This document shows, piece by piece, positions 1 through 64,000 of a stretch of DNA of 64,000 bases (position 1 is the first letter of the stretch; every line of letters begins with the position of its first letter). Location of the stretch: assembly GCF_009177095.1 (NCBI RefSeq), contig NZ_AP021861.1, forward strand, positions 1,240,001 through 1,304,000, written 5' to 3'. The translations under genes were made by a program, and so were the position numbers. This DNA comes from Lacipirellula parvula (GTDB lineage: Bacteria > Planctomycetota > Planctomycetia > Pirellulales > Lacipirellulaceae). Below the pieces are notes generated by a model. That model was not told the origin of the DNA. It was given only the letters and a program-made list of their open reading frames with translations, and did no database searches.

Positions 1-157
1 GCCTCCCCGTTGAAGCACCCACCTTAGTTTCCCACCTCTGCAAAGCCGGCTGAGGATTCTTGTTGCGAGCATTACCCAGGCTTGGCGGCCTTCGCTCGCT
101 GTGGCGCATTTCGATGCAAGGCAATATTGTTCGTTGAATAGCAAAGGTAGCAGGACC

Positions 158-388
158 ATGCCCGATCCCAAGTTGAAGAACGTTTTCGAAGCGATCCTCA
201 AGTACGGTCACGACGAAGACTTCGCCCCGAAGATGGACGAAGAATTCAAGGCGACTCAAGCCCCGGCAGGTTCCCGTGAGAAGCTCGAAGTGTTGGCGGA
301 GCGGATTCGCTCGGGTCAGCCCCTGTGGCACGAAGAAGACCGTTCGGACTACACCGGTCTGACCGGCGCCGTTCGTCCCCGCGACTAG
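158..388 (+). CDS. small conserved protein of unknown function
   Basis: The product is 76 residues, soluble and acidic, with no signal peptide, membrane segment or known domain that I recognise. The ATG at 158 is preferred over an in-frame ATG at 101 because the protein then begins with a compact, charged sequence (MPDPKLKNVF) and a purine-rich stretch (AAAGGTAG) lies upstream. A strong factor-independent terminator follows about 30 bases after the stop, so this looks like a single-gene transcript. Compact proteins of this kind are common in planctomycetes. No function is assigned. Confidence 0.7.
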   Translation: MPDPKLKNVFEAILKYGHDEDFAPKMDEEFKATQAPAGSREKLEVLAERIRSGQPLWHEEDRSDYTGLTGAVRPRD

Positions 389-417
389 TCTAGCGTGTCC
401 GAACAATTTAATTCAAT

Positions 418-460
418 CGAAGAGGCCGTCCCGGCACCGTCGGGACGGCCTCTTCGCGTT
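418..460 (+). terminator. strong intrinsic terminator-like hairpin
   Basis: A perfect 16-bp stem (418-433 pairing with 441-456) encloses a 7-base loop and is followed by a short T-rich tail. It sits directly downstream of the small gene ending at 388. Confidence 0.75.
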
Positions 461-727
461 TCTAACCAAGGCGCGAGTTCAGGAGCAACCGCCGTCGAAC
501 TAAACGCTTGAAGCTTGGGAATGTCGTTCGGAAGTAGTGGACAGGATCCGGGATGACGGCGATCGACAGATGGTGGATTGATGGGAGCGCCTCGCCGCCA
601 AAGGCGGGACAACTCAGCGTTTCATCATGTCGGTCTGCGGCATCCGGTGATCTGGTCCCTCGTTCTCGCAACGTAAATGCTTCGTGGTTCGCGTTGAGTT
701 CAGCGACGTCGTCGCTGCTCCCGAGAA

Positions 728-943
728 CTAGGCGGAACGGGCCAGCGACGCCAACTCCCCGGCGGCGACCTCGATCTCCAAACCGGCGCCGTCGTGCGGC
801 TCCAGTTCATCGCGCAAGACAAGCATGTCACGCGGGGCGTCAATGCCGAGGCGAACCTTGTCGCCGGCGACGCGCACCACAGTGATCACGATCGAATCCC
901 CCAACTTGATGCGTTGCGATTGCTTTCTCGATAAAACCAGCAT
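728..943 (-). CDS. csrA: carbon storage regulator CsrA
   Basis: CsrA is a small RNA-binding dimer that blocks ribosome access at GGA-containing leaders and so controls translation. The 71-residue product starts with the family hallmark MLVLSRK and has the GD.I.I.V..V..DKVRLGI.AP core. An ATG five codons upstream is rejected because it overlaps a near-perfect Shine-Dalgarno sequence (GGAGGT) placed 7 bases before the ATG at 943. The C-terminal tail is Ala-rich and longer than in the 61-residue E. coli protein. In many bacteria csrA lies next to fliW and flagellar genes. No such neighbours are visible here. Confidence 0.95.
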   Translation of the reverse strand: MLVLSRKQSQRIKLGDSIVITVVRVAGDKVRLGIDAPRDMLVLRDELEPHDGAGLEIEVAAGELASLARSA

Positions 944-1063
944 TTGGTTGACCTCCATGTTTCCCGCGGCGGGGCTTATGAACTTATGTACAGTATATCG
1001 AGCCGGACAGAGTCCGCAACTCTGTCCGGCAAATAATCTCGGAATCGACGGGCACTCTAAGAA

Positions 1064-1132
1064 GCGGTCAGCTTTCAGCTATCAGCGTTCAGCCAGATCA
1101 ATTGCTGACCGCTGAGTGCTGACCGCTAACGG
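1064..1132. repeat. inverted repeat of GGTCAGC/TCAGC units
   Basis: Tandem units of the type GCGGTCAGC/TTTCAGC are followed, after a short spacer, by their inverted counterparts (GCTGACCGC twice). The same type of element recurs at 23582, 30105 and 41594. It fills the space between csrA and the next minus-strand gene. Confidence 0.7.
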
Positions 1133-1134
1133 CT

Positions 1135-1422
1135 TTAAGCTTCGATCATCGGAGCTTCAAGCAATCGCGTGCGCTGCATCCGTCGGCCGCATGAACCGTA
1201 AAACAAGATCGTGTTCTGCTCAGTTTCCCAAATCGCGGTGAGGCGGACGGCCCGAGGGCCATGGAGGCAATAATAAATGCCGCACGGTTTGCCGGAGCGA
1301 TTGAGAATTTGTTGGGTGAGCGGGAAGCGATCGGGTTCTAAAGTTTCCAGGCGACTCAGGGTGTGGGCGACGTATTGATGGACCAGTTCCAGCGTCGGCA
1401 GACGCTCGGCGTTTTCCACCAT
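1135..1422 (-). CDS. conserved protein of unknown function
   Basis: A 95-residue cytoplasmic protein with no membrane segment. The central part (GIYYCLHGPRAVRLTAIWE) looks like a beta-rich core, and the C-terminal part carries RRMQRTR. I do not recognise the family. The gene lies alone between csrA and a long non-coding stretch, on the same strand as csrA but separated from it by an inverted repeat. Confidence 0.6.
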   Translation of the reverse strand: MVENAERLPTLELVHQYVAHTLSRLETLEPDRFPLTQQILNRSGKPCGIYYCLHGPRAVRLTAIWETEQNTILFYGSCGRRMQRTRLLEAPMIEA

Positions 1423-1871
1423 CGACGGACGAACCTCATAGGGACTTCGTTGATGTCAACTCAGCGTGAGGCGACCAGACGCTCGGGAGGGCGATCCGCG
1501 CCAAGCTCGCTCTTGTAGCGAGCTTTCTTCCGAGCGTCGCGGTCAATCGTCTATCCGACTGCCACGGCGCCGCAGTCACCCGTGTTAAGCTAGGTGACTT
1601 GCGACAACCTAGATATCGGCGGCGAGTTGCTGCTAGCTGCAGGTCGGCCGTTAAGATTTGACGAACAACGAAGGCTGCACGCCGTCGTCGCGCGACGCGA
1701 TCGCGCAGTTAGCGCGAAGCGTTAGAGGCGCTGCGATGCGAATTTGAAAGAAGAGATTTAACCTTGGTTTGGCTCAAGGTTGTTGGGACGATTCCGTCGC
1801 ACGAGGTTGTGATCAGATCAGACGGCTTTGCGGCGCCACGTTGAGCGTCACATGCCGCCCGCGATAGTGCG
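1423..1871. other. non-coding stretch, no gene seen
   Basis: About 450 bases without a convincing reading frame. It contains a small palindrome near 1500-1530 (AAGCTCGC..GCGAGCTT) and several GCG-rich short inverted repeats near 1680-1715. Nothing else could be supported. Confidence 0.5.
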
Positions 1872-2570
1872 TTAGGGCTTCGCTTTCGCAGGCGCGCGGT
1901 ATTCGAAGAAGAATCGTCCCCTTCCAGCGGTATGGACGTTGTACATCCCGAAGTAACGGCAAAGATCGTCCTCGACGCCTTGCAGTTCCTCGCCGATGGC
2001 CTTATCGGCGGGAGAGTACCACGGGTGCCAACTCCGGTGGATGTAGATGCTGTGATCGGGAGTATAAAAATCGGGCAGGTCGTGTTGTGGCAGCTTGGCG
2101 ACGGCTTCGCGATACTCGCGTAACCGTTGTTTCTCTTCCGGAGTGCTAGCGATGATGTCATCAAATTTATAGGACAAACCGAGAGCCTGCTTGAGTCGCG
2201 TTTCCTCGCGCTGCGAAGCGTCATTGATTTGCTCTAGTCGTTCGTATTCGTCGATGGAGATTTTCGGAGCGAAACGGACCACATAGCTCACGTCGCCTGT
2301 TCCTACCGCCGTCGCCGTCGGCTTCTGTTCGCCGATCGGTGCAGGTCCATTCGGGACCCACGCGTTGAACTCTACCGGTTGCTTTCGCTGGAGCGTGATT
2401 TCATTTCCCGTCGCGGAAATTGTCCAAGCATGCGAGCCCACAAAGTTGCCAAGACGCTGCACCCACTTCTGAGACTCGACAGCTGGTAACTGCCAAGCCG
2501 TCGCTGATTGGGCCGAAACGGAGTGCTCGATGCAAAATATCAACAATCCGGCGATGAAGATGTAACGCAT
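1872..2570 (-). CDS. secreted protein of unknown function
   Basis: The product has 232 residues. It starts with a clear signal peptide (MRYIFIAGLLIFCIEHSVSA) with a likely cleavage before QSATAW. The mature part is rich in Trp, Tyr and charged residues and includes a helical stretch around residues 105-150. I recognise no domain. An overlapping minus-strand frame at 1709-2224 is considered a shadow. The gene stands alone between a non-coding stretch and the molybdenum oxidoreductase gene, and no link to either is evident. Confidence 0.7.
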   Translation of the reverse strand: MRYIFIAGLLIFCIEHSVSAQSATAWQLPAVESQKWVQRLGNFVGSHAWTISATGNEITLQRKQPVEFNAWVPNGPAPIGEQKPTATAVGTGDVSYVVRFAPKISIDEYERLEQINDASQREETRLKQALGLSYKFDDIIASTPEEKQRLREYREAVAKLPQHDLPDFYTPDHSIYIHRSWHPWYSPADKAIGEELQGVEDDLCRYFGMYNVHTAGRGRFFFEYRAPAKAKP

Positions 2571-2772
2571 TATCGCATTCCTGATGTGTGATTCGACCCG
2601 CGACCGGTGCAGAAAGGTTGCCCTTTCCCGATTGTCGCGTCATGCACTGCGCACGGCCCAGTCTAGTAATTCTAGCTACCGAAGTCACCTTCGGTTCGTT
2701 GTTGGCACGGCGCCGAGCAGCGCAAATGCAGATCTCTTCACCTTTACGCGGGATATCGCCAATTGCTGGGTT

Positions 2773-5220
2773 CTAGGTCGTCGGCCGCACACTAATAATT
2801 GTGCACTTCGACGTCGGGCAATTGCTCAGCGGCTCGACGCTCCCCACCGGGATGAGGACGTTCGCCTCGGGGTAGTACATCGCTGCGCACCGTTTGGGGA
2901 TCGGAAACTCCACGGCGACGAAGCCGCACGCGGTGCGCGTTTGGCCGTTCCAGTGGCTGGTGACGTCGACAAGCTGATGCGGCGCGATCCCTTGCTCGTC
3001 GAGGTCGGCCCGGTTGAGCATTACGACTCGCCGCTCGTTGTGGAGGCCGCGGTAACGGTCGTGCAGGCCGTAGATTGTCGTGTTGTATTGGTCGTGGCTG
3101 CGAACGGTGGTCATCGCGAACTGGTTCGGCCCGAGTTGGTGGTCGGGGATCGGATTGACGGTGAAGTTCGCTTTGCCGGTGTCGGTGTGATAGACGTTCT
3201 CGCGCGGCGGGTTCGGCAAGTAAAAGCCGCCGGGATGGCGAACGCGGGCGTTGTAGTCGTGGCAGCCGGGGATCACCTTGGCGATTCCGTCGCGGACGTG
3301 GTCGTAGTTCTCGGCCCAAGCGGGCCAATCGACCGTCGCCCGGTCGCCGAGCACCGCCGCCGCCATGCGGCAGACGATCGCCGTCTCGCCCATCAATTGC
3401 GGCGACGCTGGCGCGAACCGGCCGCGCGACCACTGGATGACGCCCATCGAGTTCTCGCACGAGACGAACTGCTCGATCGCGGGGCGTGAACTTGTGGCTG
3501 GCGAGACGTCGGCTTCGGTGCGGCCGAGGCAGGGGAGGATGAGCGCCTGCGCGCCGGTCACCAGATCAGAGCGGTTGAGCTTCGTGCCGATCCGCACGGT
3601 GAGCCGCGTGCGGGAGAGTGCTTCGGCGGCGTAGGCCGTGTCGGGCAGCGCCAGCAGAAAATTGCCGCCGAGCGAGATGAAGACTTTCACCCGTCCTTCG
3701 TGCATCGCGACGATCGACTTCTGCGAATCGAGGCCATGCTCGCGCGGCGGGTCGAAGCCGAACGCCCCCTGCAGCGCGTCGAGCAGTTCGGGCTGCGGCC
3801 GTTCCCAGACGCCCATCGTGCGGTCGCCTTGCACATTCGAGTGGCCGCGCACGCAGCACGCCCCCGCGCCCGGCTTGGCCATGGCGCCGCGGAGGAGTAG
3901 CAGATTGAGAAGTTCCTGAATGTTGCCGGGCCCGTTGTATTGTTGGGCGATGCCAACGCACCAACTGCAGATGATCTCGCCCGTTTCGCGAGCCCAGGCG
4001 GCGGCCGTTTCAATCTGCTCGCGTTCGATGCCCGACGCTCGCACGATTTCGTCCCAACTCGCGGCCCGCACGTCGGCCAGCAAGTCGTCGACGCCGGCGG
4101 TGTTCGCGTTGACGTAGTCCCAATCGATGCCGGCGCCCCGCTCGGCATCGTCGGCCGCGACGATCGCCTTGAGGATTCCCTTGAACAGCGGCACGTCGCC
4201 GTTGATGCGTACCTGCAGAAAGAGGTCGGCGATCGGCGTTGCGTGGCCGAGCAGCCCCGTCACTTCCTGCGGCTGCATGAAGGAGATGAGGCCCGTCTCC
4301 GGCAGTGGATTGACGGCGACGATCTTGGCGCCGTTCCGCTTGGCCTCTTGCAGCACCGACAGCATCCGCGGATGGTTCGTTCCCGGATTGTGGCCGACAT
4401 TGAAAATTAGCTTCGCCCGAGCGATGTCTTCGAGCTTGACCGTCCCCTTGCCAAACCCGAGCACATGGTTGAGCGCGGTGCCGCTCGCTTCGTGACACAT
4501 GTTCGAGCAATCGGGCAAGTTGTTCGTGCCGAACTGCCGCACGAACAGCTGGTAGGCGAAGGCGGCTTCGTTCGTCGCCTTGCCGGAGGTGTAGAACGAC
4601 GCCTCGTTCGGCGAGGCGAGGGCGTTGAGCTCGTCGGCAATCAGCGCGAAGGCGTCGGCCCACGAGATCGGCTGGTAGTGCGTCGCGCCGGTTCGCAGCA
4701 CCATCGGCTCGGTGAGCCGGCCTTGCTGCTCGAGCCAGTAGTCCGACTGTTGCGAAAGCTCGGCGACCGAATGCTTGGCGAAGAAGTCTGCCGTCACGCG
4801 GCGGCGATCGGACTCGTGGGCCACCGCTTTGGCGCCATTCTCGCAGAAGTCGAAATGCGAACGCTTACCGTCGGGATCGGGCCAGGCACAGCCGGGGCAA
4901 TCGAAGCCATCTTTCTGGTTTACTTGCAGCAGCGGCAGCACGCCGCGCACGACGCCTGCCTCGCCCAGGGCGTAGTGAAACGACGACAGCACGGCGCCGA
5001 TGCCGGTCGCCTTGCGTTCCGGCTCGCGCTGCCGCAGGCCGGCGAGTTGCTGCGGCGCGAGTGGATCGACGGCGCCGTGAGCAGTGTTGAGCGTGCCGGC
5101 CTCGACGCAAGGGAGTGGCCGCTGTTCCGTCGCCGCGTGCGGCCCGTGGTGGCGAGGGTGATAGTTGGCGAACTCGCCGTTGTGGGAGCCTTCGCGAACT
5201 GGTTGGGGTGACTGGCTCAT
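2773..5220 (-). CDS. FdhF/YdeP-family molybdopterin oxidoreductase
   Basis: An 815-residue alpha subunit of the formate dehydrogenase-like molybdenum enzymes, most like the YdeP branch. Cys108, Cys111 and Cys126 in the FDCPGCAWPD region fit a reduced iron-sulfur site. Molybdopterin-binding segments follow (PDCSNMCHEASG, FNVGHNPGTNHP, GHSNVQGDRTMG), and a C-terminal dinucleotide-binding domain contains RSHDQYNTTIYG. There is no Tat signal, so it is probably cytoplasmic. No in-frame TGA is seen, so no selenocysteine is needed. fdhD lies 29 bases upstream on the same strand and supports a molybdenum or tungsten cofactor enzyme. The physiological substrate of YdeP-type proteins is not well established, so formate is only one possibility. 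Confidence 0.92.
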   Translation of the reverse strand: MSQSPQPVREGSHNGEFANYHPRHHGPHAATEQRPLPCVEAGTLNTAHGAVDPLAPQQLAGLRQREPERKATGIGAVLSSFHYALGEAGVVRGVLPLLQVNQKDGFDCPGCAWPDPDGKRSHFDFCENGAKAVAHESDRRRVTADFFAKHSVAELSQQSDYWLEQQGRLTEPMVLRTGATHYQPISWADAFALIADELNALASPNEASFYTSGKATNEAAFAYQLFVRQFGTNNLPDCSNMCHEASGTALNHVLGFGKGTVKLEDIARAKLIFNVGHNPGTNHPRMLSVLQEAKRNGAKIVAVNPLPETGLISFMQPQEVTGLLGHATPIADLFLQVRINGDVPLFKGILKAIVAADDAERGAGIDWDYVNANTAGVDDLLADVRAASWDEIVRASGIEREQIETAAAWARETGEIICSWCVGIAQQYNGPGNIQELLNLLLLRGAMAKPGAGACCVRGHSNVQGDRTMGVWERPQPELLDALQGAFGFDPPREHGLDSQKSIVAMHEGRVKVFISLGGNFLLALPDTAYAAEALSRTRLTVRIGTKLNRSDLVTGAQALILPCLGRTEADVSPATSSRPAIEQFVSCENSMGVIQWSRGRFAPASPQLMGETAIVCRMAAAVLGDRATVDWPAWAENYDHVRDGIAKVIPGCHDYNARVRHPGGFYLPNPPRENVYHTDTGKANFTVNPIPDHQLGPNQFAMTTVRSHDQYNTTIYGLHDRYRGLHNERRVVMLNRADLDEQGIAPHQLVDVTSHWNGQTRTACGFVAVEFPIPKRCAAMYYPEANVLIPVGSVEPLSNCPTSKCTIISVRPTT

Positions 5221-5249
5221 GGCTCCATCCTCAATTGTTTCAGTGATCG

Positions 5250-6161
5250 TCAGCTTGGCGCCGCGCCACTCAGGATGACGCTACGCTCAACTGACGCTTG
5301 CTCGGTCGCAGAGTGGATCCGCTCCACCCCTGCGTACACATTAAACCGATCGCCGCGGACGAAGCCGATGATCGTCATCCCGTGTCGAACGGCAAGTTCC
5401 ACCGCCAGGCTCGACGGGGCGCCGATCGCTGCGAGGATCGAAATCCCCGCGACGGCCGCCTTCTGTACGAGTTCGAAGCTTACGCGCCCGCTTACCAACA
5501 AGATGCTTTGCGTGAGCGGCGTCCGCTCGGCGAGGAACTCGTGCCCGATCAACTTATCGAGCGCATTGTGCCGGCCGACGTCTTCGCGGAGGGCGAACAA
5601 TTCGCCGTCGGCGTCGAAGAGCGCCGAGGCATGCAAGCCGCCGGTCTGTTCAAACACCTCTTGCGCTGCACGCAGCTTCGCCGGCAGGCTGCGAATGACC
5701 GCCGCGTCGACGACAGGTTCGCCCGGCAGGCACCCCTCTCGCGGTTGCACCTGCACCGCCTCCAGCGACGCCTTGCCGCAGACGCCACAGCTCGACGAGG
5801 TGTAGAAGTGACGCTCCAGCCGAGCCAAGTCGACGGCGACGCCGGGTCGCAGCTTCACGCACGCCACGTTGCCAGCGCCGCAGCTGGTGACGCCGGCGAT
5901 TTGCTCCGGGCTCGTGATGATCCCTTCGGTGAAGAGGAAGCCGACGGCGAGTTCCACGTCGTGCCCCGGCGTGCGCATCGTGATCGACACGGCTTGCCGT
6001 ACGCGATGGCCGCGCTCGCCATGCGCGAGTCGTATCTCTAGCGGTTCCTCCACCGCGAGCAGATCGTGCTCGGCGACTACTTCGTCGCCGCGAAGCCGCC
6101 AGGTTTCAACCGACGCGCAGGCGCGGCTTGTAGAATCAACGCGTTCGTCATCGACGGCCAT
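5250..6161 (-). CDS. fdhD: formate dehydrogenase accessory sulfurtransferase FdhD
   Basis: FdhD moves sulfur from the cysteine desulfurase to the bis-MGD cofactor, which the partner oxidoreductase needs for activity. The 303-residue protein carries the CGVC sulfur-transfer motif within SSSCGVCGKAS and the conserved DVGRHNALDKLIG segment near the C-terminus. The start at 6161 is chosen because GGGGAG lies 6 bases upstream. An ATG 11 codons earlier lacks such a site. The gene is 29 bases from the downstream oxidoreductase gene, so the two probably form one transcript. Confidence 0.95.
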   Translation of the reverse strand: MAVDDERVDSTSRACASVETWRLRGDEVVAEHDLLAVEEPLEIRLAHGERGHRVRQAVSITMRTPGHDVELAVGFLFTEGIITSPEQIAGVTSCGAGNVACVKLRPGVAVDLARLERHFYTSSSCGVCGKASLEAVQVQPREGCLPGEPVVDAAVIRSLPAKLRAAQEVFEQTGGLHASALFDADGELFALREDVGRHNALDKLIGHEFLAERTPLTQSILLVSGRVSFELVQKAAVAGISILAAIGAPSSLAVELAVRHGMTIIGFVRGDRFNVYAGVERIHSATEQASVERSVILSGAAPS

Positions 6162-6348
6162 TCTCGCTCCCCAGCGCGCCTTCAGAGTCTGCAACGAGCG
6201 TCGGCATCATACCGTAAGTTGCAGAGCGATCGCAAAGGATCGCGCGCATCGCGATAATCACAGCGGGGGCGAGATTCGCCTGACGGTTAGCGCGCAGTGG
6301 TTGGCCGCACCTATCAGAGGAGCAAGTCGCGCTAACTGTCTAACCGGC

Positions 6349-6993
6349 TCACTCGCCAGGAAAGATCCCCGCCCCAAATCCCGTCGGCGGTTCGCGGTAG
6401 GCGTTGCGGGCGGCGCTCGGCGTGTTGGGCGTCGTCGGCGGAGCGGTGCGCTCGCGCACCGGGCCGCCCGACTGCGGACGGTTGTTGCCGAGGTGCGAGT
6501 GGCGACGCTGGTGGGCCTGGTCGACCCGCGTTTCGCCCGGAGCGCCTTGCTGCGGACGCTGTTTAAAGTCGCCGTAGTCCATGTCGAAGTCGTCGTAGCG
6601 CGAGACGTAGTCGGGTTGCTTTGCGCGTTCGATCTCTTCGTAGAACTCTTGGACGACGACCTCTTGAATCATCTCGCGGCAGGCCGAATTGATCGGGTGG
6701 GCGATGTCGGCGTAGAGCTTCGCGCGGCCGTCCGAGTCAAGCGGCATCCGCTCGTTCGAGAGCTGGCTGCCGCATTGGTTGCAGAAGGGGGCGCGAAGAT
6801 GGTTCTTCATGCCGCACCGCGGGCAGTGGGCGGTGAGCTTGCGGCTCGGCATCGCGACGAAGGGGCCGCTGGTCCCTTCGATGATCTTCAAGTCCCGCAC
6901 GACGAAGCAATTGTCGAACGTGATCGAACAGAACGCCTTCAGCCGCTCGCCCGGTTCTTCCATGAGCTTGATGCGGACCTCGGTGATTTCCAC
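6349..6993 (-). CDS. spoVG: SpoVG-family protein with zinc ribbon and C-terminal tail
   Basis: Residues 1-90 match SpoVG, a small nucleic-acid-binding regulator ([34 protein letters not shown]). The usual protein is about 95 residues. Here it is 214. After the SpoVG core come two CxxC pairs (CPRCG and CNQCG) that would form a zinc ribbon, then a helical part ([12 protein letters not shown]), then a low-complexity tail rich in Pro, Gln, Arg and Gly. The GTG at 6993 is chosen because AAGGAG lies about 8 bases upstream. The longer frame begins inside ispE. ispE ends 25 bases upstream, and ispE and spoVG are near each other in Firmicutes as well. Confidence 0.9.
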
Positions 6994-7018
6994 GGCAGTT
7001 CTCCTTGCGAGGTTGTCC

Positions 7019-7972
7019 TTAGCGGCACGTCGCGGTCGTGAAGACAGTCCCCAGATTGGCGGCACTCAGGATAGCGGCGGCATGGCGGGCGTGACGAGCT
7101 GAACGCATGACGCCGAAATAAGCCGATCCGCTTCCGGTTAATTGGTGGGCGTAGCACCCCAGCGCAGCAAAGGCGATGCCGAGGCGTTCAATTGCCGGGC
7201 AAAGTTGGCGGGCGGGAGCTTGCAAACTATTGCCGATCCGTTGCATCGCCGCGCTCAGCGAACCACGGCGGAGCAGGGCGATCAGCTCCGCAAGTCGGCT
7301 GGAGGCCGGCGGCGCGGGCGATCCATCCCACGCAGGGGCGGCGAGTTCGCGGAAGCAGTCCGCCGTCGACACGCCGTCGCGCGGCGCGACGACGACGATA
7401 TGGAGGCGGGGGAAATTGTCGATTGGTTCGACGCGCTCTCCCCTGCCCCGACAGATCGCGGTTTGACCAGCGAGGAAGAACGGCACGTCGCTGCCCAATT
7501 GGGCGGCAAGTTCGCTCAGTTTTGCCGTGGAGTAATCGATGCCCCAGGCACGGTTGGCGAGCATCAAAGCAGAGGCGGCGTCGCTGCTTCCCCCGCCGAG
7601 GCCGGCCTGCATAGGTATTCGCTTGGTAAGGATGAACGAGCCGTGCGGCTCGACGCCGGCCGTCCGGGCGAGGAGTTCGGCGGCTCGCCAGGCGAGATTC
7701 TGTTCGTTGGCGGGAGCGAGGCGGATCAGCTCGGCCGCAGAGGTCGGGTGGTACGCCAGCGCGAATTCGGCGGAGCCGCGGTCGTCGCGGGGGGACCAGC
7801 TGAGCCGGTCGCAGAGGCGGATTGGCGCCAACAAGGTTTCCAACTCGTGGAACCCGTCTGTGCGGCGTCCGAGGACTTCGAGATAGAGGTTCAGCTTGGC
7901 TGGCGCGAGCGCCTCCCAAGCGTCACTCTTCCTCCGAACATACATGTTCGCAGCCCCATTCCCTGAGGGCAT
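7019..7972 (-). CDS. ispE: 4-diphosphocytidyl-2-C-methyl-D-erythritol kinase
   Basis: IspE phosphorylates CDP-methylerythritol with ATP in the MEP route to isoprenoids. The 317-residue frame shows the GHMP-kinase features: [16 protein letters not shown] near the start, the ATP-binding motif [11 protein letters not shown], and GSDVPFFL. A second ATG at 7945 would give 308 residues and lies closer to the conserved start, so the true start could be either. The gene is followed by spoVG after 25 bases. Confidence 0.93.
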
Positions 7973-8293
7973 GGCGCCAAGGACTGCGACCGGCGACCCG
8001 AGCCAAGTCGTCCCTTGGCGTGCGTTCCGTGCATCTCTGGCTTGCGGCCAGCGGTATCCACCTGCACGGGCTCTACACTGTTGTCATATCGACGATCTAC
8101 CCGGCAAGACGCCAGCAGGAAGCCAGCTTTGCAGGCAGGTTCTTCGACTTTTCGAGACGTAAACCGAAGTGCCAGGGCATTTTAGCGCTTTTTTCGTGGC
8201 GAGTCAATTCAGACTGGACAGGCGCCTGAATCAAGCTGACGGTCTGCCCCGATTGGGGGAGAGGCCCCAGGAATGGATTCATTCCCAGCCCAA
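7973..8293. other. non-coding stretch, no gene seen
   Basis: About 320 bases between ispE and tmk. No reading frame with a plausible start and ribosome site was found. A short GC-rich inverted repeat lies near 8245-8270 but lacks a T-run. Confidence 0.45.
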
Positions 8294-8914
8294 TTAGGCC
8301 TTCGCGAGCAGCGGTGCCGCGATCCTACGGAGCTCCGCTTGGATCACCGCGACCTCGCGATCAGCGGCGATCACATGCACCGTCGGCCCCATCGCCTTCG
8401 CTTCGGCGAGGAATCCCGCCCGCAGCCGCTCACGATATTCGTTGCCGCGATTCTCGACGCGGTCGAGCTCTCGGCCCATCCGGCTCAGGGCGACCGCTGG
8501 ATCAAGATCAAGCAGGAAGGTGCAGCTCGGAGCGACGCCGTTGGTCGCCACGGCGCCAACTTGCCGGATCGAGTCGATCGCCAACCCGCCCGCATGCCCT
8601 TGGTAAACGATGTTGGCCAGCAAGTAGCGATCAGAGACGACCGTCCGTCCAGCCGCGAGGGCGGGGACGATCACTTCGTCGACCAGTTGCGCCCGCGCGG
8701 CCATGTAGAGCAGCATTTCGCTCCGCGGGGCGATTGGCGTCGAATCGTCGCTGGCCAGCAAAATATTGCGGATCCGTTCGCCGACGGCCGTGCTGCCTGG
8801 GTCGCGGCAAACGATTGGTTCGTGTCCCTGCTCAGCGAGCCATTCGCAGAAGAGCTTGAGCTGGGTGCTCTTCCCGCCGCCGTCGATGCCGTCGAATGAG
8901 AAAAATGGCGGCAT
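8294..8914 (-). CDS. tmk: thymidylate kinase
   Basis: Thymidylate kinase phosphorylates dTMP to dTDP for DNA synthesis. The 206-residue protein begins with FFSFDGIDGGGKSTQ, a P-loop with Gly where many homologues have Ala (GIDGAGKS). It has the substrate motif SDRYLLANIVYQG and a RVENRGNEYRERLR segment in the lid region. The length is normal for the family. The WYL regulator gene ends just upstream on the same strand (8950), leaving 35 bases between them, so co-transcription is possible. Confidence 0.93.
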   Translation of the reverse strand: MPPFFSFDGIDGGGKSTQLKLFCEWLAEQGHEPIVCRDPGSTAVGERIRNILLASDDSTPIAPRSEMLLYMAARAQLVDEVIVPALAAGRTVVSDRYLLANIVYQGHAGGLAIDSIRQVGAVATNGVAPSCTFLLDLDPAVALSRMGRELDRVENRGNEYRERLRAGFLAEAKAMGPTVHVIAADREVAVIQAELRRIAAPLLAKA

Positions 8915-8949
8915 GGCGTGGGTGCGGGGCGGCGGGGCGGTAAATCAGT

Positions 8950-9981
8950 TCACCGCTGTTTTACCCGAGCGCCGGCGCCAGTCCCAGGCCTCGGCGGCAG
9001 TTGATTGTCGTCGCGTGCGTAGATCTTGCACACATTCTCGGCCCGCGTCGCGACTTGTTTGCGTAGCTTCGCCGGCCGGATGACCTCAGCATGCTCGCCG
9101 TAGCCCAGAATCCACCAAATGATTTCACTAAACCCCGATACTCGGGCGTGGAAGTCGAGCGATCCGTCGGCGCGCCATTCCAGCCGCTGCGTCTTGTGCC
9201 ACTCAACCTCGCTGACGTTCGTCGCCACGATCTTCGCGAATCGGATCGTCACCTGCTCGTCGGGAGAAGAACTCCGCATGATGTTCCAGGCATTGCCGAG
9301 GTATCGTTCGAGGTTAAAGCCGCGTGGTCGCGAATACTTCTGATCGAGCAGTTCGATATTCAGAATGCGGCTGACGTTGAACGTCCGCGGCCCCGAATGC
9401 AACGAACTCCGGCCGATCACGTACCAGGCGTGACGATCGAAGAACAGTTGGTAGGGACGTAGCTTTGTTTCGATCACCTCCCACTCTGTGAGGCTTTGGT
9501 AGCGAATCTGCGCCACATGCCGCTCGGCAAGCGACTCGACAAGCCGGGCGTAGACCGCTTCGCTTCCTTTCAATTGGTCGAGCGCATTCAAACGAATGCT
9601 GATGAAGCGCCCCAACAGCTGGACTTCCTTCCGCAAGTCCGCCGCCAGGGCGCCTTGGATCTTCAGCGCAGCAGATCGCGCGGCGCCGAAAAACGGCGCC
9701 TCCGTGCCGGCTCCCAAATCGCTTGTGAGCGCCACAATCGATAGCGCCTCATCGAAGCTGAAATTTGTCGGCCGTAGAAAATAGTCAGCCGTGATCGAGT
9801 AGCGGCCGCTCGTTTTGTCGAACTGCAGCGGCACGCCTGCTTCACGCAGCGTTTCGAGATCGCGAAAGGCGGTGCGTCGGCTCATGCCGCACGCCTTCGC
9901 CAAGGCGTCAGCGTTCTCCCCCTGACCAGCCTGCAAGGTTTGCAGCAGTTGCAGCAGGCGCGTGATTCGCTTGAGGTTCAT
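8950..9981 (-). CDS. WYL-domain HTH transcriptional regulator
   Basis: A 343-residue regulator. The N-terminus is a winged-helix domain (MNLKRITRLLQLLQTLQAGQ, then ACGMSRRTAFRDLETLREAG, typical of the DeoR/YafY type). A WYL-type ligand domain follows (YQLFFDRHAWYVIGRSS) and then a C-terminal WCX part. WYL proteins often sense nucleic acids or small ligands. The target is unknown. The start at 9981 is the first Met of the HTH. It lies inside the 3' end of the upstream TolC-like gene, giving a 74-base overlap. A longer frame reaching 10149 has an Arg/Pro-rich extension that I consider non-coding. Confidence 0.88.
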   Translation of the reverse strand: MNLKRITRLLQLLQTLQAGQGENADALAKACGMSRRTAFRDLETLREAGVPLQFDKTSGRYSITADYFLRPTNFSFDEALSIVALTSDLGAGTEAPFFGAARSAALKIQGALAADLRKEVQLLGRFISIRLNALDQLKGSEAVYARLVESLAERHVAQIRYQSLTEWEVIETKLRPYQLFFDRHAWYVIGRSSLHSGPRTFNVSRILNIELLDQKYSRPRGFNLERYLGNAWNIMRSSSPDEQVTIRFAKIVATNVSEVEWHKTQRLEWRADGSLDFHARVSGFSEIIWWILGYGEHAEVIRPAKLRKQVATRAENVCKIYARDDNQLPPRPGTGAGARVKQR

Positions 9982-12370
9982 AGGCGGCGGATCCGTCCGC
10001 ATCGCCCGGAGCTGCAGCCGCAGGAAGCGGTTGCGGAGCGCCAAACGGATTGGGGACGGCGGCAGCTGGAGAAGCGACGGGATTCGAAACGACGTTCGAG
10101 GACGCAAACGGATTCGAGGGAGCCGAACCTGCCGACGCGCCTGCGACAACTGCCCCTGCCGCGGGAGCTGTCGTGGGAAGAGCGGTGAGCGTCGACGGCT
10201 TCATCGTACTCGCTGCGGCGGCGGTTTCCAGGTACGAGACCGGCGCCATTGCATTTCCCGACACGTCCGCATCGCTGACCGACGCCTGCGGGCCCAATGC
10301 TTCCGCCGGCGGAGCCAACGGTTCGGGGACGATCGTCGGAACCGGACCTTCGTACGCGGCGCCCTTCGCCGTGCCGGGGGCCTGGTTGTAGACGCCGCGG
10401 CTCATCACGTTGGGACGCGTGAATCCGTAATCGATCGCCATCGCCGCGTCGCGACGGCGAGCCCGACGGGTCGCGTCGAAGTAAGCCTTGCCCGGCCACG
10501 GGCCTTCTTGCAGGAAGATGCCGTTGTATTCGAGCAGCGAACCCTTGCGGTAGTGGACCCGCATGATCGCCCGGTTGTAGTCGACCAGCGACCGGTAGTA
10601 CGCAGTTTGGGCGTCGGCCCGGCGTTGCTGCGCTTGGAGCAGCAGGTCGAGCGTCACGCGGCCTACCTCGTGAACAGCGGCGACGGCCTTCACTTCGTCT
10701 TCTTCGGAGTTCCAACGATTGAAGTTCGTTTGGGTGACGCCGTAGTTCAGATCGAGATCGCGGACCGCATCGCTCAGCTGATGCGAGACCGAGAGTTCCA
10801 AGTCTTGCAGCACGGCTCGCTCGCGAGCGAGCAACAGTTGCGAGTGCCGGACCGTCGTGTTGGGGAGGCGGAAGCCGATCGGCATGGTGAACTGCAGGCC
10901 GGCTTCCCATTCTTGGAAATCGCCGCTGGTGAGCGATTCGGCTGCGGTCGAGCCGTCGAGGAACGGCGGGATGCCGTTGCGCGGTACGTTGATCAAATCG
11001 TCGCCGGCGCCGAGCCAGCGGTACCGGCCGACGAGGTCGAGCCGCGGCAACAACAGATTCTTCGCCGCGATCAGTTCGAGTTCGCGCCGCTTGATCGTCC
11101 ACTTCTGCCGGCGGACTTCTTCGCGGCGGACGAGCGATTCGGAGTGGATGGTCGGCCAGTCGAACTTCACCGGGGCCACCGTCGGTTCGTCGCTCGGACG
11201 AATCAACCGACCGTCGGTGGCGGCGAGGCCCATCAGGTAGCGGAGGCGCGATTCGACGCGGAACAGATTCGTCTGGGCCGTTTCTACCTGCGTCTTGAAC
11301 AGGAAGAACTGGGCCCGCGATTGGGCTTCGGTGTTCGCTTCGCCGCCTTCGCCGCTGACGCGGAACTTGGCCATCACGCGACGCCAAGTTTCCAAGGCGC
11401 TAGCCTGACCGGTGCGGCGAGCCTCAAGCTCGCGGTAGCAATAGTAGAGTTCCCAGTAAGCGTCTTCGACGTCCCGCATCTGGTCGCGAACGCCCGCCTC
11501 GAAGTCGGTGAGCGTGACGTCGGTGCGGATCTTGGCGATCAACACGCCGTCGATTTGATCGGAAAAGTTGCCGTTCGCTTCCGAGAAGCTGCGCGGACCG
11601 GCGATGCGGTTGTACTCGACGCCGGCGCCTTGCAACAACGGCTGCGACACGCCCATTTCGACGTTCGCGAACCAATCGCTCGCCTGAGTACGACTGCCGT
11701 TGTTGTTCTGGTCGTAGTTGATGTTGTTGCGAACGTCGAACGTACCGCCGGTGACGGAGTTCTTCGTGATGCCAGTCGAATAACGGCCGGTATCCTGACG
11801 GAACAGCGGATTGAAGAAGTCGGGCGCCGCGGCCAGACCGAAGTTCTGCGGACGATCGTTTTTCTGCCACGTGAGGCTCGAGTCGAGCTGGGCGTCGAAT
11901 TCCGACAGCGCCGCTTCGACGCCGCGGCCGCTAAACTGGCTGCCGGTATTGCCGCCGTAGCCGCTCTCGGTTAGAGCCGGGTCGTAGGTGGTGAGGGCGT
12001 TGCCGCCGCCGGCCGTGAGCGCTTCGGGCGCCGTGGTCGAAATGTTCTGGCCGCCGTCGTTGATGCGGCCGCCCAAGTTGCGAATGACGGTGCTGTTTTC
12101 GAGCGTCAGCCGCACGACCTCTTCCAGCGTGAGGTCCCACATCTTAAAGCTGTCGGCGTTGGCGAGCGTCAGCGGGGCTTGAGCGGAGGAGACGTCGTTG
12201 ATCGGCGTGGTGTGAACATCGGGGTATTCGATGTTCGTCGCGACGTCCATGTAGTGAGAGAGATCGCCGTCTTCCTTGAAGTAGAAGGGCTGAATCGGCG
12301 TGCAACCGCTGCAGAGCGTGAGCCCGCACAGCAGCAGCGAGGTTGCCGTTCGTAGTTGCCGATTCATCAT
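9908..12370 (-). CDS. TolC-family outer membrane protein
   Basis: A large TolC-like outer membrane efflux component of 820 residues, compared with about 450-550 in most TolC proteins. It starts with a lipoprotein-type signal (SLLLCGLTLCSGC). Residues from about 270 to 640 show the two helical TolC repeats, including LQFTMPIGFRLPNTTVRHS and VGRVTLDLLLQAQQRRADAQ. The N-terminal 250 residues and the Ala/Pro-rich C-terminal 150 residues are extensions of the kind seen in planctomycetes. The start is placed at the adjacent Met codons at 12370 and 12367. No inner-membrane pump or adaptor gene is adjacent. The last 74 bases overlap the WYL regulator gene. Confidence 0.88.
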   Translation of the reverse strand: MMNRQLRTATSLLLCGLTLCSGCTPIQPFYFKEDGDLSHYMDVATNIEYPDVHTTPINDVSSAQAPLTLANADSFKMWDLTLEEVVRLTLENSTVIRNLGGRINDGGQNISTTAPEALTAGGGNALTTYDPALTESGYGGNTGSQFSGRGVEAALSEFDAQLDSSLTWQKNDRPQNFGLAAAPDFFNPLFRQDTGRYSTGITKNSVTGGTFDVRNNINYDQNNNGSRTQASDWFANVEMGVSQPLLQGAGVEYNRIAGPRSFSEANGNFSDQIDGVLIAKIRTDVTLTDFEAGVRDQMRDVEDAYWELYYCYRELEARRTGQASALETWRRVMAKFRVSGEGGEANTEAQSRAQFFLFKTQVETAQTNLFRVESRLRYLMGLAATDGRLIRPSDEPTVAPVKFDWPTIHSESLVRREEVRRQKWTIKRRELELIAAKNLLLPRLDLVGRYRWLGAGDDLINVPRNGIPPFLDGSTAAESLTSGDFQEWEAGLQFTMPIGFRLPNTTVRHSQLLLARERAVLQDLELSVSHQLSDAVRDLDLNYGVTQTNFNRWNSEEDEVKAVAAVHEVGRVTLDLLLQAQQRRADAQTAYYRSLVDYNRAIMRVHYRKGSLLEYNGIFLQEGPWPGKAYFDATRRARRRDAAMAIDYGFTRPNVMSRGVYNQAPGTAKGAAYEGPVPTIVPEPLAPPAEALGPQASVSDADVSGNAMAPVSYLETAAAASTMKPSTLTALPTTAPAAGAVVAGASAGSAPSNPFASSNVVSNPVASPAAAVPNPFGAPQPLPAAAAPGDADGSAAYEPQANHAPAATAANLAGWSGGER

Positions 12371-12627
12371 GCGCGATCTTTCCGCCCGTTTCGCACCCCC
12401 CAGTGCGTCGCCGCGGCGTGTGGCGCCGCGACGTTTACGTTGTTTCGCTAGCACTGCGCGACGGGCGAACAGCTCGCGCGCAGGCTGACGAATTACTCAG
12501 TACAGGTGGTATCGTCTGCGTAATTGGCAAACTTTGACATTTTTCGCATTTCACGAAGCGCATCGCTAGCATTGCCAGCGGCGTCGATCGCGCTGCGGAC
12601 TTTAGTGAGTAACCGCAGGCGATGCGG

Positions 12628-13104
12628 TTACACGTCCATGCCGCCGACGCCGTCGAGCTTCGTGCCGCCGGCCGCTTCCGCGGCTCGCGCTGCTAGCTGA
12701 CCGGCGGCTATGAAGCGGTCGAACTCAACTAGCACCGCGCGATGAACGCGCTCGACGAGCCATGCTTGCACTGCAGGCGGAACGCCGCCGCAGGTTTCGC
12801 TCACCAGCGTCGTTTCCAGGATCACTTCGTCGCACTTGCGATCGCCGGCGTCGGTGCGAGCGACCCCTTCGAACTCGAACCGGCATGCCCCCTCGACGTC
12901 GCTGTTCGCGAAGCGGAAGACGCAGCGGGCGTTCTGGAGGAAGTAGGTTCGCTCGACGCCGTACGAGTTGATCGCTGATTGCATATGCTCGGCCCGCCGC
13001 CGCTGCGTCGGCGACGCATCCATGGGGATGTCGGTCCGCCCGATGGTGCGCAGCGGAATGCACTCGAATTCAACGTCGACGACCGAAGCTTGCGGATCGA
13101 ACAT
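12628..13104 (-). CDS. conserved protein of unknown function
   Basis: A 158-residue soluble protein with the ribosome site AAGGAG 11 bases before the ATG. It contains EHMQSAINSYGVERTYFLQN, then a beta-rich middle part (CRFEFEGVART) and a helical C-terminus ending in a Gly-rich tail. No family recognised. The next minus-strand gene upstream is about 200 bases away, across a REP-like palindrome. Confidence 0.6.
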   Translation of the reverse strand: MFDPQASVVDVEFECIPLRTIGRTDIPMDASPTQRRRAEHMQSAINSYGVERTYFLQNARCVFRFANSDVEGACRFEFEGVARTDAGDRKCDEVILETTLVSETCGGVPPAVQAWLVERVHRAVLVEFDRFIAAGQLAARAAEAAGGTKLDGVGGMDV

Positions 13105-13179
13105 AGCGCGGCGGCTCCTTCAATCACTATCGTGGCGTCAAACGCGAGAAGACGCCAGTGATCACTCCCCCGTAAAAAA

Positions 13180-13207
13180 TTAGCCCCCGGTTCTTCAAAC
13201 CGGGGGC
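13180..13207. repeat. REP-like palindrome, GGTTCTTCAAACC family
   Basis: A TTAG foot is followed by a hairpin whose arms CCCCCGGTT and AACCGGGGG close on a CTTC-type loop. Close copies occur at 25015, 25076 (inverted), 50399, 50437 and 55647. Confidence 0.85.
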
Positions 13208-13305
13208 CAAACGACGTTCAATTCTAGGTCGCTCCGCACAAAGTGCCGCGGAGCGGCGATGGGGACGTTCCCACGCGGAGAGTGGGAACGAGCGGCCAAC
13301 GCAAC

Positions 13306-15600
13306 TTACGGCGCAGCTGGCGGCAGGATCCAGCCGATTGTCAGCCACCCATCCTGCACCTCAAGCTGATCAAGCAACAACGTCCCGACGTTGGTGATCC
13401 GGATCGGATCGATCGGAATCTCCGCTGGAAAGCTTTCGCCAGCATTCGCGCGGGCGTTCATGTTCTTCGCCAGCGTGCTGCGAAAGCCTGACTGCTGAGC
13501 CGTCATTTGCTTGTCCCACGCGGGGTCAAATCCAGTCGGGAAGACTTCGATGTCGCCGACCCGCTTCAGCACAATGCGATCGTCCGCTTGGGTAATCGCG
13601 TAGGTGATGATGAAGTCCCAGTTCGAATACTCCATGTCGTCGCTGACGAGCTTCGACGCCCGGACGCGAATGACCACTTTGCCGTCGTCGAACCGGACGC
13701 CGACCGGCGCTTCCGGGTTGAGCGTGATCGAGTACGGCTTGAACGGCGGCAGTGCCGGCGGATCGTTCGGCCCGCGTTCGTCGGCCTGGCCCTCGACGAC
13801 CTGATCGAGCGTCTTCGACGCGCTGTTGACCACCGCGGCGCCGGTCGCGGCCGCTGCCGCCAATTCCGGCTTTTTCACTGACAGTACCTTGATCCAATTC
13901 GGCACGTTGCCGTCCAGGATCGGCTGCTGCTCGGCGGTTTCTTGGCTGATCCTCGCCGAAGCCAACGCAATCGGCAGGTAGTTGTTCACCGCCGATTCGT
14001 GAATCTGCAGCGTGAGGTCTTGCCCCGGCTTCACCGGCGGCCGCGGGCTGTCGGCCGCAATCTGGTTGCGAGCAGCGAACGTCGAATCGGCGGCGACCCC
14101 TTCAGGAGAGGAAGTTAGCCGCGTCGTGTCGGGGAACATGTCGCGCCGCACCAGCGGATCGCGAATCTTCTGCTGGTAACGCAACCTCGCGTCGCCCAGA
14201 TCCTTCGCCACGCGTTCGTTAAATTCTTTGATGACGTTCTGCCGCGTATGCTCGGCAGAAATCCGCTCGGCTTGCGCCTTCGACTGCGACGCCCGCTTCC
14301 ATGCCACCTTCGTGATCAGCCCGGCGGCGAACTGGCCGCCAGTCTTCTGAATCGAGTTGATGTGCGTTCGCGTATCAACGCTCGCAACGGCCGGGTCGGC
14401 CTCGAACAATGCGTCGCTGATCGAAATCCGCTTGCTAGCCGTGTAAGTGGTTTGGCCTTGGCTGTTGATCACCACCGGGCCGTTGTAGCCGCGGGTCCGC
14501 GATTGCGCGAGGCCGTCGAGGTGGACCATCAGTTGGATTTTGTCCTCGGCCGGCTGCAGTTCGTAGCGAACTGAACCGAGCGTGTGGGCCGTGCCGAAAA
14601 TGCTCGTTCCGAGGATGCAGTCGCGCACCGGTCGGACTTGATCGAGATTCCGATTCGGCATCCGGTCCACGAAGTTGACCGAGAACTGCGCCGAAATGTT
14701 CTTCTGCGCAAACCGCTCGCGGATCAGTTGGACGAAGTCGTTCGAGTGGCCGAGGTTGTCGATCACGCCCAGGATGCGGCCGACCTTCCAACCAGTTTCG
14801 GTGGTAGGCCGTTCGAGATGCCGCTGCAGTTCCGTACCGAGCGAGTTGAGTAGCCGCTCGTATTCGCTGCGGAGGTCGCGCGACTGCGCCGCGGCGCCCC
14901 AACTGGCGAGCGCACGATACTTGGCGATCGCCCGGGCGGCGTCGGTGAAGACCGGCAGTTCCAACCCAGGTTGATTGGCGCGGAAGCGGTTGAGAACTTC
15001 GTCGAGTTGCAAAAGCGTGCCGCGCGAAACTTCGGCATTGTCGTCAAAGTTCGGCGCGAGCTGATCCCACAGCAGGAACTTCTTCCAATTCTGCGCGAGT
15101 GGCGAATTGCCGCCCATCGCGGCGACGAGAGCTTGGGCCTTGTCGCGCATGTTCGCACGGATGGCGGCGAACTCTTCCGGGGTGAGCGGCTTGTAGTTGC
15201 CAACGTCAGCCGCGGCAAGCTTCGCGAAATCGCCTTGATAGCCGGCGCCGACTTCGTTGGCGTAGACGGCGAGCGTCTTGCGCAACTTTTGGAATGGTTC
15301 GAGTTGCAGGCCGTTCGCCTTACCGGCGAGCCGCGTGAGCGTTTGGTTCAGCAGGAGCGGATCGGCTTCGGCGCCTTTCCCGAGTTCCGCGCGGAGTTGA
15401 TCTGCTTTGAGATAGGTCCGCCAGCGGACGCCATTTTCGCCGTCGCCAAGCCAGGCATCGATTTCGTCAAGCGCCGCTGTGACGGGGGCCGGATTAAGCG
15501 TGGCAACCGGAGGCGTTTGGGCGTGCACGGATGATCCGCCCAGCAGCGTTCCCGCCAATAAGACTCCAACTGCTGCAATGTTCCAAAGGCGCGCTCTCAC
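13306..15600 (-). CDS. large secreted protein of unknown function
   Basis: About 764 residues, exported. A GTG at 15600 gives a standard signal peptide ending SSVHAQTPP and has GGGAG about 8 bases upstream. An ATG 10 codons earlier (15630) is the alternative. The mature protein is mostly helical in the first half, with a beta-rich C-terminal half including VVIRVRASKLVSDDMEYSNW and VLKRVGDIEVFP. I do not recognise a domain. Secreted proteins of this size and composition are common in planctomycete genomes. No enzymatic motif is visible. Confidence 0.78.
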   Translation of the reverse strand: MRARLWNIAAVGVLLAGTLLGGSSVHAQTPPVATLNPAPVTAALDEIDAWLGDGENGVRWRTYLKADQLRAELGKGAEADPLLLNQTLTRLAGKANGLQLEPFQKLRKTLAVYANEVGAGYQGDFAKLAAADVGNYKPLTPEEFAAIRANMRDKAQALVAAMGGNSPLAQNWKKFLLWDQLAPNFDDNAEVSRGTLLQLDEVLNRFRANQPGLELPVFTDAARAIAKYRALASWGAAAQSRDLRSEYERLLNSLGTELQRHLERPTTETGWKVGRILGVIDNLGHSNDFVQLIRERFAQKNISAQFSVNFVDRMPNRNLDQVRPVRDCILGTSIFGTAHTLGSVRYELQPAEDKIQLMVHLDGLAQSRTRGYNGPVVINSQGQTTYTASKRISISDALFEADPAVASVDTRTHINSIQKTGGQFAAGLITKVAWKRASQSKAQAERISAEHTRQNVIKEFNERVAKDLGDARLRYQQKIRDPLVRRDMFPDTTRLTSSPEGVAADSTFAARNQIAADSPRPPVKPGQDLTLQIHESAVNNYLPIALASARISQETAEQQPILDGNVPNWIKVLSVKKPELAAAAATGAAVVNSASKTLDQVVEGQADERGPNDPPALPPFKPYSITLNPEAPVGVRFDDGKVVIRVRASKLVSDDMEYSNWDFIITYAITQADDRIVLKRVGDIEVFPTGFDPAWDKQMTAQQSGFRSTLAKNMNARANAGESFPAEIPIDPIRITNVGTLLLDQLEVQDGWLTIGWILPPAAP

Positions 15601-15875
15601 AGATGCTCTCCCTACGTCCCAGATGTTCATGGAAATGTCGGCGTTCCTGCCTCGGCCCCATGCTACCGGTAAGTTGCGTCTTGCGCCAATTCTCCATCTC
15701 GCCTAATCGTGCAAATCGCGTACCGCGGCTTGCCGAATGGGATGGATGCCCACCGCTCCTGGGAAGCGGCGTGGCGCTCCTGAAAGTTACGCCGCCAGCG
15801 CGCAGCAGGCGGCGCAAAAACCGGTTTAACCGGGATAACGGGGAGAATCGCTGCCCAACCGCAGCGGAGCAATCG

Positions 15876-17549
15876 CTACTCGCCGTCGCGTAATCGGTTG
15901 AAATAGTCCTCTGCGTTTTCACGCTGAGTGCGGGGAAGCTGCTCGATCACCAGCGGATCGGCCGGCTCGCTCGCCTGGGCAGCCATTTCTTCCTGGATCG
16001 CCTCGCGGACGTTGCCGCGGAGGTTCGGGCCGTCGGCCTCGCCGGTGATCACGGCGGGACCTTGGTTTGGCTTCTGCTTCACCTGCGTGTCGCGGAACGC
16101 GGCGTCGGTTTCGTCGCGGGTGCCGGCGCCGCCGCGGCCTTTGCCCATTCCCTTGCCGTTGCCATTTCCTTGGCCGCCAGGTTTTTGGCCGAAGCGTCCA
16201 TTCATGTTGCCGCCGCCTTGGCATTTTTCGCACCCGGCGCCCTGGCATTCTTCGCAGCTCATCGACGCTTTGGCCATCTCGAGCTGATCCATCGCGGCGT
16301 CGAGCATCTCGCTCTCGCCCATGTCTTGCTTCATTTGCTCCAGCTGTTGCGACATTTGGTCCATCGCTTGCGCCGCCGCCTGCTGATCGCCCTTTTCCAT
16401 CGCCTGCTTCGCCTGGGCGATTTGCTGCGCGAGCTTTTGCATTTGCTCCGACTGCTGTTGCTGCTTTTGCATTTGGTCGAGCTTCTGCTGCATCTCGCCC
16501 GCCTTGGCGAGGTTGCCTTGCTGCTTTTGCTTCGCGATCTCCTGCTTCAGCTGGTCCATCGCCTGCTGCTGGCCGGCCGCGGCTTGGTCGAGCTTCTTCT
16601 GCAATTGCGCGAGCTGCTTCTGCAATTGCTGCTTGCCGGCGTTGTCGAGCTTGCCCGCCTTCAGCTGCTCCTTGATTTTATCGAGTTCCTTCTGAGCCTG
16701 ATCCCAGTCGCCGCTTTTCATCGCGTCGACCATCTTCTCGGCCGGGCCTTTGCTGAAATCCTTCATGCTGGCGAGCTGCTTTTTCAGCTCCTGATCGCCG
16801 CCCAGCTTTTCCTTGCGATCATTCAGCTGCTTGGCGAGATCGTTCATCTTCACCAGCGCCTGCTTGCGATCGACGTCTTTCTTGTCGGCGAGCTTCTCGA
16901 CCTTCTTGTCGACCTGGAGCAGCAACGACTCGGCCTCTTTGAGGCCCTTCTTCGCCGCTTCCTTCCGTTTTTCGACGAGCTTCTTCCGCAGCGCCTCGGT
17001 CGTGTTCTCCAGCGCTTGCGGCGTGAGCTTGTTCGCTTGCGGGCTGGCACTGCTTTGCACCTGCTGATTGTCGACGAGCAAGATGAGCGCCGCCGTCAGC
17101 AGCGCCGGCGCAAGCGGCAGCAGCGCAATGCTGCCAACGCGAACGCGGAACTGTTGGGAAATCTCCAACCGGCTCACCGCCCGCACCGCATCATTCAGCA
17201 GTGCTTGGCCTGCAGGCGTTTCGGACAGCTCGGCAGGCAGCGAGAGGCTGCTCGCCACGCGCTCCCGCAATCCGAAGCGGCGATCGATTTCCATCGCGGC
17301 TTCGAGTTCGCTGCGGCCACGGAAGAACATCCAGCCGAGGGCTACGCCCAGGCCGCCGACGAACGCGGCGCCGAGCCACCAGGCTGTCCAGTCCGCCGGC
17401 AGGTTTTCGACGGCGACGAACTTCGGCACCGCAATCGCCACGGCCGCGACGATCAGCGCCACGAACCAGCAATGGACCAGCCGATTGAGAAACAGCTCCA
17501 TCCACAGTCGACGGCGGGCCCGAGCAACTTGCTGGCGGATCTGGTCCAT
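15876..17549 (-). CDS. membrane-anchored coiled-coil protein with CxxCxG zinc motif
   Basis: A 557-residue protein. Two transmembrane segments lie near residues 22-42 and 55-75, and a third near 139-159. A long Gln/Lys/Met-rich coiled coil runs from about 170 to 420. Then comes CEECQGAGCEKCQGGG, a DnaJ-like CxxCxGxG pair that probably binds zinc, followed by a Gly-rich stretch and a short acidic end. The membrane topology recalls DUF4175-type proteins, but the match is weak. The start at 17549 (MDQIRQQVAR) is preferred over an upstream frame start at 17630. No function is assigned. Confidence 0.75.
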   Translation of the reverse strand: MDQIRQQVARARRRLWMELFLNRLVHCWFVALIVAAVAIAVPKFVAVENLPADWTAWWLGAAFVGGLGVALGWMFFRGRSELEAAMEIDRRFGLRERVASSLSLPAELSETPAGQALLNDAVRAVSRLEISQQFRVRVGSIALLPLAPALLTAALILLVDNQQVQSSASPQANKLTPQALENTTEALRKKLVEKRKEAAKKGLKEAESLLLQVDKKVEKLADKKDVDRKQALVKMNDLAKQLNDRKEKLGGDQELKKQLASMKDFSKGPAEKMVDAMKSGDWDQAQKELDKIKEQLKAGKLDNAGKQQLQKQLAQLQKKLDQAAAGQQQAMDQLKQEIAKQKQQGNLAKAGEMQQKLDQMQKQQQQSEQMQKLAQQIAQAKQAMEKGDQQAAAQAMDQMSQQLEQMKQDMGESEMLDAAMDQLEMAKASMSCEECQGAGCEKCQGGGNMNGRFGQKPGGQGNGNGKGMGKGRGGAGTRDETDAAFRDTQVKQKPNQGPAVITGEADGPNLRGNVREAIQEEMAAQASEPADPLVIEQLPRTQRENAEDYFNRLRDGE

Positions 17550-17736
17550 GGCGGGCGTTCCTGAAAACGGGGAGGCGGAGACGAATCGTCGGCCGACAGC
17601 TATTGTATCGGCGCCGGCCGAACGGGTCACGCTGAACCGCTCGTCCTGGGCGCCATTTGAGGGGTAAACTGTTAACGGCGGCGGATTCTGGCGGTTTAGT
17701 GGTTGAGACGCTGGGACTATGCTGTTTTCGCCCGTC

Positions 17737-17765
17737 GCTCCGGCGGGTCGTTGACCCGCGGCTAC
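17737..17765. repeat. REP-like palindrome, GCTCAACGAGC-type family
   Basis: The hairpin arms GGCGGGTC and GACCCGC enclose GTT and are followed by the GTAG foot read on the minus strand. Related copies lie at 41452, 60019 and 63343. Confidence 0.75.
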
Positions 17766-17779
17766 TGTGAGATCCTTTG

Positions 17780-18211
17780 ATGTCCGTGCAGCCTACCGTT
17801 CCCCTGCCCCGCCCTGCCGACCGGCCCGACGCCGACGTCGTCATCTACGACGGCGACTGCGGCATCTGCACCGCCCAGGTCAGCAAGCTGCCATGGTGGG
17901 ATTGCCGCGGGAAGCTGGCGTACCTCTCGCTGCACGATCCCGAAGTTCGCGAGCGGTTCCCCGACCTGCCGCACGAACGGATGATGGAAGAAATGGTGAT
18001 CGTCGATCGCCACGGCAACCGGCACTGGGGCCCGGCGGCGATCCGTTACCTTACCGGCCGACTGCGTCGCCTCTGGTGGGCGGCGCCGGTGCTCTACTTC
18101 CCCGGCAGCATGCTCGTGTGGCGACCGCTCTACCGGTGGATCGCACGGAATCGCTATCGGCTGAGCGCCTCGTCGTGCGACTCGGGCGCGTGCCAGTTGC
18201 ATTTGAAGTGA
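17780..18211 (+). CDS. DCC-family thiol-disulfide oxidoreductase-like protein
   Basis: A 143-residue member of the DCC family (DUF393), which shares a thioredoxin-like fold. The defining motif YDGDCGICTAQV lies near residue 25. The C-terminal half has a hydrophobic segment (WWAAPVLYFPGSMLVW) and ends with a Cys pair in SSCDSGAC, which is less usual. The ATG at 17780 is used. The TTG one codon earlier is in frame but not needed. It converges on panB, which ends 22 bases downstream on the other strand. Confidence 0.85.
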   Translation: MSVQPTVPLPRPADRPDADVVIYDGDCGICTAQVSKLPWWDCRGKLAYLSLHDPEVRERFPDLPHERMMEEMVIVDRHGNRHWGPAAIRYLTGRLRRLWWAAPVLYFPGSMLVWRPLYRWIARNRYRLSASSCDSGACQLHLK

Positions 18212-18233
18212 GCGAATCGACGCTCAAGGCGCA

Positions 18234-19061
18234 TCACTCAAACGTATGCTCCGCCGCGGGAAACTCCCCGCCGCGGACTTCGTCGCGGAAGCCGCGCACT
18301 GCATCGACCACCGTCGACTTCAGGTCGGCGTACGCCTTCACGAATCGCGGCGAGTAGTCGCTCGCCATGCCGAGGATGTCGTGCAGCACGAGCACCTGGC
18401 CGTCGCAGTCGGCGCCGGCGCCGATGCCGATCGTGGGGATCGAGAGCATGCCGGTGATCTTCTCCGCGATGCCGCGCGGAATGCATTCGAGCACCATCGC
18501 AAACGCCCCTGCCTCGGCCGCCGCGCAGGCGTCGCTGATGAGCGCCTGCTCGTCACGCTGCACGCGGTAGCCGCCGAGTTGGTGGACGTTCTGCGGACGC
18601 AGGCCGCAGTGAGCCATCACCGGGATGCCAGCGGAGACGAGCGCCGCGATCGTGTCGGCCTGCTCGACGCCTCCTTCCAGCTTCACTGCCTGGCAGCGCG
18701 TCTCTTTGAGAATGCGGCCGGCGTTTTCAATCGCTTTGAACTTGCCGAGGTGGTAGCTCGGGAACGGCATATCAACTACCACGAGCGCATGGTTCACCGC
18801 GCGGCCAACCATTTCGGCGTGGTAGATCATCTCGTCGAGCGTCACCGGTAGCGTGTTCTCGTGCCCCTGGACGACCATCGACATACTGTCGCCAACGAGC
18901 ACACCCTCGACGCCCGCCTCGTCGACGAGACTGGCGAACGGGTAGTCGTACGCGGTGACCATCGAGATCTTTTGCCCCGTCCCTTTGAGGGCCGTGAACT
19001 TCGGCACGGTCATCCGCGAGGAACGGCGGGCAGGCTCGGGATTGGACGGTTTTTTGGCCAT
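18234..19061 (-). CDS. panB: 3-methyl-2-oxobutanoate hydroxymethyltransferase
   Basis: PanB transfers a hydroxymethyl group from methylene-THF to 2-ketoisovalerate, the first committed step of pantothenate synthesis. The 275-residue protein has the metal-binding motifs VGDSMSMVVQGH and VVVDMPF, the KLEGG motif, and the LECIP segment with the catalytic Glu, followed by TIGIGAG. The N-terminal 16 residues are a charged extension. No other pan gene is adjacent. The product also needs PanC and PanE-type enzymes from elsewhere. Confidence 0.96.
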   Translation of the reverse strand: MAKKPSNPEPARRSSRMTVPKFTALKGTGQKISMVTAYDYPFASLVDEAGVEGVLVGDSMSMVVQGHENTLPVTLDEMIYHAEMVGRAVNHALVVVDMPFPSYHLGKFKAIENAGRILKETRCQAVKLEGGVEQADTIAALVSAGIPVMAHCGLRPQNVHQLGGYRVQRDEQALISDACAAAEAGAFAMVLECIPRGIAEKITGMLSIPTIGIGAGADCDGQVLVLHDILGMASDYSPRFVKAYADLKSTVVDAVRGFRDEVRGGEFPAAEHTFE

Positions 19062-19264
19062 GAATTCAGGCTAATCGACGCGAATGCCCGGCGTCAACGA
19101 GCCTCGGCGCCAGCCGCGGGGCAATGGTCGCCCGTCGGTCCTCCCAAGCGTTGCAGACGGCCCGTGCTCCTAGAAAAACCACGTTCGGGCAGGTATTCTT
19201 CGAGTCCCTCGTTTCATCTCGGTTCCGTCCCTATTTCAGCGTTAGCCGCCAGAGAGGCCCGAAC

Positions 19265-19678
19265 ATGTCCGACATCAAGATCACCGTCGAAGAGCGGGCC
19301 GGCCGCAAGTGTGCTTCCAGCGGCTCGAAGTGGGAACCGATCATGGGCTACAGCCGGGCCGTCCGCTCGGGGAACCTCATCGCGGTCACCGGCTGCGTCG
19401 GCGTCAACGCTGACGGCACCTACGCGAAGAGCGTCGGCGAACAGGCCGCCCGCTCGCTGGCCATCATCCAAGCGGCGATTGAAGCCCTCGGCGGCAAGCT
19501 TGAGCACGTCATCCGCACGCGGATGTATGTCGTCGACGTCAGCAAGTGGGAAGAAGTCGCCCGCGTGCACGGCTCGGTCTTCGCCGATATCCGCCCGGCG
19601 ACCACGATCGTCGAAGTCCCGCGGCTGATCGACGGCGACGCCCTCATCGAGATCGAAGCCGACTGCGTGATTGCCTAA
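19265..19678 (+). CDS. RidA/YjgF-family protein
   Basis: A 137-residue protein of the RidA family, whose members hydrolyse reactive enamine/imine intermediates from PLP enzymes. Visible family features are GNLIAVTGCVG, the helix with ALGGKLEHVIRTRMYV, and VPRLIDGDALIEIEA with the substrate-binding Arg. The ATG at 19265 follows a GAGAGG site. An upstream in-frame ATG (19124) would add 47 residues that do not match the family. This subgroup carries a longer N-terminus with SKWEPIMGYSRAV, so its substrate may differ from that of RidA itself. Confidence 0.9.
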   Translation: MSDIKITVEERAGRKCASSGSKWEPIMGYSRAVRSGNLIAVTGCVGVNADGTYAKSVGEQAARSLAIIQAAIEALGGKLEHVIRTRMYVVDVSKWEEVARVHGSVFADIRPATTIVEVPRLIDGDALIEIEADCVIA

Positions 19679-19804
19679 CACACCGCGACCGGCCGTAACA
19701 AATCGCTCGGAAAGTCGCTTCCATTGGCGTCGATGGCGCCCTCTGTCGTAGCATGACGGCGTCGGTACGCCCGCATGAAGCTCGACAGAGCGGAGAGGCC
19801 ACTG

Positions 19805-20545
19805 ATGAAGCGTTGGATGTTTTTCGTTTACGGCATCGCTTGCTATCTCGCGTTCCTGGCGGTCTACGCTTGGTTCTGCGCGTTCACTGGCAACTTGTTT
19901 GTGGCGAAGTCGATCGACGCGCCGGTTACTTCGTCCGTTGGCGCCGCCGTCGCGGTGAACCTCGCGCTGCTGCTGGGATTCGGCGTGCAGCATTCGCTAA
20001 TGGCGCGGCCGGCGTTCAAACGAGTGTGGACGCGCATCGTTCCGCAGCCGATTGAGCGGAGCACCTACGTGCTCGCGTCGTGCCTCGCCGTCGTGCTGCT
20101 CATCTGGCAGTGGCGGCCGATCGACGCCGTCGTCTGGAACGTGGAGAACACGACTGCGCGCGGCGTCCTGTGGACGCTGTTCGCCATCGGCTGGCTGATG
20201 GTTCCGGTGGTGAGTTTGATGATCAATCACTTCGATCTCTTCGGAGTGCGACAAGTCTGGTGCTATTTGCGAGGCCGCGAGTGCCAGCCACTCGCCTTTC
20301 GCACGCCGTGGTTGTATAGCCATGTTCGACATCCGCTATACGTCGCGTGGGCGTTGACGTTCTGGGCGACGCCGACAATGACGGCCGGCCATCTGCTGTT
20401 CGCGATCGGCCTAACTGCTTACATGGTTGCCGCGGCGCTCGTCGAAGAACGCGATTTGCTCGCCCACTTCGGTCAGCAATATGCCGCGTACCAACAAACG
20501 GTCCCACGCTACATTCCGAAATTTGGCAAGCGGACGAGTTTGTAG
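19805..20545 (+). CDS. MddA-like methanethiol S-methyltransferase (membrane)
   Basis: A 246-residue membrane protein with about five or six hydrophobic segments. The end has the isoprenylcysteine-methyltransferase-type signature SHVRHPLYVAW, FWATPTMTAGHLLFA and VEERDLLAHFG, which closely fits MddA, an enzyme that methylates methanethiol to dimethyl sulfide. The start at 19805 (MKRWMFFVYG) follows GAGAGG. Ten upstream in-frame codons are rejected. The neighbours do not confirm a sulfur role, so NnrU-like or other ICMT relatives remain possible. Confidence 0.72.
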   Translation: MKRWMFFVYGIACYLAFLAVYAWFCAFTGNLFVAKSIDAPVTSSVGAAVAVNLALLLGFGVQHSLMARPAFKRVWTRIVPQPIERSTYVLASCLAVVLLIWQWRPIDAVVWNVENTTARGVLWTLFAIGWLMVPVVSLMINHFDLFGVRQVWCYLRGRECQPLAFRTPWLYSHVRHPLYVAWALTFWATPTMTAGHLLFAIGLTAYMVAAALVEERDLLAHFGQQYAAYQQTVPRYIPKFGKRTSL

Positions 20546-20764
20546 GAACCGCAGCGCACTCGCTCAGGCCAAAGTCTCTGAAGTTTGGCGCTGCTTGCAT
20601 GCTGCAGAAAACTCCCAGGTTCTCATGCAGCAGGCAGCGAATTCGGTGGCAATCGCCGCGGTGCGAAGTTATCGTAACCGCAGCTCTTCTGGCATTCAGC
20701 CTTGATTCCTCGCAAGCAGCGACCGTGCGTCGTTGCCGTCCGTCTCGCCCTGGGAGATCCGCTA

Positions 20765-21484
20765 ATGAGTTCCAAGTCAACCTGGCTTCTCGCCATGCTG
20801 GGCATCGCGTCAGTTCAAGCCTTGCCCGCAACGGCGCGCGAAGTTTTCTTCGATAGCGTCGTTGGGTTCGACGATGTCGACGTCGAGATCGCGTACAGCG
20901 AATCGGGCCGCTCTGGCGTCAACCCGCTCTATGAGGCGAAGTCGGATCTCCGCAGCGCCGGCACCCTGCAGCTTCACAACGGCGTTACTTCGACGGGCGA
21001 GACCTCCAACGAACTCTTCTTCGACGTCATCGTCGACACCGACGACGTCGACCCGCCGATTGATTTGGCCATTGGCGTCACGACGCCTGGCGGCACGGCG
21101 GCGAACATCACCCAAGTCGGCAACATTTCGCCGCTGCCGACGTCCTTCTCATTGAGCGTACTCCTCACCGATCCCGCGGGAAGCAGCTTACCGGTGATGC
21201 TGAAGTTTGCCGGTCAAACTGCGGCTGGCCTCGCCTTCGATCGCGTGGGCGGCGTCGCTCTCGATATCCAAGGTTCGACGATCGGGCTGATCTTCAACCT
21301 TCGAATCAGTGACCCGCAGCTCTACAGCTCGGCGGCGCCCGTGTTCAGCTCGCTGAGTGCAACGGCCAGTTTGATCCCCGAGCCTGCTACCGGCGCGCTG
21401 CTAGCCACATCGCTGTTGGGGTTGGCGGTCGCACGACGGCGATTTAGCCGCCATCCAAGCGCGACGTCACCCCGGCGAGAGTGA
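20765..21484 (+). CDS. PEP-CTERM sorting domain protein
   Basis: A 239-residue secreted protein with a signal peptide ending in PATARE and a C-terminal PEP-CTERM signal: IPEPATG, a hydrophobic stretch (LLATSLLGLAVA) and RRRFSR. Such tails are recognised by exosortases in the inner membrane. The middle is beta-rich and Asp-rich (VIVDTDDVDPPIDLA). GGGAG precedes the ATG at 20765. About 20 residues follow the basic cluster, which is longer than usual. The last 41 bases overlap the end of the convergent membrane protein gene. Confidence 0.85.
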   Translation: MSSKSTWLLAMLGIASVQALPATAREVFFDSVVGFDDVDVEIAYSESGRSGVNPLYEAKSDLRSAGTLQLHNGVTSTGETSNELFFDVIVDTDDVDPPIDLAIGVTTPGGTAANITQVGNISPLPTSFSLSVLLTDPAGSSLPVMLKFAGQTAAGLAFDRVGGVALDIQGSTIGLIFNLRISDPQLYSSAAPVFSSLSATASLIPEPATGALLATSLLGLAVARRRFSRHPSATSPRRE

Positions 21485-22376
21485 GTACGATCGCCACGCA
21501 GCCCAACGCCACGTAACCGTACAGCACACGGCGGTCGGCGCGCCTCGCACTGAGCGCGCCGGCCGCCGTGAGCGTTGCGATGAACACCGTCTCCGGGCGG
21601 ATCAGCAGCAGACTCGCCCCGAACGCTTGCAACAATGCGTGCGGCCAGACGGAATCGGGGCGCCAGGCGAAGCCGACCGCCAGCACCGCTTCGGCGACAA
21701 GAATGCCGACGGCGAACGTGGCCACGAACAACGGCAGCCACTTGCCGAACGGATTGAGCAGCGTCACCCGATCGCGTTCAAACGTGCGGCTCGTCGGCGT
21801 GAACTGCTGATCTCGCCGCACATTCTCTTCAAGAACGCGGCGCGTCTCCGGAGCGACGCCTGCCTCCCAGGCGAGTTGCCCCACCCCGCCGGTCAGCATC
21901 AGGTAGCTGAGATAGCTGCCATCGCGGAAGTCTGCGGACAAACCTTTCTGCACCACGGCGAACGTCATCACCGCGACCAGCAGCCAGCGCACGGCAGTGG
22001 CGGCTGCATCCATCGCCTCGTCGCGCGTCGGCAGCCGCAGGGCGAGCGTCAGCGCGAGCGCCGCGTACGTCAGCAGGTAGGTGTGGTTCGCCGCCGCGGC
22101 GTTTCCGAAAGCGCACCAGCCAAGGAGCAGCGTCGCGGCGCCCCACAGCCACGGCGAATAGAGCGCCGCGTGAAAGGGGATCGCGCCCAGCGCGAGCCCC
22201 AGGCCGATCGCCCGGCCCATGCCGCCGCCGATGAGCTTGTCGCCAAGATGGAGCGACACGACTGCGAGCATCAGCAACAACGCGATGGTCGCCGGCTCGC
22301 GCAGCCAGCCTGCCGGCGCTGCTGCTGCGGCGCCTTCCAGCCGGCGGCTCTCTCGGGGGCGACGTTTGCCCATCAC
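21444..22376 (-). CDS. polytopic membrane protein of unknown function
   Basis: A 310-residue protein with roughly seven or eight hydrophobic segments between residues 28 and 305. It overlaps the start region of the upstream small gene by 4 bases (ATGA), so translation is probably coupled. A methyltransferase gene lies further upstream in the same unit. I do not recognise the fold. The hydrophilic part around residues 180-205 (ENVRRDQQFTPTSRTFERDR) is the only long loop. Confidence 0.7.
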   Translation of the reverse strand: MMGKRRPRESRRLEGAAAAAPAGWLREPATIALLLMLAVVSLHLGDKLIGGGMGRAIGLGLALGAIPFHAALYSPWLWGAATLLLGWCAFGNAAAANHTYLLTYAALALTLALRLPTRDEAMDAAATAVRWLLVAVMTFAVVQKGLSADFRDGSYLSYLMLTGGVGQLAWEAGVAPETRRVLEENVRRDQQFTPTSRTFERDRVTLLNPFGKWLPLFVATFAVGILVAEAVLAVGFAWRPDSVWPHALLQAFGASLLLIRPETVFIATLTAAGALSARRADRRVLYGYVALGCVAIVLTLAGVTSRLDGG

Positions 22377-22768
22377 CGCGCCTCCGCCGCTGGCGGATAC
22401 TCGCTGCCGCGCACATAGCCGACGCGGTATTGGTCGCCGTCGCGTTCCAGACGTTTGCGGGCGACGATGATCTGTTCGATCGGCTGCCCGCGCCGCTGCA
22501 AGTCGGCGAACAGCAGATCAATCCGCTCCTCGCGACCGGCGTGCATGAACTCGCGGACCGCCGCCTGATATTCTTCGCGCGACAGCTCGTCGCTGCGGTC
22601 GTCGTCGAAGCGGCAAAAGTGCCGCAGGCTGTAAAGCTCCGAGTACATCCCGAAGCCGCCGCCCTTCCAACGGGCCCGCTCCGGGAACCGGCTCAGCTGC
22701 ACCATTTGCCACAGCGCGACAATGCAGAGCAGCGTCACCGGCGCGTATTCGGCGATTCGTCGACGCAT
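22373..22768 (-). CDS. single-span membrane protein of unknown function
   Basis: A 131-residue protein with one N-terminal transmembrane segment (YAPVTLLCIVALW), then ARWKGGGFGMYSELY and a charged helical part. The longer frame reaching 23080 overlaps the upstream methyltransferase gene and is Arg-rich, so the start at 22768 (MRRRIAEY) is used. It ends in a 4-base overlap with the next membrane gene and begins 11 bases after the methyltransferase, so the three genes look like one operon. Confidence 0.7.
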   Translation of the reverse strand: MRRRIAEYAPVTLLCIVALWQMVQLSRFPERARWKGGGFGMYSELYSLRHFCRFDDDRSDELSREEYQAAVREFMHAGREERIDLLFADLQRRGQPIEQIIVARKRLERDGDQYRVGYVRGSEYPPAAEAR

Positions 22769-22779
22769 GGTTCGGGCCG

Positions 22780-23574
22780 TTATTCCTGCGGCCGCTCCGA
22801 AGTAACGATCCAGCCATTCGTCCGCAGCATCGGCAATAACCACGGTCGATCGAGCGGCTTGCGCCGCGCCGCGTCGAGCGCCACGCGTTCGGTGATCTTG
22901 AACCCTACCGAACGCAAGTCGGCCGCGAGTTCGCGCCAGCGGAAGACGTGCAAAAACATGCTCGGCAGTCCGCGATACGGGAACCAGCGGTCGCCGACTT
23001 CGATGTCGCGGCGGAATGGCGCCGTCGCGACGTTGCCGATCACCCACCACGGACCTTCGGGGTCGCGGAGGTTGAACCAATAGTTGTGCACATGCAGCAC
23101 GAACTTACCGCCCGGTTTGAGGATCCGTCGCGCGTGGTGCAGCACCTTTCGGCGATTCGCCCGGCCGCGAATCATGCCGAGCGTACTGAACATGCACATC
23201 GCGTAATCGACGGCGCCGTCGGCGATCGCGTCCATCTCCACCAGGTTCGCCCGCACGCAATCGATCGGCAGATCTTCGTCGTCGGCCTTCCCCTGCACCA
23301 CCCGCAGCATGTGGTCGGAAAGGTCGATCGCCAGCCCGCGGTGCCCCTCTTTCACCAGCGGCACTAACGCCCGTCCGGTGCCGCAGCCCAAATCGGCTAC
23401 CAGTCCCGGCCGATCGAACTGTCGACGCAGAATTGCCCCGTCGGTTTCGAACAGGCTGTTGAACGCGAAGTAATCGTCGTAGTCGTCGGCGATGTGGGGC
23501 GTGTGGACGTAGTCCCACAGCCCGCGGGAAACGCCGGGAGGAAGTTGCCAGGTTGGGCGATCAGGACGGGTCAT
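22780..23574 (-). CDS. class I SAM-dependent methyltransferase
   Basis: A 264-residue protein with the SAM-binding signature VADLGCGTGR near residue 60, the acidic end of strand beta-2 (LAIDLSDHML), and the later motifs DYAMCMFSTLGMI and LKPGGKFVLHVHN. The substrate is not predictable. The start at 23574 is preferred because the upstream in-frame GTG lies inside a repeat. The gene leads a three-gene unit with two membrane proteins, so the substrate could be lipid-linked or membrane-bound. Confidence 0.85.
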   Translation of the reverse strand: MTRPDRPTWQLPPGVSRGLWDYVHTPHIADDYDDYFAFNSLFETDGAILRRQFDRPGLVADLGCGTGRALVPLVKEGHRGLAIDLSDHMLRVVQGKADDEDLPIDCVRANLVEMDAIADGAVDYAMCMFSTLGMIRGRANRRKVLHHARRILKPGGKFVLHVHNYWFNLRDPEGPWWVIGNVATAPFRRDIEVGDRWFPYRGLPSMFLHVFRWRELAADLRSVGFKITERVALDAARRKPLDRPWLLPMLRTNGWIVTSERPQE

Positions 23575-23581
23575 TCGGGAG

Positions 23582-23612
23582 CTTTCAGCGGTCAGCACTC
23601 AGCTGTCAGCGA
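23582..23612. repeat. GGTCAGC-type short repeat
   Basis: Units TTTCAGC, GGTCAGC, ACTCAGC and TGTCAGC stand in a row just upstream of the methyltransferase gene. They match the arms of the elements at 1064 and 30105, but no inverted arm is seen here. Confidence 0.6.
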
Positions 23613-23802
23613 TACGGGAAGTCGCAGCCGCTGCGAATAATCGATGCGCTAAATTGAGATTGTTTAGCTGAACGCTTGCAGCTGCTCGCCGCCCGCTTTC
23701 CAGCCGGTTGTAGGCCACTTTACGCAGCAGTATAATTCCTCGTTTCCCCGCCCGACAGCGAAGCTTGCAGGGCGGGGCGACTCGCGTGACTGCAACGATT
23801 AG

Positions 23803-24885
<1,083 letters not shown>

Positions 24886-24932
24886 GCTCTCCCCTGCCCT
24901 GCCGTATGGCGGGCGAGGTTGAAAAGATCGAA

Positions 24933-24978
24933 GGCCGCAGAGTGTTCGTCATGCGACGACCTCTGCGGTCTTTTTTTT
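24933..24978 (+). terminator. intrinsic terminator of gap
   Basis: Complementary arms GCCGCAGAG and CTCTGCGGTC are followed by a run of eight T residues. It lies about 48 bases after the gap stop codon. Confidence 0.85.
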
Positions 24979-25014
24979 GTGCGCTGACGCGACCACGCAA
25001 CATCACGCCCATTT

Positions 25015-25105
25015 TAGCCCCCGGTTCTTCAAACCGGGGGCGATACGGCGTCCGGTACGCTTGCGCGACATCGCACACCCCCGGTTTGAAGAACCGGGGG
25101 CTAAA
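25015..25105. repeat. BIME-like inverted pair of GGTTCTTCAAACC REPs
   Basis: One REP (25015-25042) and an inverted copy (25076-25105) face each other across about 33 bases. Both carry the TTAG/CTAA foot on the outer side. Such head-to-head REP pairs are called BIMEs in other bacteria. Confidence 0.85.
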
Positions 25106-25124
25106 TCACCCCACCACGCGGCCG

Positions 25125-26633
25125 TTACCGAAATGGCGCCCAATCGCGTTTCGCATCGCCGCTGGCCGCGGCGGTTGAACTCCGCTTCCAACTCGGCTCG
25201 CCGTGCGATCCTTCTACCGCGGTCGACGCCACGCGGTTTTCGTTAAGCCGCACCGTCGATGCCCGCCAAGCGGTCTTCGGGCCCGCTTCGGCCGACGCCT
25301 TCGTCACCGGCGCCGCGGCCACTTGCATGGGTTCGGGGGCCGCATTGACGTTCGGCTCCTCCGGCATCGCTACCGGCGTTAGCGGCGCTGGCTCCGCCTG
25401 CGCGGCAGCCAAGCCCGCTTCGGGAACGAAATCGTTCACCGACACAAGCTCGCTAGGCGTTAGCGGCGCCTTGGTCAGCAGCTTGCGACCATCGGCGGCG
25501 ACCACACGGGCCCAAAGTTCCAGGTTACCTTCGGGAAGCGGGCCCTTCTTCATCGGCAGTTCCAAGTGAAGCCCATCGCCCAGATGCGACGACTGCCACG
25601 CCGAGGCCGTTTCCGCTGCGGTGAAGTCCCAGCGTTCGACGGCCCGCATGACTCCCGTTTCATCGGTGGCCATAATCATCATCGACGCTTCGCCTTCCGC
25701 TCCAACCGGTTCCTCGGTGGAGTTAAGGGCTTCGACGACGATCAGCAAGCTTTGGAGGGGACCAGTCTTTGCCTCATCTTGCTCAGCGAAGATCCGGCGA
25801 ATCTGCAGATGGTCGGCGGTCAGGCGTTGGCCATTTTGCTGCGGCGCGGCGAGCACCGGTTCGTTCAGCGGGAGCGTTGGCTCGGCGGTCGCAAGTTCGC
25901 TCGCCGCTTCCGCAGCCGGATCGAATGTCGGCGGCGCCGGCTGAGCGGTAATCATCGCCGTGGCGTCGTCGCCATCGGCTTGATAGTCGATCGGATCGGG
26001 AATCAGCAGCGGCCCGTCGCTCGCCGACCGCTGGTTGGCGGCGACCTCGACGCTGCGTTGCCGCGGCGTCATGTGAACGCCTGGGCCGATCTCGAGCGCC
26101 GGGGCTTCCAACTCTTCCGGATTAACTTCCTCAATCTCAAGCTCTTCCACTTCAACGCCCGTCCCAGCAGGCGTGGCTGGCGTGCCGCCCGGTCCGGCCG
26201 GGATTTCTTCGCCAGCGAGCGGAGCATCGGTCGTCGCCGGTGGAGCCGGGAGCGAAGCCTTCGGCGCCGAGAGCTTGTTCCGCCCGTTCATCGGCAGCGT
26301 CGGCCGCCTCACCGCATCGGTATCAATCGTCGGTTCTTTGCGGGCCGGCGTCGAACTCGGCGAGGTCGAGATCACGGTCTCGCACTGCATCGCCCGCGCT
26401 TCCCGCAGCTTCTCGGAATATTCGACGAGATACTCTTCGAGTTCGTAGATGTAATCTTCTTGCTTCCGCAGTTCGCTCTCGAGGACGTCGACCTGAGCGT
26501 TGTCGATATGCCGGCAACCGGTGGACGACGCCAACGACAGGCAGAGCAGCCCCAGGGCGGCGCAGCGGCCAGCGGAGAACAGACCGCTCCAGGCGGCGTT
26601 GCGATGCAGATGAGTTACGTTCGGCTCGGCCAT
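25125..26633 (-). CDS. lipoprotein of unknown function
   Basis: A 502-residue protein with a lipobox (SLASSTGC) at residues 33-40 and a short coiled coil immediately after it (ESELRKQEDYIYELEEYLVE). A low-complexity Pro/Ala/Glu-rich linker follows. A beta-rich domain occupies about residues 265-390 (LQSLLIVVEALNSTEEPVG, LELPMKKGPLPEGNLELWAR), and the C-terminus is again disordered. It is likely an outer or inner membrane lipoprotein. No function is assigned. Confidence 0.75.
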   Translation of the reverse strand: MAEPNVTHLHRNAAWSGLFSAGRCAALGLLCLSLASSTGCRHIDNAQVDVLESELRKQEDYIYELEEYLVEYSEKLREARAMQCETVISTSPSSTPARKEPTIDTDAVRRPTLPMNGRNKLSAPKASLPAPPATTDAPLAGEEIPAGPGGTPATPAGTGVEVEELEIEEVNPEELEAPALEIGPGVHMTPRQRSVEVAANQRSASDGPLLIPDPIDYQADGDDATAMITAQPAPPTFDPAAEAASELATAEPTLPLNEPVLAAPQQNGQRLTADHLQIRRIFAEQDEAKTGPLQSLLIVVEALNSTEEPVGAEGEASMMIMATDETGVMRAVERWDFTAAETASAWQSSHLGDGLHLELPMKKGPLPEGNLELWARVVAADGRKLLTKAPLTPSELVSVNDFVPEAGLAAAQAEPAPLTPVAMPEEPNVNAAPEPMQVAAAPVTKASAEAGPKTAWRASTVRLNENRVASTAVEGSHGEPSWKRSSTAAASGDAKRDWAPFR

Positions 26634-26784
26634 CCGTGGCTCGCCTCGCAGCAGACGTGCAGTCGACTAGGCCGGCTCGGCGCTTCGTGCGCGCGATGTC
26701 GGCCCGGCCTATGAAAATGCGAGCCGAGAGATAAGAAAACGGGCCAACGCCGTCAAGCGGACTCGCGGGGGCGATAGCACTCCC

Positions 26785-26872
26785 CTAGCCCCGGGCTCTG
26801 CCCGGGGGTGACGGCGCGTCAGGGAACGCGTTGCGGAATGGCAGCCCACCCCCGGACGGAGCCCGGGGCCAG
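26785..26872. repeat. REP pair of the GGGCTCCGCCC family (about 88 bp)
   Basis: Two hairpins with TAGCCCCGGGC arms stand in inverted orientation around a middle part that includes GGGAACGCGTTGCGG. The whole element is similar to the one at 30903-30991, middle part included. Confidence 0.8.
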
Positions 26873-26893
26873 AAACGCCCCCAGCAACGAACA

Positions 26894-26992
26894 AAACCGC
26901 CGATGAACGCCATGAAACGCGAGCGAAACTGAAGGGAGGACTTGGAAACTCCCCGCAGCTGCTCAGCGTTCATCTGCGTCCATCGGCGGTTT
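26894..26992. repeat. MITE-like inverted repeat, AACCGCCGATGAACGC family
   Basis: The left arm AAACCGCCGATGAACGC is matched by an inverted right arm (GCGTTCATCTGCGTCCATCG, then GCGGTTT). The same arms occur nested inside the element at 58313-58514. Confidence 0.75.
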
Positions 26993-27023
26993 CAAACTTC
27001 CGCAAATGGCTGCCCGAGGCGAC

Positions 27024-27614
27024 TTACTGCCCGCCCATCTTCGAGATCACCTGATCGATGATCCGGTATTCCTGGGCCTCTGCGGACGACATGAAGTGGT
27101 CGCGGTCGGTGTGCTTTTCGATCTGATCCATCGTCTGGCCGGTGTGTTCGGCCAAGATCCGGTTCAGCTTTTCCTTCGTCTTCCGGTACTCGGTGGCGTG
27201 GATCATGATGTCCTCGGCCGTCCCTTCCATGCCCGCGGAAGGTTGGTGGATCATGATCCGAGCGTTCGGCAGCGCGTGACGCTTGCCAGCGGCGCCGGCA
27301 GCTAGCAGCACGGCGCCCATCGAGGCGGCCTGACCGATGCAGTAGGTCGCCACGTCGCAGGTGACGAACTGCATCGTGTCGTAGATCGCCATGCCGGCGG
27401 TGACGCTGCCGCCTGGCGAGTTGATGTAGAGATGGATGTCGGCCTTCGGGTCGTCCGACTGCAGGAACAGCAACTGAGCCACGAGGCTGTTCGCCACTTC
27501 ATCGTTCACGCCCGAGCCGAGCAGGACGATGCGGTCCTTCAGCAGCCGGCTGTAGATGTCCATCGCCCGCTCTTCGCGGCCCGACTTTTCGATGACGTAT
27601 GGAATGAGCGGCAT
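27024..27614 (-). CDS. clpP: ATP-dependent Clp protease proteolytic subunit (ClpP, first copy)
   Basis: ClpP is the serine peptidase barrel that works with ClpX or ClpA. The protein has about 196 residues from the ATG at 27614, or 199 from an ATG at 27623. Counting from the longer start, the catalytic triad is Ser101 in GQAASMGA, His126 in IMIHQP, and Asp175 in [13 protein letters not shown] is also present. It lies 126 bases downstream of a second clpP and then tig, on the same strand. The two paralogues may form a mixed barrel, as known in some other bacteria. Confidence 0.96.
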
Positions 27615-27650
27615 GGGAGGCAATCCGTTTAAGTGTGGTCGCTGTGAGCT

Positions 27651-27746
27651 AAATGACGAATGACGAAGCCCGAATGACGAATGAAAAGACGCGGTGAGAC
27701 CCTATCTGATTTTCATTCGTCATTCGTCATTCTGATTTCGTCATTC
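27651..27746. repeat. inverted repeat of AATGACGAATG units
   Basis: The left arm consists of four AATGACGA-type units. After about 25 bases comes the inverted right arm of four TCGTCATT-type units. The end of the right arm supplies the TGA stop codon of the second clpP gene. Confidence 0.85.
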
Positions 27747-28385
27747 CTCCTCGGCTTCTTCGCTGCCGGGGGGCTTAATGAGGATGTCGTCGACGAGGCC
27801 GAATTCCTTCGCCTCGAGTGCGGTCATGTAGTAGTCGCGATCGCACGCCTTGCCGATCTCCTCGTTCGTCTTGCCGGTGTGGCTGGCAAGGATTTCGTTG
27901 AGTGCGTGGCGAGTCTTGATAATCTCGTTCGCCTGAATCTCGATGTCGGAGACCTGACCGCCGACGCCGCCGTGCGGCTGGTGGATCATGATCTTCGCGT
28001 GCTTCAGAGCGAAACGCTTTCCCTTCTCGCCGCCAGCCAGCAAGACGGCGCCGCCGCTCGCAGCCAGGCCGACGCAGTAGGTCGCCACCTTCGGCGTGAT
28101 CATCTGCATCGTGTCGTACATCGCCAGCGTCGCGCTCACGCTGCCGCCCGGCGAGTTGATGTAGAAGTGAATGTCCTTGCGACGATTCTCGCTCTGCAGA
28201 TAGAGCAGCTTCATCACGATTTCATTCGCATTGCCGTCGTAGATCTCGCCTTGCAGGAAGATCACGCGGTTTTCGAGCAGCAGATCGCCGAGCGTCATTT
28301 GACGCTGACGTTGGTAATCCCGCATCGCAGCCGCGAGCTTGGGATCCAAATGGGGCGCAGAACTACCGATGGGCGTATACATCAT
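27741..28385 (-). CDS. clpP: ATP-dependent Clp protease proteolytic subunit (ClpP, second copy)
   Basis: A 214-residue ClpP paralogue. The triad is Ser110 in GLAASGGA, His135 in IMIHQPHGG, and Asp184 in CDRDY. The segment GGQVSDIEIQANEI is typical of active ClpP. It begins with a 30-residue N-terminal extension and ends in an acidic tail (GSEEAEEE). tig lies upstream and the first clpP downstream, so the three genes probably share control. The order tig-clpP resembles tig-clpP-clpX of other bacteria, but clpX is not here. Confidence 0.96.
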   Translation of the reverse strand: MMYTPIGSSAPHLDPKLAAAMRDYQRQRQMTLGDLLLENRVIFLQGEIYDGNANEIVMKLLYLQSENRRKDIHFYINSPGGSVSATLAMYDTMQMITPKVATYCVGLAASGGAVLLAGGEKGKRFALKHAKIMIHQPHGGVGGQVSDIEIQANEIIKTRHALNEILASHTGKTNEEIGKACDRDYYMTALEAKEFGLVDDILIKPPGSEEAEEE

Positions 28386-28404
28386 CTCGTCCTTTGAAAT
28401 TCAG

Positions 28405-28530
28405 CCCCTCTCCCCCGCGGGGAAAGGTTGGGTGAGGGGTTCCGCCACGCCAGCAGGCATCGCAGTAAGGCTACTCGCCCTGACGCGGGAATCCCTCCCC
28501 TAGCCCCTCTCGCTATCGAGAGGGGTACCC
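28405..28530. repeat. GC-rich inverted repeat, CCCCTCTC type
   Basis: CCCCTCTCCCCCGCGGGGA at the left and CCCCTCTCGCTATCGAGAGG at the right flank about 80 bases of unrelated DNA between tig and clpP. It is related in sequence style to the elements at 46582 and 58990, but its middle part differs. Confidence 0.5.
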
Positions 28531-28537
28531 AGACATT

Positions 28538-30022
28538 CTACGCTTTGTCCTTCTTCGGTTCTTCGGCTTCAGTGGCGGCCGGAACCGATTGGGCGTCGCC
28601 GCCCGCAGCGACCGAGATCGCTTCAACCGTCGACTTGCCCGGTTCGTAAGGCTTGTCCTTGAACTTTGCCTCGGACTGCACCTTCTCCAGAACCTTACGC
28701 TCGACGATTTGGTTCTGCAGGATGTCCATCAGACCGCGCTTTTCGATCTGAGCACGGACCCGACGCGGCGATTCGCCGCTTTGCATGGCCATCAGGAAGA
28801 TTTCTTGTTCGAAATCACCTTCTTCGGCGTCGATCTTTTCTTCTTCGGCAATCCGCTCGAGGATGAAGTGTTCCTTGAGGGCCTTGGCCGTGGCGGCGCC
28901 GCTGTTCTGGCGGAGTTCGTTTTGGCGGGCGCGAATTTCCGTTTCCGGGAACCCGGCGCGACGCAGTTCCATCACCGCCCGCTCCAGTTCGCGGACGCTC
29001 TGGCGCTTCAGCAAGCCCGGCGGCAGATCCCAGTCGGCCTTCTTCGTCAATTCGGCGGTGATTTGCTGACGCGAGTTGCGTTGTTGCTCGTATTCGAGCT
29101 GACGCTGCAGGTTCGACTTGATCGCTTCGCGAAGCTTTTCTTCCGAATCGAAGCCGCCCATTTCTTGCAGGAATTCTTCGGTCAGTTCCGGCAGCTTGAG
29201 CTTCTTCACTTCCAGAACTTCGAACTCGACCTCAACGCTCTTGCCACGAAGTTCTTCGTTCGGGGCGTCCTGGGTCAACTCGATCTTGCCCGTCTTCTTG
29301 TCGCCAGCCTTGGCGCCGGCGAGCAGCTTGTCGAAGCCTTCGAGCTTGCCGTCGAGGAAGCTCAGCGTCGGGCGAATACGTAGGACGCGTTCTTCTTCCA
29401 GAGCGAGTTGCTTGCCGTCGGCCGTCGTGCGGAGGTTCACCGTGGCGAAGTCGCCAGCCTCGGCGGCGCCTTCGTGCGGCACGAGCTGGCCGTAGCGGGC
29501 CAGCATTTGCTCAAGGTGCGCATCGACGTCGGCGTCAGTGAATTCACGCACCGGACGCTCGATGGCCAGACCCTTCCACTGCGGGAGGTCGAATTCGGGG
29601 CGAACTTCAATGTCGAACTCGAACACCATCGGACCTTCGCTGGGGACCTCGATCGCGTCGAGGTTCAGCTCCGGCTCGCTGATGGCGGTGAACGACTGGT
29701 CTTCGCTGATCTGGCTCAAGCTGTCCATGAGCAGCGAACCCTTGATCTTCTCGCCGATTTCTTCCTTGAAGCGGTTTTCGACCAGCTTGCGCGGGGCCCG
29801 ACCAATGCGGAAGCCGGGGACAGAGGCGGTCGCCATCATGTCGCTGTAGGCTTCGTCCAGGTAACGGTCGACGTCTTCACGCGACACGGTCACGGTCACG
29901 TGGCGTTCGCAGGCGCTGGGGCTGGCAATCTGAACGTCAAGGTTCAGGCGTTCCGCAGCTGCCGCTTCCCCGCCCTCGGCGACGTCGTCCACTTGCGATT
30001 CTTCGATTTGCTTGGCACTCAT
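28538..30022 (-). CDS. tig: trigger factor
   Basis: Trigger factor is the ribosome-bound chaperone and peptidyl-prolyl isomerase that meets nascent chains. The 494-residue protein has the ribosome-binding loop VPGFRIGRAPRKLVENRF near residue 70, a PPIase part around 170-270 (GDFATVNLRTT), and the long helical C-terminal arms. The N-terminal 25 residues (MSAKQIEESQVDD and an Ala/Glu-rich stretch) and the acidic end are extra. The start at 30022 is chosen over an upstream start with an Arg-rich extension. It heads a tig-clpP-clpP group. Confidence 0.94.
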   Translation of the reverse strand: MSAKQIEESQVDDVAEGGEAAAAERLNLDVQIASPSACERHVTVTVSREDVDRYLDEAYSDMMATASVPGFRIGRAPRKLVENRFKEEIGEKIKGSLLMDSLSQISEDQSFTAISEPELNLDAIEVPSEGPMVFEFDIEVRPEFDLPQWKGLAIERPVREFTDADVDAHLEQMLARYGQLVPHEGAAEAGDFATVNLRTTADGKQLALEEERVLRIRPTLSFLDGKLEGFDKLLAGAKAGDKKTGKIELTQDAPNEELRGKSVEVEFEVLEVKKLKLPELTEEFLQEMGGFDSEEKLREAIKSNLQRQLEYEQQRNSRQQITAELTKKADWDLPPGLLKRQSVRELERAVMELRRAGFPETEIRARQNELRQNSGAATAKALKEHFILERIAEEEKIDAEEGDFEQEIFLMAMQSGESPRRVRAQIEKRGLMDILQNQIVERKVLEKVQSEAKFKDKPYEPGKSTVEAISVAAGGDAQSVPAATEAEEPKKDKA

Positions 30023-30104
30023 GCGCCTGGTACCCGTAGATTTGGCGTGTTTTCGCCCCGCGGCGCGAGACGGCTCGCAGCTCAACGAGGGCGGTAAAAA
30101 ATTA

Positions 30105-30185
30105 TAGCGGTCAGCGCTCAGCGAACAGCTTCCGGCCAGGAGAGATGCCTAGCCTGACTGCTGAAAGCCGATAGCTAACCGCTAT
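30105..30185. repeat. inverted repeat of AGCGGTCAGC units
   Basis: ATAGCGGTCAGCGCTCAGCG at the left is mirrored by GCTGAAAGCC and ATAGCTAACCGCTAT at the right. It lies between tig and the tRNA gene. Confidence 0.7.
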
Positions 30186-30190
30186 CCAAG

Positions 30191-30263
30191 AGCGGGTGAT
30201 GGGATTCGAACCCACGACAACGACGTTGGCAACGTCGTGCTCTACCAACTGAGCTACACCCGC
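30191..30263 (-). tRNA. tRNA-Gly (anticodon GCC)
   Basis: Read on the minus strand, the 73 bases fold into a full cloverleaf: acceptor GCGGGTG/CACCCGC, D-stem GCTC/GAGC, anticodon stem CGACG/CGTCG with loop TTGCCAA (anticodon GCC), and T-loop TTCGAAT. The terminal CCA is not encoded. Discriminator base is T. Confidence 0.97.
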
Positions 30264-30573
30264 GTTCGTTCCGCTGAAGGCGAGCGGCCCCGAAGCAGAA
30301 ACATCCCCGGATTATAGGTTTGCCCGGCTAGTCCGCAAGGGGGGCCCAGCAGCCTCGCGACTTCTCAATTTCACGCCAGCGACGGTCGGACCCGCACGAC
30401 CGGCACAGTTGGAGGAAGGCCGCAGGCTGTGGGGGAGAGTAGGCAATAGGCAGTGGATTTTTCTACCCCCTGCCCACTAACTCCTCCCTGCATTTCCTGA
30501 ACCCTGAATCCTCCCACCTAGAAAACAAACCACCCCGCTGTGCGTTGCCCCCCGCCCTGATACCATATTCCCC

Positions 30574-30882
30574 ATGTTGCTATTCAAGAAAAAGTTCCTC
30601 CCCGCGATCCGCAGCGGCGAGAAGACGCAGACGATCCGCCTCTGGAAATGGCGGATGATGCGCCCCGGTCAGCGGAGCTACATCCCCGGCGCCGGTTACG
30701 TCGCGATCCTGCAAGTGGAGCCTGTCGCGCTCGCCGCCCTCACCGACGCCGACGCGATTCCCGACGGCTTCGCCACCGCCGACGCCCTCCGCCATGAACT
30801 CAGTACGATCTACGGTGATAAACTAGCCGCCGGCTACCAGGCGTTCCGCGTCGTCTTCCGCGTGACAGGCGAAGCGAAGTGA
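30574..30882 (+). CDS. ASCH-domain protein
   Basis: A 102-residue protein that is almost entirely an ASCH domain, a PUA-like fold thought to bind RNA. The start FKKKFLPAIRSGEKTQTIR is the family signature, followed by RPGQRSYIPGAGYVAILQV. The family is linked to RNA metabolism or processing of modified nucleosides, but its role here is not known. It is a single gene flanked by a tRNA on the opposite strand and a REP pair. Confidence 0.85.
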   Translation: MLLFKKKFLPAIRSGEKTQTIRLWKWRMMRPGQRSYIPGAGYVAILQVEPVALAALTDADAIPDGFATADALRHELSTIYGDKLAAGYQAFRVVFRVTGEAK

Positions 30883-30902
30883 GCGGGCATGGACGCCGCA
30901 TC

Positions 30903-30991
30903 CCTAGTCCCGGACTCCGCCCGGGGGGGACATTGCGTTGGGGAACGTGTTGCGAAGTGGTAGCCGACCCCCGAGCAAAGCCCGGGGCTAG
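30903..30991. repeat. REP pair of the GGGCTCCGCCC family (about 89 bp)
   Basis: The left hairpin (CTAGTCCCGGACTCC) and the inverted right hairpin (AAAGCCCGGGGCTAG) share arms with the element at 26785. The middle parts also align (GGGGAACGTGTTGCG). The right end supplies the TAG stop codon of the membrane protein gene that ends at 30988. Confidence 0.8.
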
Positions 30992-31644
30992 AAGCTCAGC
31001 ATCTCGCCCATCGCCTGGGCGACCTGCTGCGGCGAGAGTAATAAGTGGCTAATGCTCGCCGTCAGCATCAGTGCTGCCGCGATCATCAAGCCCAAGGCCC
31101 GCGGATTCGGGGCGACCCGCAGGCTCCCCAGCTGGTTCCGCAGCTCACCCGAGAGCCGCTCCCAGCCCGCCATATTCTGCTTACCGCCGCTGGAGATCAG
31201 CGAGCAGTGCCGCATGATTTCGAAGCATTCAATGTGGAGCGACACGCCCAGATTCGGCAGCGCCAGATTGTCGCCCGCCCACCGCGCATGCGGATCGAGC
31301 CGCCGCGCCGCTTCCGCCAGCGCCGGCCGCAGCTCCTCGCCGCGGACGTTGTAAACCACCAGCCGCGGCCGAGCGATCAGCACCGTCAGCCACAGGCAGA
31401 GCCAGTACAGGACGATCAAAAACAGCCAAATGAACCCGCCGTAGGCCCCGCTGGCCGTCTCGGGCCGAAACAACTCGATCGGCCCCACGAGCACCAGCCC
31501 CGACAACGCCGCCCCCAGCGCCGCCAAATCGCATCCCCCGGTCGTCACAAACGGCCGCCGCCGGGCGTTCACCATCCCCAACAGGATGCAGTAAGCCGCC
31601 AGCGGCACGAGGGCAATCGCGAGTCGAAAGGGATCGGGGAGCAT
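30988..31644 (-). CDS. membrane protein of unknown function
   Basis: A 218-residue protein with three N-terminal hydrophobic segments (about residues 7-25, 40-58 and 70-92), a soluble middle part (RPALAEAARRLDPHARWAGD and LGVSLHIECFEIMRHC), and one C-terminal transmembrane segment. I do not recognise the family. Its stop codon lies in a REP element. Confidence 0.7.
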   Translation of the reverse strand: MLPDPFRLAIALVPLAAYCILLGMVNARRRPFVTTGGCDLAALGAALSGLVLVGPIELFRPETASGAYGGFIWLFLIVLYWLCLWLTVLIARPRLVVYNVRGEELRPALAEAARRLDPHARWAGDNLALPNLGVSLHIECFEIMRHCSLISSGGKQNMAGWERLSGELRNQLGSLRVAPNPRALGLMIAAALMLTASISHLLLSPQQVAQAMGEMLSF

Positions 31645-31848
31645 GGGCGACGAGCGGGAGGTATCGGGGCGGCTGGAGCGGAAGCGTGCGCGCAGCGGTT
31701 CTCCGCTCGCGGCGGGAGCGATTATCCCGCATCGGCCCTAAGAGCGATATGGGGCAATTTTCAGCCGCACGCGACTAGCGGCAAAAAAGCCCCTCTGATC
31801 GCGCAAAAGGCGCGCTGCCTCGCAGCCAGCCCTCGCTGTCCGCCCTGC

Positions 31849-32481
31849 TCAGCTTCGTCCGCGACGAACCGCCGCGACGCCAACCATTCCCAGAAGCAGT
31901 AGCCCGCACGCCGTCGGTTCAGGCACGAGCGGGGGCACGAGCGTTTCGTCGGCGACGGTCGTAATTCCATTCACGAGAATAACGCGGGCCGAAAACGTTC
32001 CTCCTGGCGAGGTCGGCGTGTAAAAGTTTGCCAGGAAGAGCTTGCCGTCCGGTTCAGCGGCCGTGCTAATCGTCTTCCCCAACGGCCCGCCGGAGAAGGC
32101 TACCTTCGTTGCAATATTGACCGGAGAGAGGACCGTCCAGCCTTTCCCGATCCCGGGAAGGTCTGGGTCGTCTGGGTCGATGTCCAACGCCCGGTTGCGG
32201 TAAGTGAACTTCATTCCAGGCGGGCGAGGAATGCCACCAAGACCAGCGCTTACTGCTTCAAAAATGGCTCCGCCGGTTGGCACTGCCTCGAAGGAAATTG
32301 CATTGAAATTTCCATTGAGAGCGCCGCCGTTCAAGTAAACGGTCCAGATCGTCTTCTCGGCATTGTGCGTCAGGCTCAGGAACTCCGCTCGGCCGCTCGC
32401 CGACCAGCAACAGAATGCTAGGCCAATCGCTAATTGCAGATAACGGAGCATCGTTTTTCTTGATCCCATTATGTTGGACAT
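31849..32481 (-). CDS. PEP-CTERM protein, paralogue 1 of a tandem family
   Basis: A 210-residue secreted protein with a signal peptide (a start at 32451, MLRYLQLAIG, is also possible) and a C-terminal PEP-CTERM signal (VPEPTACGLLLLGMVGVAAV, then RRGRS). The middle carries the shared domain of this cluster: PRPPGMKFTYRNRALD, GIGKGWTVLSPV, AFSGGPLGKTISTAAEP and GKLFLANF. It is the last gene of the array in the direction of transcription. I do not recognise the domain. Confidence 0.85.
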   Translation of the reverse strand: MSNIMGSRKTMLRYLQLAIGLAFCCWSASGRAEFLSLTHNAEKTIWTVYLNGGALNGNFNAISFEAVPTGGAIFEAVSAGLGGIPRPPGMKFTYRNRALDIDPDDPDLPGIGKGWTVLSPVNIATKVAFSGGPLGKTISTAAEPDGKLFLANFYTPTSPGGTFSARVILVNGITTVADETLVPPLVPEPTACGLLLLGMVGVAAVRRGRS

Positions 32482-32493
32482 TTAATAGTCTCG

Positions 32494-33159
32494 TCAAACT
32501 TGTAACATTCGACGACGCTGGGCAATGGCCCCGGCGAATCCCGCAGTGACGAGCAGCGCCGCTGAACTCGGCTCCGGTACTTCCGGAAGTTGCGGCAGTT
32601 CAATGGCCGGAGGGACAAATGTTGTCGTGAAAACAGTATCCACGCCCCTCACCAGAGTGATTTGTGCGGTGAAAGTAAAGTATGGTTGCATGTAGAGGTT
32701 CGCAAGGAACAACTCGCCGCGCGGCTCCGTCGCTGTGTTGATCTTCCTTCCCAGCGGGCCGCCGGCGAAGGAGATTTCGCTGGCGGTGTTGATCGCACCA
32801 AGAATCGTCCAACCTTTCCCCACGCCAGGGGCTTCCGGGTCGAGCGGGTCGAAATCCAAGACTCGATTTCGGTAAGTGAATGCTTGCCCGGCCGGTCGCG
32901 GCACGCCGGCCGTCAGGCCGCTATTGACATTCGCAAAAGAAGCACCACCTCCGTTGGGCTTTATTTGCACGGCCAAACCATTGAAGCCATCGTTCAACGC
33001 ATCTCCTCGTAGGAATAACGAGATCGCTCGGCCGCCTTGGCTCTGGTAAGCGACTAACGTCGCTGCCTCAATGGCCTCGGAGGGATGCAAAGCCCCCAAC
33101 ACTGTAAGGACGCAAGCAATGATCGCGCACTGTTGCGAATTGACGTGCCGTGTGTTCAT
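32494..33159 (-). CDS. PEP-CTERM protein, paralogue 2
   Basis: About 221 residues from the ATG at 33159, which follows GAGG. An upstream in-frame start is less likely. It has a signal peptide ending near SEAIEAA, the shared domain (PRPAGQAFTYRNRVLDFDPL, GVGKGWTILGAI, SFAGGPLGRKINTATEP, GELFLANLY) and the tail VPEPSSAALLVTAGFAGAIA followed by QRRR. It lies 12 bases upstream of paralogue 1 and 26 bases after paralogue 3, so the genes are likely co-transcribed. Confidence 0.87.
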   Translation of the reverse strand: MNTRHVNSQQCAIIACVLTVLGALHPSEAIEAATLVAYQSQGGRAISLFLRGDALNDGFNGLAVQIKPNGGGASFANVNSGLTAGVPRPAGQAFTYRNRVLDFDPLDPEAPGVGKGWTILGAINTASEISFAGGPLGRKINTATEPRGELFLANLYMQPYFTFTAQITLVRGVDTVFTTTFVPPAIELPQLPEVPEPSSAALLVTAGFAGAIAQRRRMLQV

Positions 33160-33185
33160 GACGAGCCTCGCCGATGTCGTTGATT

Positions 33186-33857
33186 CTAAGCGGTGCAACT
33201 ACCGCCGACCTGCACAAGGCGCGGGCGAGCAGCTATCGCGGCGAGTCCCGCAGTGACTAGCAGCGCCGCCGAACTTGGTTCGGGGAGTTTCGGGAGTGGG
33301 AAATTAAGCTCCGGGAAGAAAAAAAGCGATTGCTTTAGAACAGTATCCACGCCGTTTACTAAGGTAAGTTCGCAGTGAATGCTACTGAAAGAATCGGAAA
33401 CAAACAGATTGGCGAGGAACAGCTCTCCACGCGGTTCTGTCGCTGTGCTGATCTGCTTGCCGATAATACCGCCGCCGAATGAAAAATGCGTAGAGGTCTG
33501 AATCGGAGATAGAACCGTCCAACCTTTCCCGATGCCAGGGGCATCGGGGTCGAGCGGATCGAGATCCAAGGCTCGATTTCGGTAGGTGAACGGCTGCCCG
33601 GCCGGTCGTGGTACGCCCGCATCGAGGCCGTTGCGGAGGTTCAGGAACGAATTGCCGGTGACCTCCAGTGACATTCCGTTGAAACTATTGTTCAGCGCGT
33701 CTCCTCGTAGGAATAGCGACATCGCTTGGCCGCCTTGGCTTTGGTAGGCGACTAACCCCGCCGCTTCAACGGCTTCGAAAGGGCGCAAAGCCCCGAATAA
33801 CGTGAGGGCGCAAGCAACGATCGCACCCTTTTGTGCATTGACGAACCGTGTACTCAT
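33186..33857 (-). CDS. PEP-CTERM protein, paralogue 3
   Basis: About 223 residues. The N-terminus is very similar to paralogue 2 (MSTRFVNAQKGAIVACALTL compared with MNTRHVNSQQCAIIACVLTV), which points to a recent duplication. The domain motifs are PRPAGQPFTYRNRALDLDPL, GIGKGWTVLSPI, SFGGGIIGKQISTATEP and GELFLANLF. The tail is LPEPSSAALLVTAGLAAIA with only a weak basic end (ARPRLVQV). LPEP replaces VPEP. Confidence 0.86.
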   Translation of the reverse strand: MSTRFVNAQKGAIVACALTLFGALRPFEAVEAAGLVAYQSQGGQAMSLFLRGDALNNSFNGMSLEVTGNSFLNLRNGLDAGVPRPAGQPFTYRNRALDLDPLDPDAPGIGKGWTVLSPIQTSTHFSFGGGIIGKQISTATEPRGELFLANLFVSDSFSSIHCELTLVNGVDTVLKQSLFFFPELNFPLPKLPEPSSAALLVTAGLAAIAARPRLVQVGGSCTA

Positions 33858-33883
33858 AACGACTCTCGCGAGTGTTGTTAATT

Positions 33884-34564
33884 CTAAGCGACCCAATTGT
33901 CGTCGACCTGCACGAGGCGACGTCGAGTCGCTATCGCGGCGAGCCCAGCAGTAACAAGTAACGCCGCTGAACTAGGCTCCGGCACTTCTGGAAGCTGTGG
34001 GATTAAATTTAATGGAAGCGGCGCGTAATTCTGCGTGAAGATGACTTTGTTTTCGCTCATTAGGGCTAGTTCTGCTTTTAATCCAGCAAACACGGCGGGG
34101 TCCGCAACGAAAATATTGGCGAGGAACAATTCTCCGCGAGGTTCCCCGGCCGTACTGATTACGTGTTGGTAGGGACCTCCGCCGAACTGGATTTTGGTTG
34201 AGTCGTTAGATGGAGCCAGAATATTCCAGCCTTTGCCAATTCCAGGGAAATCTAGGTCCAAAGGATCAAGGTCCAACGCGCGGTTGCGGTAGCTAAATGC
34301 TTGCCCGGCTGGGCGCGGTGAGCCCAGGAAAAGTCCGCTGCCGACGTTCGCGAAGGAATCGCCAGTGATTGTCAAAGCGAAGGCCGCAAAGCCATTATTC
34401 AGTGATTCTCCTCGCAAGAAGAACGACAATACGTGGTCGTTGTTGCTGCGGTAAACTGAGAGCGTTGCGGCGGCGGTTGTCGCTGAGAAGCCCAGTGTTC
34501 CTAGCATCGCTAACGTGCAGACGGCGATCACTGGTCGCTGCGCAAACTTCAATGGCTTATCCAT
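33884..34564 (-). CDS. PEP-CTERM protein, paralogue 4
   Basis: A 226-residue copy with a strong GGGAGG ribosome site. It is the most diverged copy in the middle part: PRPAGQAFSYRNRALDLDPL and GIGKGWNILAPS are kept, but the GGPLG motif is GGPYQHVISTAGEP. The tail is VPEPSSAALLVTAGLAAIA then TRRRL. Its start overlaps the 3' end of paralogue 5 by 16 bases, so translation may be coupled. Confidence 0.87.
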   Translation of the reverse strand: MDKPLKFAQRPVIAVCTLAMLGTLGFSATTAAATLSVYRSNNDHVLSFFLRGESLNNGFAAFALTITGDSFANVGSGLFLGSPRPAGQAFSYRNRALDLDPLDLDFPGIGKGWNILAPSNDSTKIQFGGGPYQHVISTAGEPRGELFLANIFVADPAVFAGLKAELALMSENKVIFTQNYAPLPLNLIPQLPEVPEPSSAALLVTAGLAAIATRRRLVQVDDNWVA

Positions 34565-35247
34565 GCTGGCCTCCCTGCCGATTCGGTCTGCACCGCCGCA
34601 CGCTTGCGTTGCGCGATGGCGCCCCCAACAATTGCGGCCATGAATAGCGCCGCCGAACTAGGCTCCGGCACTTCTGGAAGCGGAGGCAGTCCGCCGAGCG
34701 GAACGGAAAGCGATTCCGTCAGAACCGTATCGCCGCCATACACGAGAGTCAGCGTCGCGTTAAATTCGGAGAAACCGTTCAGCTGCCCGGAATACAGATT
34801 GGCAAGGAACAGCTCCCCGCGCGGCTCTCCCGCCGTCGTGATTTTCTTGCCGAGCGGCCCGCCGCCGAACGAAACTTCAGTCGTGTTTATAATCGGACCC
34901 AGAATCGTCCATCCCTTGCCGACGCCAGGAACATCAGGGTCCAGCGGATCAAGTTCCAACGCGCGGTTGCGATAGGTGAACGCCTGGCCCGCCGGCCGCG
35001 GTACGCCCGCTGCGAGACCGCTGTTGACGTTCGCAAATGCATTGCTTGTGGCTTTTAGCGACAACGCATTGAAACCGTTGTTCAGCGCGCCGCCCTTTAG
35101 GAAGAGGGAGATAGAATGGCCGCCGTTGCTCTGGTAGCCAACTAGAGTCGCCGCATCAGTCGACGCGCACAAGCATGCCGTTGCGAGAATGACGAGCGTG
35201 CACAACGCACCCATCATGGTTGGCTGCGAGCAAGAGTGAGTTTTCAT
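34549..35247 (-). CDS. PEP-CTERM protein, paralogue 5
   Basis: A 232-residue copy. TTGGAG lies about 9 bases before the ATG at 35247, and an upstream TTG in that same site is rejected. Domain motifs are PRPAGQAFTYRNRALELDPL, GVGKGWTILGPI, SFGGGPLGKKITTAGEP and GELFLANLY, and the tail is VPEPSSAALFMAAIVGGAIA then QRKR. About 15 residues follow the basic cluster, which is unusual for a PEP-CTERM tail and arises from the overlap with paralogue 4. Confidence 0.87.
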   Translation of the reverse strand: MKTHSCSQPTMMGALCTLVILATACLCASTDAATLVGYQSNGGHSISLFLKGGALNNGFNALSLKATSNAFANVNSGLAAGVPRPAGQAFTYRNRALELDPLDPDVPGVGKGWTILGPIINTTEVSFGGGPLGKKITTAGEPRGELFLANLYSGQLNGFSEFNATLTLVYGGDTVLTESLSVPLGGLPPLPEVPEPSSAALFMAAIVGGAIAQRKRAAVQTESAGRPAWISH

Positions 35248-35323
35248 GTAGCGTTTCTCCAAGATAAGTAGCGAAGCGTTCGGCTTCGGTGTTTGGCTAT
35301 TCTTGCCTAGGCAGAGCGAAGAT

Positions 35324-35935
35324 TTACCGTGACGTGCCAGATGTGCGCTCGTTGAAAAACCGCGGTCGCCGGCGACTCATGATTGTTCCGACAAAAACGC
35401 CGGCGCACAAAAAAAGCGAACTTGGCTCGGGCAACGTTGTGAAGACAAGTTGCCCTGCGTTGAAGAGACTAATGTCCAGTCTTGCCACACCGAAACCCGT
35501 TGCCGACGGTACCAAATTCGCCAGGAATAACTTCCCTTGCGGTTCGCCTGCGGTTGAGATTTTTCCGGTCAGCGTTCCGCCGGCGAACGAGACCTCGCTC
35601 GAGGTGGTGATCGGATTGATGACCACCCAACCTTTCCCATTTGGATCATCAAGTGGATCGTAATCGAGAAGGCGATTTCGATAAGTGAACGGACTCCCCG
35701 CCGGCCGTGCTGCCCCTGCGATCAGGCCAGAGTTTAGATTCAAAAACGATTGACCTTCTAGCGGCAGAGCGCGGAACCTGAAAGCGTCGAAGTTCTCGTT
35801 CAATGAATCGCCATGGAGATAAACTGAAACCGACGAATTCGGATTGAAACCGATAGAAAGAAAAGGTGCTGCGCTGACGGGACTGGATGCCAGCAGCCCA
35901 GTGAATGCTAACGCCAACAATATTGCTTTATTCAT
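35324..35935 (-). CDS. PEP-CTERM protein, paralogue 6
   Basis: A 203-residue copy starting at the ATG at 35935 after GGAGAAG. It has a clean signal peptide (MNKAILLALAFTGLLASSPV). The shared domain is more diverged: ARPAGSPFTYRNRLLDYDPL, NGKGWVVINPI, SFAGGTLTGKISTAGEP and GKLFLANL. The tail reads LPEPSSLFLCAGVFVGTIMS followed by RRRPRF. It is followed downstream by paralogue 5 after 76 bases. Confidence 0.84.
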   Translation of the reverse strand: MNKAILLALAFTGLLASSPVSAAPFLSIGFNPNSSVSVYLHGDSLNENFDAFRFRALPLEGQSFLNLNSGLIAGAARPAGSPFTYRNRLLDYDPLDDPNGKGWVVINPITTSSEVSFAGGTLTGKISTAGEPQGKLFLANLVPSATGFGVARLDISLFNAGQLVFTTLPEPSSLFLCAGVFVGTIMSRRRPRFFNERTSGTSR

Positions 35936-36653
35936 GAGCTTCTCCGGAGTTTGTTGACCGCTGGAGCGGTGGTCGATCTCTATTGCGGTAAATCGTCGCG
36001 AGAACTGCGGAGCCCCATGTTGTTCGAACGCAGTTGGGGGATCTCCACGTCGCAGTGTACATAATCTGCGACCAAACACCAAATAAATGATCCGTAATAT
36101 GTTTTTTCGGACGCCGGAAATTAGAGCGGTTTTCGCTTAACCGTAGCGTCATTCTGAGCGAAGCGAAGAATCTGCAAGCTCGTTTAAGCTGCTAGATCCC
36201 TCGCTTCACTCGGGATGACAGGCGCTACGCTTAACAGAAGCTTGCTCTAGCTGCATCCGGTTAATTTTGATGTGAGCCGGTGGGCGTTCCTGCTCGCGAG
36301 CTGCGCGCTTCATAAAATTGCGGCATTCTGCCCCGGAGCGGCGAAACGCTGCAAATAGTTTCTGCAATCAGTTCGCTCGTATTAGCGCTCTTTCGGTATG
36401 CGTCAGAACTTGTGCGCCCATCTCGTCTCAGCGGCGTGAGATAAAGTCTTGATGTCCTCGCGAGCGGCCGCAGCGGGCGGTAGTTTGAAATGAGTCGTTA
36501 GGCGACTTATCCGTCGTGGAGCGGCGATAATCATTGGAGTAATCTAAATTGTTGCCGCGCAAGCGGGATCATGTCGCTAGAAAGCTCGGGAGGCGTCGGA
36601 GCGCGAGTCAAAAAGACATTTACTTGGCGTGGAATTCTCATCGCGCATAAAAA
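35936..36653. other. AT-richer non-coding stretch
   Basis: About 720 bases upstream of the array without a supported gene. It includes an inverted repeat (36137-36233) with the unit CATTCTGAGCGAAGCGAAG at the left and a matching arm on the right. The composition is more AT-rich than neighbouring genes. The promoter of the paralogue array probably lies here, but I could not place it. Confidence 0.5.
36137..36233. repeat. inverted repeat with CATTCTGAGCGAAGCG unit
   Basis: The left arm runs TTAACCGTAGCGTCATTCTG then AGCGAAGCGAAGAATCT. The right arm, inverted and imperfect, runs AGATCCCTCGCTTCACTCGG then GATGACAGGCGCTACGCTTAA. Confidence 0.7.
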
Positions 36654-36687
36654 AAGACCCCTTGAATCTTGCGATCCAAGGGGTCTT
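36654..36687 (-). terminator. intrinsic terminator of the seventh paralogue
   Basis: Read on the minus strand, AAGACCCCTTG pairs with CAAGGGGTCTT and a run of T residues follows (the A-run at 36647-36655 on the plus strand). It ends the transcript of the gene at 36747-37337. Confidence 0.85.
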
Positions 36688-36746
36688 CGGTATCACCTAC
36701 ACGAGAAGCCGGGGGAGCCTCTCGTGAAAGTCGCTAAACTTATCAA

Positions 36747-37337
36747 CTAGGCCTTGCGGCGACGAGCGGCAACAACGCCGATCAAGCCCAGGCCCGCCAT
36801 AGCCAGCGTAGCCGGTTCCGGAACGCGGACGAGCTGCAACGATTCGGTGTAGACCGTATCGACGCCGTTCACGAGCGTGAGCGAAGCCGTGGCGGTTTCG
36901 GCCAAGCTCGGGAAGCTCAGGTTAGCCAGGAACAACCGACCATTCGGCTCAGCGGCAGTGCTGATGCTCTGGCCGAGCGGACCACCGCTGAAGGAAACCA
37001 AAGCGGCAGTGTTAACCGGCGACAGAACGGTCCAACCCTTGCCAACGCCGGGGTTATCCGGATCGTCCGTAGCGATGTCCAAGGCGCGGTTGCGGTAGGT
37101 GAAGGCAGCTTCAGCAGGACGCGGAGCACCCGACACAAGGCCGCTGTTGATGTTGTTAAACGAAGCACCGCTGTTCGGGGTGACGCTCAGCGACACGCCG
37201 TTGAACGAGGTCGCTTGACCTTCCAGGTAGACCGAGAAGGTGTTATTGGCGTTCGCGGTGTAGTAAAGCTTTGCAGCTTCAGCAGTGGAAACGGTGAATG
37301 CACAAGCGAGTGCAACCAAAGCGAAAATACTCTTCAT
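36747..37337 (-). CDS. PEP-CTERM protein, paralogue 7 (separate transcript)
   Basis: A 196-residue copy with its own terminator. The signal peptide (MKSIFALVALACAFTVSTAEA) is typical. Domain motifs are PRPAEAAFTYRNRALDIATD, GVGKGWTVLSPV, SFSGGPLGQSISTAAEP and GRLFLANLS, closest to paralogue 1. The tail is the most canonical of the cluster: VPEPATLAMAGLGLIGVVAA then RRRKA. The gene lies about 0.8 kb from the rest of the array, and its codon use looks more like that of a well-expressed gene. Confidence 0.9.
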   Translation of the reverse strand: MKSIFALVALACAFTVSTAEAAKLYYTANANNTFSVYLEGQATSFNGVSLSVTPNSGASFNNINSGLVSGAPRPAEAAFTYRNRALDIATDDPDNPGVGKGWTVLSPVNTAALVSFSGGPLGQSISTAAEPNGRLFLANLSFPSLAETATASLTLVNGVDTVYTESLQLVRVPEPATLAMAGLGLIGVVAARRRKA

Positions 37338-37381
37338 ATTGATTCTCTTTTGTAGATTGAACACTAGATAGAAAGTAAAGC

Positions 37382-37436
37382 CTTTTGAGTGCTACCTCAA
37401 AACTCTGCCCAATACTGCGGCATACCTTTATGCCGC
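37382..37436. other. two small hairpins between PEP-CTERM genes
   Basis: TTTTGAG/CTCAAAA (37383-37402) and GCGGCATA/TATGCCGC (37417-37436) lie in the 148-base gap after the dockerin gene. No T-run follows on the minus strand, so a terminator role is uncertain. Confidence 0.4.
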
Positions 37437-37485
37437 GCCATCTATCATTAGCAAGAAACTCCTCTTGAGTCCGAATCTACGGATG

Positions 37486-38346
37486 TTACTTTCGCTTTGC
37501 GAAGGCACCAAGACCCAGCAGGGCAACGCCCAGCATCGCAATGCTGGTCGGTTCCGGAACTGCCGAGACCGGGCGGGGCGGTACGATTGCAGAGTTGTAG
37601 TTCGACGACAGGGCGCCGAAGTCATTGACGTTGACCGTGCCGTCCGAGTTGAAATCACCTTGATCCCAAGTCTTCACGCCCGGTTGCAGGTAGTTGGCCG
37701 ACAAGCCACCGAAGTCGTTGACGTTGACCAAGCCATCGCGGTTGACGTCGCCCAGCTTCAGGCCATCGACGCCGACGCTATCGCCGCGGACGCTGACGGT
37801 GCCGTTCGTGGCGACAACGGCCTTGCCGGTCGCATCGAACTCATTCGCCGTGATACCGCCTGTCACCAGCGTCGGGCGAGCACCGGTCCACGAACCCGAA
37901 GCGAGTAGGGCCGAGTTGTCCCAGAACACCGAATTCGAGGGGAACAGGTCGTCAGCGGCGATGTTACCCGGGGTGCCAGCGCCCTTGCCGACGTTGAAGA
38001 TCACCGAGCCAGCCAAGTCGTCACCGAGGGTGATCGTCGTCGAAGCAGCGGTGCCAGTGAACTTGAAGACACTGGTCGTCGCATTGAAGACAGCCGCGTT
38101 CGGGGTGATCGCGGCTAGCGGGGTGTCAGTACCCGTCACGCCGAGATTGCCGCCGATGGTGATTTGGGCACCGGCCAAGCCTTGAGCGCCGGTCGACTGG
38201 GCCAACAGGTCCCAGGTGCCGCCGCCGTTCGGGTTGGCAGGGTTTGTGTACCGAAGGTTAAGCTGGACGTTCACCACGGCGAACGCCGGGCTTGCCATTG
38301 CGCCAACCAAAGCTGCGCACAGAGCAAAAGCCAATCCACGTTTCAT
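37486..38346 (-). CDS. dockerin type I repeat protein with PEP-CTERM tail
   Basis: A 286-residue secreted protein. After the signal peptide (MKRGLAFALCAALVGAMASP) comes a beta-rich part (residues 25-185, cohesin-like in style but not assigned). Then two dockerin calcium-binding repeats follow (GDVNRDGLVNVNDFGGLSAN and GDFNSDGTVNVNDFGALSSN), and last a PEP-CTERM tail (VPEPTSIAMLGVALLGLGAF then AKRK). The ATG at 38346 is favoured because GGAG lies 10 bases upstream. The alternative at 38352 is only two codons longer. Dockerins normally bind cohesins. No cohesin is obvious nearby. Confidence 0.9.
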   Translation of the reverse strand: MKRGLAFALCAALVGAMASPAFAVVNVQLNLRYTNPANPNGGGTWDLLAQSTGAQGLAGAQITIGGNLGVTGTDTPLAAITPNAAVFNATTSVFKFTGTAASTTITLGDDLAGSVIFNVGKGAGTPGNIAADDLFPSNSVFWDNSALLASGSWTGARPTLVTGGITANEFDATGKAVVATNGTVSVRGDSVGVDGLKLGDVNRDGLVNVNDFGGLSANYLQPGVKTWDQGDFNSDGTVNVNDFGALSSNYNSAIVPPRPVSAVPEPTSIAMLGVALLGLGAFAKRK

Positions 38347-38373
38347 TTTCATTTCTCCAAGTCCCCGTCTCAT

Positions 38374-39306
38374 GTAGGTGAATGATACCCGATCAAAAGC
38401 TGCGCTTGGTTGGGGGGCAATTTAGCGAGAATGCGACCGGATGGCCACACTGTTTGATGCGCGAACGCGAGTTGAAGAGGGAATCAAGAAAAGAGTAGAA
38501 GCCCAAGGGCTACAAGTTGAGATCTTAGCTGGAAATCTCAAGCTTGAAAAGCGATGTCGGCGAAACGGCCGGATCACCCTGGATGCGTCTTATGTTCTTG
38601 CTGCCCAATCAATCGCGGGTAGGCACACCATCGGCGTGACACAACTGCCGCCATTCCCTCCCCACTCTACCAAGGAAATATGGGCTTGCAACAGTTTTGC
38701 CGATCGGCGCGGTGAAAATTTTTGACTGTAGCCCGGGGAAAACGGGCCCAGCGACGCTTAAGTCTTGCTGCAGCATCACTTGTGACGATGGGAAGATTTG
38801 GCGAAGGAGGGAGTTTTTTACGAGTTTTTGCCCCGCTGCAGTTGACACTTGCGCGGAATGGATACCGCTTTGCGGAAACCAGCTGTTTTCGGGCCGCGTT
38901 TGCGCGCGGGAAAGAACTTTTTTCTTGTTTGCGCGCACCGAAAATCGTCCGCGTGACAGTTCTCGCTCCGTGCGGCCCGTGCGAGACCATTTAGCCATTT
39001 TTCCCGGCTTTGGCGAGCAGAACGCCGCCTCCCGATCTTGGTTGCCGTGGTGGCAAAGGGCCGAGGGCGCTATACTCGCCGGGATTGGGCCATTTCGGCC
39101 TGATTGGCGAGGCGAATCGCGGTGGCGGGTAGCAGAATTCCAGCGGCGGGCGGCGAACCGATCCTCTAGGAGCGGTTTCTTCGTATACAGCCCCTCGCGA
39201 ACGGCCTGTGGGCAAGGTTTGGCTGTTCGCGCCCGGCCATTGAGATCACCTCCCCTTCTTCGTGCGAACGGGAACTTCGACATCCTCTGGAATAGAATTA
39301 ATAGAC
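38374..39306. other. long non-coding stretch upstream of thrS
   Basis: About 930 bases. A 94-codon frame at 38441-38725 on the plus strand and a 224-codon frame at 38609-39283 on the minus strand exist. Neither has a convincing ribosome site or recognisable sequence. T-box features were not found. Composition varies, with AT-rich patches near 38800-38900. Confidence 0.5.
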
Positions 39307-41358
39307 ATGCTTATCGTTATTTTGCCGGATGGTAGCCGGCGAGAGTTCGACGACAGCGTTTCGGCTTACGACGTCGCGGCGGGAATCAGCGGCGGATTGG
39401 CCCGGGCGGCGATTGCGGCTGAGGTCGACGGCGAGCTGCGAGATCTCCATGCTCCGCTTGTCGCCAGTCCGCAGGCAGGCAAGACTCCAGAGGTCTCCGT
39501 CCGCCTCATCACCAAGAAGGATCCCGAAGCGCTCGGCATCATGCGGCATAGCGCCGCCCATGTGATGGCTCAAGCGGTCATGCGGCTCCACAAGGGCGTC
39601 GGCCTCGCGTTCGGCCCCACCACCGCCACCGGCTTCTACTACGACTTCCAGCTCGATAAGCCCCTCTCGGAAGAGGACTTCCCGGCGATCGAAGCCGAAA
39701 TGGCCAAAATCGTCGCCGCCGACGACCGGTTCGAGCGGATGATCGTCCCGCGGTCGAAAGCCGTCGAAATGTGCCGTGAAATGGGCCAAAAACTCAAAGT
39801 CGAACATATCGAAACGGGCCTCGCCGCTGAGGAAACCCTTTCGTTCTACCGTCAGGGCGAGTTCCTCGACCTCTGCCGCGGCAAGCATATCCCCAGCACT
39901 GGGCACATTGGCAAGGCGTTCAAGCTCCTCAGCATCGCCGGCGCCTATTGGAAGGGAGACGCTTCGCGCGATCAGCTCCAACGGCTCTATGCGACCGCCT
40001 ATTTCGATAAGAAAGAGCTGACCGACTACCTCACCCAAATGGAGGAGGCGAAGCGGCGCGACCACCGCGTGCTCGGCAAGCAGCTCGAGCTGTTCACCAT
40101 CAGCCAAACCGTCGGCTCCGGGCTCATCCTGTGGCTGCCGAAGGGCGCCGTCATTCGGCAAACCCTGGAGGATTACCTGAAGGGCGAGCTCCGCCGCCGC
40201 GGCTACGACGCGGTCTACACTCCGAACATCGGCAAGATCGAGCTCTACCAGATCTCGGGCCACTTCCCGTATTACAGCGATTCGCAATTCCCGCCGATCG
40301 ATCTCAGCGAGCGGGAAGGGCAGAAGCCGGGCGAGGGGGAACGTTACCTCCTCAAGCCGATGAACTGCCCGCATCACATCATGATTTACAAGGCGAAGCC
40401 GCGGTCGTATCGCGATTTGCCGGTCCGGCTGGCGGAATTCGGCACCGTCTACCGCTTCGAGCAGTCGGGCGAACTGAACGGCATGACCCGCGTCCGCGGC
40501 TTCTGCCAGGACGATGCCCACATCTTCTGCACTGAAGAGCAGGTGGCTGACGAGTTCCGCGGCTGTCTGGAAATGACCCAAACCGTGCTGAAATCGCTCG
40601 GCATGAACAACTACCGGGTCCGGCTGGGCTTCCGCGACCCGAACGGCGACAAGTACGTCGGCAGCTCCGAGGTCTGGGATCGGGCCGAGGCGTCGCTCAA
40701 GGCGGTTTGCGAGTCGATGGATTTGCCCGACATGTCGATCGAAGCGGGCGAGGCGGCCTTCTACGGCCCCAAGGCCGACTTCGTGGTGACCGACTGCATC
40801 GGCCGCGAGTGGCAGCTGGGCACGGTGCAGCTCGACTACAACCTGCCGAGCAAAGAGCGGTTCGGCCTGGAATACACCGGCGCCGACAACGCCCCGCATC
40901 AGCCGGTGATGATTCACCGGGCGCCGCTGGGGTCGATGGAGCGGTTCGTCGGCGTGCTGATCGAGCATTTTGCCGGGGCGTTCCCGTTGTGGCTGGCGCC
41001 GGAGCAGGCCCGCGTGGTGACCGTCAGCGAAAAGTCCGAAGAGTACGGCCGCTCGGTGGAGCAGAAGCTGAAGGAGGCGGGCTTCCGCGTCACGGGCGAT
41101 TACCGCGGCAGCAAGCTGCAGGCGAAGATCCGCGAAGCCCAGCTGGGTCTGATTCCGTACATGATTGTGGTGGGCGAGAAGGACGCCGCCAACGGAACCG
41201 TTGCCCTGCGGGATCGCATCGACGGCGACTTGGGGGCGTTTCCGCTGGCGGAGGCGATCGCTCGGCTGCAGGCGGAGATCGATGCGAAGACGGTTCGCCA
41301 GGTTGCCGACGCCGCAGCGCCGTCGCCGGTCGACCGCGGGGCGAAGAACGAGTATTGA
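39307..41358 (+). CDS. thrS: threonyl-tRNA synthetase
   Basis: A 683-residue class II synthetase that charges tRNA-Thr. The N-terminal TGS domain ([18 protein letters not shown]) is followed by the editing domain with [11 protein letters not shown], and later the catalytic core with [37 protein letters not shown] and the motif 3 region [13 protein letters not shown]. The anticodon-binding domain ends the protein. The start at 39307 gives the normal TGS beginning. An upstream in-frame ATG (39262) adds 15 unrelated residues. infC lies downstream on the same strand. Confidence 0.97.
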
Positions 41359-41366
41359 GCGGAGCG

Positions 41367-41439
41367 AATGCTGAAGGATGAAGGCGGAATGCTGAGAAAT
41401 GCATTTCCTTTCAGCCTTCCGCCTTCATCCTTCAGCATT
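41367..41439. repeat. inverted repeat of AATGCTGAAGGATGAAGGCG type
   Basis: AATGCTGAAGGATGAAGGCG is followed after about 30 bases by its near-perfect inverted copy CGCCTTCATCCTTCAGCATT. It sits 8 bases after thrS. Confidence 0.85.
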
Positions 41440-41451
41440 TGTTGCTTAGCT

Positions 41452-41481
41452 CGCTCCGGCGGCTCGTTGAGCCGCGGCTAC
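41452..41481. repeat. REP-like palindrome, GGCTCGTTGAGCC family
   Basis: Hairpin arms GGCGGCTC and GAGCCGCGG enclose GTT. The minus strand carries the GTAG foot. Copies lie at 17737, 60019 and 63343. Confidence 0.75.
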
Positions 41482-41593
41482 CTGACAATTGCGAAAACGC
41501 CGGGAATTTTGGCGGATTGCGATTGCAGGCAGCCGTTTTTCGCGGGATATTTGACCGTTCGGCCCGGCGTGAACAATACTTGTCATGCGTATG

Positions 41594-41684
41594 GCCGTCG
41601 GCTGTCAGCTAACGGCCGTCAGCCAATCATCTGCACGGCTACACAGCTCCTCTGGCCACGAGCCGACAGCTGAAAGCCGTGAGC
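41594..41684. repeat. inverted repeat in the infC leader
   Basis: GGCCGTCGGCTGTCAGCTAA at the left and GAGCCGACAGCTGAAAGCCG at the right can pair over about 20 bases. The element ends 28 bases before the presumed infC start, so it could also form a leader structure. Confidence 0.6.
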
Positions 41685-41711
41685 CTTTCTAACCCATTGG
41701 AGTAGTTAGCC

Positions 41712-42218
41712 ATCGAACGCAAGCAGCAGCAACGGATCAACGAGATGATCCGGATTTCGCCGATTCGGGTCATTGACGCCGACGGCGCTCAGTTGGGAGT
41801 GATCACGCGAGATGAGGCGCTTGAGAAGGCGCGTTCGTCGGGGCTCGATCTGGTCGAGGTGGCTCCGCTTGAGAAGCCGCCCGTTTGCCGCATCATGGAC
41901 TTCGGCAAATTCAAGTACCAGCAAAAGAAGAAGCAGCACAAAGGCCACGTCCACCACAGCAAGAACAAAGAAATCCGCCTGCGGCCGAAAATCGGCGACC
42001 ACGACTTCCTGACGAAGGCTGGTCACGCGCGGAAGTGGTTGGCCGAACGCGACAAAGTCGTCTGCTCGGTGATTTTCCGCGGTCGTGAAAACGCCCACGT
42101 CGACGAAGGGTTTAAGCTCGTCGCCAAGCTGACCGAGAACCTGGCCGACATCGCGAAGGTCGAGCAGAACCCGTCGATGATGGGCCGCCGCATTGTAGTG
42201 ATCTACGCGCCCAAGTAA
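41712..42218 (+). CDS. infC: translation initiation factor IF-3 with AUC start
   Basis: IF-3 keeps ribosomal subunits apart and checks start codons. From the ATC at 41712 the product has 168 residues and begins with the family motif IERKQQQRINEMIRISPIRV. The first ATG (41745) would cut off RINE, which is conserved. A stop codon lies three codons before the ATC, so no upstream ATG or GTG is possible. GGAG (41699-41702) stands 9 bases before the ATC. A rare start codon in infC is well known from E. coli (AUU) and allows IF-3 to repress its own translation. The C-terminal domain (KEIRLRPKIGDHDF) is complete. Confidence 0.93.
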   Translation: MERKQQQRINEMIRISPIRVIDADGAQLGVITRDEALEKARSSGLDLVEVAPLEKPPVCRIMDFGKFKYQQKKKQHKGHVHHSKNKEIRLRPKIGDHDFLTKAGHARKWLAERDKVVCSVIFRGRENAHVDEGFKLVAKLTENLADIAKVEQNPSMMGRRIVVIYAPK

Positions 42219-42254
42219 TTCGCCGCGAGGCGTTTTCGATGACGCGATTTCGCG

Positions 42255-42599
42255 CTAACGAATAGCCCGGAGCAAGCTCGCTCCGGGCTTTTTCATGCGC
42301 CGCGCCGCCATGTACGCGAGCGATCCGACGCACAGCACCAGCAACCCCCAGCGCAGATAGGTTGCCGCCGCCAGCGAGATCCCGAGCCCCGTCTCCAGCG
42401 CCACGTAGCCCGCGACGCACAGCGGGCACTTGGGGAAAAACGCCAGCAGCGTCCCGGGGACGAGCCAACCGGCTAGCTCAACGCCGCGTCCGAGCCATCG
42501 GTTCGCTCCGGCCACGCGGGGCAGGGGAGAGCTCCGTTGCTCTTCATCGTTGCCGCTTCGGCAGCAACAGGCACGCGGTTTAATGGGCAAAGAGTGCAT
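42255..42599 (-). CDS. small membrane protein with CxxC-type motif
   Basis: A 114-residue protein with Cys-rich N-terminus (ACCCRSG) and two or three hydrophobic segments. The motif AFFPKCPLCVAGYVALETGL recalls small MerC-like membrane proteins, but the family is not certain. The start at 42599 is the likely one, as the longer frame overlaps the upstream DUF899 gene. It is the last gene of the minus-strand block, and its C-terminal codons overlap the infC terminator hairpin. Confidence 0.65.
   Translation of the reverse strand: MHSLPIKPRACCCRSGNDEEQRSSPLPRVAGANRWLGRGVELAGWLVPGTLLAFFPKCPLCVAGYVALETGLGISLAAATYLRWGLLVLCVGSLAYMAARRMKKPGASLLRAIR
42264..42293 (+). terminator. terminator of infC, also encoding the end of a minus-strand gene
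   Basis: Arms AGCCCGGAGC and GCTCCGGGCT with a 6-base loop are followed by T residues. On the minus strand the same bases encode the C-terminal end KPGASLLRAI of the convergent gene. A close copy of the hairpin is found at 43455-43480. Confidence 0.7.
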
Positions 42600-42634
42600 C
42601 GCTGCGTGCTCCTGCTGCGCGGAAACGGATATGC

Positions 42635-43405
42635 TCACTTGCAGCAACAAGACCCCTTCGGCGGCGCGTAAGCCGCCAGCGGGTCGACCAGGTAGTTGTG
42701 TTCGTACCTGTCGTGGTGCCGCACCCAAGACATTGAGTGGGCCAGCCCTTCCTCATTCCGCCCGAGCGGGGCGATATCGAGGTAGTTGTACGCCCCCACC
42801 AGCATGTCGAGGCCGCGGGCGTAGCTCGAATAGGCATGGTAGATCGACCCGTCGGGATCGCGGAAAAATGCGCTGATCCCTGGCAACTCCTCCGTCGGCG
42901 TGCCGCCCATTTCCGCGTAGTTGTAGGTGAGATCGCCTTGCTTGATTTCCTCCGGCTGGAAGGAGACGTGGTAGTCGAAGTTAAAATCGCTTCCCGCCGA
43001 GGAAACCCAGTGGAACTTCCAGCCCATCCGCCGCTGGAACGCTTCGATCTCGGGCCAAGGCGCCCGCGAGACGGCGCCGAGCGTGATGTCGCGGGCGTTC
43101 AAATGCGGCATCATTCCCGAAAAATGGTCTGAAATGTACGAGCAGCTGGGGCACCCCTCCGCCCAGCCGGGGCCGAGCATAAAGTGGTAAATCAGCAGCT
43201 GCCGCCGCCCTGCGAACAGATCGCCGAGCGACTCCTGCCCCGCCGGGCCGTTGAACAAGTAGGTCTTTTCGACCCGTTCCCAAGGCAACTCGAGCCGGCG
43301 GCGATTGAGCTCGTCGCGCTGGCGCGTGAACGCCTTTTCCTCGGCAAGCAGCGCTTTGCGAGCAGCAAGCCACTCGGCAGACGAAACCACAGCATGGGCA
43401 GGCAT
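42635..43405 (-). CDS. DUF899-family thioredoxin-like protein
   Basis: A 256-residue member of DUF899, a thioredoxin-fold family of unknown function. The defining features are EEKAFTRQRDELNRRRLELP near the start, then LFAGRRQLLIYHFMLGPGW, EGCPSCSYISDHF (with a CPSC motif), and GISAFFRDPDGSIYHAYSSY. It ends in a Cys-rich tail (GSCCCK). This family is often found near DGPF/YCII, SRPBCC and ECF sigma genes, which fits this location. Confidence 0.9.
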   Translation of the reverse strand: MPAHAVVSSAEWLAARKALLAEEKAFTRQRDELNRRRLELPWERVEKTYLFNGPAGQESLGDLFAGRRQLLIYHFMLGPGWAEGCPSCSYISDHFSGMMPHLNARDITLGAVSRAPWPEIEAFQRRMGWKFHWVSSAGSDFNFDYHVSFQPEEIKQGDLTYNYAEMGGTPTEELPGISAFFRDPDGSIYHAYSSYARGLDMLVGAYNYLDIAPLGRNEEGLAHSMSWVRHHDRYEHNYLVDPLAAYAPPKGSCCCK

Positions 43406-43454
43406 CGCAATATCTCTCAATAACGAGGGGTCGAGCGGTAGTATTCAGCCCCCT

Positions 43455-43480
43455 AGCCCGGAGCAAGCTTGCTCCGGGCT
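43455..43480. repeat. hairpin repeat, AGCCCGGAGC family
   Basis: TAGCCCGGAGC and GCTCCGGGCTA flank AAGCTT. It is the second copy of the infC terminator hairpin sequence (42264), here without a T-run. Confidence 0.7.
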
Positions 43481-43509
43481 AAGTCGGGCGAAGCGACGTT
43501 CGAGCAAGC

Positions 43510-44139
43510 TCACGACTTCTTCGTGAACTCGATGCTCATCATCTTGAATTCCTTGCCCGATTTCGGGTCGGTCCCGAACATCTCCAGCGTCTTTTCCGTG
43601 GCGCTCGTGTTCGTCTCGACCTGGCGAATATTCACCGGCTTCTGCTCCCGCGGGCAATTGACCACATACTCCCAATTGATCGTCTTGCCGTCTTGAGTTA
43701 GGTCGCCTTCGCCCTGCATGATGCCGGTCGAGTGGTTGTCGATCATCGACGCGACGTACTTCTGCGAGACGTTGTCGAACCCGAACAGCGCTTCGCCGAC
43801 GAATGGACCCATACCCGGCATGTCGCCGCTCATCTCACATTTCACGTACCGACCATCGAGCACCGGCGTGTAGACCGAGGTGAGCTCGCTGGTCACCGGC
43901 GGCAGGCCGGGCGCCATCCAAAACGTTCCCTTGCCGGTCCACGTGCCGACGTCTTGCTTCAGCCGTTCGTGCGGCTTGCCGGGCGTCGCCGCCGCGATGC
44001 AGCGTTGCATTTCCTCCGCCGTCCAACCGGGAGGCAGCGGCATCGCCGCGGCGTCGGGCTTCTTGGCATCGGCGGCGTAAGCGACGGCGGTAATCGCCAT
44101 GAGCCCAAAACAGGCGATTGAGAGTGACTTGAGTTTCAT
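43510..44139 (-). CDS. secreted DUF1579-family protein
   Basis: A 209-residue protein with a signal peptide (MKLKSLSIACFGLMAITAVA) and GGAGG placed well before the ATG at 44139. The DUF1579 features are GTWTGKGTFWM, TSVYTPVLDGRYVKCEMSGD, GEALFGFDN and DGKTINWEY. These proteins look like lipocalin-type beta barrels and have no known function. Genes of this family accompany DGPF/SRPBCC genes in other genomes, to my knowledge. Confidence 0.85.
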   Translation of the reverse strand: MKLKSLSIACFGLMAITAVAYAADAKKPDAAAMPLPPGWTAEEMQRCIAAATPGKPHERLKQDVGTWTGKGTFWMAPGLPPVTSELTSVYTPVLDGRYVKCEMSGDMPGMGPFVGEALFGFDNVSQKYVASMIDNHSTGIMQGEGDLTQDGKTINWEYVVNCPREQKPVNIRQVETNTSATEKTLEMFGTDPKSGKEFKMMSIEFTKKS

Positions 44140-44410
44140 CGGAACCTCCAGAAATAGGCCGGCAAGTTGGCTACACAACGCATGGCTTACTCGCCGGCAG
44201 GTGGTGAATCAGTAGATTTTTTTACGTGGCCGCGCAGTTCACGAAAGCTGCTGGGTTTGTTCCTTCGCTCAACTACACGAACAAGTTTGGATGCAGGCGG
44301 ATCGCTAGCGCTAACGCCCCCCAGGCGGCGTTTGTTAGTCGAGTAGTGCAGTGGGGAGCCCCCGCTGCGAGCCCCTCCCTTTATGGGAGGGGGAAGAGCA
44401 AACGCTTAAC

Positions 44411-44899
44411 TCAACAAGTCAACGTATCGAGATGCTCCGCGAGCCGATCCAGCGACTCGGCGGCTCCGACGTCCATGCCTGAATGCAGATGACCGTCGCG
44501 GGCTTCCTTCGATAAATGGATCGTCAGATCCGTTACAGTCGTGATCCCGTCGCGCTCCGTAAACGTGACGGTGATCTCCGCCGGCGCCTGCGGGAACGGA
44601 TCGTAAATGAACGAGTGGATCAGCCGCTCCGGCCGCATAATCTCTTTGTAAACGCCGCGGAAGCCGCACTCTGAACCGTCGGGCATCCGTAACGTGTAGC
44701 GGTATGCTCCCCCCGGCCGCAGGTCGATCTCGCAGACATCCATCTGCGCGGTGCGGCAACCCCACCACTGGCGCACATGTTCCGGCAGCGTCCAGCAATC
44801 GAAGACCAATTCCCGCGGCGCGTCGAACGCCCGCGTGATGACAATCTCCAAATCGCTCGGCGTCGTCAGCTTGAAACTGGGGTGAGATTTAACGGGCAT
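44411..44899 (-). CDS. SRPBCC/AHSA1-type protein (copy 1)
   Basis: A 162-residue START-like domain protein of the AHSA1 type, which has a hydrophobic ligand cavity. The family marks are LEIVITRAFDAPRELVFDCW, VRQWWGC, DLRPGGAYRYTLRMPDG, and a C-terminal helix (SLDRLAEHLDTL). The start at 44899 follows GAAGG. A longer frame up to 45034 lies in a repeat. It probably binds a small lipophilic ligand, but none is known. Confidence 0.9.
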   Translation of the reverse strand: MPVKSHPSFKLTTPSDLEIVITRAFDAPRELVFDCWTLPEHVRQWWGCRTAQMDVCEIDLRPGGAYRYTLRMPDGSECGFRGVYKEIMRPERLIHSFIYDPFPQAPAEITVTFTERDGITTVTDLTIHLSKEARDGHLHSGMDVGAAESLDRLAEHLDTLTC

Positions 44900-44943
44900 G
44901 AGTTTGCCTTCAGATAGGTCTAAATGCGGGAGCGCGGAGATTG

Positions 44944-45119
44944 AACCACGAAACACACGAAAGAAACGAAAAGGGAAATGCGGGGATTGCACCGTTAATG
45001 AACGCTGAGGGGACGCTAATAAATTCAAAAGCATTTAGTTCTTATTAGCGAATCATCAGCGTCGATCAGCGGTGAATACTTGGCATTAGTTTCGTGCCCT
45101 TTCGTGCGTTTCGTGGTTA
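44944..45119. repeat. nested inverted repeat, AACCACGAAACACACG type
   Basis: The outer arms AACCACGAAACACACGAAAG and CTTTCGTGCGTTTCGTGGTT are perfect or nearly so over about 20 bases. An inner pair (GGACGCTAATAA and TTATTAGCG) adds a second hairpin. It resembles the element at 58313 in design. Confidence 0.8.
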
Positions 45120-45133
45120 AGAAATCCCCGCAT

Positions 45134-45685
45134 TCAATGCTGAACGCCAACCTTCGCCTGCGACTCCGCCAACTGCTTCATGTTCGCGAGCCCTTCCTCA
45201 AACTGCCCGCCGCACAGCTTTTCCATGTTCATCACCAGCCCAATCGCCTTCGTCATGAAGTTGTAGTTCCCCTCCATCGACCAAGTGACTTCCGTCTCGT
45301 CGCCGACCTTCTTGAAGACGAAGTCAGCGCTGTTTGTGGCCGTGAACGGCTTGAAGAATTCGAGCTTGAGATCGACCCGCTCGTGCGGTTGGCTGCCGAC
45401 GATCGTCATCCGCCCCTCGCCGACGTTGCCGTTCCCTTTCCAGGCGTAGGTGGCGCCGACGCCCGCCTCAGGGCCGTCGTAAATCCGCTGCAGGTTCGGA
45501 TCAAGCTTTTCCCACGGCGACCACCCGTGCCACTTCCGCAGGTTGTTCACCAAATCGAACAACACCGCCGGCGGCGCCTTGATGCGTGTCGAGCGCACAT
45601 ACCGAAACCGCGAAGGCCGCGTCGCGATGGCGACGAAGAGCAGAACCAGAACGACGGCGACGCCGATGAGGATTTTGGTGAGCAT
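45134..45685 (-). CDS. membrane-anchored SRPBCC (polyketide cyclase-like) protein
   Basis: A 183-residue protein with an N-terminal transmembrane anchor (ILIGVAVVLVLLFVAIAT) and a START-like domain (STRIKAPPAVLFDLVNNLRK, WHGWSPWEKLDP, ATYAWKGNGNVGEG, FVFKKVGDETEVTWSMEGNY). Unlike the other SRPBCC members of the block it is fixed to the membrane and has the polyketide cyclase-type signature. It lies between an AHSA1 and a YCII gene on the same strand. Confidence 0.88.
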   Translation of the reverse strand: MLTKILIGVAVVLVLLFVAIATRPSRFRYVRSTRIKAPPAVLFDLVNNLRKWHGWSPWEKLDPNLQRIYDGPEAGVGATYAWKGNGNVGEGRMTIVGSQPHERVDLKLEFFKPFTATNSADFVFKKVGDETEVTWSMEGNYNFMTKAIGLVMNMEKLCGGQFEEGLANMKQLAESQAKVGVQH

Positions 45686-45740
45686 GGGAGTGAGTGAGTG
45701 AGTGTTTAAGTGAGTAGGAAGAACTGCCTACACCGCATTC

Positions 45741-45763
45741 GCAACTGACAACGGACCACTGAC
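45741..45763. repeat. short repeat CAACTGACAACGGACCACTG
   Basis: This is a copy of the outer arms of the composite element at 50364-50550. Confidence 0.6.
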
Positions 45764-45770
45764 GAAGCTT

Positions 45771-46142
45771 CTACAACTTCGTCGCCGGCACGCCTTCCAG
45801 CGGCAGCAAAGCGCGAATCTCCACCGTTCCATGCCGAGCGCCCGGATGCCGCGCCGCAATCTCCGCCGCTTCTCCCACCGATTCGGCCTCGATAATGTAG
45901 AACCCGCCTAGCACCTCGCGGCTTTCGGCGTACGGCCCGGCGGTGACGGTCGTCTTCCCGTCGCGCACCCGCACGAGCGTCGCCGATCGCGCCGGCTGCA
46001 GCGGCGTCGCGAACAGGTATTTCCCCTGCCGGTCGAGGTCGTGGCACAACGCCGTCGCTTCCTTCATCGCCGCCAAATGCTTCTCGGCGCCGGCCCCTTC
46101 CCAGTACTGTTCATCGTCGAAACTAACGAGCATAAAACGCAT
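45771..46142 (-). CDS. YCII/DGPF-family protein (copy 1)
   Basis: A 123-residue protein of the YciI-like DGPF type, a ferredoxin-like alpha/beta fold. The motif that gives the family its name reads VTAGPYAESREVLGGFYIIE, with AGPY replacing DGPF. AGGAG precedes the ATG. Such genes are a recognised companion of ECF42 sigma factors. Their biochemical role is not known. The C-terminal segment HPGARHGTVEIRALLPLEG is shared with the neighbouring copy at 46199. Confidence 0.9.
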   Translation of the reverse strand: MRFMLVSFDDEQYWEGAGAEKHLAAMKEATALCHDLDRQGKYLFATPLQPARSATLVRVRDGKTTVTAGPYAESREVLGGFYIIEAESVGEAAEIAARHPGARHGTVEIRALLPLEGVPATKL

Positions 46143-46198
46143 TGGGTTGACTCCTATATCAAGGCGACCATCGAGTTGTGGCTGCGATTCATGAACGC

Positions 46199-46552
46199 CT
46201 ACTTCGGCAGCCCGTCGATCTCCACGATCGGCCGCACTTCCACAGTCCCCTTTCGGGCGCCCGGAATTCGCCCCGCGATCGCAATCGCTTCATCGAGATC
46301 CGACGCGTCGACGAGAAAGTAACCGCCGAGCTGCTCGCGCGTCTCGGCAAACGGCCCGTCCGTAACGAGTCGCTTCCCATCACGCACCCGCACGCTCGTC
46401 GCCGTGGTCACCGAGTGGAGCGGCGACGCAGCCAGGAACTTGCCATCCTCGGCCAGCGCTCGGCACAAAGCGGCCGACTCGCCAAAGCATTCTTTCCGCT
46501 CCGTTTCCGTCCAGGCCTCTTCGGCGCCGTAAATCAAAAGCATGTATTTCAT
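46199..46552 (-). CDS. YCII/DGPF-family protein (copy 2)
   Basis: A 117-residue protein with an intact signature (LVTDGPFAETREQLGGYFLV). It begins MKYMLLIYGAEEAWTETE and ends GTVEVRPIVEIDGL, which aligns with copy 1 end to end, so the two are tandem paralogues. It is read in the same direction as the ECF42 sigma gene. Confidence 0.93.
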   Translation of the reverse strand: MKYMLLIYGAEEAWTETERKECFGESAALCRALAEDGKFLAASPLHSVTTATSVRVRDGKRLVTDGPFAETREQLGGYFLVDASDLDEAIAIAGRIPGARKGTVEVRPIVEIDGLPK

Positions 46553-46581
46553 GATGCTCGCTCCACTACTTCATTCTTGTG

Positions 46582-46678
46582 GTCCCCTCCCCTTGAGGGG
46601 GAGGGTTAGGGAGGGGTGACTGAATCTGGTACCGGCGTTCCACTCCCTCCCCAGCCCTCCCCCCAAAGGAGAGGGGGC
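46582..46678. repeat. MITE-like inverted repeat, CCTCCCCTTGAGGGG family
   Basis: The element has GC-rich arms (CCCCTCCCCTTGAGGGGGAG and CCCTCCCCCCAAAGGAGAGG) and a middle part with GGTACC and a GTTCCAC unit. Reversed, it aligns over its whole length, middle included, with the element at 58990-59086. Confidence 0.85.
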
Positions 46679-46687
46679 CAGATATGT

Positions 46688-47173
46688 TTATTGTTGGGCG
46701 ATCACGCCCGCCACATGCGCCGCCAGACGATCAAAATTCTGCTCATTCGCTTGCTCGATGAACTCGCGCAGCTTTTCACTCTCCGGCGACGCCTCAAGCT
46801 TCATCAGCCACGTCAGTTCCGTTTGCTCGCCCACCGCCTGGTACGTCATCGTCATCCGGTACCAGTGCATTGGCCGCAGGTGATCGAACACAATTCGCGT
46901 CGGCTTCACGAACTCGACGATCTGCGATTCGTTCGCAAAGTCGCCGCCGTTGGGGGCGTGCATCGTGATCCGCCACGCTCCGCCAGGACGGAAGTCGAAC
47001 TCTTCGATCGTGTTCGTGAACCCCGCCGGCCCCCACCACTTGGCGAGTTGCTCGGGATCGCTGAACGCCTCGAACAGCTGCGTCGGCGTCGCATCGAACA
47101 ACCGTACGTTGACGATGTCGATCGTCGCCCGTCCGGCGGTCCCCTCGGTCGCGTTGGCTTGGTTTGCAGTCAT
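46688..47173 (-). CDS. SRPBCC/AHSA1-type protein (copy 2)
   Basis: A 161-residue START-like protein. Features: IVNVRLFDATPTQLFEAFSD, LAKWWGPAGFTNTIEEFDFR, PGGAWRITMHAPNGGDF, and a helical end (EKLREFIEQANEQNFDRLAA). It is closer to the copy at 50551 (WWGPNGFTTTIERMDVRPGG) than to the one at 44411. It lies between two YCII genes, a usual pattern in DGPF clusters. Confidence 0.92.
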   Translation of the reverse strand: MTANQANATEGTAGRATIDIVNVRLFDATPTQLFEAFSDPEQLAKWWGPAGFTNTIEEFDFRPGGAWRITMHAPNGGDFANESQIVEFVKPTRIVFDHLRPMHWYRMTMTYQAVGEQTELTWLMKLEASPESEKLREFIEQANEQNFDRLAAHVAGVIAQQ

Positions 47174-47198
47174 CGTCGCCGATCCCGATTCTCTGTTC

Positions 47199-47642
47199 TC
47201 ACGAGTTAGTCGAACGGAAACGCCCCGCCTCGACAGCCCCCGCAGGTTTTCTCAAACTTTTTTCACCGCCATCGACTCGCCCGGTAGTTTCCCACGTCGC
47301 TGCAGGCCGAACCTCAACGCTCCCACCCCGTTGCACGACGGGGTGGCGTGCCATGAGCTGTATCGCATGATTCATATCACTCGCCTCGATCACCAACATC
47401 CCCCGCAACGTTGTCCGGCCGCCGCCGACCAGGCAACCCGGTTCGACCGCTGCCGCGCCGTGGTGTAGTCGCAGCGTCGCGGCGTTCTCCTCGCAGTCGA
47501 GCGCCTCGCACGCCACGACATGCCCCGCCTTGGCGAGCAGTTCGGCATACCCCCGGCACTCGTCGCGAAACGCCCCCCGCTCCGCAAGCGGCAGTAACTT
47601 CCACGCCGGAGCATCCATGTATCCGAGGCAAACGTATCTCAT
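47199..47642 (-). CDS. YCII/DGPF-family protein with degenerate motif (copy 3)
   Basis: A 147-residue protein that keeps the YCII fold ends (MRYVCLGYMDAPAWKLLP and GGSVEVRPAATW), but the central DGPF motif is replaced by VEPGCLVGGGRTTLRGMLVI. The typical Asp-Gly-Pro-Phe is lost. It also has an extra basic C-terminal tail of about 30 residues. It may have taken on another role or lost activity. Confidence 0.85.
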   Translation of the reverse strand: MRYVCLGYMDAPAWKLLPLAERGAFRDECRGYAELLAKAGHVVACEALDCEENAATLRLHHGAAAVEPGCLVGGGRTTLRGMLVIEASDMNHAIQLMARHPVVQRGGSVEVRPAATWETTGRVDGGEKSLRKPAGAVEAGRFRSTNS

Positions 47643-47683
47643 CGCCGTTCGATCGTTGTTATTGGCCTTCGCCTGTAACAGCT

Positions 47684-47777
47684 TTGTGGGAGGCGTCTCC
47701 GACGCCGATTTCGCTTGCCAACACGAGGCAAGTTGGCTCTATCGCTACGCTTCGGGGTCGGAGACCCCTCCCACAAA
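47684..47777. repeat. MITE-like inverted repeat, GTGGGAGGCGTCTCCGACG family
   Basis: The left arm TTGTGGGAGGCGTCTCCGAC is mirrored by GTCGGAGACCCCTCCCACAA. A second copy lies at 48986-49072. Confidence 0.85.
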
Positions 47778-47799
47778 CACTTGCAGCAACTACTCGCCA

Positions 47800-48222
47800 C
47801 TACTTCTTCGCAATCTCCGCCGCCAGTCGCTCCTCTTGAGCCCGCAGCTCCGGCGTCACCGCGTCGCCAAAATCTTCCATCGTGAAGACCTGCCGAATCT
47901 CCAGTTGCGATTCATGCCCCGTCGGATTCGGGCACTTCTGCGCCCACTCGATCGCTTCCTGCAGCGACTTGCATTCCCAAATCCAAAAGCCGGCCACCAG
48001 CTCCTTAGTCTCGGCGAACGGCCCGTCGACCACCGTCCGCTTCTCGCCGGAGAACATGATGCGAGCGCCCCGCGAGCTCGGGTGCAGCCCCTCGCCCGCC
48101 CGCATAATGCCCGCGTTCACGAGCTGTTCGTTGTACGCGCCCATCTCGGTGAGCTGCGCTTCGGTCGGCATCACGCCAGCCTCGGTTTCGGCCGAGGCCT
48201 TTACGAAGACGATGAATTTCAT
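47800..48222 (-). CDS. YCII/DGPF-family protein (copy 4)
   Basis: A 140-residue protein with an intact signature (TVVDGPFAETKELVAGFWIW) and a longer N-terminal region (MKFIVFVKASAETEAGVMPT). The C-terminus (TMEDFGDAVTPELRAQEERL) is helical and differs from the other copies. It belongs to the DGPF subgroup most often linked to ECF42 sigma factors. Confidence 0.93.
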   Translation of the reverse strand: MKFIVFVKASAETEAGVMPTEAQLTEMGAYNEQLVNAGIMRAGEGLHPSSRGARIMFSGEKRTVVDGPFAETKELVAGFWIWECKSLQEAIEWAQKCPNPTGHESQLEIRQVFTMEDFGDAVTPELRAQEERLAAEIAKK

Positions 48223-48255
48223 GACTCTATCTCCACTGCTCGAAGAGAAATGCGT

Positions 48256-48347
48256 TTAACACAGAGAACACAGAGGCCACAGAGAAACACGAAGAAGAGA
48301 TTATCGATTTGCATTCTTCTCCGTGCTCTCTGTGTCCTCTGTGTTGA
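48256..48347. repeat. inverted repeat of ACACAGAG units
   Basis: Units AACACAGAGAACACAGAGG are mirrored by CCTCTGTGTT after about 70 bases, with further pairing of CACAGAG/CTCTGTG units. Confidence 0.8.
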
Positions 48348-48392
48348 AGTATTTGTTTTTATTTGCGAAGCGAGTGACGCACGAACAGAACA

Positions 48393-48827
48393 CTAACCTT
48401 CCTGCGGCTGCACATAATTCGGATCCATCCAGAAGGGCCCCCACATGTGCCCGTCGAGGTCCTCAAACCCCCACTCGTACATGAACCCGTGATCGGTCGA
48501 CGATTCCTGCGGCGTCCCCCCGGCGGCCCCGGCGGCGTTCACCAGCGCGTCGACCACCTCGCGGCTATCGACCGACAACGCAATCAGCGCGCCAACCGCC
48601 TGTTTCGCGTCGGCCGTTTTCTTCGTCGTGAAGGTCTCGAAGAACGGGATCGTGAGCAGCATCGCGTAGCTGTGTTCCCCCAGCACGACGCACGCTCCTT
48701 GTTCGTTGCTGAACTGCTTGTTGATCGAGAAGCCCAGGCTCTCAAAGAAGGCGACCGAGCGCGGAAGGTCCTGCACCGGCAGGTTGATGAACATGTTCGA
48801 AACGACTGGTTTCACAGCGGCGGTCAT
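48393..48827 (-). CDS. VOC-family (glyoxalase-like) protein
   Basis: A 144-residue protein of the vicinal-oxygen-chelate fold. It reads MFINLPVQDLPRSVAFFESL GFSINKQFS near the start and has SSTDHGFMYEWGFEDLDGHM WGPFWMDP at the end, typical of the PhnB-like branch. The longer frame up to 49535 crosses a repeat and is judged spurious. GGAG precedes the ATG at 48827. VOC genes are a regular part of DGPF/SRPBCC clusters. Confidence 0.9.
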   Translation of the reverse strand: MTAAVKPVVSNMFINLPVQDLPRSVAFFESLGFSINKQFSNEQGACVVLGEHSYAMLLTIPFFETFTTKKTADAKQAVGALIALSVDSREVVDALVNAAGAAGGTPQESSTDHGFMYEWGFEDLDGHMWGPFWMDPNYVQPQEG

Positions 48828-48985
48828 CGTCGTATCTCCAGAATTGGTCGGTTGTTCGGTAAGGATCAGCCCGCCGGCGGAAGGCCTGCCGCGGCGGGAA
48901 GCAAGTGGCGCCCGTTGGCTGCTGACATGAGGTAGTCGCTCGGGATGGGGCCGAATCGACAGGGCCCCGAAAACTTTTCCAGAAA

Positions 48986-49072
48986 TTTGTGGGAGGCGTC
49001 TCCGACGCCGATTTCGCGTTGCAAACCGCCTCGCTTGGAACGTCGAATCGGCGTCGGAGACGCCTCCCACAG
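48986..49072. repeat. MITE-like inverted repeat, GTGGGAGGCGTCTCCGACG family (second copy)
   Basis: Arms TGTGGGAGGCGTCTCCGACG and CGTCGGAGACGCCTCCCACA are perfect over 20 bases. The inner bases CCGATTTCGC on the left also match those of the copy at 47684. Confidence 0.88.
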
Positions 49073-49093
49073 CGAACACCGTACCAACCGCTC

Positions 49094-50347
49094 TCAAGCC
49101 AACTCCCGCAGCCGCCCCTCCAAAAACCGCCGCTCCGGCTCCTGCCGAGTCAGCGCCAGCGCCTGCTCGTACGACCGGCGAGCGTCCTCGCTCCGCCCCA
49201 GTCGTCGGCAGAAATCGGCCCGCACGCTGTGGGCCAAATGGTAATCCGCCAAATCGCCCCGCGTGAGAATCGCGTCGACCAAATCGAGCCCCGCCCCCGG
49301 CCCATCCCGCATCGCCACGGCGACGGCCCGGTTCAGCTCCACCACCGGCGTCGGCACGGCCCGCAGCAGCACGTCGTAAATCGCCACAATCTGCGGCCAA
49401 TCGGTCGCCGCCGCCTCGCGGGCATCGGCATGAATCGCCGAAATCGCCGCCTGCAGCGTGTACGGCCCGACTTCCTGCGACGCCAGCGCCCGCTCCACCA
49501 GCGACTGCCCTTCGGCGATCAGCGTCCGATCCCACAGCCCGCGATCTTGGGCGTCGAGCAAAATGAGCTCGCCGTTCCCATCGGCGCGGGCCGCCCGCCG
49601 CGATTCATGCAGCACCATCAGCGCGAGCAGGCCGAGCGATTCCGCTTCGGGCAACAACTCCACGAGCAGCCGGCCGAGTCGAATCGCCTCGCCGGAGAGA
49701 TCGGCCCGCGTTACCGAGTCGCCCGACGACGCGGCATACCCTTCGTTGAACACCAAATAAACGACCTGCAGGACCGATTCGAGCCGATCGGGCAGATCCT
49801 CGCGCGAAGGAATTTGGTATGGAATCTTCGCATCGCGGATTTTCGATTTCGCCCGCACGATCCGCTGGGCGAGCGTCGACGGCGCCACGAGAAACGCGCT
49901 CGCAATCTCTTCGGTCGTTAGCCCGCACACTTCGCGGAGCGTGAGTGCCGTTTGCGCCTCGGGCGGCAAGGCAGGGTGGCAGCAGGTGAAAATCAGCCGC
50001 AGCCGATCGTCCTCGACCCCCGCCTCCTCGGCCAACTCCGCCGGCCCGACGGCCGTTTCATTTCGATCGGCCAGGTCTCCCAGCGACGCATCGAACCGCG
50101 CCCGCCGGCGAATCGCATCGATCGCCTTGAACCGCCCCGCCGAGACAAGCCACGCCCGCGGATTCGCCGGCACCCCCTCCGTCGGCCACTGCTTCACCGC
50201 CGAAGCAAACGCCTCGTGCAGCGCCTCCTCAGCCAAATCGAAATCGCCGAGTAACCGAATGAGCGTCGCAAACACGCGCCGCGACTCGGCGCGATAAATC
50301 GCATCGACGGCGTCACGCACGGCGGCGTCTGGTAGGACAGTGGACAT
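49094..50347 (-). CDS. ECF sigma factor, ECF42-type
   Basis: A 417-residue sigma-70-type factor. Region 2 lies near residues 15-80 (LGDFDLAEEALHEAFASAVK, AWLVSAGRFKAIDAIRRRAR) and region 4 near 115-170 (LTLREVCGLTTEEIASAFLV). A large C-terminal domain of about 230 residues follows (DUF6596/TPR-like; VLQVVYLVFNEGYAASSGD, ELNRAVAVAM). This long C-terminal domain and the DGPF neighbours are the hallmarks of the ECF42 group. There is no anti-sigma factor beside it, which is also normal for that group. It probably directs transcription of the DGPF and related genes next to it. Confidence 0.93.
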   Translation of the reverse strand: MSTVLPDAAVRDAVDAIYRAESRRVFATLIRLLGDFDLAEEALHEAFASAVKQWPTEGVPANPRAWLVSAGRFKAIDAIRRRARFDASLGDLADRNETAVGPAELAEEAGVEDDRLRLIFTCCHPALPPEAQTALTLREVCGLTTEEIASAFLVAPSTLAQRIVRAKSKIRDAKIPYQIPSREDLPDRLESVLQVVYLVFNEGYAASSGDSVTRADLSGEAIRLGRLLVELLPEAESLGLLALMVLHESRRAARADGNGELILLDAQDRGLWDRTLIAEGQSLVERALASQEVGPYTLQAAISAIHADAREAAATDWPQIVAIYDVLLRAVPTPVVELNRAVAVAMRDGPGAGLDLVDAILTRGDLADYHLAHSVRADFCRRLGRSEDARRSYEQALALTRQEPERRFLEGRLRELA

Positions 50348-50363
50348 GATTGACGTGTGTGCG

Positions 50364-50550
50364 AGTCAGTTGTCAGTGGTCCGTTGTCAGTTGCGAAATT
50401 AGCCCCCGGTTCTTCAAACCGGGGGGTGAAGGGTGCACGGTTCTTCAAACCGGGGCAATCGACGTGCCCCAGCGAATTAGCATCTGAACATGCACCAGCA
50501 ATCCCCATCGCCAGCCACTGACCACTGACCACTGACAACGGACCACTGAC
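50364..50550. repeat. composite repeat: TGTCAG arms enclosing two REPs
   Basis: GTCAGTGGTCCGTTGTCAG (left, 50372-50390) and CTGACAACGGACCACTGAC (right, about 50532-50550) face each other. Between them lie REP copies at 50399-50427 and 50437-50457. It fills the gap between the sigma factor and the ArsR-SRPBCC pair. Confidence 0.8.
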
Positions 50551-51042
50551 CTATCCCAACAAAAACTCATTCAACCGCGCCAAATGCTGCACCGCGCCTT
50601 CAATCGCCCCATACTTCTCCACGACGTATGCGCGATCATCCGGCGTCTTGAACACCATTTGCATGGTTATCTTAGTCTGGCCGCCTTGCTGTACAAATGT
50701 CACGGTCGAGCGAAATTGCACCGCCCGCTCGCCCGGCACGGGATCGCCCCCGCTATGGGTGTAAACCAGCCGTTCCGGCGGGACGATTTCTTCGTACACC
50801 GTCTTGTTCGGATAGTTGGTTCCATCGGGGCCGTGCATTACGTACTTCCAAACGCCGCCCGGGCGGACGTCCATCCGCTCGATCGTCGTCGTAAACCCGT
50901 TCGGCCCCCACCACTTCACCACCTTCTCGGGGTCGGTCCACGCCGAGAACGCTAGCTCCCGCGGGGCGTCGAGCAGCCGGGTAATGACAATCTCGCGGTC
51001 GGAAGTCGACTCGTTGGCGGCAGGGTCAAAGCTGGCGGTCAT
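50551..51042 (-). CDS. SRPBCC/AHSA1-type protein paired with ArsR (copy 3)
   Basis: A 163-residue START-like protein with REIVITRLLDAPRELAFSAW, VVKWWGPNGFTTTIERMDVR and PGGVWKYVMHGPDG. It overlaps the upstream ArsR gene by 17 bases, a very common pair in bacteria in which the regulator controls the START-domain protein. The ligand is not known. Confidence 0.93.
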   Translation of the reverse strand: MTASFDPAANESTSDREIVITRLLDAPRELAFSAWTDPEKVVKWWGPNGFTTTIERMDVRPGGVWKYVMHGPDGTNYPNKTVYEEIVPPERLVYTHSGGDPVPGERAVQFRSTVTFVQQGGQTKITMQMVFKTPDDRAYVVEKYGAIEGAVQHLARLNEFLLG

Positions 51043-51439
51043 CGATTGGCTCCGGGGAATCGGTAGGAGGAGCGGCGGCCGTTTCGCTCGCCGACTCCGG
51101 GGTCGCGTCCGCTTCCTTGCGCTGAATCTCCTGGAGGTAGGCGTCGAGTCGATCGAAGCTCTCCTCCCAAAACTGGCGGTACTGGTCGATCCACCCCGCC
51201 GCCTCGGCCAGCGGCTTCGCCTTCAGCCGACAGGGCCGCCATTGGGCGTCGCGCCCCCGTTCGATGAGCCCCGCCTTCTCGAGCACCTTCAAATGCTTCG
51301 AAATTGCGGGCATCGTCATCTTAAAGGGAGATGCTAGCTCGGTCACCGACGACTGCCCCTTGGCCAATCGCCCGAGAATCGCCCGGCGAGTGGGGTCGGC
51401 CAGCGCGGCAAACGTCGCGGAAAGCTTATCGGCCGTCAT
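51026..51439 (-). CDS. ArsR-family transcriptional regulator
   Basis: A 137-residue winged-helix protein. The HTH is visible as LADPTRRAILGRLAKGQSSV, then MTMPAISKHLKVLEKAGLIE. No Cys pair for metal binding is seen, so it belongs to the non-metal branch that pairs with SRPBCC proteins. A run of two half-palindromes just upstream (51446-51475) is a good candidate for its own operator. The C-terminus has a Pro/Ala-rich tail. Confidence 0.93.
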   Translation of the reverse strand: MTADKLSATFAALADPTRRAILGRLAKGQSSVTELASPFKMTMPAISKHLKVLEKAGLIERGRDAQWRPCRLKAKPLAEAAGWIDQYRQFWEESFDRLDAYLQEIQRKEADATPESASETAAAPPTDSPEPIDDRQL

Positions 51440-51445
51440 GGCGAT

Positions 51446-51475
51446 TTACCTTTTGGTTAAATAACCTTTCGGTAA
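51446..51475 (-). promoter_or_regulatory. putative ArsR operator
   Basis: Two copies of ACC-N4-GGT (51448-51457 and 51464-51473 on the plus strand) repeat at a 16-base interval in an AT-rich background. They begin 8 bases before the ArsR start codon. The arrangement suits a dimeric repressor that shuts off its own gene. Confidence 0.55.
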
Positions 51476-51556
51476 AATAAACTGCGGCCTGGGAGGAGTC
51501 AAGTGTTCTGAAGGCGCCAACGGGGGGCGCCTTTCGTCAGTGCGCGAATACCGCCG

Positions 51557-53281
51557 CTAGTTCTTCCGTGCCGGCGTTACGCCCTCAACCGGAACGACCT
51601 CGCGCGTCGACTCCGGCGCCTTCGGCGCTCTCAGACGCAGCGCCGCTGCCTCGGCTTGGCGGCTATAGTCGATCGACTCGCCCAAAATCCGCATCGCCTC
51701 CTGGTCGGCGTGGAATCCCTTCGAGTTTTCGCTGCTCACAAAGTCGAGCCGCCACGCCGCTTTCTTCTGCAACTCGAAGATTAGCCCCAGTTCCTCTTCG
51801 GTCGCCCCCGCCGCTTCGGCGTCGCGAATCGCGTCGAGCATGTCGGTGAGCGCGACGGCGGCCCGTTCTATCTGCGCGGTCGTCCGTCCCTGGATCGTGG
51901 CGACCTTGTCGCGCAGTTCCTCTTCGGGAACATTGTGGCACGTTTGGCATGCGTTGTTGGTGTTTAGCAGCGGGCTCCGCACCCAGTGGCTGCTCACCTT
52001 CATCGCTCCCTCGCGTTGATAAGGCATATGGCAGTCGGCGCAACTTACGCCACTGCGCGCGTGGATCCCTTGGCTCCACATCTCGAATTCCGGATGCTGC
52101 GCTTTGTAAACGTGCGCACCAGTCTCGCCATGGACGAAGTCGTAGAACGGCTCGCCGTCGGGGAACTTGTGCCCGTCGTACGTCTTTTCGATCTGCTCGA
52201 TCTTCAGCCCGTTCTGCCAAGGAAAAAACAACGTCTCCTTCGGGCCGCAGTAGTACTCGACGTGGCACTGCCCGCAGACGAAGCTGCGTTTCTCCTGTCG
52301 CGAGGCATCGACGTTCGGATCATACGGCCGCTGGCGATTCCCTTTCCGCCACCGCTCGACGCTCGGCATGTGCGGAACTGGATCATCGCTCTCCGCGAGC
52401 GCGGCGATGCCGTTGATGAACCCAGGCCGCGTGATCCGTAACTCCATCGTCTTCGGATCGTGGCAGTCGATGCACGCCACCGGATGGGCGTCGCCGAGGT
52501 GATGCTCGTCGACCTTGCCTGCGGCCTCTTCACCAGTGCCCACGTCGTCCTCGCCATCGGACGGTTTCCCTTCCGAAGCGGGCGGGTTGGCCGGCGTATT
52601 TGGCGTATTTCCCCCGGGAAATAGCGGATTCTTCTCCCCCGGCGTACCATCGGGCGTTTTGAGAAGTTCGTTGTGCGCCGCCGAGTACTCCATCGCACTG
52701 GCAAGCTTGAACCCTTCCATCACGGCGGGCCAATTAAAATCGTTCGCCAGCGTCTCCGCGTCCGCTTCCTTCCCTTCGGCTTCAAGCCCTAGTCGGCGAT
52801 ACGTCGGAATGATCGACGCATGGCAATGGAGGCACGCCCCGCTCTGTGGGCGCTGCGTCACGCGATCGGTCACCTCCTGGTCGTACAGCATGTAAGCGTG
52901 GCCACGCGCTTCGCGATAGTCGATGCTGAAGGCGTAGCCGGCGTACAGTCGCTTGAGCCAAGGGTGCTCGTCGAGCTTGCTCGCCGGCATCGCGCTTGAG
53001 CCGCCGCGCTCCGTCTCTTCGTCATCGACCGTGCGGCGATAGCTGTCGAACTGCGACGGCCAATTGATACCCCAAGGGACGGGATCGGTGCTTGTTTCTT
53101 TCACATCGACCAATCGCACGAACGGCGTGCGGCCTTCCTGCTTATGCTCGAAGATCGAAATGAGCAGCGCCGCGACGCCGACCGTGGCGAGCGCGACGAC
53201 CGCCGCGAGCAGCGCCAGCAGCAACGGACCGCGTGAGCGCTTGGGCTTCGTGGCAGGAGTTTTGGCGGCGGCTGAACTCAT
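51557..53281 (-). CDS. nrfA: ammonia-forming cytochrome c nitrite reductase NrfA
   Basis: NrfA reduces nitrite to ammonium with six electrons in the periplasm. The 574-residue protein has an N-terminal membrane anchor or uncleaved signal (LLLALLAAVVALATVGVAAL) and five heme motifs: CLHCH (150-154), CIDCH (270-274), CGQCH (336-340), CADCH (414-418) and CQTCH (445-449). CGQCHVEYYC and RSGVSCADCHMPY are typical NrfA segments. The first motif is CxxCH, whereas many NrfA proteins have CxxCK at the active-site heme. A Pro/Gly/Glu-rich insert lies between the first and second motifs (residues about 210-255). nrfH is 56 bases upstream. Confidence 0.95.
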   Translation of the reverse strand: MSSAAAKTPATKPKRSRGPLLLALLAAVVALATVGVAALLISIFEHKQEGRTPFVRLVDVKETSTDPVPWGINWPSQFDSYRRTVDDEETERGGSSAMPASKLDEHPWLKRLYAGYAFSIDYREARGHAYMLYDQEVTDRVTQRPQSGACLHCHASIIPTYRRLGLEAEGKEADAETLANDFNWPAVMEGFKLASAMEYSAAHNELLKTPDGTPGEKNPLFPGGNTPNTPANPPASEGKPSDGEDDVGTGEEAAGKVDEHHLGDAHPVACIDCHDPKTMELRITRPGFINGIAALAESDDPVPHMPSVERWRKGNRQRPYDPNVDASRQEKRSFVCGQCHVEYYCGPKETLFFPWQNGLKIEQIEKTYDGHKFPDGEPFYDFVHGETGAHVYKAQHPEFEMWSQGIHARSGVSCADCHMPYQREGAMKVSSHWVRSPLLNTNNACQTCHNVPEEELRDKVATIQGRTTAQIERAAVALTDMLDAIRDAEAAGATEEELGLIFELQKKAAWRLDFVSSENSKGFHADQEAMRILGESIDYSRQAEAAALRLRAPKAPESTREVVPVEGVTPARKN

Positions 53282-53337
53282 GTTGGCGAGGCTCCGACGG
53301 CGTTCGGAAAAGTGGCGGCGAGTCGTCGACTAAGCTT

Positions 53338-53850
53338 TCAGTCTTTGAAAGCGTGACCGACGTCGCTGTGGCAATGAATGCAATTGAGCATGTCGCCCCC
53401 CGATTCGGCGGGGAGCAGGTTGTGGACGAGATCGGCGTGGCAATGGAGGCAAGCCTCCTGCGTCACCCGGCGATTGCGCGGCTTGATCTGGATCGGCTCG
53501 TGAAAGTTTTCGAGCGTGAACGCCAGCGAATGAAAGAACCCATTGTCGGCCTTGGTGACCCACTTGCCGATCGGGTGATGGGGCAAGTGGCAGTCGTTGC
53601 AGACGGCGACGTGGCGGTGGCTCGATTGCTCCCAGGAATCAAAATGCCCCTGCATCACATGGCAGTTAACGCAGCCTTTGGGATCGTTGCTGAGGTAGCT
53701 GGCGCCCTGGCCGTATCCGAAGGTGAAGAGGCCCAGCCCCGCGAGCACCCCAACGCCGACCGCCAGGAATGCGAAAAATCGCCCCTTTATTCCCCGGCCG
53801 GCCGTGGGCGGCGCCACTTGCGGCTCAGGTTCGGCAGGTTCCTCGTTCAA
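53338..53850 (-). CDS. nrfH: NrfH-type tetraheme quinol dehydrogenase
   Basis: NrfH draws electrons from the quinol pool and passes them to NrfA. The 170-residue protein has one membrane anchor (FFAFLAVGVGVLAGLGLFTF) followed by four heme motifs (CVNCH, CNDCH, CLHCH and CIHCH). The early segment GCVNCHVMQGHFDSW is typical for NapC/NirT proteins. nrfA is directly downstream, so the pair should form a complete NrfHA complex. No Nrf maturation gene is seen in the window. Confidence 0.95.
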   Translation of the reverse strand: MNEEPAEPEPQVAPPTAGRGIKGRFFAFLAVGVGVLAGLGLFTFGYGQGASYLSNDPKGCVNCHVMQGHFDSWEQSSHRHVAVCNDCHLPHHPIGKWVTKADNGFFHSLAFTLENFHEPIQIKPRNRRVTQEACLHCHADLVHNLLPAESGGDMLNCIHCHSDVGHAFKD

Positions 53851-54171
53851 GTCGCCGTTTCCCGTGTGAGAATGGGCTGTTCGGGCTCGGTTCGCGAACT
53901 CTCTCGCTGCAAGTTATTACGAGCAAGTGGTTTACGGCTTCTGTCGCTGTCTTGTCGCTGAGCCGAGTAGGTCGTGCCCCCTCTGTGGGAGGGGCTTCGA
54001 TGGAGCCGTTGCCATCAACAGCCGATAACTCCACGACGGGCTACTGCCCAACGTGAGAAATTGTGCACGTTAGAGTGCAGATTTCCAGTCCACCCGCCCA
54101 ATTTTCCGTGGCGCGTGCCGTCAATATTGCCAAACGAACGACCACAGGCCAGCAACTGCGAAAAAGGCGGC
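53851..54171. other. non-coding stretch between divergent nrfH and rpmI
   Basis: About 320 bases, divergent region between the nrf genes (minus strand) and rpmI (plus strand). Frames at 54015 and 54193 on the minus strand overlap rpmI and are not supported. A fragment resembling the GTGGGAGG repeat appears at about 53983. Confidence 0.45.
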
Positions 54172-54199
54172 TTTTCACCCCGACCAATTTTGTTATGAT
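54172..54199 (+). promoter_or_regulatory. putative promoter of rpmI-rplT
   Basis: TTTTCA (54172-54177) and TATGAT (54194-54199) stand 16 bases apart. TG two bases before the -10 gives an extended -10 type. It lies about 54 bases before the rpmI start codon. Confidence 0.45.
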
Positions 54200-54252
54200 G
54201 CGGGGCTACCACCTGTTTTGAGGCCCAATCCCCGCAAAGGGGAGATAGAGTC

Positions 54253-54456
54253 ATGCCAAAGCAAAAGACCCACAAGGGTACCAAGAAGCGTTTCCGTCTC
54301 ACCGCCACGGGCAAGGCGAAGCACCGTTCGGCAGGCACCAGCCATTTGGCCGCCCGCATGAGCAGCAAGCGCAAGCGCCAACTCCGTGGCACCGAAGTCT
54401 CGGCTACCGTCGAATCGAAGATGGTGATCAAGGCTCTCTGCGGAAACAGCTACTAA
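54253..54456 (+). CDS. rpmI: 50S ribosomal protein L35
   Basis: A 67-residue, strongly basic ribosomal protein of the large subunit. The sequence MPKQKTHKGTKKRFRLTATG is the family start, followed by HRSAGTSHLAARMSSKRKRQ. rplT follows after 114 bases. In most bacteria infC lies directly upstream. Here infC is 12 kb away, and rpmI has its own promoter-like sequence. Confidence 0.97.
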   Translation: MPKQKTHKGTKKRFRLTATGKAKHRSAGTSHLAARMSSKRKRQLRGTEVSATVESKMVIKALCGNSY

Positions 54457-54570
54457 CCCGGGTGATTGGTGACGCGTCACCATCCCCACTACCAACCTCG
54501 CCGGGCGTTAAACGTCTTCCACCATGGAAGAGGCCTGGGCGTGAGACTTCAGCAATAAGGGGTTCCTTTA

Positions 54571-54927
54571 ATGAGAACCACCAAGGGCTCAGCCCGTAAC
54601 AAGGCGAAGAATCGCCTCTTCAAGAAGACCAAGGGCTTTACCGGCGGACGCGGAACGCTCCTCCGCAGTGCCAAGGAAACGCTCGTCCGCGCCGAGGCGT
54701 ACGCCTTCCGCGATCGCCGCGTGAAGAAGCGTGAGTTCCGCAAGCTGTGGATCATCCGCATCAACGCCGCCGCCCGCGAGCGTGGTCTCCGCTACAGCGA
54801 GTTCATCGCCGGCCTGAAGAAGGCCCAGATCGACCTCGATCGCAAGACCCTGTCGGAAATCGCGATTGCCGATCCCGCTGCGTTCGATGCGATCGTGGCC
54901 AAGGCCCGCGAAGCGCTGTCGGCCTAA
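54571..54927 (+). CDS. rplT: 50S ribosomal protein L20
   Basis: A 118-residue protein of the large subunit that also regulates its own operon in several bacteria. The start is [20 protein letters not shown], then [17 protein letters not shown], and [20 protein letters not shown] is the conserved core. Between rpmI and rplT lies a small palindrome (GGTGACGCGTCACC) that might be part of a leader structure. Confidence 0.97.
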
Positions 54928-54991
54928 ACTGCACTTACTGCAGTCGGTCTTCAAGTCAGTTCAGCTGCGGTAACGGCACCAGCGCCGTCAC

Positions 54992-55070
54992 TAGCCGGCG
55001 GGCCACGCCCGCCGGGCGGCGGTGGAGAACGTTCGCCGCTTCCTCCCGGACCGCGTGGCGGTCCGGCTAG
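54992..55070. repeat. REP pair with CTAGCCGG ends (about 79 bp)
   Basis: Two hairpins (GGCGGGCCACGCCCGCC and GGACCGCGTGGCGGTCC) stand between terminal inverted repeats CTAGCCGG and CCGGCTAG. It is directly upstream of pheS, in the same style as the other REP pairs. Confidence 0.75.
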
Positions 55071-55094
55071 ATGGCCGTTAGGCTATCGTGTGCC

Positions 55095-56204
55095 ATGACG
55101 ACTTCTAACGTATCCGACGGTCTACGCGAGTTCTGCGCCTCGCTCGACGAGTTGAGCGCCGCCGCGCAACAAGCGTTCGCAGCAGTCGCCGATGCCGCTG
55201 CGCTCGAAGAGGCCCGCGTCGACTTCACCGGCGCCAAGGCGGGCAAGCTGAAAGCTGCGCAGCAAGGCCTCGGCAAGGTCGACAAGGCCGACAAGCCAGC
55301 CGCCGGTAAGAAGTTCAACGAGGCGAAGGCCGCCGTGGAGGCCGCGCTCGAAGCGGCTAGAGTGCGCATCCATACGGTCGACATATCGGGAGTCTCGTCT
55401 ACCCTCACCGGTGCTTTAGCATCATTCGATCCCACTCAGCCCGGCCGACCGTTCCGCTTGGGCCACCTTCATCCGGTGACGCAAACGATCGCCGACATGA
55501 AGGACATCATGGGCCGCCTCGGCTTCACCGCCGTCGAGGGCCCCGAGATCGAAGACGAGTGGCACAACTTCGAAGCCCTCAACATCCCCGCGATCCACCC
55601 CGCGAGAGATCCCCTCGATAACTTCTACCTGGCGACAGCAACTGCATTAGCCCCCGGTTCTTCAAACCGGGTGCCAGGCCCCGCCGCTGGAGCAGCGCCA
55701 GAAAAACCGCTCCTCCTCCGCAGCCAAACCAGCACCGTCCAAATCCGCGTCATGGAGAGCACCCCGCCACCCGTGCGGATCATCTCCCTCGGCCGCGTCT
55801 ATCGCCCCGATACGGCCGACGCCACGCACTACCCGATGTTCCACCAGATCGAAGGTCTGCTGGTCGATCGCGGCGTGACGATGGCCGACCTGAAGAGCGT
55901 CCTCCGCCTCTTCTGCCAAAGCTACTTCGGCAAAGACGAGGTGCACATCCGTTTCCGCCCGTCGTTCTTCCCGTTCACCGAGCCGAGCGTCGAAGTCGAC
56001 ATGAACTGGCAGGGAGGCTGGATGGAAATGGGCGGCGCCGGCATGGTCGACCCCAACGTCCTGCGAGCCGTCGGCTACGACCCCGAAGAGGTCACCGGCT
56101 TCGCCTTCGGCCTGGGCGTCGAACGCGTCTGCATGCGGCAACACGGCATCACCGACATCCGCGCGTTGTACGAAAACGACGTGCGGTTTTTATCGCAGTT
56201 CTAA
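55095..56204 (+). CDS. pheS: phenylalanyl-tRNA synthetase alpha subunit with in-frame repeat insertion
   Basis: PheS is the catalytic alpha subunit of the alpha2-beta2 enzyme. The 369-residue protein has a helical N-terminus and the core segments [50 protein letters not shown] and [13 protein letters not shown]. Between FYL and [15 protein letters not shown] is an extra part of about 26 residues (180-205; 55632-55709). It includes [10 protein letters not shown], which is the translation of a REP copy (55647-55674). Most PheS proteins run almost straight from one to the other. The frame remains open, so the enzyme is probably active. pheT follows. Confidence 0.95.
55647..55674. repeat. REP copy inside the pheS coding frame
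   Basis: TTAGCCCCCGGTT, then CTTCAAACCGGG, matches the intergenic copies at 13180 and 25015. The frame used yields [10 protein letters not shown]. Confidence 0.88.
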
Positions 56205-56211
56205 ATGCATG

Positions 56212-56277
56212 TCTCACGCAAAGGCGCAAAGGCGCTAAGTGAGCTGACTTCAAATTCCTTCGCGCCTTTGCGTGAGA
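56212..56277. repeat. inverted repeat of TCTCACGCAAAGGCGC type
   Basis: TCTCACGCAAAGGCGC is mirrored by GCGCCTTTGCGTGAGA, perfect over 16 bases, with an extra AAAGGCGC unit on the left. It fills most of the pheS-pheT gap and could form a strong hairpin in the transcript. Confidence 0.85.
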
Positions 56278-56287
56278 TCTTTTTCCC

Positions 56288-58297
56288 ATGATCGTTTCAC
56301 TCGATTGGCTAAGAGACTACGTCGCTATCACGATGCCGTCGGCTGAACTAGCCGATCGCTTCGCTCTCTCCGGCCTCAACTTCGAGAGCGCGAGCGACGA
56401 AGCGATCGACCTTGAAGTCACCAGCAATCGCCCCGATTGCCTCGGCCACATCGGCGTCGCCCGCGAAGTCGGCGTCCTCTACGACCTGCCGATCGCGATC
56501 CCCGCCGCCACGGTCGCTGCGAAGGGCCCGAAGATAGACACTCTCACCAGCGTGACGATCGAAGCCCCCGAGCTGTGCCCCCGCTACACCGCCCGCCTCA
56601 TCCGCGGCGTGAAGATCGGCCCCAGCCCGGCGTGGCTCGCCGATCGCCTCCGCACGCTCGGCATCGCGGTGATCAACAACGTCGTCGACGTCACCAACTA
56701 CGTGATGTTCGAGTGCGGCCAGCCGCTCCATGCGTTTGACTTTGCGAAGCTCTCCGGCGGCAAGATCATCGTCCGCGCCGCGAAGCCGGGCGAGAAGTTC
56801 CAAGCGATCAACCATCAGGAATACGAACTCGCCGCGGACACGTGCGTTATCGCCGACGCGAAGCGGCCCGTCGCCGTCGCCGGCGTGATGGGGGGCGTCG
56901 ATAGCGAAGTGACCGACGCCACGGTCGACGTGCTTATCGAATCGGCCGCGTTCGCCCCGCTTTCGGTGCGCACCACCGCGCGGCGTCACCATCTCCACAG
57001 CCCGTCGTCGTACCGGTTTGAGCGCAGCGTCGACCTCGCCGGCCTCGATTGGGCGAGCCGTCGCGCCTGCGAGCTGATCCTCCAAACCGCCGGCGGCACG
57101 CTGGCCGAGGGAGTGATCGACGTCGGCCCCGCCGTGACGCCGAAAGAACGCGAAGTGGTGAAGCTCCGTTGGGCCCAACTCCCGCGCGTCCTCGGCATCG
57201 AAGTCCCTGTCGTCACGGTGCAAAAGATTCTCACCGCTCTCGGCTGCGAAGAGACGCACATTTGCGATCACTGCATCAAGGTGCTGCCGCCGAGCTGGCG
57301 GGCCGATCTCACCCGCGAGATTGACCTCATCGAAGAAGTCGCCCGTATTTACGGCTACGACCAGATCCCCGAAGACAGCAATGTGAAGATGGCCGCGTCG
57401 ACCCGCACGCGGCTCGATCGCGTGCTCGACCGCGTTCGCGCGACGCTCACCGCGGCCGGTTTCGACGAAGCGATGACGCTGAGCGCCGTCGACGAAACGC
57501 TCGTCGATGCGATTCAGCCCTGGTCGGATGAGGCGCCGCTCCGTGCGTCGACTGCCGTGCTCCGCCGCGCCGATTGCCTGCGACAAACGCTCGTGCCGAG
57601 CTTGCTCACGGCTCGTCGCCACAACGAAAAGCTCTCGAACCCCACGATCGAGCTGTTCGAAATCGCCAACGTCTACCTGCCGATCGCCGGCGAAATCCCG
57701 CAGCAGAAGCGCTTGCTTGCCATCACCAGCGGCGGCGGTTTTCTGGAGTTGAAGGGCATTCTCGAAGCCCTCGTCGCCCGCATCGCACCGTCGCAAGAAC
57801 TGCAGGTCGGCGAGGTCGACTACCCGTTGCTCGACGACGCCCGCCAGTGCCGCTTGCGGCTCGGCGAGCACACGCTCGGCTACCTCGGCGAACTGTCGAA
57901 GGCGGGCCGCGAGCGGTTCGAACTTCGCGGCGGCTCGACGGTCGCCGAGATCGACGTCGAAATTCTCATCGCGGCCGCGGAGCTCGCCCCCACCGCCGTG
58001 CCGCTGTCGCAGTACCCGCCGGTCAGCCGCGACGTGAACATCGTCGTCAACGAAACGATTCGCTGGTCGGAAGTCGAGCGGCTCGTCCGCACCGCGGGCG
58101 GCGATCTGATCGAGTCGGTACAATTTCAGGAAACGTACCGCGACGCCCAGCGGCTTGGCGCCGGCAAGAAGAGCCTCCTCTTCAGCCTGCAACTCCGCTC
58201 GGCCACGGCGACGCTGACCAACGAAGAGGCCGACGCCGTGCGGGCACGCATCGTTGAAATCCTCTCGCAGCAAGTCGGCGGCGAACTGCGGGCGTAA
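56288..58297 (+). CDS. pheT: phenylalanyl-tRNA synthetase beta subunit, short form
   Basis: The beta subunit carries tRNA binding and editing. The 669-residue product is about 120 residues shorter than the usual bacterial form of near 800. The start MIVSLDWLRDYV and SGLNFES passes almost directly to LEVTSNRPDCLGHIGVAREV, so the tRNA-binding (EMAPII-type OB) domain usually found between about residues 40 and 150 is absent. The B3/B4 editing part (VINNVVDVTNYVMFECGQPL), the B5 part and a C-terminal anticodon-binding-like part (YPPVSRDVNIVV) are present. No frameshift is needed, so the short form looks native. Confidence 0.95.
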   Translation: MIVSLDWLRDYVAITMPSAELADRFALSGLNFESASDEAIDLEVTSNRPDCLGHIGVAREVGVLYDLPIAIPAATVAAKGPKIDTLTSVTIEAPELCPRYTARLIRGVKIGPSPAWLADRLRTLGIAVINNVVDVTNYVMFECGQPLHAFDFAKLSGGKIIVRAAKPGEKFQAINHQEYELAADTCVIADAKRPVAVAGVMGGVDSEVTDATVDVLIESAAFAPLSVRTTARRHHLHSPSSYRFERSVDLAGLDWASRRACELILQTAGGTLAEGVIDVGPAVTPKEREVVKLRWAQLPRVLGIEVPVVTVQKILTALGCEETHICDHCIKVLPPSWRADLTREIDLIEEVARIYGYDQIPEDSNVKMAASTRTRLDRVLDRVRATLTAAGFDEAMTLSAVDETLVDAIQPWSDEAPLRASTAVLRRADCLRQTLVPSLLTARRHNEKLSNPTIELFEIANVYLPIAGEIPQQKRLLAITSGGGFLELKGILEALVARIAPSQELQVGEVDYPLLDDARQCRLRLGEHTLGYLGELSKAGRERFELRGGSTVAEIDVEILIAAAELAPTAVPLSQYPPVSRDVNIVVNETIRWSEVERLVRTAGGDLIESVQFQETYRDAQRLGAGKKSLLFSLQLRSATATLTNEEADAVRARIVEILSQQVGGELRA

Positions 58298-58312
58298 CGT
58301 TGTGAGAATTGA

Positions 58313-58514
58313 ACCACGACGACACGACGAGCACGACGGAATACAGGGCCGGGAAGATGGAACCGCCGATGAACGCGAATGAACGCAGATAGGGGAAGAC
58401 AAAGTAAACTCGCTGCTCATCAACAGCTTTACCGTCTTTCCATCCGCGTTTATCTGCGTCAATCGGCGGTTCCTCATTCTTCGTCTTTCGTCGTGTCCGT
58501 TGTGCCGTCGTGGT
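58313..58514. repeat. nested MITE-like inverted repeat
   Basis: The outer arms are ACCACGACGACACGACGA and its mirror with ACGA/TCGT units near 58490-58514. The inner arms AACCGCCGATGAACGC and GCGTCAATCGGCGGTT match the element at 26894-26992. Confidence 0.8.
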
Positions 58515-58544
58515 AAATCCTTCATCGACAGCAAGGCCGTCGCC

Positions 58545-58937
58545 ATGACCGTCCCTGAACTATTCGGCTACCTGCTGGTCGGCCTGTCGGCGATTTTCTT
58601 CGCGCTCCACTGGCATCAGTGGCGAGATTGGATTCACGCTCCTAGCAACAGTCGTCGCCGCGAGTTCGTCCGTCGGCAACTCCAACGCCGCATGGTCGCG
58701 AGCGCCCTGATCGGCGTCGTCGGCGCCGCGATCACGATGGTCAACCAGCTGCCGCCGAATCCGCTGGCGATGACGATGTACCTCCTCGCGCTGTTGCTCG
58801 CCGTTGGCGTGATCTTCGCCATCGGCCTCGCCGACATGCGGGCTGCCCGGCAGATGCAGCATGAAGAGCAAATTGAAATGCTCGCCGCTGAGTTCCGCAA
58901 AGCGACCGCGGAATTGCCTGAGCAAGGAAATTCTTAA
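58545..58937 (+). CDS. small membrane protein of unknown function
   Basis: A 130-residue protein with one transmembrane segment at residues about 5-22 and two more near 54-72 and 78-100. Between them is an Arg-rich stretch (SRRREFVRRQLQRRM), and the C-terminus is a charged helix. The start at 58545 (MTVPELFGYL) is chosen because the first 15 codons of the longer frame lie in repeat-flanking DNA. No family recognised. Confidence 0.7.
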   Translation: MTVPELFGYLLVGLSAIFFALHWHQWRDWIHAPSNSRRREFVRRQLQRRMVASALIGVVGAAITMVNQLPPNPLAMTMYLLALLLAVGVIFAIGLADMRAARQMQHEEQIEMLAAEFRKATAELPEQGNS

Positions 58938-58944
58938 CGCACTT

Positions 58945-58969
58945 CTAGCCCCGGGCTCCGCCCGGGGGG
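58945..58969. repeat. single REP of the GGGCTCCGCCC family
   Basis: CTAGCCCCGGGC and GCCCGGGGGG flank TCC, the same hairpin as at 26785, 30903 and 62351. No inverted partner lies next to it. Confidence 0.75.
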
Positions 58970-58989
58970 CGCGTAGCATTGAAGGTTGT

Positions 58990-59086
58990 GGCTCCCTCCC
59001 CCTTGAGGGGAGGGCTGGGGAGGGGGTGGAACCCTGGTACCCGCGTCATCACCCCTCCCTAACCCTCCCCCTCAAGGGGAGGGGAT
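58990..59086. repeat. MITE-like inverted repeat, CCTCCCCCTTGAGGGG family (second copy)
   Basis: It has arms of the same type as 46582-46678, and the middle part (GTGGAACCCTGGTACC) aligns with that element read in reverse. Confidence 0.85.
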
Positions 59087-59104
59087 TTCAGGGGTTCATT
59101 TTCC

Positions 59105-59935
59105 CTAAGCAGCCGCCGCAGCACGCTTCTTCGGCAGCGCGATCACGTCAAAGTGCCGCTCCACGCTCATCTTATTCCGCGCGAGCATCGGCCCCACCGG
59201 ATCGGCCCCCGCCGCGTAGCGATGCAGTTCGTATCCAGCCGAACTCAGCAAATCGAACAGCGCTTGCCGCTCGCCATTGCTCAGCCGCTTGAATACCTCG
59301 GTCCGCACCACCGGTCGCCGCTCGCGCAGCACCGGCAGAATCGACTCGAGAATCTGCCGATCGAACCCTTCCGCGTCGACTTTCACATAGCTCAACCACG
59401 GCAAGCACTCGGCGTACTCGGTCCGCAGGATGTTCAGCAGGTTGCGGCCTTCGATCTGCAGCGGAAACTTCTTCCGCCACGGGTTCCAATTCCGCGAACC
59501 ATCGGCCCCGCCGTTGCAGAACGACGCGTCGCCGTAGTGAAAGGTGAACGTGCCGTCCTCTGGCGTCGCTGCACAGCAGCGGCAGTCGATCCGCGTCCGG
59601 CCGAAGTTCAGGCCGGCGTTTTGTTCGAGGATCGCGTAGACATGTGGGTTCGGCTCGAGCGCCAGCACGCGGCCCGTCGAACCGCAGGCCAGCGCTAGCG
59701 GAATCGTCGAGTCGCCCGTGTGGGCGCCGACGTCGATCACAAAGTCGCCCGGCCGAATAAACTGTCGTAGCCCGTCAATTTCCGCCTGCTCGATCGGCTG
59801 CTCGCTAACGCATGGATGGAGCCACTGGGCGAACTCCACGACGCCGTCAGCCGGCAACTCGTACCGTCGCACCTCGGCGCCCCACTCGGCGAACGGCACA
59901 TGGGGGCGACGGCGAAAAAGTCGGCGAAGAGACAT
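59105..59935 (-). CDS. FkbM-family methyltransferase
   Basis: A 276-residue SAM-dependent methyltransferase. The SAM-binding motif FVIDVGAHTGDSTIPLAL lies near residue 65, the acidic strand end is VLALEPNPHVY, and the later core has LSYVKVDAEGFDRQILES. These enzymes methylate sugars or related hydroxyl groups. The start at 59935 (MSLRRLFRRR) excludes a long N-terminal extension that runs through a REP copy. It stands alone here. Confidence 0.88.
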   Translation of the reverse strand: MSLRRLFRRRPHVPFAEWGAEVRRYELPADGVVEFAQWLHPCVSEQPIEQAEIDGLRQFIRPGDFVIDVGAHTGDSTIPLALACGSTGRVLALEPNPHVYAILEQNAGLNFGRTRIDCRCCAATPEDGTFTFHYGDASFCNGGADGSRNWNPWRKKFPLQIEGRNLLNILRTEYAECLPWLSYVKVDAEGFDRQILESILPVLRERRPVVRTEVFKRLSNGERQALFDLLSSAGYELHRYAAGADPVGPMLARNKMSVERHFDVIALPKKRAAAAA

Positions 59936-60018
59936 GGCAGGGCCTGCAGCGAGCCGGGAAGTCGGGAAGCGGCCGCCAAGCGTAGCGATTCCCACGATTT
60001 CCCGCAGCACGAATCCGC

Positions 60019-60046
60019 AGCCGCGGGTCAACGACCCGCCGGAGCG
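60019..60046. repeat. REP-like palindrome, GGTCAACGACC family
   Basis: CCGCGGGTC and GACCCGCCGG flank AAC. The foot reads GCAG rather than GTAG, the only deviation in the four copies. Confidence 0.7.
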
Positions 60047-60262
60047 TGGCGCCGAGCGATTTAGCCCCTCCCGCCCCTCGCCCGGTATAATTCCCACCAT
60101 CTGCTAGCAGGGCAGGGGAGCTCTCCGTTTCAAGTTTCCCCGAATCGCCCCCACCGGCTATATTGCGACGCCCTCGGCGAACCACCTGCAAGACCCCATC
60201 GCCCAATTCTCGCTCCGAAGCGTAAATCGCGGGCTGCATTCCATACTGAAATTTCTCCGTAG

Positions 60263-62347
60263 ATGACCAAAGCCAAGACCCCCGTCGACCGCCGCGAGAC
60301 GCCTGAGGCGACCGCGCCGGCCAAAGTTCAAGCTGAGGCCAAGTCGAGCCACGACTTCGTCATGTTCCGCGAGACGCTCGAATCGATCGTCGTCGCGTTC
60401 GTGCTCGCGTTCCTCTTCCGCACGTTCGAGGCCGAGGCGTTCGTCATTCCCACCGGTTCGATGTCGCCGTCTCTGCAGGGGCAGCACAAGGACGTGAACT
60501 GCAATGAGTGCGGCCACCGCTTCCGCACCACGGCGAGCGTGGAAGGAGACGAAACTGACAAAGCCAAAGCGAACGAACGGCAACTGGAGGCGCAGCTTGA
60601 CGCGGGGCAGCGCGAACTTTCCGCGGCACGTAGCTCGGGCCATCAGCGACGCGCGGCAGACATCCAGCGACAATTGGATTATCTGACGAACGAACTGACG
60701 CGCGTCCGCCAGCACATCAAGAACATCGAGGTCGTCGGCGGCATGTGCCCCATGTGCCGCAACCTGATGCCGATGCGGCCCGATCTTCCCAAAAACGTCG
60801 CCGAAGATTTCAGCGGCGAGGAAATCGAGTTGCAACCGAGCTACCCCGGCGATCGCATCCTGGTGAACAAGTACGGCGTCGATTTCAGCGAGCCCGAGCG
60901 GTGGGACGTCGTCGTTTTCAAGTTTCCCGGCGACGGCAACATGAATTACATCAAGCGGCTCGTCGGCCTGCCGGGCGAGGAGATCCGCATCTACCAGGGC
61001 GACATTTTTGTGAAGCCGATCGACGCCGCCGAATCGGAGTATCAGATCTCGCGACGCCCCGCGGAGAAGGTCGCCGCGATGCTCGAACTCATTCACGATT
61101 CGGACTACGAATCGGCCACCCTCTATAACGCTGGCTGGCCGTTGCGGTGGGCGGCGACGACACCCGACGGTTGGCAAGTCGACGCGAAGGTCGACGGCAA
61201 GAACGTCGTGCAACGGTTCTCGATCGATCAATCCGCCAGCGATCCGCTGGCGTGGCTTCGCTACCGGCACATCACGCCGAACGAAGGGAACTGGGAATAC
61301 GCCCGCCGCCTGGCGAAGGACGGTTCGGACAAGACGATGCTCGAGGAAGCTGAAAAAGCCGGCATCTCGCGCGGCGAGTGGGATGCGAGGTTGCGGGCGA
61401 ACGAAATTCCGAAGCTGATCACCGACTTCAACCCCTACAACGCCTCGCTGCAGCGTTACGAAGCCGAGGGCCGCGGCTGGCAACTAGGCGCTAACTCGAT
61501 GCACCAAGGAACTGAATGGGTCGGCGATCTTGCGATCGACGCGACGGTTGAAGTCGAGGAAGCTCGCGGCCAATTAATGCTCGACCTCGTCGAGGCAGGC
61601 AATCACTTTCGCGCGACGTTCAATCTCGCCGACGGCAAGGTGGAGCTAACCGCCGTCGACGCCCGCACCGGCGAAGCGCTCGACTTCAAGGCGACGGGCC
61701 AAACGAGCGTCAACGCCGCCGGAACGTACGAACTCCGCTTCGCCAACGTCGACGATCAGCTGCTGCTGTGGATCGACGGCGAACTGGTCGACCTCGGCGA
61801 CACGACCTACGATCCCGACAAGCTACTGCCGACGGGCCGCAAAGGGATGATCCCCTGGGCCAGCGCGAATGCCGACGAAGATCAGGGCGACCTCGCGCCC
61901 GCCGGCGTGGGCGCCCTCGACGCCAAGCTGACGGTCACGCGACTCGCGTTGCTTCGCGATATTTACTACATCGCGATCAAGGCTGGCACAGACTCGCGGG
62001 CGATGGTTGACTTCGAGTCGACGGTGCCGATGGACGAGTTGTTTGCTCAACCCGACCGTTGGGGCGTCTTTGCGGGGAGACGCAAACGCGACTTCAAGGT
62101 CGAAGAAGGCCAGCTCTTCGTGCTCGGCGACAACAGCCCCGCAAGTAAAGATTGCCGACTCTGGAAGGAAGCTGAGAACGGCGCTGAACCTGGCGGCCCG
62201 TACCTCGATCGCAACCTGCTGATCGGCAAAGCAGTCGCGGTGTTTTGGCCCCACTCATGGGGAACGTATCCATTCTCAGAAAAACTCCCGATCCTGAAAG
62301 CGATCCCCGGTTGGCCTGCCTTCGGCGACATGCGTAAGGTGAGGTAG
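60263..62347 (+). CDS. lepB: signal peptidase I with large zinc-ribbon and beta-domain insertions
   Basis: Signal peptidase I cuts signal peptides at the inner membrane. The protein has 694 residues, compared with about 200-330 in most bacteria. A transmembrane segment near 40-55 is followed by the catalytic Ser66 in PTGSMSPSLQG. The general base Lys231 is in NYIKRLVGLPGE, and the last box is GDNSPASKDCR near residue 630. Between Ser and Lys are two CxxC pairs (80/83 and 162/165) separated by a coiled coil, probably a zinc ribbon. Between Lys and the last box is an insertion of about 370 residues that includes a beta-sandwich-like part (residues about 410-560). All catalytic boxes are intact. 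Confidence 0.93.
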   Translation: MTKAKTPVDRRETPEATAPAKVQAEAKSSHDFVMFRETLESIVVAFVLAFLFRTFEAEAFVIPTGSMSPSLQGQHKDVNCNECGHRFRTTASVEGDETDKAKANERQLEAQLDAGQRELSAARSSGHQRRAADIQRQLDYLTNELTRVRQHIKNIEVVGGMCPMCRNLMPMRPDLPKNVAEDFSGEEIELQPSYPGDRILVNKYGVDFSEPERWDVVVFKFPGDGNMNYIKRLVGLPGEEIRIYQGDIFVKPIDAAESEYQISRRPAEKVAAMLELIHDSDYESATLYNAGWPLRWAATTPDGWQVDAKVDGKNVVQRFSIDQSASDPLAWLRYRHITPNEGNWEYARRLAKDGSDKTMLEEAEKAGISRGEWDARLRANEIPKLITDFNPYNASLQRYEAEGRGWQLGANSMHQGTEWVGDLAIDATVEVEEARGQLMLDLVEAGNHFRATFNLADGKVELTAVDARTGEALDFKATGQTSVNAAGTYELRFANVDDQLLLWIDGELVDLGDTTYDPDKLLPTGRKGMIPWASANADEDQGDLAPAGVGALDAKLTVTRLALLRDIYYIAIKAGTDSRAMVDFESTVPMDELFAQPDRWGVFAGRRKRDFKVEEGQLFVLGDNSPASKDCRLWKEAENGAEPGGPYLDRNLLIGKAVAVFWPHSWGTYPFSEKLPILKAIPGWPAFGDMRKVR

Positions 62348-62350
62348 CCC

Positions 62351-62439
62351 TAGCCCCCGGCTCCGCCGGGGGGGGAAGTCTCCATCACGCGACGCTGTGC
62401 AGCTGACAACACGACCCCTGGGCGGAGCCCGGGGCTAGA
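62351..62439. repeat. REP pair of the GGGCTCCGCCC family (about 89 bp)
   Basis: TAGCCCCCGGCTCC and the inverted GGAGCCCGGGGCTAG form the ends. The middle part differs from those at 26785 and 30903. It starts just after the lepB stop codon. Confidence 0.8.
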
Positions 62440-62487
62440 AACAACGCGACTCACGACACGCCCAGTTCGTCACGGAGGACGAATCCC

Positions 62488-63342
62488 ATGACCCTGCTAA
62501 AAGTTCGCGGCCTCGTGAAAAACTACGGCCGTCGCCGCGTCGTCGACGGCGTCGACTACGAAGTCGCTCCCGGCGAAATCGTCGGGCTGCTCGGCCCCAA
62601 CGGCGCCGGCAAGACGACTACCTTCCGCATGTCGTGCGGCATGATCGACCCCGACGCCGGCAAGGTGACGCTCCAAGACAAGGACGTCACCAACTGGCCG
62701 ATGTACAAGCGCTCCCGCGAAGGGGGCATGGGCTACCTCGCCCAGGAGTCGAGCGTCTTCCGCAAGCTCTCCGTGCAGAACAACCTGCTCGGCGTCATGG
62801 AAATGCTCGGCATGAGCCGGAAGGAACGTCGCTTCCGCTGCGACGAGCTGCTCGAACAGTTCGGCGTTACGAAGCTCCGCAAAGCCAAGGCGCAGTCGCT
62901 CTCCGGCGGTGAGCGTCGCCGCGTCGAGATCGCCCGCTGCCTCGTTTCGAACCCGCAGATCATTCTGCTTGATGAGCCGTTCACCGGCATCGACCCGGTG
63001 ACAATCGCCAGCATCCAGGAGATCGTCCGCGACCTCCGCGCCCGCGGGATCTCGATCCTGATCACCGACCACCAGGTCCGCGAGACGCTCGAGATCACCG
63101 ATCGCAGTTACGTCATCCGCGCCGGCCAGGTGTTATGCCACGGTCGACCTGAGGAAGTGCTGCGGAACCCCGAAGCGAGGAAGTATTACTTCGGCGAAGG
63201 GATGGATCTCTCGGTGAAGGGTCGCCCCGCGGCAGCCGCCCCTGCGGCCGCGCTTCCCGCCGCCACAACGCCCCACGGCCGCCTGGCCGCATTGAGAGAA
63301 CGCCTCACCGGCCGCCATCACCCGCCCGACGAAGCCGCATAA
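62488..63342 (+). CDS. lptB: LPS export ABC transporter ATP-binding protein LptB
   Basis: LptB drives extraction of lipopolysaccharide from the inner membrane with LptFG. The 284-residue protein has Walker A GPNGAGKTT (36-44), the signature LSGGERRR (138-145) and Walker B IILLDEPFTGIDP with the following Glu. GGMGYLAQESSVFRKLSVQN is typical of LptB rather than general ABC proteins. About 40 Ala/Pro-rich residues are added at the C-terminus. No other lpt gene is visible here. Its presence supports an outer membrane with LPS or a related lipid. Confidence 0.92.
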   Translation: MTLLKVRGLVKNYGRRRVVDGVDYEVAPGEIVGLLGPNGAGKTTTFRMSCGMIDPDAGKVTLQDKDVTNWPMYKRSREGGMGYLAQESSVFRKLSVQNNLLGVMEMLGMSRKERRFRCDELLEQFGVTKLRKAKAQSLSGGERRRVEIARCLVSNPQIILLDEPFTGIDPVTIASIQEIVRDLRARGISILITDHQVRETLEITDRSYVIRAGQVLCHGRPEEVLRNPEARKYYFGEGMDLSVKGRPAAAAPAAALPAATTPHGRLAALRERLTGRHHPPDEAA

Positions 63343-63372
63343 GTAGCCGCGGCTCAACGAGCCGCCGGAGCG
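63343..63372. repeat. REP-like palindrome, GGCTCAACGAGCC family
   Basis: The GTAG foot is followed by CCGCGGCTC, AAC and GAGCCGCCGG. It begins right after the lptB stop codon. Confidence 0.75.
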
Positions 63373-63388
63373 GTGATCGCAAGAGAAA

Positions 63389-63481
63389 ATGGAAATGGGG
63401 AATGCTGAATGGGGAATGTGGTAGGCGAGAGCAACCTCTGCGCAGGGTTCCTCTCCATTCCACATTCAGCATTCCCCATTC
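63389..63481. repeat. inverted repeat of GGGGAATGCTGAAT units
   Basis: AATGGGGAATGCTGAATGGG and its partner CATTCAGCATTCCCCATT face each other across about 45 bases, between lptB and the desaturase gene. Confidence 0.8.
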
Positions 63482-63523
63482 GGTAGCTGCTTCGGCGGGG
63501 ACGTTGCCCCGCGGCTGCAGGCG

Positions 63524-64000
63524 TTACGACGCCGACCGCATCACGGCCTTCTTACCGCCGCTCGGTACCACGTCGCTGGCGAAATCCTCCGCCTCGGAGG
63601 TCGCCTGCAGATGGTCGGTGTTCCCCGCGTTCACCCCGCAGCCGGGGTTGAAGATCATCGAGGGGAACATCGCGAACATCGCCTTCCAGTACCGCTCGTA
63701 CGCCGGGTAGTTCACCTCGGGGTTTTCGCGTTGGTACTCGTTCAGCTTCGCTTCCAGCGTCGTGTGCGTTAGCCGCGGGTGACGATGGTGCGGGCCGTGA
63801 ATGAAGATGTCGAAGTTCAGGAACGAGCTCAACCGCAGCAGCCACTTACGCGGCAACACCGTGCGGGTCCCCTGCAGCGGATCGAAGCTCGACATGCCGA
63901 GATGTTCCGTAAACTTGCGGAAGGTTTGCATGAACGCGGCGACGTACATCGGCAGCAGCACCACGAGGATGTGCGCGGTCCACTGATGCGTCAGCGCGAC
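63524..64000 (-). CDS. fatty acid desaturase-family protein, 3' part
   Basis: The reading frame stays open to the window edge, so only the C-terminal 158 or so residues are seen. A hydrophobic stretch (VLLPMYVAAFMQTF) precedes FDIFIHGPHHRHPRLTH, a HxxHH histidine box as in membrane fatty acid desaturases. The tail after FNPGCGVNAGNTDHLQ is hydrophilic. The rest of the gene, including the other His boxes, lies beyond 64000. The substrate is not known. Confidence 0.75.
   Translation of the reverse strand, partial: VALTHQWTAHILVVLLPMYVAAFMQTFRKFTEHLGMSSFDPLQGTRTVLPRKWLLRLSSFLNFDIFIHGPHHRHPRLTHTTLEAKLNEYQRENPEVNYPAYERYWKAMFAMFPSMIFNPGCGVNAGNTDHLQATSEAEDFASDVVPSGGKKAVMRSAS

Follow-up and report, generated by a model that had tools for sequence, protein, structure and literature searches.

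Results

The pheS locus and its in-frame repeat

The window, by which we mean the whole 64,000-nucleotide stretch of DNA that was analysed, belongs to the 6.92-Mb chromosome of the planctomycete Lacipirellula parvula and contains the genes rplT, pheS and pheT in this order. The features at the locus are:

54571-54927: rplT (TIGR01032), first of the three genes
55071..56204, + strand: pheS, phenylalanine--tRNA ligase alpha subunit (ORF; TIGR00468)
55632..55715, + strand: length-variable PheS loop between FYL and LRSQTS, 28 codons
55647..55674, + strand: copy of the repeat REP A, in frame in pheS (55647-55671 exact; 55672-55674 TGC vs GGC)
56288-58297: pheT (TIGR00472), last of the three genes

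The PheS alpha subunit is an essential enzyme. Its gene comprises 377 codons if the first ATG is taken as the start, with another ATG at 55095, and the protein scores 308.8 bits against TIGR00468, above the equivalog cut-off of 237.45, as the sole match in its own genome. Its closest relatives are the PheS of the metagenome-assembled "Pirellula sp. PB1.3.31" (G003) and that of Lacipirellula limnantheis I41, an isolate (G001); both genomes fall within Lacipirellula, the genus of the window. The residues flanking the loop presumably line the active site, from which the loop tip would point away. The AlphaFold model exhibits pLDDT values <50 at 159-201, conserved motifs included, and is therefore uninformative on the loop, while its Foldseek matches merely confirm the identity of PheS.

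Positions 55647-55671 (TTAGCCCCCGGTTCTTCAAACCGGG, encoding LAPGSSNR) represent 25 exact nt of a dispersed REP consisting of TTAG and a hairpin; for an exact 25-mer in a gene of the size and base composition of pheS, the chance expectation is ~3e-12. The first-pass annotation had placed a REP copy at 55647-55674, and this holds: the longer stretch differs from the repeat at one base (TGC vs GGC), translates into the same 10 residues as given there, and constitutes a dispersed palindrome in frame in PheS with the flanking motifs intact. When compared with G003, one stem base of the window copy is changed and a stem pair is lost.

As a separate observation, the gap between pheS and pheT (56204-56287) contains an inverted repeat with the arms TCTCACGCAAAGGCGC and GCGCCTTTGCGTGAGA; the 14-nt motif TCACGCAAAGGCGC (<=2 mismatches) occurs within the window solely at these two arms.

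REP A in its own genome

The REP A unit is 28 nt long and asymmetric; in most copies one of the two hairpin feet carries TTAG rather than the GTAG/CGTC tag. As a palindrome of 20-40 bp present in many copies it conforms to the definition of a REP. Five exact copies of the 21-nt core are present in the window. Those outside pheS are listed here, together with two copies of a second repeat, REP B, whose family fills the pheS loop of L. limnantheis:

13180..13207, + strand: REP A copy, outside ORFs >=90 aa
25014..25041, + strand: REP A copy, first of an inverted pair, covering 135-aa ORF without Pfam match
25077..25104, - strand: REP A copy, second of the inverted pair
50399..50426, + strand: REP A copy, inside a 114-aa ORF of the opposite strand
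17735..17763, - strand: REP B copy, 3 mismatches (0 in 100 shuffles)
60019..60047, + strand: REP B copy

REP A copies often form inverted pairs ~40-190 bp apart, resembling BIMEs or REPINs (window 25014-25104; loci L158, L159, L163, L167, L168 and L188).

A whole-genome BLAST search with the loop region yielded at least 48 matches besides itself, with the best 40 of 104 candidates scored. A REP pattern matched 64 times on the forward and 65 times on the reverse strand of the genome, and since the pattern is palindromic most places are counted twice in these figures. We located 70 REP A places with <=4 mismatches (in 39 stretches of the own genome plus the window), 45 of which fall in some ORF >=90 aa, as may be expected in a G+C-rich genome with many chance ORFs. 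Pfam searches with 30 REP-covering ORFs other than pheS gave no match for 27 and a domain for three, and in none of the 30 was a recognised gene with an interior REP proven: in all three domain-bearing ORFs the REP lies N-terminal to the domain (REP at 61-69 and domain from 86; 26-48 and from 75; 25-33 and from 52), so that the ORF starts are probably over-long. Hence, pheS is the only recognised gene with REP A in its interior among the covering ORFs scanned, that is, those of at least about 135 aa. In G014, where 22 REP copies in 20 stretches were taken from the best of 68 matches, 21 of the 22 lie outside ORFs >=100 aa and the remaining ORF has no Pfam match. REPs of this type are thus mostly intergenic, clearly so in G014 and less clear-cut in the own genome.

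The PheS loop in relatives and in solved structures

All of 110 PheS loci have an open, in-frame loop of 7-47 aa; the script that read the loops accepts stop-free ones only, and none of the 110 loci was missing. With 6 more loci added and duplicates merged, 93 distinct PheS of Pirellulales were obtained, with a median loop length of 16 aa (range 7-47) and 29 loops of >=20 aa. Between FY(L/W) and LLRxxTS, the Thermus (1b70, 2akw) and E. coli (3pco) structures have a loop of variable length at the same position: Thermus PheS has 20 residues there, and E. coli PheS lacks a counterpart for 23 query residues (191-213), leaving a loop of ~5. Since length varies both among Pirellulales and in the solved structures, we regard this element as an old, length-variable loop between conserved motifs.

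This places the first-pass annotation in a different light. Its "about 26 extra residues" are indeed extra when compared with short-loop forms, but 58 of 90 distinct loops in relatives already have 7-17 residues, and the REP proper therefore accounts for only ~9-10 of the 28 residues. Likewise, the REP is in frame as claimed, but it was not absorbed into a tight FYL-LLR junction, as the loop was already there and variable in length. Comparison with relatives, which the annotation had proposed, shows that most of those read are devoid of this REP and have other loop DNA instead.

Readable loops were obtained for 36 of 43 family genomes, the other seven falling outside the loop counts: G005 and G027 yielded no PheS match, and G032, G033, G034, G037 and G038 have only divergent PheS, in ORFs of 525-597 aa that match the window PheS at best E 1e-26 to 6e-38; this points to another type of PheRS in these genomes. 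Alignment A1 comprises 32 of 34 rows, leaving out L055 (stop codon in the named stretch) and L063. Two single observations may be added. The 41-aa loop of L122 includes SDFYRATAEARAGAPLL, which resembles a second FY(x)ATA-type motif, as though the loop had been partly duplicated. The short loops of L017 (TTAG) and L023 (CTAG) carry these bases at the very codon where REP A starts in the window, and the tetranucleotides, seen in one clade, could represent an empty target site.

Own-genome repeats in the loop

Loop DNA was searched against the own genome in a total of 33 genomes chosen for long or hairpin-bearing loops; 60 of the 93 distinct PheS lie outside this sample. The searches covered 30 genomes, 21 of these again with fewer competing loops, six once more, and then G014, G042 and G015; G013 is the same record as G054 and was counted once, and L062 lies outside the own-genome search. 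A genome was called positive if two or more further places in it were matched by its own loop at E <7.7e-4, the value of the best match with a reversed query. At least 13 of the 33 genomes are positive: the window genome, G003, G001, G002, G031, G016, G039, G012 (Botrimarina colliarenosi), G028, G046, G048, G050 and G014. As the loops had been picked for being long or hairpin-bearing, 13 of 33 represents no prevalence. For the other 20 (G004, G030, G017, G040, G008, G041, G036, G035, G022, G043, G044, G045, G047, G049, G051, G052, G053, G054, G042 and G015) there was no qualifying own-genome repeat among the matches listed; with the best 10-40 candidates per genome scored, these negatives are soft. 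G004 gave weak loop matches only, at E 0.005 and above.

The reversed-query control, which covers the 21-genome round, returned 27 matches in 15 of the 21 genomes, the best at E 7.7e-4 and none lower. The forward query of the same round gave 156 matches among those listed, including 21 self-matches; many of the 135 non-self matches represent the loop of one species in the genome of another, and matches at E 0.01-0.05 are no better than those of the reversed control. Copies read out for the loops of ten other genomes match element to element, and the L103 and L032 loops contain near-complete elements of ~90-100 bp. Using start motifs chosen by the analyst, the element starts 10-18 nt into the loop in 10 of the 13 positives and 30-42 nt into it in three. 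Outside this set, the pheS loop of L106 has a strong hairpin on GGAATTCTGC (z -3.4), with no other copy among the own-genome matches listed.

The repeats in the positive loops, as read from these copies and from the pheS loop and repeat copies of G014, are:

Family A: TTAG-CCCCCGGTTCTTCAAACCGGGGGC; window and G003
Family B: AGCCGCCGGTCAACGACCGGCCGGAGCGG, some copies with a GTAG foot; G001
Family C: GCCCCGACCAAGCTTGGTCGGGGCTAGC; G002
Family D: CCCCCGGTGAATCACCGGGGGCTAA as in pheS; G031
Family D2: TTAGCCCCTGGTGAGTCACCGGGGGCTAA as in pheS; G014
Family E: ACTGGTCGCTGAAGCGACCAGTCCG; G016
Family H: CCCGCCCGCTGAAGCGGGCTCGCCGGGG; G028
Family F: ~100-bp inverted element with GAGGGGCGA-like units; G039
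Family G: AGCGAGCCGNGTCGTCCTCGACC; G012
Family I: tandem CCACGCC units; G046
Family J: ~92-bp palindromic element CTCCCCTCTCCC...GGGAGAGGGG, almost end to end; G048
Family K: GAACCCC units facing GGGTTCA units; G050

If A, D and D2 are counted together as a TTAG type and E is joined to H by their shared CGCTGAAGCG core, at least nine repeat families that look unrelated by sequence occupy the PheS loop. F, I and K are partly tandem and could have grown in place by slippage. The single REP uptake envisaged by the first-pass annotation is thus real for pheS of the window, but it is one case among own-genome repeats of many families in the same loop.

The annotation had also held that the same insert with unrelated DNA in all relatives would mean an old loop and a REP likeness by chance. 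Half of this is what we find: the loop is old, as the 20 residues of Thermus PheS at the same place attest, and most relatives have other DNA there. That the resemblance arose by chance is nevertheless barely credible, considering the 25 exact nt of a dispersed repeat with the minute expectation given above, the 12 other genomes with own repeats in the loop, and a reversed control with one match at E 7.7e-4 and none lower. For the 25-nt core, chance likeness is refuted by the own-genome BLAST search, the reversed control and that expectation, and the unrelated loop DNA in the positive relatives itself consists of dispersed repeats.

Distribution of the repeats on the PheS tree

In a tree of the 93 PheS proteins calculated with the loop removed, different repeats are found in close relatives. 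Within Lacipirellula, the window and G003 hold family A, the neighbouring G001 holds B and the congener G002 holds C. Two sisters of one other genus, G012 and G014, hold G and D2, respectively, while the loops of G015 and of B. hoheduenensis showed no own-genome repeat. The sisters L096 (I) and L103 (J) likewise differ in their loop repeat, and G016 (E) is paired with G017 (none found among the matches listed), with G028 (H) outside the pair. No empty site was found in a strain of the same species, and the polarity of insertion therefore rests on the tree.

One may ask whether a single ancient REP inserted in the family ancestor and later diverged or was lost. The TTAG type offers some grounds for this: the peptides of L014 (G031; LTPGESPGAK) and L248 (G014; LAPGESPGAK) are nearly identical and in the same frame in different genera, with four of five codon differences synonymous, REP A is common to the window genome (G000) and G003, and the loops of L249 (G042) and L018 (G030) resemble decayed copies, though neither matched own-genome repeats. 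Families B, C, E/H, F, G, I, J and K, however, are unlike the TTAG REP and each match repeats of their own genome, and sister species carry different repeats, so that we consider one ancestral insertion improbable as a general account. For the TTAG type taken by itself, the peptide and codon comparison would leave an older shared insertion open.

Reading frame and RNA hairpins

In G014, the common REP copies are interrupted by stops in all three forward frames, whereas the copy in pheS can be read through in the frame of the gene. Under random frame and orientation, the chance that all 13 loops have an open frame would be ~5e-4, a rough value that includes loop flanks and the related window and G003 loops. 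The same observations bear on the idea that the insert is absent from the protein, either because ribosomes jump over it or because it is taken out. Hairpins do feature in known cases of ribosomal bypassing; but with the loop in frame and stop-free at 110 of 110 loci, and with the G014 copy open exactly where common copies contain stops, we give this idea hardly any credence.

The 13 positive loops fold far better than same-gene controls (mean z -2.71 vs -0.45, p 6.5e-5), while the 80 other loops are not clearly above pheS control stretches (mean z -0.32 vs -0.13, p 0.10). The hairpin thus arrives as part of the repeat and is no general trait of the loop; a conserved RNA hairpin function in all loops is unsupported. 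A more restricted proposal is that a hairpin in pheS mRNA is selected, for example for ribosome pausing before the catalytic core folds, with the repeats serving as a mere source of hairpins. The strong folding of the positive loops would fit, as would the related G016, G017 and G028, whose hairpins occupy one position but are built from different arms (z -3.1, -1.6 and -1.5). With the 80 other loops at about control level and the window copy having lost a stem pair, selection of this kind appears very improbable.

A transposase-like gene linked to the REPs

On contig 2 of G003 (locus L236), two neighbouring genes are accompanied by five REP A copies. The first encodes a Y1/RAYT-type protein of 215 aa (PF01797, Y1_Tnp, 42.6 bits; NF047646, 72.1 bits, below the cut-off of 80). 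The second, an ORF of 172 aa, is bounded by a REP on either side. A 76% identical copy in the own genome (G000:C1:1819469-1819963; L168, L241) has REPs on both sides and contains one internal TGA, which the G003 copy does not have, and may thus be inactive now. A 57% identical homologue in G042 (G042:C1:1581377-1581877) is located between two TTAG-type REPs. A REP-flanked 172-aa gene is therefore found in G003, G000 and G042, and matches to the protein at E 1e-5 or better occur in 16 of the 43 family genomes.

The 172-aa protein gave no Pfam match (Y1_Tnp included) and no NCBIfam match. In alignment A3, comprising 11 of 20 homologue matches, H90, H92, K110 and Y145 are invariant, providing HxH, K and Y residues. 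Its model (pLDDT 80.7) matches 2a6m, 2xm3 and 4er8 in Foldseek at E 3e-4 to 8e-4 (prob 0.99-1.00), which are transposases of IS608 and ISDra2 and, for 4er8, the REP transposase of E. coli; the TM-scores are modest (0.32-0.46 by query length, best 16) and the r.m.s.d. is high. With its HxH and Tyr residues and a predicted Y1 fold, the protein is probably a transposase-like member of the HUH/Y1 type. The own genome contains four PF01797 genes; the three examined have no REP-like site nearby, and the transposase link therefore rests on the 172-aa gene.

Discussion

Our findings make it probable that the pheS insert is a captured genomic repeat, and that the loop is a permissive landing site for neutral translated insertions. 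A tagged REP (TTAG plus hairpin), belonging to a family linked to an HUH/Y1 RAYT-like transposase, would have been copied into a tolerant turn of the PheS catalytic domain, and would have survived there because it entered in a stop-free frame and as a whole number of codons. In the same loop of other Pirellulales, unrelated dispersed repeats would have been gained, eroded and replaced. For the REP types, the likeliest route is that a transposase moved the repeat, although ectopic recombination or gene conversion fits too. The insert itself is presumably neutral, and neutral tolerance of the survivors is the simplest account. It is also conceivable, but in our view unlikely, that the loop is a preferred or useful target which is refilled via repeat-linked transposases, or through selection favouring variability close to the aminoacylation site; an essential enzyme would then be re-coded continually by any palindromes present in its genome.

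Taken as a permissive landing site, the PheS loop offers an experiment, repeated many times by nature, on the conversion of selfish or dispersed repeats into protein. PheS is easily assayed and sister species differ by the repeat at one site, so that one can measure how old new coding sequence is, which frame it uses, and how it is tolerated and replaced. A PheRS site that accepts long inserts is now marked, and it is a warning that "extragenic" repeats can be translated.

Rickettsia palindromic elements (RPEs) are the best-known in-frame insertions, and the first-pass annotation was right to name palindromes of Rickettsia as comparable. According to the portion of PMC10969869 drawn on here, RPEs lie in frame in conserved protein genes, measure about 150 bp and occur in many unrelated genes. 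The pheS case shares the in-frame insertion in a conserved gene. It differs in that a 28-bp REP lies inside one recognised gene, and in that what recurs is the site and not the element. As regards spread over many genes, the scan covers REP A in ORFs of at least about 135 aa, and among these pheS is the one recognised gene with the repeat in its interior.

REPs of the GTAG/CGTC superfamily are described in the relevant part of Di Nocera et al. (2013; PMC3733652) as short tagged palindromes that are mostly intergenic and sometimes intragenic; intragenic cases include tRNA synthetases of three species, and recB of two Xanthomonas species carries different REPs at about the same site. When compared with these, the pheS case, as far as that part of the paper goes, is distinguished by (i) the TTAG tag in the window, (ii) its location in pheS of Pirellulales, and (iii) at least nine unrelated families in one loop across many genera. 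The view of the first-pass annotation that nothing of the kind had been described in this group is thus to be restricted: open-access literature yielded no match for PheRS insertions in planctomycetes, but intragenic REPs, tRNA synthetases included, are in print. Nor did the open-access literature, with subscription journals mostly outside the search, yield any description of pheS containing repeats, or of many families occupying a single loop.

In REPtrons, as presented in the section of Quentin et al. (2018; PMC6006769) used here, REPs, some of them inverted, flank an HUH/Y1 transposase gene and have a tetranucleotide 5' of the hairpin; class 3 has a CnGA foot and Planctomycetes among its hosts. 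The REP-flanked HUH/Y1-like gene and the tetranucleotide tag found here are similar. In contrast, the 172-aa gene is without a match in Pfam and NCBIfam, and TTAG takes the place of GT[AG]G as the tag, a comparison that covers the classes other than class 3.

Finally, the PheS loops of Thermus and E. coli vary in length at the same position, whereas a genomic repeat makes up the loop DNA of 13 Pirellulales genomes. In-frame palindromes in proteins, be they Rickettsia RPEs or intragenic REPs, were hence known already; what is new is that many unrelated families have been captured, time and again, at a single site in a single essential protein.
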